Shown here one piece after another: positions 1 to 20,095 of a stretch of DNA of 20,095 nucleotides. Position numbers and translations under genes: made by a program. The notes beneath the pieces are model-generated. The model was not told the DNA's origin, did not search any database, and saw nothing but the letters and a program-made list of their open reading frames with translations. Position 1 is the stretch's first letter. Every line of letters begins with the position of its first letter. This DNA comes from a virus, in the IMG/VR virus record IMGVR_UViG_3300006874_000199, positions 1-20,095 of that record; one strand, 5' to 3'.

Positions 1-558
1 CGTTTGTCAAGCACATGGCAGCAGAAGTACCATGGCATGAATAGCAGTCACGCAACTGCCATATTGGAAGCTGGCCTAAAGTACGAACGTGTAGGGATAC
101 CACCGGATCAGAGTCAATTCCTTGGTGTACGTAAGTACCAAGTCGAGGAGGTTTGCCGAATCTTCAACGTACCTACAGGCATGGTCCAGGTCGGTGAGCA
201 GAAATACAGCAACGTAGAACAGCAAGACCTTTTCTTTGCCAAACACACAATCCATCCGTGGTTAGTGAGCATCGAACAAGAGATGAATCGCAAGTTGTTG
301 CTGCCGGAAGAGCGTAAAGAGCATAAGTTTAAGTTTGACATGTTAAGCCTCATGCGTGGTGACATGGCTGCTCGCTCTCAGTATTATCACACTTTGTTGT
401 CAGATGGGGTGCTTACTATCAACGAAGTTCGTGGATTGGAAAACCGAAATGCTATTGAAGGCGGTGATCAGGCGCTCGTTCAGGTCAACCAATTGCCTTT
501 AACTAGCATGGAGGCTTACGCTAACTCGATCACTAGTAACAATGGCGACGTACAGTAA
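1..558 (+). CDS. Phage portal protein, HK97 family (C-terminal part, 5' end outside window)
   Basis: The reading frame is already open at base 1, so only about the last 185 residues of the portal are present; the TTG at base 4 is not a true start. The portal forms the dodecameric ring at the capsid vertex through which DNA is packaged and to which the neck is attached. The visible part matches the C-terminal clip/crown region of HK97-type portals: a stretch on YQVEEVCRIFNVPTGMV (intact family members usually have a similar segment on choice of fold partner), then a helix ending in EQEMNRKLL, then the usual tail with DMLSLMRGDMAARSQYY and LTINEVRGLENRNAIEGGDQ. The gene lies just before the protease and capsid genes, the standard head order. 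Its last 17 bases overlap the next gene. Family assignment is firm; the missing N-terminus cannot be judged. Confidence 0.93.
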   Translation, partial: RLSSTWQQKYHGMNSSHATAILEAGLKYERVGIPPDQSQFLGVRKYQVEEVCRIFNVPTGMVQVGEQKYSNVEQQDLFFAKHTIHPWLVSIEQEMNRKLLLPEERKEHKFKFDMLSLMRGDMAARSQYYHTLLSDGVLTINEVRGLENRNAIEGGDQALVQVNQLPLTSMEAYANSITSNNGDVQ

Positions 559-856
559 CTACCCACAGAGCGCACGACGTGCTGCACGTAGGGCGTTGCG
601 CCATAAAGAGAAGAACGGCAGTGGTTGTGGCACGGGCGTAGGCTGGAATCGTGCTAACCAGATAGCTTCAGGCGAAGGTTTGTCCTTATCAACAATCAAA
701 AGAACCTATGCTTTCTTGTCTCGTGCGGAGGTCTACAACCAAGGCAAGTTCACAAACGACAAGGGCAAAGAGATTTGCGGCAGTATTATGTATGCTGCTT
801 GGGGAGGTAGCAGCATGAAGCGTTGGTGCAAAGGAATTATAAATCGAGAAGAATGA
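542..856 (+). CDS. Small conserved basic phage protein between portal and protease
   Basis: A 104-residue basic protein of unknown biochemical role. It contains a recognisable phage module: YPQSARRAARRALRHKEKNG, then GCGTGVGWNRANQIASGE, then LSLSTIKRTYAFLSRA, and finally CGSIMYAAWGGSSMKRW. I know this pattern (YP..A..A..AL, GW.RA..LA, TIKR..SFLSR, AWGG) from small proteins, or from extra domains, beside prohead protease genes in phages of Bacteroidota and other phyla. The helical spacing and basic charge would suit DNA or scaffold binding, but this is only inference. The ATG lies inside the portal gene (17-nt overlap) and the stop shares ATGA with the protease start, so the three genes are probably translationally coupled. 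The gene is real with high confidence; its function is unassigned. Confidence 0.85.
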   Translation: MATYSNYPQSARRAARRALRHKEKNGSGCGTGVGWNRANQIASGEGLSLSTIKRTYAFLSRAEVYNQGKFTNDKGKEICGSIMYAAWGGSSMKRWCKGIINREE

Positions 857-1482
857 GCGATATTAAAGACAAGGATCTCGAAGTACGCAACCTTGACATC
901 GAAGTACGAGTGTACGGCGATGACGAGGAAAAGCGCATTGAGGGATACGCTGCTGTGTTTAATCAAAGCACCCAGCTCGGTAATGTTGAAGAAGTTGTTA
1001 TGCCAGGAGCATTCGAAGGTCGTCTGAATGACGATGTAGTTGCTCTGTTTAACCACGACCAAAACATGCCACTTGCCCGTAGCCGTAATGGCGAAGGTAC
1101 TTTGAAGCTAGAAGTCGATGAGGTCGGCTTGCGTTATAGCTTTACCCTGGGCAACCAATCATACGCAAAAGACCTCGCCGAGTCCATTAAGCGCGGCGAT
1201 GTTAGCGGATCTAGCTTCGGCTTTGTTGTGCGTGAAGATGAGTACGAGCGAAAGAGCGATGGTGGTTACCTTCGCAAGATTCACAGCGTATCTCGCCTCG
1301 CAGACATCTCACCTGTTTTGACACCAGCTTACCCACAGACCTCGGTCAAACTCCGTGATGCTATCAGCGCCATGGAAGAAGAGGATCAGGTCGTGGAACA
1401 ACCTACTTCGCCTACGTTGACCCCTAAAAGGAACATCGCGGAGGCACTTCTTTCTATTCATCAACATAATTCTAACCAATGA
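853..1482 (+). CDS. Prohead maturation protease, HK97 family (peptidase S78/U35-like)
   Basis: This serine protease is packaged in the prohead and cleaves the N-terminal delta domain of the major capsid protein during maturation. In the 209-residue product, EGYAAVFNQ (about residues 30-38) and VMPGAFEGRL are the usual N-terminal signature. LFNHDQNMPLAR holds the expected catalytic histidine (His68), GDVSGSSFGF holds the expected serine (Ser120 or Ser121), and LADISPVLTPAYPQT (about 146-160) closes the catalytic core. The C-terminal 40 residues are acidic and Pro/Thr-rich and may be removed by self-cleavage. I chose the ATG at 853 because it overlaps the previous stop as ATGA; a TTG at 823 in the same frame would extend further into the upstream gene and adds nothing recognisable. 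The gene is coupled to the capsid gene by another ATGA. Confidence 0.95.
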   Translation: MSDIKDKDLEVRNLDIEVRVYGDDEEKRIEGYAAVFNQSTQLGNVEEVVMPGAFEGRLNDDVVALFNHDQNMPLARSRNGEGTLKLEVDEVGLRYSFTLGNQSYAKDLAESIKRGDVSGSSFGFVVREDEYERKSDGGYLRKIHSVSRLADISPVLTPAYPQTSVKLRDAISAMEEEDQVVEQPTSPTLTPKRNIAEALLSIHQHNSNQ

Positions 1483-2771
1483 AAAATTCATTGAAATTTA
1501 AGGAAGAGCGAGCCTCCCACATCGCAGAGTTGGAGGGTCTCGTCGAGACGGCAAAAGGTGAAAGCCGTGATTTCACCGAGGACGAAGAAGTTCGTCAAGC
1601 AGAGTTGAACCAGTCGATCTACGCTTTGGACGACAAGATTGCTCAGGCTGAGAAGACTGAGGAGATCATGCTCCGTAGCTTGGCCGGCGAGGCTTCTAAG
1701 TCTGAAGAGCGCGAGTTGGAGCAACACGCAAAGGAATACAGCTTGCAAGATGCAGTTGCTCAGTTCCGCAGCGGTGGCAAACTCGAAGGTCGCGAAAAGG
1801 AAATGGCTCAAGAGGCACAGCGCGAGTTCCGCGAAGCTGGCATCTCTCCTACGGGACACATTCAAATCCCAATGTCGTTGACTTACCGTGCAACTTCTCA
1901 GTTCGCAGGTACAACTGGTAGCGCCGAGCAATCAGTTTTGTCTGGTCTCGTTCCTGATTCTGTTTTGGAACGCGCAGGTGCTAACCGCATCACAGGTGTT
2001 GCCGGAACAGTCATCTTGCCATCTTTGCCGAGCGATGCTACTGCAATTAAAGGTGAAAACACCACAATGGATGCTTCTTCTGCAATGAGCAAGGTAGAGA
2101 TTGCACCAGTCCGTATCGCCTCTCGTATCGATGTTTCGAACCAAATGTTGGTTGCTTCAACAAACACATTTGACTCTGTTGTTGCTGCGCAGTTCCGTAA
2201 GCACAGCGGTGGTTTGTTGGACTCTCAAGCATGGGCGAACTTCGTAGCGCAAGGCGCTTTGGTAAAGCGTAGCACTACTGCTGCTGCTGCTATTCCCGCA
2301 ATTGACTTTGCTTCTGCAAACGACCTGATCGGTGCATTGGGTGATGCTGATGCTTTGAGCAATAACGCAGCCTTCTTCAGTTCTTTTGGACAGTTGGCAA
2401 CTGCTCGTTCACAGCAAGCGGTCACCAATGGCGGTATCCCAACTTTGCAGACTGACGGCACTATCGCCGGCTACCGTGCATACGGTCACAGCCAAATCAA
2501 TGCTGCCTTGCTTACCGATACCGATGTTGACACTGCTGCCGAAGTTTACAAAGCCGCCGGTGCTGTCACTAACCTCAGCAATGAAGATGCTGCGCTGCCA
2601 TTCTTCATGATTAACATGGATGATGTATATTGCTGCTACTGGGGTGGTGCAGATCTCGTGGTGGACAACTTGACGTTGGCTGCTGACGGTATCACTCGCC
2701 TCATCATGAACTACTATGCCAACTGCAAGGTTGGTCACGCTGCTTCTGCTAAGTACGTAGCTGTAGCCTAA
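1479..2771 (+). CDS. Major capsid protein, HK97 fold
   Basis: A 430-residue capsid subunit directly after the protease, coupled to it by an ATGA overlap. Residues 1 to about 105 are highly charged and heptad-like (for example HIAELEGLVETAKGE and QAELNQSIYALDDKIAQAEK). This is the delta domain that serves as an internal scaffold and is removed by the protease. The HK97 core begins near GISPTGHIQIPMSLTYRA. It includes SGLVPDSVLERAGANRITG, the strand VILPSLPS and the E-loop/spine region around VEIAPVRIASRIDVSNQML, and then a long A/P-domain region with an alanine-rich segment. The delta-domain plus core length is normal for the family. A strong hairpin terminator follows 17 bases after the stop codon. 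The exact cleavage site is not evident from sequence alone. Confidence 0.95.
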   Translation: MKNSLKFKEERASHIAELEGLVETAKGESRDFTEDEEVRQAELNQSIYALDDKIAQAEKTEEIMLRSLAGEASKSEERELEQHAKEYSLQDAVAQFRSGGKLEGREKEMAQEAQREFREAGISPTGHIQIPMSLTYRATSQFAGTTGSAEQSVLSGLVPDSVLERAGANRITGVAGTVILPSLPSDATAIKGENTTMDASSAMSKVEIAPVRIASRIDVSNQMLVASTNTFDSVVAAQFRKHSGGLLDSQAWANFVAQGALVKRSTTAAAAIPAIDFASANDLIGALGDADALSNNAAFFSSFGQLATARSQQAVTNGGIPTLQTDGTIAGYRAYGHSQINAALLTDTDVDTAAEVYKAAGAVTNLSNEDAALPFFMINMDDVYCCYWGGADLVVDNLTLAADGITRLIMNYYANCKVGHAASAKYVAVA

Positions 2772-2787
2772 TCGTTCCATAGGTTAG

Positions 2788-2847
2788 ACCCCTGGTCGGA
2801 TACGCCATGCATGTAAAAGCACTGCCAATGTCCGATCAGGGGTTTTT
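2788..2847 (+). terminator. Intrinsic terminator after the major capsid gene
   Basis: The arm acccctggtcgga (2788-2800) pairs with tccgatcaggggt (2831-2843) over 13 positions with one G-U wobble. A run of five T residues (2843-2847) follows directly. The loop is long (30 nt). The site lies in the 93-bp gap between the capsid gene and the next gene. No clear promoter could be recognised after it, so it may act as a partial terminator that lowers transcription of the genes downstream. Confidence 0.75.
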
Positions 2848-2864
2848 CCTTCAATCGTTTCAAC

Positions 2865-3227
2865 ATGAATCTTATCAATGTACAAGGGTTCATCTATAAA
2901 GATGACCAACTTATTGGCGCACCAGGTGCGGACTTCTTAGTTGCAAAGCGAAGAGGAATTACTAAGACGGTAGAAGTTGTAATAGATGCAACGCAGCATG
3001 CCGGATCAGAGGACATCGTGTTGTTCGGTGCTGACTACCGTGCGTTTGAAGTAAACGGCACAACGTATGCTAGTGCAGATGCTGCCGTTACCGGCATCAA
3101 CACGTTGCTAACTGCCACACGCGCACTACCGGAAAAAGTAGATGCCTCTGCTTTGCCAACCGCAGCAACAGGTCTCGCATCTGGCGATTTGTATGTTTCC
3201 AGCGGCACTGTAAAGGTTAAAGCCTAA
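2865..3227 (+). CDS. Putative small virion protein (head region, function unknown)
   Basis: A 120-residue protein that I cannot assign to a named family. It starts with a beta-rich segment (INVQGFIYKDDQLIGAPGA) and has a middle part with VNGTTYASADAAVTGINTLL, which reads like a small domain carrying a per-residue index or strand register. It ends in TGLASGDLYVSSGTVKVK, a tail of the GLxSGDLYxxxGTxKV type that I know from capsid and tail-surface proteins of many phages. Lying right after the capsid gene, it could be a head decoration or capsid-associated protein; that is inference from position and the C-terminal motif. Its stop shares an A with the next ATG (TAATG). The start ATG follows the terminator by 17 bases and has no Shine-Dalgarno sequence. 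Confidence 0.7.
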   Translation: MNLINVQGFIYKDDQLIGAPGADFLVAKRRGITKTVEVVIDATQHAGSEDIVLFGADYRAFEVNGTTYASADAAVTGINTLLTATRALPEKVDASALPTAATGLASGDLYVSSGTVKVKA

Positions 3228-3805
3228 TGGACTACCCCCACGTCAACATAGTACACGTAGCCGAGACTACTGCGGTCAGCGAGATTATTACTGCTGCACG
3301 AGCCAAGGAGCATTTACGTATTGACTACACTGATGACGACACTATGGTCAGCACCCTGATCACAGTAGCGCAAGAGTTAGTTGAGAAGTACTGCAACTTG
3401 AAGTTCGGTGTACAGACGTGGGCAGCATATTGGGATTATGCACATCCGCTTGTTCATATCCCTAAGTTTGGCTCTAAGAGCCTTATCACTTTTGAGAAGC
3501 TAAATGACAGCAGTGTATACGAGACTGTGCCTGCTGCTGACTACCAGCTTGAGAGTATCTCGAACCCTATGAGGGTTCACATGAAGACATACGACACGTC
3601 AACTATTCAGTTGAACCGTTACAAACTCTCTTTCACAACCACAATAGAAGAGGCATCTATTCCTGTATACGTAGAACAGGCGATGCTTATGATTATTGCT
3701 CACCTGTACGAGAACCGTCAGGATGCCGGATATCGTCGTGTGCATGAAGCACCGATGAACAGCAAGTACCTGCTAGATCGTTACCGAGAACAATCCTTCG
3801 TGTAA
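3227..3805 (+). CDS. Head-tail connector protein, gp6-like
   Basis: A 192-residue adaptor of the HK97 gp6 type, which builds the ring beneath the portal. The signature is near the N-terminus: TAARAKEHLRIDYTDDD followed by LITVAQELVEKYCNLKFG and TWAAYWD (about residues 20-70). This is the alpha-helical start found in this family (AKxHLRID.DDDD, VE). The middle part is beta-rich and the last 60 residues return to helix (YVEQAMLMIIAHLYENRQD), also typical. The gene is coupled to its neighbours by TAATG overlaps on both sides (the second at 3803-3807). It sits where a connector is expected, between capsid and head-closure genes. Confidence 0.87.
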   Translation: MDYPHVNIVHVAETTAVSEIITAARAKEHLRIDYTDDDTMVSTLITVAQELVEKYCNLKFGVQTWAAYWDYAHPLVHIPKFGSKSLITFEKLNDSSVYETVPAADYQLESISNPMRVHMKTYDTSTIQLNRYKLSFTTTIEEASIPVYVEQAMLMIIAHLYENRQDAGYRRVHEAPMNSKYLLDRYREQSFV

Positions 3806-4194
3806 TGTTAGACTTAGGCGAGTTCCGTTATCCTGCCAAGATCCTTCGCCCTGTCTACACGACGACAGATTGGGGTGAGAAGAAGTTACAGTATTACTAC
3901 CTTCAGTACGACGTTCGCGCACGTCGGCGTGACATTGAGTGGTCTACGATTGGTGAGGAAGCACACGGCAAGCAACTCGTTGTAGAGGCACGTACTGAGT
4001 ACTACATCAAGCGTTACCGACCCGACATCACAGAAGATTACGTCATCTTACAAGGGTCTTTCACATATGAAATTACTCGTGTTGATGATTTTGATTACGG
4101 TCGTTACACACGTCTTGTAGCCTTGCGACGAGACAATCTCAAGATAGCAATACCTGAAGGTAATCTTTACGAACAGTACATGCTTATTGAATAA
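3805..4194 (+). CDS. Head closure / head-tail joining protein (SPP1 gp16-like family)
   Basis: A 129-residue, beta-rich protein that fits the phage head-tail joining family. The N-terminus FRYPAKILRPVYTTTDWGEK corresponds to the family's opening strand and turn (xxI.RP...TDxGE). It is followed by DVRARRRDIEW, a glutamate-rich helix-to-strand part with GEEAHGKQLVVEAR, then YYIKRYRPDITEDYVILQG and a closing YEITRVDDFDYGRYTRLVAL. These proteins close the connector channel after packaging and receive the tail. The position immediately after the gp6-like gene and before the gp10-like gene is the canonical order. The stop is followed by 2 bases before the next ATG. Confidence 0.85.
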   Translation: MLDLGEFRYPAKILRPVYTTTDWGEKKLQYYYLQYDVRARRRDIEWSTIGEEAHGKQLVVEARTEYYIKRYRPDITEDYVILQGSFTYEITRVDDFDYGRYTRLVALRRDNLKIAIPEGNLYEQYMLIE

Positions 4195-4196
4195 TA

Positions 4197-4754
4197 ATGT
4201 CGCTTGGCTCATCACGATACGGAGCGAATCTGCGCATTGACACGCGAGACGTGCAACGGTTTGAGAAGAACTTGAAGAAGTTTGAGCATATGACCGTTAA
4301 GAAGCGCCGGGATGCTATGGCGCAAGTGGCTAAGTATGCCTTGAAAGACACGAAGCAAGCGATGGTTGCTAACGCTAATAAGATACGCAGAAGCGGCACA
4401 TTGGCAAAGAGCATTACAAGCGCCACGTTCAAACGAACAGGCTTTGGATCTGTTGCAGGAGCGCGTACTGGTCCGGTGATCCGAGGCAAGAGTAGTCGTC
4501 GCGCATTCCACGCTCACCTCGTCGAGTTGGGAACAAAGAAGAAGCGCAAGACAGTTAAGCCAGGTAAAGGCGCTTTTAAATTCTACGGCAGGAGAACACG
4601 ACGTTGGGTAGTGACCAAATCTATTCACCACGGCTCACAAGCAAAGCCTTATATTGCACCAGCTTGGGAGAAGACTAAGAACAAAGTGCGCACACGTATG
4701 CGCAAGAAGATGAAAACGATTTTGGACAATCTTAAAAGGGACTTTCCTAAATGA
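4197..4754 (+). CDS. Neck/tail completion protein, HK97 gp10-like
   Basis: A very basic 185-residue protein of the HK97 gp10-like family, which acts in the neck at the joint between head and tail. The diagnostic parts are the helix with KKRRDAMAQVAKYALKDTKQ (about 39-58), GTLAKSITSATFKR, the core HAHLVELGTKKKRK and the closing AKPYIAPAWEKTKNK. Many Lys and Arg residues in the last 50 positions (KVRTRMRKKMKTILDNLKRD) suggest contact with DNA or an acidic partner. It is about 40 residues longer than minimal members of the family, mainly in an insert around SSRRAFHAHL and the tail. Its stop overlaps the next start as ATGA. Confidence 0.86.
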   Translation: MSLGSSRYGANLRIDTRDVQRFEKNLKKFEHMTVKKRRDAMAQVAKYALKDTKQAMVANANKIRRSGTLAKSITSATFKRTGFGSVAGARTGPVIRGKSSRRAFHAHLVELGTKKKRKTVKPGKGAFKFYGRRTRRWVVTKSIHHGSQAKPYIAPAWEKTKNKVRTRMRKKMKTILDNLKRDFPK

Positions 4755-5164
4755 TACACGTAGTCAAAAAGATTTTAGACGACTCAGTGCGAAGTTCACT
4801 TGCTCCGTTACGTGGAAACAACAAAATTGCCTTGGTTAAAGCGCCGCAGCAGGTTCGTCGTCCCTACGCTGTGATCGACTTGGAAGGCACTACTTTGGAG
4901 CGATACGTCCAAGGAAATGCAGGAGGTGGAGTGGCTAGAACCACACACAACATCATGGTCTATATTACTGCAACAGGCATTGAAGAGGCGTGGTCGCTCA
5001 AAGAAGGTGTACAGGCCGAGTTAGATGAATACAACGGCACTGTCACTGTTGATGGTGTAAACTATGCTGTTGCCCGGATCGCACTGCGCGATGTTACTAC
5101 CGATGCACACGAACTACATGAATTCTACATCATTCAAATGATGTTTGATCTCTATGTCGTATAA
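4751..5164 (+). CDS. Tail terminator / tail completion protein (gp17-like, DUF3168-like)
   Basis: A 137-residue protein placed exactly where tail terminators occur, between the gp10-like gene and the major tail gene. Its fold pattern agrees with that group: an N-terminal helix with KKILDDSVRSSL, a short strand IALVKAPQQVRRPYAVIDL, a central strand pair around THNIMVYITATGIEEAWSLK, a helix EGVQAELDEYNG, and final strands VNYAVARIALRDV and FYIIQMMFDLYVV. Such proteins form the hexameric ring that caps the tail tube. Sequence similarity to known families is weak, so the call rests on gene order and secondary-structure pattern. Confidence 0.72.
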   Translation: MIHVVKKILDDSVRSSLAPLRGNNKIALVKAPQQVRRPYAVIDLEGTTLERYVQGNAGGGVARTTHNIMVYITATGIEEAWSLKEGVQAELDEYNGTVTVDGVNYAVARIALRDVTTDAHELHEFYIIQMMFDLYVV

Positions 5165-5228
5165 TCGAACTGAGTTTACTCAATCGTCTTAGAAAAGACA
5201 TTATTTCGTACTACAAAACTATTCGAAC
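5165..5228 (+). other. Intergenic spacer with two small hairpins upstream of the tail-tube genes
   Basis: This 64-bp gap precedes the first major tail gene. It holds tgagt-tt-actca (5171-5182) and gtctt-agaa-aagac (5186-5199), the latter followed by an AT-rich stretch. Both stems are only 5 bp. They may be a leader element or an RNA-stability structure for the highly expressed tail-tube genes. No promoter consensus is convincing here. Confidence 0.3.
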
Positions 5229-5708
5229 ATGGCAACCGTAAAGGGTAATAACGTCACGCTCTACTATAAGGCTGAAGCCACTAACAACGCAAGTGATATC
5301 ACGTCACTTTCAAGTTACGCGGACGTAGAGGGCGTGACAAGCGTATCATTCAGCGCAAGTAACGCTACCTACGAGGTAGACTTTAAGGATGTGACACCTG
5401 CTGATGCTTCGAATCCACCCAGCTTGACTGCTACTCGTGCCTATGCTGTTGGCACAACTACTTGTAGCATGTCTGTTGAAGGCGTATACGATCCGGCGTT
5501 TACAGACAATGCCGAAGACTTGTTCGATTTGTGCAAGAATAAGACTCGTGTAGGCTTGTTTTTCAACGGCACTGGCACGGGCAACAAAGCCGTAGGCGGC
5601 GTAGGCTTCTGCACTAGCTTTGAATTAAGCGGCGGTGTAAACGATTTTTCTACTTTTTCGGCATCGTTCGAATTGACCGGCGATCCCACAATCATTGATG
5701 CAGTATAA
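5229..5708 (+). CDS. Major tail (tube) protein 1
   Basis: A 159-residue protein of the siphovirus tail-tube type. Its markers are GTTTCSMSVEGVYDP (about 76-90), a pattern shared by the TP901-1-like tail proteins (strand, SxEGxxD, then a helix with LFDLCKNKTRVGLFF), and a closing beta region GFCTSFELSGGVNDFSTFSA ending in the short SFELTGDP strand. Hexameric rings of such subunits stack to form the tail tube along which DNA passes. The next gene is a clear paralog with the same motifs in the same order. The ATG has no Shine-Dalgarno sequence. Position after the tail terminator gene and before the assembly chaperones supports the call. Confidence 0.88.
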   Translation: MATVKGNNVTLYYKAEATNNASDITSLSSYADVEGVTSVSFSASNATYEVDFKDVTPADASNPPSLTATRAYAVGTTTCSMSVEGVYDPAFTDNAEDLFDLCKNKTRVGLFFNGTGTGNKAVGGVGFCTSFELSGGVNDFSTFSASFELTGDPTIIDAV

Positions 5709-5710
5709 TC

Positions 5711-6178
5711 ATGGCAACAGTTAACGCAAATACGGTAGCACTTTACATTGATACCGCAGGAGGCTCTATCAGCAGCCCTGCTGACCAGGCTGGTGCAACT
5801 CCCTCAATGGTTCCGGTCGCGTTTAGCACAAGCGCTTCGATTAGTGTGAGCAACGCTACATACGAGACAACTTCTATTACTGCCGCAGGTACTGCTGAGA
5901 CACGTCGGGACTTTGCTGTTGGCAGTACATCTACAACAATGTCGGTCGAGGGTGTTTTGGACTGGGCAACTGAGGCAGGCACATTGGATGTAGATGCTTT
6001 GTTCGATGCATTTAAGGCAAAGTCAAAAGTGACAGCAGTATGGCAATCGACAGCTAACGGAAAGGCATTTGGCGGTTTCGGATTTTTGACATCATTTGAA
6101 TTGTCCTCAAGTGTAGATGATTTTGCTACATTCTCCGCATCATTGGAATTAGATGGCGATCCCCAAGCCATATCATAA
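5711..6178 (+). CDS. Major tail (tube) protein 2, paralog of the preceding gene
   Basis: A 155-residue paralog of the gene 2 bp upstream. Shared blocks are SNATYE, R-x-x-AVG followed by MSVEGV, LFD..K.K..V, and the C-terminal GF.TSFELS..V.DF.TFSAS.EL.GDP. The N-terminal third has diverged most and carries an insert (about residues 15-35, PADQAGATPSMVP). It may alternate with the first protein in the tube, form a specialised ring at one end, or be the main tube subunit while the other decorates it; the sequence does not decide this. A strong hairpin terminator follows the stop. Confidence 0.86.
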   Translation: MATVNANTVALYIDTAGGSISSPADQAGATPSMVPVAFSTSASISVSNATYETTSITAAGTAETRRDFAVGSTSTTMSVEGVLDWATEAGTLDVDALFDAFKAKSKVTAVWQSTANGKAFGGFGFLTSFELSSSVDDFATFSASLELDGDPQAIS

Positions 6179-6211
6179 GTTTGGTTTCTGTTTCTTGTTT
6201 TCTTCATGGGG

Positions 6212-6246
6212 AAGGGCGGTGCATTTTGTACCGCTCTTTCTTATTT
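6212..6246 (+). terminator. Intrinsic terminator after the tail-tube genes
   Basis: The arm aagggcggtgca (6212-6223) pairs with tgtaccgctctt (6227-6238) over 12 positions including two G-U wobbles, leaving a 3-nt loop. A T-rich tract (tttcttatttt) follows. It lies in the 86-bp gap between the second tail-tube gene and the chaperone gene. As with the terminator behind the capsid gene, genes required at lower amounts lie downstream. Confidence 0.75.
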
Positions 6247-6264
6247 TAGCGGAAACCTTTATAC

Positions 6265-6606
6265 ATGAATCAGTTATCAGGGAAGTTTGACGTGACCATA
6301 GCACGTAAGAAGTACAAGTGCCACCTCAGCATGAACGCATTTCGTTTGTTGTGTGAGAAAGAGGACTTGGATTTTAATGAGATGCAAAAGTGGATGAACA
6401 AGAACACGCTTGTTGCTGTCCCAAAGATTATCTACTACGGCATTGTCAATAATGCATATTTCAAAAACGAAGATGTTTCTGAACTACCTTCTTTGGAGTT
6501 TATGTCCGCACATATTTTGGAAGACATGGACAGCCTAGAGGATTACAGCAACAAGATTGCCATTGCGTTTGGCGGCGAAGACCCTGAAGAGGAGGGAAAG
6601 AAGTAG
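6265..6606 (+). CDS. Tail assembly chaperone, short form (lambda gpG analog)
   Basis: A 113-residue protein between the major tail genes and the tape measure, the standard place for the tail assembly chaperone. It opens with FDVTIARKKYKCHLSMNAFRL, a beta hairpin and helix usual for this group, and continues with helical parts (VAVPKIIYYGIVNNAY, LEFMSAHILEDMDS). The acidic C-terminus EDPEEEGKK is where the frameshift heptamer lies, one sense codon before the TAG stop. The protein binds the tape measure during tail assembly and is not expected in the virion. Similarity at sequence level is low in this family, so the role is inferred from position, size and the frameshift product. Confidence 0.83.
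   Translation: MNQLSGKFDVTIARKKYKCHLSMNAFRLLCEKEDLDFNEMQKWMNKNTLVAVPKIIYYGIVNNAYFKNEDVSELPSLEFMSAHILEDMDSLEDYSNKIAIAFGGEDPEEEGKK
6594..6600 (+). other. Programmed -1 ribosomal frameshift slippery site GGGAAAG
   Basis: The heptamer GGGAAAG is in the correct phase, G GGA AAG, in the chaperone frame, and is followed by AAG TAG. It is identical to the heptamer established for the lambda G/T frameshift. The -1 frame opens just upstream (after a TGA at 6585-6587) and runs on to 6956. AGGAGG (6590-6595) overlaps the heptamer; a Shine-Dalgarno-like element can stimulate slippage in enterobacteria when placed further upstream. Downstream folding is weak (CCAG 6611-6614 with CTGG 6632-6635). Confidence 0.9.
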
Positions 6607-6956
6607 ACGACCAGGACACCCCTGCTCGCAGCTGGCATCAAATCTATGAGGAGGGTCTGTCATTGGGTTTGCTCCCAATGCAGTTTTGGTCGTTGACATT
6701 CTTTGAGTATGCCAGCTACAGCAAACATTTACGGCATCAAGACAGTAGACAATGGTGGCATACGAGTAGTCTATTGGCGATGACAGCAAACGTAAATCGT
6801 GACCCAAAACGTACACCCAACCCGTACAAGCCGCGCGATTTCCATCCCTATCCTGATCATAATAAAAAGAAAGCAAAGTTTGTTCGTGGTTTGACGGCTG
6901 AGGAGAGGGATCTTACCGAATCTTGGGCGACAAAATTCCTCGAACAAAATGGCTGA
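6600..6956 (+). CDS. Tail assembly chaperone, T-like extension made by -1 frameshift (lambda gpGT analog)
   Basis: This is the second part of a fusion protein, join(6265..6600, 6600..6956), of about 230 residues, of which 118 are encoded here. After the slip, codons read GAA GTA GAC and so on, giving EVDDQDTPARSWHQIYEEG. Then comes LGLLPMQFWSLTFFEYASY, with the Trp/Phe-rich pattern typical of the T-like domain in siphovirus chaperones (small helical, lgxxPxxFWxLTxxE). The C-terminus is basic (DPKRTPNPYKPRDFHPY, HNKKKAKF). No ATG exists in this frame near the beginning; the only other way to start is a TTG at 6663, which would delete the SWHQIYEEG part. The 8-nt overlap with the tape-measure start fits translational coupling. 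Confidence 0.87.
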   Translation, partial: EVDDQDTPARSWHQIYEEGLSLGLLPMQFWSLTFFEYASYSKHLRHQDSRQWWHTSSLLAMTANVNRDPKRTPNPYKPRDFHPYPDHNKKKAKFVRGLTAEERDLTESWATKFLEQNG

Positions 6957-9822
6957 AGAATTAAGTAAGTTATCCGTCATATTCCTCTTAGACACTAGCC
7001 GGTTTGAGAGGTCACTGACAGACACACAAAAAAAGATGCGCCGAGTGGGCAGGGAACTGTCCGATCTAGGAAAGCGCATGACCATCGGTCTTACTGTACC
7101 GATTGCTTTAGCAGGTAAAAGGATAACTGAAACGGCCACCGCATTCGAGTATCAGATGGCTCGTGTGCAAGCCATTAGTGGCGCTACATCTAGTGCATTC
7201 AAACAACTCCAGGGCAATGCCGAGGCACTTGGTGCATCTACAATCTTTACCGCGCGTGAGGTCGGCGCACTGCAAGAAGAGTTCGCCAAGCTGGGCTTTA
7301 CGGCACAGGAGATTACTAAGGTAACTGAAAGTACACTGTCGCTCGCGCAAGTTACAGGTGCTACACTGCCTCGTGCAGCAGAGATTGCCGGATCCACGCT
7401 TCGCACATTTAACATGGATGCCTCTCGTGTTGGAGAGGTAAACGATTTGGTGGCCGTTGCCATCAGTAGGTCTGCACTTGACTTTGAGTCATTTGCAGAG
7501 ACTATGAAGTACGCCGGTAGCCAAGCCGCTGTAAGTGGTGTGACTATGTCCGAGCTGGGGGCAGCTATGGGTGTCTTAGCTAACCGAGGTGTCAAGGGAT
7601 CAATTGCAGGTACTCGCTTGCGTATGATTTTCGCTAAGTTGACTGAAGAAGGCGGAGACACACACAAAAAGTTCCTAGACTTAGTACACGGCAGTATGAG
7701 CATGGCTGAAGCAATTGACCGCTTCGGTATTCGTGCTGCAACGGCTATTCCGGTTCTACAAGAAAACGCTGCGGAGTTCGACCGTCTTGACCGTCAGATG
7801 CAACTCGCACACGGTACGCTTGAGATCATGCAAGCAGAGATGGACGACACGTCTTTTGCTGCTCAGAAAAAACTAAAGTCTGCCTTAGAAGATGTAAGCA
7901 TCCAGCTTGGTAAAGCGTTGCTGCCTATGATTAATGCGGTTGCAAATGCTTTGGTTAAAGTAGCCAATGGTTTTGCTTCGCTACCTAAGTTCTTCCAAAC
8001 GCTGATCGTTGTTATAGGAACTTTAGTTGCGGCTATTGGCCCGTTGCTTTTGGTGTTTGGGTCTTTGAATCACTCGATGGTCACCATCTCTCTGCTATCT
8101 CCAAAGTTAGCTACTGCGCTGTCTTCTATGTTTGGGCCAATCGGTATTGCAGTCACTTTGATTGGCACTTTGGCTCTGTCTTTCTTAAGCGCGGCTAGTG
8201 AAGCGGAGAAGCTAGAAGGTGTAGGTGATCGCACAAACCGCGCTATGTTGCAAGCAAAGGAGGCTACTCTTAAAGCAACGTCTAGTGTTCGCATGCTCAT
8301 TGACCAGTATCAAAATGAAAATAGAACACTTGAGGAGAAGCAGCGCATCCTCAATGAACTAAATCGTCTTCAGCCGAAATTCTTTGATAAGTTAGATGCA
8401 GAGGCTACAAAGGTTCAAGACCTTGAAGACGCATATCGTAATCTTTTCAAGGAGATGCTTCGTCAAGAACAGGCAAAAGCCTTTATGACGGAGATAAACA
8501 AGTTAGAAAGTGAACGCATTGCATTCCTAATCGAAGAGGATAAGCGATTGCAGCAACTCGAAGACACACGTCGTCGTGCAGCAGAAGGTGACCCATCTCT
8601 GCAAAAACGAACTGTAACTGTTACTACCGAAGAGGGTGACAAGATTACTACAGAACGCGATCCGGTACGGTTTGCTGAGATGGAGTTTGAGTCTTATCAG
8701 CGATACGCTGCCAAACAAATTAAAGACCTAGAATCACAAGCCAAGCGGTTTGAGGGCATGATGCAGGATCGAGGCTTGTTTGAATTGTTGTTAGGCGATC
8801 CTCAAAAGGTTACGCCTGGTAGTGCTACTGTCGCAGTGCGAGAGATGGAGGATATTATGGCCGAGTTAGCTAAGAAGCTAAAGGTCATTGAAGCGCGTAA
8901 GGATGCCTTGAATCTGTCTGACCTAGACGTAAGCAAAGAAAAACTTACAGCATATACAAAAGCCTTTGAAGACCTGATCGTAGCCGGCGTTGATGGGCAA
9001 GACGTAGGCAACAACATAAAGTTTGTTGGTGATGCTGTTACAGGCTTGAACAACGACATTGAGAAGGCGGAGCAAATTCAAGAATTAGCTGACATTCTCG
9101 AAGACCTCGATCGTAAATTGGCAAAGATCAATCGTCGCATGACCGGGGCAATTTCCGGGCCTGAAAGCAAGTTGAAAAGTCTCAAAGCCGAGCAACAAGC
9201 CATAGGTGATGCGATTGCTAAACTGCAAAAAGACACTCCAGGCGCTACTGAGGAGATTGCTAATCTGCAAAAGCAATACGATGAGTTGACACCTGCAATT
9301 GCTAAGGCAAATGAAGAACTCTTAAAGTACCAACAAAGACAGCAAATGATTGAGACCATTACTAATGGCTCTGTTGATGCTTTCTTCTCTTTGGGTTCAG
9401 CAATGGGTGACTTGACTGATTCGACAGTATCGTTAGGACGAAGGATGGTCAACTCAATTGCCAAGTCTGTTGCCGCAATGCTTAAGCAAGTGTATGTGCA
9501 GTTTGCCTTGAATGCAATCCAAAACTCTACACACCCACTCCACGCAATTGCACTTATGGGTATTGGAGCTGGGGCAATTAGCGGCTTCTTAAACAGCATT
9601 CCGGCACTCGCCCAAGGGGGCATCGCCGTCGGGCCACAACTCGCCGTCGTCGGCGACAACCGATCCGGACGTGAGGCTATTATCCCATTAGAAAAGCTAC
9701 CTGGTTTAATGCAGAAGATGGGCGGCGGTATGGGCGGTCGCTTGTACGGAAGCCTTGATGGTTACGATATTGTATTGTCGAACGAGCGCAACAACCGCTT
9801 GATGCAACGATCCTCACGATAA
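6949..9822 (+). CDS. Tail tape measure protein, TP901 family
   Basis: A 957-residue protein that fixes tail length and is ejected with DNA. The N-terminus has VIFLLDTSRFERSLTDTQKK and RELSDLGKRMTIGLTVPIAL. The conserved PhageMin_Tail part spans about residues 60-270, with FTAREVGALQEEFAKLGF and GVTMSELGAAMGVLANRGV. Two hydrophobic segments (about 351-370 and 394-414) are candidates for membrane insertion. Coiled-coil stretches follow (about 415-530 and 590-805). Near the C-terminus LAQGGIAVGPQLAVVGDN and REAIIPLEKL form the usual GG-GP-VG-EAIIPL motif. At about 0.15 nm per residue, the rule used for lambda-type tails, the tail would be near 140 nm; this is an estimate. A short GC-rich hairpin lies in the C-terminal motif region. 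Confidence 0.95.
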   Translation: MAEELSKLSVIFLLDTSRFERSLTDTQKKMRRVGRELSDLGKRMTIGLTVPIALAGKRITETATAFEYQMARVQAISGATSSAFKQLQGNAEALGASTIFTAREVGALQEEFAKLGFTAQEITKVTESTLSLAQVTGATLPRAAEIAGSTLRTFNMDASRVGEVNDLVAVAISRSALDFESFAETMKYAGSQAAVSGVTMSELGAAMGVLANRGVKGSIAGTRLRMIFAKLTEEGGDTHKKFLDLVHGSMSMAEAIDRFGIRAATAIPVLQENAAEFDRLDRQMQLAHGTLEIMQAEMDDTSFAAQKKLKSALEDVSIQLGKALLPMINAVANALVKVANGFASLPKFFQTLIVVIGTLVAAIGPLLLVFGSLNHSMVTISLLSPKLATALSSMFGPIGIAVTLIGTLALSFLSAASEAEKLEGVGDRTNRAMLQAKEATLKATSSVRMLIDQYQNENRTLEEKQRILNELNRLQPKFFDKLDAEATKVQDLEDAYRNLFKEMLRQEQAKAFMTEINKLESERIAFLIEEDKRLQQLEDTRRRAAEGDPSLQKRTVTVTTEEGDKITTERDPVRFAEMEFESYQRYAAKQIKDLESQAKRFEGMMQDRGLFELLLGDPQKVTPGSATVAVREMEDIMAELAKKLKVIEARKDALNLSDLDVSKEKLTAYTKAFEDLIVAGVDGQDVGNNIKFVGDAVTGLNNDIEKAEQIQELADILEDLDRKLAKINRRMTGAISGPESKLKSLKAEQQAIGDAIAKLQKDTPGATEEIANLQKQYDELTPAIAKANEELLKYQQRQQMIETITNGSVDAFFSLGSAMGDLTDSTVSLGRRMVNSIAKSVAAMLKQVYVQFALNAIQNSTHPLHAIALMGIGAGAISGFLNSIPALAQGGIAVGPQLAVVGDNRSGREAIIPLEKLPGLMQKMGGGMGGRLYGSLDGYDIVLSNERNNRLMQRSSR
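9601..9660 (+). other. GC-rich patch with hairpin and direct repeat inside the tape-measure gene
   Basis: By hand count 44 of these 60 bases are G or C, against a visibly lower share on both sides. Within it tcgccg-tcgt-cggcga (9641-9656) is a perfect 6-bp hairpin with a 4-nt loop, and tcgccgtcg occurs twice, at 9623-9631 and 9641-9649. The patch encodes the conserved C-terminal tape-measure motif. Confidence 0.6.
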
Positions 9823-12416
9823 TGGCAATTCAGCAACGATTCCAAAGCATAATCCAAAGTGGTAGCGGTGACGTGTACCGCCTGAAGTTGTACGACCTTG
9901 ACCACAGTACGAATGCCGGAGTGCAGAACGCTACGTGGGGTTGGAACATCTCAGACGGTGTGCAGACGATCGAGACACTTTACGACAGTGCGGAGATCAG
10001 GTGGGACGGTCAAACCGACAAAGTGCATCAGGGCATCATCGGTAGCACGTTCAGCGTTGCTTTCTTGTCGCAAGACAGCAAGGGCTACGGCATCTTGACT
10101 GCCATGAAGTACAGCACCGAGTTCAAGCTGGCAATCGAGGTAGAACGGTGGGACTACACTGCTGAGGCATACGAGGTGTACTGGCGTGGTGTTGCGTTAC
10201 CGGAAGCGATTCGTGTAGACTACAGCGACAACCCAATGGTCATCCGCATGCAGTTCACTGATGGACTGAGCCTGTTGCGAGATGTGACCTATGTAGATAC
10301 CGACTACACCATTTACGAAGGATACGAGACTGCTAGATCACAAATCGGCAAGTGCATGCGCCACCTGCCGCACTTGGACTTGTGGGGCGCGACTGACGAC
10401 TTCTTCTTTGAGGCGTGTGATTTGTTCCATGACAACCACGCTACATACAACGCAAGCAACGAGATTACAGCCATTAGCAGCATACTAAACGAAGTAGGCT
10501 GCCGTCAGGAACTGTGGTACGAAGAGCGCAGTTACGACCCACCATTCTTCCGTGAGCAGCGGATCAGGCAGAACGGTATGACGTGCTACGAGGTCATTGA
10601 GCATTGGATGATTAGTATGGGTTTGCGACTGTGCCATACCGGTGGTGCATTTGTTGCAGTCAGCCCGTTCCTAAAGATAAGTGGCCGTGCTGATCGACTC
10701 TACAAAAACACCAAGCAGTCCTTAGTAGACACTGCATATGACGACAGCGCAGCTACAGCGGATAGCAGCAATACCCAGCTCCTGCCCGACAGTGTAGACA
10801 TGACTGCCGACTCTGTGCTGCAAGGCAGTTCTATGTCGTTTATGCATCCCGTTCGCGGCATCTACTACACGCATTTGCAGGGTGGTAGCGCACGACTATT
10901 CCCACAGGTGAATTGGGTTGCAGTCGAGGGCGACTTCCCACAGACTGATCTTTCTGTAAACCTCATCGGTCAGATTTACGACATCAGCGAAAACTACAAT
11001 GTACAATTCCCGTTGAGCAATACGACGGCTGTCGTGCCTACTGACCGTCCGGTACGTATAGTCGGCAGATTTCAGCATTGGTTCAGAATTGATGACACAC
11101 CTGCCGCTTATCAAGACAAAGCGATTGGCGCACAGTTTGAGGTTCGTATGAAGGTAAAAGTGGGTCAGTACTACTTGAAACAAGACGTATCGTTGTTGCC
11201 TCTTAGCGATTTTACTAACGACACTAGCTTCGGGGACATCGTCAAGACCGGATCGGATATTACTACGTGGCGGCCATTGGTTATTAGCAGCGACGTTGAA
11301 TGGACAACCGACAGCAGTGACCGTTTCAGTTTCCCTTCTTTTCTAGTGCCAAATGACGTAAACGTACCGTCTGTAGACCTGCTGCAATACGACACAGGTA
11401 ACGGTGACATCATTGAGTACGCATGTGGATTTGGTTGTCGTCGTCATCCAGATAACCCAAACAAGATGAAGTATGACAGCACCTCGCGACAGCTATGGGG
11501 TCAGGCATACGAGATTATCTTGGACAGCAACTTTCCACAACTGCCAACTACGACAATTGAGGAGACAGGTGTAGAGATTACGGTAGAAGTAATTGGCTAC
11601 ATGAATGACGGTACTGTAGTAAATACAACCAACAACCCGTCAAACTATACCGATATCATCTACCCCACAAACCCAATCCGCCCTGACGGTGCGCGAATTA
11701 TCGGCTTTAACATGTATGTGGGTGATGGAACGGATGAGGACGATGCGTTCTACTACGCAGAGGGAAGCACAGTAAACGGGACGGAAATGGTAGAGGGTGG
11801 TGCTACTATGGTCGGCAGCCGAGTAGTAGAAGACTACGGTACGATTGGCGTACTCGTTGCCACCGGATCAGACGGCTTCAGCCACGAGTGGTACAGCGAA
11901 AACGGCTTTGTGTATGGCGAGAACAAGCGCAACCTTGAAGTACTTGCCGACGAGCATATCCGTCAGCGTGTAAAGACTCGTGACACGTTTAACTTGCAGT
12001 TCCTTGCTCGCACAGCGGAGCAACCCTGGTTTGGCCCGCACCAACGCTACAAGTGGACACACGAAGGCACAGACCACTTCCTTGTGCCATTTGCGTGTAC
12101 TCACCAGCTCACAGAGAACATACTCACCATTGAGGGCTACGAGGGTCAGCGAGATACTGGCACGATTACAGAACATAATGACTCCAATAAGAAGTTAGTT
12201 GGCACACAAATCGTAGGCGGTGGTGGCGGTGTCGTTGGCACGTCGCCCATCTTTACGCCGCGCAGCACCTTTGGATCTAGCAACCCTGGTATTAGTGCTG
12301 CAGATCAAACCAAGCTAAACCTGATCGATGTCACCACTAGCGTTGACTTAGACAACATCTCATCGGGTGGCGATACCGATGCATCAGACTTATTCCAAAT
12401 ATTCCTTGAGAAGTAA
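9822..12416 (+). CDS. Large tail-tip / baseplate protein
   Basis: An 864-residue protein directly after the tape measure, where distal-tail and tail-hub genes sit in siphoviruses. There is no separate small distal-tail gene, so this protein may combine these roles; that is inference. The N-terminus (FQSIIQSGSGDVYRLKLYD, about residues 7-25) is beta-rich. Around residue 250 is GMTCYEVIEHWMISMGLRLC followed by GGAFVAVSPFL. I know this Cys-helix-GxRL-GGxFxxV pattern from tail-tip proteins of Bacteroidota phages. Many aromatic and Asp residues follow, with no transmembrane segment or signal peptide. The last 50 residues change character: Gly-rich linker, then ISAADQTKLNLIDVTTSVDL, which resembles the fibre repeats in the next gene. 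TAATG overlaps couple it to both neighbours. Confidence 0.75.
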   Translation: MAIQQRFQSIIQSGSGDVYRLKLYDLDHSTNAGVQNATWGWNISDGVQTIETLYDSAEIRWDGQTDKVHQGIIGSTFSVAFLSQDSKGYGILTAMKYSTEFKLAIEVERWDYTAEAYEVYWRGVALPEAIRVDYSDNPMVIRMQFTDGLSLLRDVTYVDTDYTIYEGYETARSQIGKCMRHLPHLDLWGATDDFFFEACDLFHDNHATYNASNEITAISSILNEVGCRQELWYEERSYDPPFFREQRIRQNGMTCYEVIEHWMISMGLRLCHTGGAFVAVSPFLKISGRADRLYKNTKQSLVDTAYDDSAATADSSNTQLLPDSVDMTADSVLQGSSMSFMHPVRGIYYTHLQGGSARLFPQVNWVAVEGDFPQTDLSVNLIGQIYDISENYNVQFPLSNTTAVVPTDRPVRIVGRFQHWFRIDDTPAAYQDKAIGAQFEVRMKVKVGQYYLKQDVSLLPLSDFTNDTSFGDIVKTGSDITTWRPLVISSDVEWTTDSSDRFSFPSFLVPNDVNVPSVDLLQYDTGNGDIIEYACGFGCRRHPDNPNKMKYDSTSRQLWGQAYEIILDSNFPQLPTTTIEETGVEITVEVIGYMNDGTVVNTTNNPSNYTDIIYPTNPIRPDGARIIGFNMYVGDGTDEDDAFYYAEGSTVNGTEMVEGGATMVGSRVVEDYGTIGVLVATGSDGFSHEWYSENGFVYGENKRNLEVLADEHIRQRVKTRDTFNLQFLARTAEQPWFGPHQRYKWTHEGTDHFLVPFACTHQLTENILTIEGYEGQRDTGTITEHNDSNKKLVGTQIVGGGGGVVGTSPIFTPRSTFGSSNPGISAADQTKLNLIDVTTSVDLDNISSGGDTDASDLFQIFLEK

Positions 12417-14275
12417 TGGCGAACGCTTACAAAGTAAAACACGTTGAGATGAACGGCAGTGGTTATTTCACTGCCTTACGCGGTACTGCAAGCACTACGC
12501 TTGTAAAAGGCATCTATTTTTCTCATGACGACCATAATACGATCGTCACTCTCGCGCTTACAAAGTCCGGAACATCGACACCAATCCCCTTGTGTGAGGT
12601 AAGTCACACAGCGGATAATATGACACAACTCTTGCCGGACACCATCGCCCTTGAAAGCGGTGACCAGCTTGAGGTAAAAAGCACACACATTACGTCTAGT
12701 GATGTAGGTCACTTGACTGTAAACTACGTAGAGAACACTACTTCTCTTTCCGGTCAATCCATTGGAGTATTAACGGATGTCAACATTGCCACTGCTCCTA
12801 CTAACGGACAGGTGTTGGTTTGGAATAACACTGCGGGCGAGTTTCAACCAGGCGATCAATCTTCAGGATCAGGTACAGTAACCTCAGTAGGTATTACTGC
12901 CGGTACGGGAATCTCATCGTCGGGCGGGCCAATAACCACTTCAGGTAACATAAGTGTTGCCTTAGATGCAAGTATTGATGACTTAACCGATGTAGCCACC
13001 ACGGGCAAGATTCCTAATGACGTATTGGCGTGGGATGGCTCTAATTGGGTGTACTCTAGACGGGTCTCCTTGCTTTATGAGTTGCTCAAAGAGGGAAGCA
13101 GCAAAACAATTACGGCAGAATCTACTAATGCGGACGAAACAGAAGGCTTTGTAAAACTAGAAGCTACCACTGCAAAGCTAAAGGTCAACAACACGGGGGT
13201 AGAGATTAGTGAAACTTCGCCCGGTGACATTGAGTTCGTAGTGGCTACTGACAGCAGTGGCACAACCGCTTTTACTGCATTGCATATTGATGGCACTACA
13301 ACTGCAAACGTATCTGACATCATAGTTAAGGCGGGCGCGTACTTTAAGTTTGATGACGGACTTTATACGCAGTGGATTAAGCCGACTTCAGGCAACACAG
13401 GTAACACCGCAATAGTTTTACCGAGCAGTTCAGGTCAATTGGCTTTGACGACTGATTTGTACACAGACAGCGATGCGGATGCTAGGATAGCAGCAGCAAG
13501 TGTGACTGACCTCACAGATGTGTCCAGCGCAGGTAGTGGTGCGATTATTACATCGGCTGAACGTACCAAGTTGAGTGGTATTGCTACAAGTGCTACAGCA
13601 AATCAAACTGATGCGCACTTGCTTAGTCGTGCAAATCACACAGGCACTCAAACAGCTAGTACGATAAGTGATTTTGACACTGAGGTATCCAACAACTCAG
13701 ATGTGGTTGCTAACTCTACAAAGCTTGCAGGTATAGAGACAGGTGCTGACGTTACTGATGAAACGAACGTCAAAGCTGCACTCGATGGCATGACATTGAG
13801 TTCTGCTACTATTGCTACAGGTGATCGGTTATTGATTCAGGATGCTAATGCTAGCTATGAGCAGAAGTATGTATTGTATGACAATTTAGCTCTGAAGTCA
13901 TATGAAGAAGATGAGCTTGTTTCAGGTCAGAATGTCACTATGAATACTGGTGTGTCTGTAGCAAGTAACAGGATTGTTGACATCATGGGAGATGCTCTTG
14001 CTGACACGTCAAATGCAAACACAAAGAAGTTCTTAGGATTTCATACAGGCAGCGGTGTATGTGTATTAAAAGGAATGGTAGATGCAAACAACAGCATATC
14101 AGGTGCTACCGCCGGATCGCCTTTGTGGTTAGGCGCAAGTGGTTCTTTTAGTGCTACAGCACCAACTACAGCAACCTATTATTCACGTGTCGTTGGTTAC
14201 TACATTGGCACGTTAGTAGGCGGTGAAGTCATGTGTTATTTCGACCCGTCTAGGGATTGGGTTCAAATTGATTAA
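12416..14275 (+). CDS. Tail fibre protein
   Basis: A 619-residue, Ser/Thr/Gly-rich protein with fibre-type repeats. LTDV occurs three times (about residues 119, 190 and 366), first in LTDVNIATAPTNGQVLVWNN, a motif common in marine phage fibres. A second known element is SGTVTSVGITAGTGISSSGG. The central shaft has ITSAERTKLSGIATSA and NHTGTQTASTISDF, both frequent in trimeric tail fibres. The C-terminal region (about 510-619) is a more compact, beta-rich domain with KKFLGFHTGSGVCVLKG and PLWLGASGSFSATAP. The role should be host recognition or attachment of the adhesin encoded next. The start shares TAATG with the tail-tip gene. No catalytic motif such as a depolymerase signature is apparent. 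Confidence 0.82.
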   Translation: MANAYKVKHVEMNGSGYFTALRGTASTTLVKGIYFSHDDHNTIVTLALTKSGTSTPIPLCEVSHTADNMTQLLPDTIALESGDQLEVKSTHITSSDVGHLTVNYVENTTSLSGQSIGVLTDVNIATAPTNGQVLVWNNTAGEFQPGDQSSGSGTVTSVGITAGTGISSSGGPITTSGNISVALDASIDDLTDVATTGKIPNDVLAWDGSNWVYSRRVSLLYELLKEGSSKTITAESTNADETEGFVKLEATTAKLKVNNTGVEISETSPGDIEFVVATDSSGTTAFTALHIDGTTTANVSDIIVKAGAYFKFDDGLYTQWIKPTSGNTGNTAIVLPSSSGQLALTTDLYTDSDADARIAAASVTDLTDVSSAGSGAIITSAERTKLSGIATSATANQTDAHLLSRANHTGTQTASTISDFDTEVSNNSDVVANSTKLAGIETGADVTDETNVKAALDGMTLSSATIATGDRLLIQDANASYEQKYVLYDNLALKSYEEDELVSGQNVTMNTGVSVASNRIVDIMGDALADTSNANTKKFLGFHTGSGVCVLKGMVDANNSISGATAGSPLWLGASGSFSATAPTTATYYSRVVGYYIGTLVGGEVMCYFDPSRDWVQID

Positions 14276-14277
14276 TT

Positions 14278-15132
14278 ATGGGAGAAATTTCAGGAGTACC
14301 AGCAGCAGACATCAACAACGTAGATGGTTTCTACACTACGCAAGGAGGTAGTAGCACAGCATCAACTACGCCTACAATCAGCTTGAGCGGTGGTACGTTT
14401 GGCGCAGTTAACGTAACAGTTACAAACCACAGTTCGTACACAAACCCAAATTACGAGTGCGTTGTAACCGCAGGAGCAACTACTACAGTCACGGATGCAA
14501 ATGTAGATCACACGATTGACACAGGTTCGGACAGCGTTGGTGATACCATGTCGTTTAACGATCTGGATACCGCAACTGGCACAAGAACAGTAACGGTCAA
14601 GGCACAAGAGTTTGGCGATTTTGTGCAAAGCGCAGCAGTAACAGCAACTTTTGATAAAGTGTTCTTGCAAAATCACTACATCCGCATACGCGGTGTAACT
14701 AGCACAGGAGCAGATACAAATTTGCGTTTGGCTATTGAGGACGTAGGTTTTTTCACTGGGGCAACGCAAACAGGCACAGAATACCCAACTACTGCACTGA
14801 CTAGCGAAACTTCAGAAACAGGTATCGTCATTAGCGCAGGTCACACATACAGTGCAAGCTATGCGGCGTTTAAAGCAGCAGATAGTAGCCTTCTTACTAT
14901 GTGGTGGGCGTTAGGTACAAGTGCAGCAAACAACTGGTGGCAAATTCACTTTGAAAGCGCTACATACTCAACCGCGCCTATAATTAAAAGTATGATGCTA
15001 CGATTTGACGGTCAAACCAGTGCTAGTTACTTCAGCCTTGCAGGTAGCGACACTGGCGCATTTAGTGGTGAAGAAACAGATTATGGAGTGTTTAGAATTA
15101 CCGCCAAAGGGGCAAATTTAAATTTCGGATAA
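14278..15132 (+). CDS. Putative receptor-binding adhesin with a discoidin-like C-terminal domain
   Basis: A 284-residue protein at the end of the fibre cluster. The N-terminus ISGVPAADINNVDGFYTTQ is of the type that starts small fibre or tip proteins. Residues of about 30-125 are beta-rich and Thr-rich, with an immunoglobulin-like look (PTISLSGGTFGAVNVTVTNH). Residues of about 130-284 resemble F5/8 type C (discoidin) modules: NHYIRIRGVTSTGADTNLRL, AFKAADSSLLTMWWALG, NNWWQIHFESA, IKSMMLRFDG and FSLAGSDTGAFSGEE in that order, corresponding to the opening strand, the ligand-side Trp region, the hydrophobic strand and the SxDGxxF region. Such modules bind glycans, so surface-polysaccharide recognition is plausible. 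The domain call is by eye. It overlaps the next gene as TAATG. Confidence 0.68.
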   Translation: MGEISGVPAADINNVDGFYTTQGGSSTASTTPTISLSGGTFGAVNVTVTNHSSYTNPNYECVVTAGATTTVTDANVDHTIDTGSDSVGDTMSFNDLDTATGTRTVTVKAQEFGDFVQSAAVTATFDKVFLQNHYIRIRGVTSTGADTNLRLAIEDVGFFTGATQTGTEYPTTALTSETSETGIVISAGHTYSASYAAFKAADSSLLTMWWALGTSAANNWWQIHFESATYSTAPIIKSMMLRFDGQTSASYFSLAGSDTGAFSGEETDYGVFRITAKGANLNFG

Positions 15133-15335
15133 TGACAGTTACTCAACCACTGATTGATGAGTTTATGCGCGTTATAGGTGAGCAAACGCTATTAACACAC
15201 TTAAGCGGGCAAAGCACTCCAGAAATGATTGACAAAGTCGCTGTATGTACTCGCGTTCTGCTTGACGAATGGACAGTAAGCCCTTGGGTTGAGAAAAGCA
15301 CAGAGGGTGACAGGTTAATAGAAATATATGGCTGA
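15132..15335 (+). CDS. Small protein of unknown function
   Basis: A 67-residue mainly helical protein (TQPLIDEFMRVIGEQTLLTH, DKVAVCTRVLLDEW). I do not recognise it. It is linked to the adhesin gene by TAATG and to the following membrane-protein gene by TGATG, so it is very likely translated. It may be a virion or lysis accessory protein; nothing in the sequence decides this. Confidence 0.65.
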   Translation: MTVTQPLIDEFMRVIGEQTLLTHLSGQSTPEMIDKVAVCTRVLLDEWTVSPWVEKSTEGDRLIEIYG

Positions 15336-15547
15336 TGGAACACTTGACGATAGGGATGATACTAGAGTTCGTCCTGCTGCTTGGCGGTGGTATAGGCGCG
15401 TGGACTAAACTAAATCAAGACGTGACTGTGCTAAAATCACGGATCATTAACCTTGAGAAGAAGGAGCAATCGACTGATAAGAAGTTAGATGCGCTTATGG
15501 AAGCCATTCAGGAAATAAAGATTATATTGGCTAAGAAAGGTTTATAA
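15335..15547 (+). CDS. Small membrane-anchored coiled-coil protein, holin-like
   Basis: A 70-residue protein with one hydrophobic segment (about residues 5-23, TIGMILEFVLLLGGGIGAW) followed by a charged coiled coil (DVTVLKSRIINLEKKEQ to KKLDALMEAIQEIKIILAKK). Proteins of this shape are common just before endolysin genes in Bacteroidota phages, and the arrangement is like XhlA-type accessory lysis proteins. It lacks a lipobox, so it is not an obvious u-spanin. A role as holin component or lysis regulator is inferred from architecture and position, immediately upstream of another small membrane protein and the amidase. Confidence 0.65.
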   Translation: MEHLTIGMILEFVLLLGGGIGAWTKLNQDVTVLKSRIINLEKKEQSTDKKLDALMEAIQEIKIILAKKGL

Positions 15548-15548
15548 C

Positions 15549-15740
15549 ATGGACTTCATTATTGACAACTGGAGTGAGCTGGCACTTGCCACCTTGTTGC
15601 TCCTAGACACAATCGTTTCGTTAACCCCAAGCAAAAAAGATGATCAAATCCTCGGATACATCAAAGCGGTCTTCACGGCGCTCACAAAAAAAAGCGACAA
15701 CACAAACGAAGAAGCCGATACCGGCGAATCCGATTCCTGA
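15549..15740 (+). CDS. Putative holin (single transmembrane segment)
   Basis: A 63-residue protein with one hydrophobic helix (about residues 8-25, SELALATLLLLDTIVSL), a Pro/Lys turn (TPSKKDDQILGY), a second weaker amphipathic stretch (IKAVFTALTKK), and a very polar C-terminus. Small size, membrane helix, charged tail and location directly before an endolysin without a signal peptide fit a holin. The last 101 bases of this gene also encode the N-terminus of the amidase in another frame. Start ATG is one base after the preceding stop and is preceded by an AAAGG stretch, one of the few Shine-Dalgarno-like sequences in the window. Confidence 0.65.
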   Translation: MDFIIDNWSELALATLLLLDTIVSLTPSKKDDQILGYIKAVFTALTKKSDNTNEEADTGESDS

Positions 15741-16176
15741 TCAGAAGATTCGGAATACATTCGACAAAATCATTATTCATCATACGGCTACTACACGAGA
15801 GCCACAGTATGATGTTGAGTGGTGTCGTCTTCTGCACAAGAAGAAGGACTGGCGCGACATAGGCTACCACATTTACATCGAATACGATGGCACGATTCAA
15901 ATGGGACGACCATTAGATTGGGTAGGCGCTCATACTTTGCACCACAACAAGTTCGGCATCGGCATCGCCTACGTAGGCGGCTACGAAGATTACGACAGCG
16001 ATCCGGTATGCACCTTGACTGAAGAGCAGAAGTACAGCATTGCTGTGTGTGTTAAATACTTGAAAGAGATGACCGGTAAGGACTTGAAGGTCTTAGGTCA
16101 CAACGACTTTAAGAACACCTTCTGCCCTGGCTTCGACCCAAAGACCATTGATTGGGAGAAGTTGCTCGATGAGTGA
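15640..16176 (+). CDS. Endolysin: N-acetylmuramoyl-L-alanine amidase (Amidase_2 / T7-lysozyme-PGRP family)
   Basis: A 178-residue zinc amidase cleaving the bond between N-acetylmuramic acid and L-alanine in peptidoglycan. The catalytic domain starts near FDKIIIHHTATT, with His47 (or His48) as zinc ligand. GYHIYIEYDGTI provides the conserved Tyr76, and HNDFKNTFCPGF supplies His154 and Cys162. Thr160, two residues before the Cys, occupies the place held by Lys128 in T7 lysozyme, as is seen in PGRPs. The first 35 residues are a basic, Ser/Thr/Pro-rich linker encoded inside the holin-like gene. The ATG at 15640 is the first start in a frame that opens at 15625, and no later ATG, GTG or TTG precedes the domain. 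There is no signal peptide, so export depends on a holin. The stop overlaps the nuclease start by 8 nt. Confidence 0.93.
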   Translation: MIKSSDTSKRSSRRSQKKATTQTKKPIPANPIPDQKIRNTFDKIIIHHTATTREPQYDVEWCRLLHKKKDWRDIGYHIYIEYDGTIQMGRPLDWVGAHTLHHNKFGIGIAYVGGYEDYDSDPVCTLTEEQKYSIAVCVKYLKEMTGKDLKVLGHNDFKNTFCPGFDPKTIDWEKLLDE

Positions 16177-16528
16177 GCATGAAATCCAGGTTGAATTTGT
16201 AAGGCTGATCGAGGAGGCAAACCCCGACATCCTGCTGTGCGCTACAGTCGGTGGTGCGCGTATGAGCTGGTCTACTGCAAAGATGATCAAACGACAGGGT
16301 TACCGCAAAGGCATCCCTGATCTTATGATATTCGAACCGTGCGATGGCTTTTACGGTCTTTTCATTGAGATCAAAAAGAAAGGAGGCCGTCCAAGTCCAC
16401 ATCAAACGAAGTGGATAGACGACCTCCAACGTAGGGGTTACCGTGCTGTGATTTGCAAGGGACTAGACCAATGCATAAACGAGTTCAACCATTATTTCAC
16501 ACACGACAAGCAAGTCAATCAAATCTAA
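16169..16528 (+). CDS. VRR-NUC domain nuclease
   Basis: A 119-residue standalone VRR-NUC protein, a PD-(D/E)XK-type nuclease that in related phage proteins acts on branched or recombination DNA. Motifs in order: EHEIQVEFVRLIEE (about 3-16), GGARMSW, KRQGYRKGIPDLMIFEP with the catalytic Asp of the GxPD element, FIEIKKKGGRPSPHQTKW with the Glu-x-Lys pair and the following Gln, and finally RRGYRAVICKGLDQC, the strand and helix that close the fold. All key residues are present. I chose ATG 16169, which overlaps the amidase stop by 8 nt, over TTG 16148. Placement at the end of the late operon, not with replication genes, is notable. Its 3' end overlaps the convergent regulator gene by 14 bp. Confidence 0.9.
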   Translation: MSEHEIQVEFVRLIEEANPDILLCATVGGARMSWSTAKMIKRQGYRKGIPDLMIFEPCDGFYGLFIEIKKKGGRPSPHQTKWIDDLQRRGYRAVICKGLDQCINEFNHYFTHDKQVNQI

Positions 16529-16736
16529 GACTTATATCGACTTTGCAGCCAAGCACGTTTGCCCATCTACTCAAGGTCGTTACCTTGGGTATCTTAAGCC
16601 CCCTTTCGTACTTTGAGATTGCAGCCTTTGGTATGTCTGCTAATCCTTCAACGGTTTCAAGTGACAAGTTATTGTCCTGACGTACTTTCCTGAGCGCAAT
16701 GCATGCATCCAGGATTTGCATTTCTGTGTGCTTCAT
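16515..16736 (-). CDS. XRE-family helix-turn-helix regulator
   Basis: A 73-residue protein that is almost only a DNA-binding domain. It opens with a helix (ILDACIALRKVRQDNN), then LSLETVEGLADIPKAAISKYERG, where the turn and recognition helix of an XRE/Cro-like fold are visible (ETVEGLADIPKAAISKYE), and ends with KIPKVTTLSRWANVLGC and ISLRF. It starts 23 bases after the metallophosphoesterase stop and is the last gene of the minus-strand operon. The upstream in-frame extension to 16814 lies inside the previous gene and is not needed. It might regulate phage transcription or be a Cro-like protein; the operator is not identified. The 3' end runs into the VRR-NUC gene. Confidence 0.84.
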   Translation of the reverse strand: MKHTEMQILDACIALRKVRQDNNLSLETVEGLADIPKAAISKYERGLKIPKVTTLSRWANVLGCKVDISLRFD

Positions 16737-16759
16737 GGCGCTAATATAGCACAAAAAGA

Positions 16760-17470
16760 CTATACTCCAAAAAGAATGTTGATTGCCGTGTGTCCTCCAA
16801 TTACGACACCGCATCCAATGGCTTGTTTCTTAAAGTTCTTTGCGTATGCTGCCGCATAGCTTGTCCTGTCGATGCCACAGCCAACTTGCATGCCGAAGAT
16901 CTTTACGTTGTTACCGACCATCCATTCACAATAGGCTTGTGTGTGTATATGGCCTTGCACGGTACTTTGCATATCGTTCTTCGCCTTGTTACGAGCAGTT
17001 CCACCCTCCCCATGCACGTACTGCACGTCATCATATACGATCCGGTCGCACCAATTCCAGTCAGTACCCAAGACTTCGTTGTAGTCTCGTATCCATTCCT
17101 TCGGCACTGACGAACTAAACGCTTTACGCATGATCAATCGATCGTGGTTACCAATGATTACGTCAGCCACTGGGAATGCATCCGACCATTTGCGCACATG
17201 CTGTATAGCTTGCTTCAGTTCGTATGAACCCCCCAAACCGTCAGGACTAGTCTCATGGTAGCTGCTGTAATGATTATCGCAAATGTCGCCAATGAATATG
17301 ACGTGGTTGCAGTTAAATCGCTCGTAGGTCTGTACGCAAAACTCAAAGTAGCCGTCCAGCTCAAAAGGACAGTGCAAGTCGCCTATGATCAGGATTCTTC
17401 GCTCATTAGCACGAATGAAGTCTAGGGCTTTCTTCTCACGCGATGATACCCTTGGACGAATCTCTTTCAC
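16760..17470 (-). CDS. Calcineurin-like metallophosphoesterase
   Basis: A 236-residue protein with every metal-binding motif of the calcineurin-like phosphoesterase superfamily: GDLHCP (Asp31, His33), GDICDN (Asp62), GNHD (Asn108, His109), VHGE (His153) and GHIH (His174, His176). The substrate cannot be told from sequence; phosphodiesterases or DNA-related phosphatases of this type are frequent in phage early regions. It resembles phage serine/threonine phosphatase or DNA-repair exonuclease relatives only in fold. No signal peptide or membrane segment is apparent before the domain. It is coupled by ATGA to the small membrane protein gene upstream and leads 23 bases on to the XRE gene. The role in this phage is inferred to be in DNA or nucleotide metabolism. 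Confidence 0.9.
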   Translation of the reverse strand: MKEIRPRVSSREKKALDFIRANERRILIIGDLHCPFELDGYFEFCVQTYERFNCNHVIFIGDICDNHYSSYHETSPDGLGGSYELKQAIQHVRKWSDAFPVADVIIGNHDRLIMRKAFSSSVPKEWIRDYNEVLGTDWNWCDRIVYDDVQYVHGEGGTARNKAKNDMQSTVQGHIHTQAYCEWMVGNNVKIFGMQVGCGIDRTSYAAAYAKNFKKQAIGCGVVIGGHTAINILFGV

Positions 17471-17688
17471 TGCTTCTCGGTGAAACTAAGACAGAGAGGA
17501 ACGATGCTGATTGCACACATCACGACTGCCATCCACGACATACCATTTGCGACGATATCGCTACAGGCAGTCATACATATCAAGCCGCCAATTGTCCTCT
17601 TTGCGCTCCACCGTTTGAGATCACCTTTCGTCTTAAACGCTTCGGTCAAATCCATGCCTTGCAAGAGGGTTAGCAGCTTGGGATTCAT
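17467..17688 (-). CDS. Small membrane protein, function unknown
   Basis: A 73-residue protein with a short amphipathic N-terminus (LLTLLQGMDLTEAFKTKG), a basic stretch (LKRWSAKR), and two hydrophobic segments (about residues 32-48 and 50-69) separated by a small turn. It could be a second holin or a membrane anchor for a host-directed function, but its location in the early-type operon gives no support for either. I chose ATG 17688, which overlaps the preceding stop as ATGA; an ATG at 17700 adds four residues. It overlaps the metallophosphoesterase start by 4 nt. Confidence 0.65.
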   Translation of the reverse strand: MNPKLLTLLQGMDLTEAFKTKGDLKRWSAKRTIGGLICMTACSDIVANGMSWMAVVMCAISIVPLCLSFTEKQ

Positions 17689-17975
17689 TCGAGATTGCAT
17701 ATCATTCGTATGAACGCGGACAGATCCTTTTGCCTTGGCGCGTAATCGTAACGCACGTCCGGCTTGTTCATTTCGAAAGTAGAAACTAACTCGTCGAAGC
17801 GAACCCTATCCAAGTCTGAAGATAAGATTTCAACTTCGTATTGTTGATGAACATTGTCGTCATACAGGCAACTCTCCAAAAATCCAAGTAGCCACGTCTT
17901 TTGTGACCAGGTCACCTGTTCTGCCTGATCCGTAGCCTCTATCTCAGCAAAGTAATCGTCAAGCCAATCACTCAT
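17685..17975 (-). CDS. Unknown acidic protein
   Basis: A 96-residue acidic protein that I do not recognise. The N-terminal half is helical and contains SDWLDDYFAEIEAT and SQKTWLLGFLESCLY; the second half is more beta-like (YEVEILSSDLDRVRF). No motif for catalysis or metal binding is apparent. I chose ATG 17975, which overlaps the preceding gene's stop by 8 nt, rather than 18023, which would lie well inside it. The stop is shared with the membrane-protein start as ATGA. Operon context suggests a phage DNA-metabolism accessory role, no more than that. Confidence 0.6.
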   Translation of the reverse strand: MSDWLDDYFAEIEATDQAEQVTWSQKTWLLGFLESCLYDDNVHQQYEVEILSSDLDRVRFDELVSTFEMNKPDVRYDYAPRQKDLSAFIRMICNLE

Positions 17976-18378
17976 CCTGTACGCCCTCGTCTGCTCCGTA
18001 CACATTTTCTTGGTACAGACCAACCATTTTTAATACAGCACGGCTTAAGGCGCGTTTCTCCGCAGTCATGACGTAGTACGTGTTTTTGCAGTTCTCCGGC
18101 CCAGCTTCACCATAAGTCTGCACCATGATCTCATCACCGAAGTACTCCTGTCGAACGTCCTCTTTTAAAGCAATGGCCTTGATGACTACAAAATCACGCT
18201 CTAGCTTTTCTACTTCAAAAGTTACGATGATGCCTTCCTTTGCCTGAATCTTTTCAATGCCACTGCGTGTGATGATGATAAAATGCTTGTGCATAAAAAA
18301 GTCATCACGAGTCAAATCGTAGCGATCTGTTAGGTTGCGCATCCGCGCTTTTTCTGCTTCTGTTAATTGTTTTGCCAT
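17968..18378 (-). CDS. Conserved phage protein, possible single-strand-annealing (ERF-like) helper
   Basis: A 136-residue protein with a notable C-terminal part: TYYVMTAEKRALSRAVLKMV, then GLYQENVYGADE. The core of this pattern (A.KRA..RA.LK..GL) resembles the helix found in phage ERF-like single-strand-annealing and related recombination proteins, where a helix A.T.A.GRAL...G occurs in the same position after the beta sheet. The N-terminal half (KARMRNLTDRYDLTRDDFF, then strands HFIIITRSGIEKIQAKEG and IVTFEVEKLERDFVVIKA) is short compared with full annealing proteins. The assignment is by eye and tentative. The start ATG 18378 is 5 bases after the stop of the preceding gene; an upstream ATG at 18435 lies inside that gene. 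Confidence 0.6.
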   Translation of the reverse strand: MAKQLTEAEKARMRNLTDRYDLTRDDFFMHKHFIIITRSGIEKIQAKEGIIVTFEVEKLERDFVVIKAIALKEDVRQEYFGDEIMVQTYGEAGPENCKNTYYVMTAEKRALSRAVLKMVGLYQENVYGADEGVQDE

Positions 18379-18383
18379 GTTTT

Positions 18384-18707
18384 CTAGTTCTCCATGTTTA
18401 TGATTTCGTGGTATGCTCGGACGGCGGCTGTACATGCGTGAATGAACGCCTCGTCCATCAAGAATAAATTTAGCATGATAACGGCATATTGATCAATCGT
18501 ACCATTAGCCAAGACAGTACACATATTGTCTTTGGCCTGGACACTACCGTCCCATGACTCTTCAAACAACTCCTTGTCGTCAGGTTTTTTTTTTATGCGC
18601 ACGTAGATGTAGGATTGTCCGTCATCTTCACGCGCACCCTCTAATATGATTTCGATGTTGTCGTCAACACCGTCATAACCTTCCTCGAAGAAATCGTCGT
18701 CCATCAT
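18384..18707 (-). CDS. Acidic protein of unknown function
   Basis: A 107-residue, strongly acidic protein (MMDDDFFEEGYDGVDDNIEI). A beta-strand follows, then YIYVRIKKKPDDKELFEESW, and a more hydrophobic helical end (YAVIMLNLFLMDEAFIHAC, TAAVRAYHEIINMEN). I do not recognise a family. The AAA codons for KKK belong to a run of ten A residues (18585-18594 on the reverse strand). The start overlaps the coiled-coil gene's stop as ATGA. Confidence 0.62.
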   Translation of the reverse strand: MMDDDFFEEGYDGVDDNIEIILEGAREDDGQSYIYVRIKKKPDDKELFEESWDGSVQAKDNMCTVLANGTIDQYAVIMLNLFLMDEAFIHACTAAVRAYHEIINMEN

Positions 18708-19054
18708 CTCATTAGCTGTTCAATAGATTTCTTCAAGTTACGTATCTCCTTTGCCTGATCAGCACACTTCGTTTGCAAATTGCTGTTCTCATTCGTCAGT
18801 TGCGCATTTAGCTTTTTCTCTTCACGCAATGATCGTTTGGTCGTCCCAAACTCTTCTTCCAAGTAGTATGCTTGTTGCAAAATCATGTACAATTCTAACA
18901 CACACCGATTCAGGACATCGACAATTGGCTTTGGTGCATCTAAGTCCGGTATCTGCGCTTCAATCGTCGCAGCAGTTCCCATAACGTGCAAACGATCCGT
19001 ACTTCTCTGTAGCCAATCTACTTCCGGGCCGTTGTATTTAAATAGTCTCATCAT
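18704..19054 (-). CDS. Coiled-coil protein of unknown function
   Basis: A protein of 116 residues. The first half is compact (RLFKYNGPEVDWLQRSTDRL, then AQIPDLDAPKPIVDVLNRCV), the second half is a long coiled coil with heptads (YLEEEFGTTKRSLREEKKLN, LTNENSNLQTKC, EIRNLKKSIEQLM). The start is not certain: ATG at 19054 or 19051 fits a 14- to 17-nt overlap with the methyltransferase gene; ATG 19072 would lengthen the overlap to 35 nt. A role is not evident; it might mediate oligomerisation in a replication or recombination complex, given the neighbours. Confidence 0.66.
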   Translation of the reverse strand: MMRLFKYNGPEVDWLQRSTDRLHVMGTAATIEAQIPDLDAPKPIVDVLNRCVLELYMILQQAYYLEEEFGTTKRSLREEKKLNAQLTNENSNLQTKCADQAKEIRNLKKSIEQLMR

Positions 19055-19949
19055 AGTTCTTGATTGCTTCAAAAATGTTCATTACTAGAGGAACGCATAC
19101 TGCGTTACCGTAGCCCTTTAGGCTTTCTCTTCGCCAAGCTGGAAAGGTAAGACCGTCCAGTCTTTGGGGAAGCCCATCATCTCCGCCGCAAACAGGGGAG
19201 ACAGTTGGGAAGTCAGTGAATCGTAGTCGTCGTCTAACCGTAGATATACGTTTCTCAGCAGATTCTTGCGATTCCTGTTGTTGTGTATTGCTGCGGGAGA
19301 CGTTGCTCCTTTGTAATCCGTTGCCGTCGGAGTTGGCAGTAAACGCTTCTGCATCTCCTGAGCGATCAGGTGATTTAGTTCTGACCTGCGGCTTGGCTGT
19401 CCCTCCGGTCGCTCGATTGCTGTCCCGTCTTTGCAGCACCGTGCTGTGATTGTAGGCAACAATGAAAATTCTGTCTCGTCGGTGTGGGGCGTTGACACCA
19501 GCAGATGGTAGTAGATACGATTGAACTGAGTACCCACTATCTTCCAAGTCAGCACACACCTGCTCGAATACCATTCCGATTGTCCCTCCTTCTGAAGGCA
19601 GATTAAGGATTCCGCGAACATTCTCTCCCACGACCCAACGGGGTGAACACTCTCGGATAACTCTAAGCATCTCCGGCCATAGGTAGCGGTCATCATCTGC
19701 TCCTTCTCGGTTTCCTGCGTGACTGAATGGTTGACAGGGGAATCCTCCGCTGAGGACATCAATTCGTCCCAAATACTTATCTGCTTTAAAGGTTGTGACA
19801 TCGTCGTGTAGTTTTGATTCAGGGAAATGGTAGCGCAGGAGTCGTTGACAAAACTCGTCTTTCTCACAACAAAAGACGTTGTCCCATCCCATTTGCCGTG
19901 CAGCCAAGTCAAAGCCGCCGATCCCACTAAAGAGGCTTGCATGTGTCAT
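19038..19949 (-). CDS. DNA (cytosine-5) methyltransferase
   Basis: A 303-residue m5C methyltransferase that transfers a methyl group from S-adenosylmethionine to C5 of cytosine in DNA. Motif I is FSGIGGF (7-13), motif IV is GGFPCQPFS with the catalytic Cys72, motif VI is ENV (109-111), and motif VIII is HRRDR (156-160, His in place of the common Gln). The last motif, GYGNAVCVPLVMNIFEAI (279-296), matches motif X. Residues of about 166-260, where the target-recognition domain should lie, are short, polar and rich in Ser, Thr, Arg and Gln. No partner restriction enzyme is visible, so the likely use is to protect phage DNA from the host or to mark it epigenetically. The ATG overlaps a TGA of an upstream gene. 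A second long frame runs through it. Confidence 0.93.
   Translation of the reverse strand: MTHASLFSGIGGFDLAARQMGWDNVFCCEKDEFCQRLLRYHFPESKLHDDVTTFKADKYLGRIDVLSGGFPCQPFSHAGNREGADDDRYLWPEMLRVIRECSPRWVVGENVRGILNLPSEGGTIGMVFEQVCADLEDSGYSVQSYLLPSAGVNAPHRRDRIFIVAYNHSTVLQRRDSNRATGGTAKPQVRTKSPDRSGDAEAFTANSDGNGLQRSNVSRSNTQQQESQESAEKRISTVRRRLRFTDFPTVSPVCGGDDGLPQRLDGLTFPAWRRESLKGYGNAVCVPLVMNIFEAIKNYDETI
19118..19942 (-). other. Possible second coding frame inside the methyltransferase gene
   Basis: This 274-codon frame is in +1 phase to the methyltransferase. It ends in LSPLFAAEMMGFPKDWTVLP and contains LLPTPTATDYKG and SSRCVLTWKIVGTQFNR. I know such strings from many predicted proteins in Bacteroidota and phage data. 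They line up base for base with conserved methyltransferase parts: for example GGDDGLPQRLD in the main frame against EMMGFPKDWT here. This can mean real dual coding, or a shadow that is conserved only because the main frame is. I list it as a candidate, not as an established gene; if translated, a likely start is one of the internal ATGs after about codon 48. Confidence 0.3.
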
Positions 19950-20095
19950 TGGATAAAACGATTACTGGTTCGACACAAAAACAACGTCGCCATTCCGAGG
20001 CGGCCACTTCCCTTGGGTTTGGTTTTTTGATTAACAATCCAAGTCTCGCCATCGCGTATAGGCTCTTCACCTTCGCGCAGCGTTTCGTTTGCAGG
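19946..20095 (-). CDS. Partial protein of unknown function (start outside window)
   Basis: The frame is open from the right edge to a TGA at 19946-19948 that overlaps the methyltransferase ATG. The 49 visible residues include ETWIVNQKTKPKGSGRLG and end in NRFIQ. It is likely the upstream gene of the same operon. Nothing in the visible part gives a function. Confidence 0.55.
   Translation of the reverse strand, partial: PANETLREGEEPIRDGETWIVNQKTKPKGSGRLGMATLFLCRTSNRFIQ

Follow-up and report, generated by a model that had tools for sequence, protein, structure and literature searches.

Between the genes for the tail tube and the tape measure of phage lambda lies a pair of overlapping reading frames. 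Does the pair found in the DNA analysed here (a stretch of 20,095 nucleotides, hereafter the window) yield a fusion of two tail assembly chaperones by programmed -1 ribosomal frameshifting, as G and T of lambda do, and if so, what would help the ribosome to slip?

The locus and its reading frames

Besides genes for a portal, a prohead protease and a head-tail connector, the window, a 20-kb phage contig, carries a likely capsid gene (1479-2771), for which no significant family match was found. Two tandem major tail protein genes are followed by a G-like/T-like pair and by the tape measure gene, after which come genes for an amidase and a cytosine methylase. No Shine-Dalgarno (SD) pattern is seen at the window's gene starts, and the top-ranked match of the methylase is in a Bacteroides phage. 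Because of these two features a Bacteroidota host is plausible. A scan of a genome collection for relatives gave only two distant loci and hence no assignable host, and searches of a phage collection with the capsid and with the large tail protein (9822-12413) gave nothing. The features that matter for the argument are these:

5711..6178, + strand: major tail (tube) protein gene (PHROG 1407 at 2.1e-18, Pfam Phage_tail_2 at 7.4e-11)
6265..6606, + strand: putative upstream tail assembly chaperone ORF, gpG-like, 113 aa, ending in TAG (ORF, AlphaFold model, BFVD match, position between the major tail protein and tape measure genes)
6594..6600, + strand: slippery heptamer G_GGA_AAG (phase check, relatives, synonymous conservation)
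6600..6956, + strand: -1 frame ORF, gpT-like, 118 aa of the predicted fusion, ending in TGA (Pfam Phage_tail_T and Phage_TAC_6 matches, pN/pS)
6949..9822, + strand: tail tape measure protein gene, starting at an ATG inside the last part of the -1 ORF (tape measure PHROGs, best match 1.4e-76)

Two overlapping ORFs thus lie between the major tail protein and the tape measure, the second in the -1 frame. A first-pass annotation had placed GGGAAAG at 6594-6600 in the phase G GGA AAG, one codon before TAG, and had described a -1 frame that is open from 6588 to 6956 and begins without an ATG. Direct inspection bears this out: the ORF 6265-6606 reads ...GAG GGA AAG AAG TAG at its end, and the -1 frame, preceded by a stop at 6585-6587, runs from 6588 to the TGA at 6954-6956, with its first TTG at 6663 and its first ATG at 6678. 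The frames overlap at the slip region by only ~17 nt, and the ATG of the tape measure gene (6949) sits inside the end of the -1 frame. The predicted fusion has 230 residues, 112 from the 0 frame and 118 from the -1 frame, the size (about 230) that the annotation had given. The predicted junction peptide is EEEGKEVDD, within the stretch PEEEGKEVDDQD.

Matches to Pfam Phage_tail_T and Phage_TAC_6 were obtained in 23 of 23 aligned T-like members, with a best E against Phage_tail_T of 3.4e-6; the window's own T-like protein scores 24.6-24.7 bits against Phage_tail_T (PF06223), where the curated cut-off is 25.9. The upstream protein has no family match. Its AlphaFold model is confident (pLDDT 85.8), and the matches of that model in BFVD include predicted phage tail assembly chaperones at TM 0.5-0.7. 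The best annotated one among them stands at TM 0.65-0.68 and E 2.3e-3, and the matches better than that are unnamed phage proteins, with TM up to 0.73; a PDB fold search with the model gave no usable match. Judged from these predicted structures, the upstream protein would have a tail assembly chaperone fold. Direct profile comparison (hhalign) with lambda gpG and gpT gave nothing significant, with a probability below 1%. The anatomy of the locus, and presumably its working, are like those of lambda G/GT; for the G part, descent from lambda's genes is not supported by a sequence match.

Conservation of the slip site

Relatives were collected by searching viral contigs with the G-like protein, which gave 43 loci, 42 of them holding the region. 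Adding three further loci (L088, L090, L091) and removing duplicates left a distinct set of 29 sequences, which fall into 17 clusters below 80% protein identity. GGGAAAG or GGGAAAC is present in phase in 42/42 relatives holding the region and in all 29 distinct sequences (18 with GGGAAAC, 11 with GGGAAAG). Given how short the overlap is, such conservation is, on sequence comparison, far above chance. At more distant T-like loci, where they are readable, an in-phase heptamer (AAAAAAC, GGGAAAC or GGGAAAG) occurs in all except L092. Whether related phages keep heptamer and phase was a check that the first-pass annotation had put forward, and close and distant relatives alike keep both. The slip codons are among the strongest sites of synonymous conservation in the fusion ORF, the GGA codon being invariant where the expected match of a Gly codon is ~0.27.

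Could the frames be joined by the RNA polymerase slipping at the G/A run, rather than by the ribosome? Transcriptional slippage does occur in some bacterial and IS genes. Here, however, GGGAAA is no long homopolymer, and the fixed codon phase, a Z base that is only G or C and a structured downstream region all suit ribosomal slippage. We regard the transcriptional route as extremely improbable.

The same annotation had pointed to AGGAGG at 6590-6595, overlapping the slip site, as a functional variation. The motif is where it was said to be, but the functional reading is rejected: GGAGG is found in only 12 of the 29 distinct sequences, so that the overlap is not conserved, and the spacing is wrong. 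For these reasons AGGAGG is probably a by-product of Glu-Gly codons. At 6-17 nt upstream of the heptamer, an SD-like match is absent from the window and present in 9 of the 29 sequences; frameshifting stimulated by a conserved SD, of the dnaX or IS911 type, is thus not indicated by the sequences compared.

Coding in the -1 frame ahead of any start codon

If the two proteins are made as a fusion, the -1 frame should be under protein-level constraint from the slip site onwards. Between the slip site and TTG 6663 pN/pS is 0.27, against 0.28 in the G ORF and 0.28 in the rest of T; by this measure, purifying selection is as strong in the part of the -1 frame that precedes every start codon as it is elsewhere. 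Invariant W, Y, G and L residues are encoded there. Conservation does not extend to the start codons near TTG 6663, and ATG, GTG and TTG are all missing from that place in some relatives: L018 lacks a start until +99, and L043 has none from the heptamer to +177.

These observations bear on the possibility that the T-like protein arises by initiation of its own, for instance at TTG 6663, with no fusion made. That codon does have GAGGAGGG a few nucleotides upstream, the preceding sequence being gaggagggtctgtca. However, hardly any of the window's other gene starts has a comparable SD, and own initiation would leave the fixed heptamer and its phase unaccounted for. Nor can it explain the low pN/pS before TTG 6663, the invariant residues and the lack of conserved starts, and we consider it highly improbable; TTG 6663 as the start of T is rejected on this conservation evidence. 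Translation of the second frame solely from its own start was what the first-pass annotation had named as fatal to the fusion, and the relatives argue against it. By comparative evidence, the -1 ORF would be translated as part of a fusion, without a start of its own.

A predicted branched RNA element after the heptamer

Over the 130 nt that follow the slip site, the RNAalifold consensus contains a long stem, P1, enclosing two inner hairpins in the window, P2 and P3:

6603..6617, + strand: P1 5' arm of the closing stem (core 6606-6617, starting 5 nt after the heptamer; RNAalifold consensus, pairing across relatives, synonymous-codon control)
6683..6697, + strand: P1 3' arm of the closing stem (core 6683-6694; same evidence as the 5' arm; pair probability averaging 0.97 in the window)
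6620..6655, + strand: P2, inner hairpin (MFE structures; exact pairs vary between lineages)
6658..6682, + strand: P3, inner hairpin (MFE structures; stem CATTGGG/CCCAATG)

The first-pass annotation made no mention of a downstream RNA element. In the window, 6603-6604 and 6606-6617 pair with 6683-6694 and 6696-6697, giving a 12-bp core; the window contains three perfect 12-bp helices of such a span, P1 being one of them. Single-sequence folding gave the closing stem in 17/17 sequences tested, and it is part of the MFE structure in all 26 relatives tested, with 9-12 of its 12 core pairs formed and mean pairing probabilities of 0.75-0.98. Over 25 distinct sequences, 95.7% of the cells of the 14-pair helix are paired, compared with 24-47% when the partner is slid, a shuffle test of P1 being inflated by the relatedness of the sequences. 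Compensatory changes in the same 25 sequences are few (3 pairs, 8 cells). In most lineages two hairpins lie inside P1, directly or after an extension of it; the clade of L041, L043 and L045 has a single inner arm, and L088 and L091 have a different strong hairpin directly after GGGAAAC. A closing stem 5-8 nt after the heptamer around two hairpins, the arrangement of the IS911 three-way junction, is thus predicted here.

Since both arms of P1 encode conserved residues, each sequence was recoded synonymously as a control. Some of the pairing is due to coding, as recoded versions of the window sequence keep 9.4 of the 12 pairs. In total, P1 pairs number 302 in the native sequences and 244 +/- 6.7 after recoding, and the native MFE lies on average 2.4 sd below the recoded controls (mean z -2.4).

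Does the heptamer need this stem? It might drive frameshifting alone, the stem being a by-product of the V-S/D-D-Q-D and Q-F-W-S-L-T protein motifs or having another role. Random synonymous recoding already keeps 8-10 of the 12 P1 pairs, and few motifs surpass G_GGA_AAG in efficiency in E. coli (PMC4066793), both of which speak for this proposal. Yet in nearly every sequence native P1 equals the maximum reached by recoding, P1 shows compensatory changes, and the native MFE is better than in the controls. Moreover, most relatives have G_GGA_AAC, a weak motif in E. coli (PMC4066793) that one would expect to require assistance. A heptamer acting alone therefore seems unlikely to us, though it is the most serious of the competing explanations. 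GGGAAAC, weak as it is in E. coli, is nevertheless used by IS elements (PMC4066793) and by a tail gene of a haloarchaeal virus (PMC5009743).

By analogy with known elements, the downstream branched fold is most likely a frameshift stimulator. Bacterial -1 stimulators typically show branched hairpins and a spacing of 5-8 nt (PMC4066793). Structured stimulators would not be unprecedented in phages, as a conserved hairpin was found in 3 of 5 phage clusters and its relevance was suggested for one (PMC4066793). Searching the Rfam frameshift elements gave no match above the gathering score, and no pseudoknot or loop-loop partner was found at the element.

A separate observation concerns the strongest block of synonymous conservation, which in a scan of 16 genes in 27 contigs is the invariant 15-mer AAAGCAAAGTTTGTT at 6870-6884 inside T; a CTT is fixed 27 nt beyond it. 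Long-range pairing of this block with the slip region was considered and rejected, because the alternation of AAG and AAC on the slip side has no counterpart in the block. At 6813-7003 the one structure given by RNAalifold is a weak hairpin of 5 bp that lacks covariation, and exact 15-mer matches in viral contigs outside the group look like chance.

Comparison with known systems

Lambda G/GT has the same heptamer in the same phase (G_GGA_AAG) and the same order of major tail protein, G, T and tape measure, and in both the -1 ORF overlaps the start of the tape measure gene. They differ in that the 0-frame stop comes 15 nt after the heptamer in lambda and 3 nt after it in the window, the predicted closing stem has 8 bp in lambda against the 12-bp core of P1, and most relatives of the window use GGGAAAC. 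A scan with lambda T gave near-identical copies only, and divergent lambda-like records were added individually. In seven lambda-like sequences a closing stem that encloses inner hairpins is predicted ~5-7 nt past the slip site (arms in lambda G/T CGGTGAGC/GCTTGCCG), with folding energies 2.4-3.8 sd below synonymous controls; 94.6% of the cells of the stem are paired with one compensatory pair, in sequences that are few and closely related. Lambda-like phages may therefore have a similar, shorter stem, for which these predicted folds are suggestive only.

The slippery motif of IS911 is A_AAA_AAG. In this member of the IS3 family, too, a closing stem that encloses two hairpins comes after the heptamer (PMC4066793; PMC5009743), but its gene is a transposase gene unrelated to that of the window, and it has an upstream SD stimulator, which is not conserved in the window group. 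The G/T frameshifts of the haloarchaeal viruses HCTV-1, -2 and -5 occur in archaeal hosts, and the passage on them in the source describes no downstream element. Pseudoknot and other long-range stimulators, such as that of IS3411, share with our case a downstream RNA structure, and differ from it in the pseudoknot or loop-loop partner.

A search limited to the open literature turned up no conserved branched stimulator described for a tail chaperone gene. Frameshifting at G/GT belongs to a known kind of event; a conserved branched element as its probable stimulator is new within the literature searched.

Proposed mechanism and implications

Taken together, heptamer, phase, coding in the -1 frame, synteny and fold support what the first-pass annotation proposed, a lambda-type -1 frameshift joining two tail chaperones. 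We think it very probable that programmed -1 frameshifting expresses a lambda-type G/GT pair at this locus, probably with stimulation by a downstream RNA element. We infer the occurrence of slippage, its frequency, the stimulation by the stem and the roles of the products along the following lines. Most ribosomes would translate 6265-6603, stop at TAG and release the 113-aa gpG-like protein. In a minority of ribosomes the tRNAs on GGA and AAG would re-pair on GGG and AAA, and the shift to the -1 frame would give the 230-aa gpGT-like fusion with the T-like domain in its second half. Lying 5 nt after the heptamer, the branched element would meet the entry site of the ribosome and is probably the stimulator of slippage. 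As for the products, the lambda analogy suggests a coating of the tape measure protein by the short form and recruitment of the major tail protein by the T part.

A more speculative suggestion can be made. A branched stem over the start of the T domain could be a general, overlooked stimulator of phage G/GT frameshifting, in this uncultured phage group and in lambda itself, with arms under a joint protein and RNA constraint that sets the G:GT ratio. We offer this tentatively, thinking it somewhat less likely than not.

Few recoding events in nature are as widespread as G/GT frameshifting, on whose product ratio the assembly of lambda tails depends. If a conserved structured stimulator is indeed part of it, it would explain how the G:GT ratio is set and why a weak heptamer like GGGAAAC is enough, besides providing a second annotation signal next to the heptamer.

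Synonymous conservation in the T-like frame and in the protease and portal genes

The five codons (K A K F V) at window 6870-6884 are written as AAAGCAAAGTTTGTT, with the same nucleotides in all relatives that retain the KAKFV motif. This is the top 5-codon block for synonymous conservation in the approximately 14 kb compared; the synonymous sites that flank it vary freely among relatives, and CTT at 6912-6914, 27 nt downstream of the block, is also fixed. No promoter, RNA fold or repeat accounts for the conservation of the block.

A second synonymously conserved block, GAGGCACTnCTTTCtATTCA (window 1432-1458), lies at the 3' end of the prohead protease gene, about 20-45 nt upstream of the start codon of the likely capsid gene (1479). 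Synonymous sites are conserved in part in the portal gene, in the segment TATTATCAmACTTTG (window 382-397), and in the loci L260, L261 and L263 the portal segment shows an inverted match to the 6870 motif, with 1-2 mismatches.

Upstream of the G-like gene

Two tandem genes, each matching PHROG 1407 (major tail protein family), occupy this region, and between the second of them and the G-like gene there is a terminator-like hairpin that was spotted by eye and is absent from the pattern-scan listing.

5229-5708, first major tail protein gene
5711-6178, second major tail protein gene
6214-6245, hairpin, GGGCGGTGC ATTTT GTACCGCTC, then T-rich

Slip sites and folds in other phages and in bacterial genomes

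T-like genes are also found in bacterial genomes, with the heptamers GGGAAAC and AAAAAAC in phase.

L102, 3614-4051, distant T-like gene, Chloroflexi MAG
L103, 7258-7968, distant T-like gene, Massilia

In the more distant clade of L088, L090 and L091, GGGAAAC immediately adjoins the 0-frame stop and is followed by a strong local hairpin in place of the branched element. A closing stem approximately 5-7 nt past the G/T slip site is also predicted to fold in lambda, N15, phi80 and their relatives, with folding energies lower than those of synonymous-codon controls.

L138 (lambda), 717-796, closing-stem locus
L396-L402, lambda-like closing-stem loci
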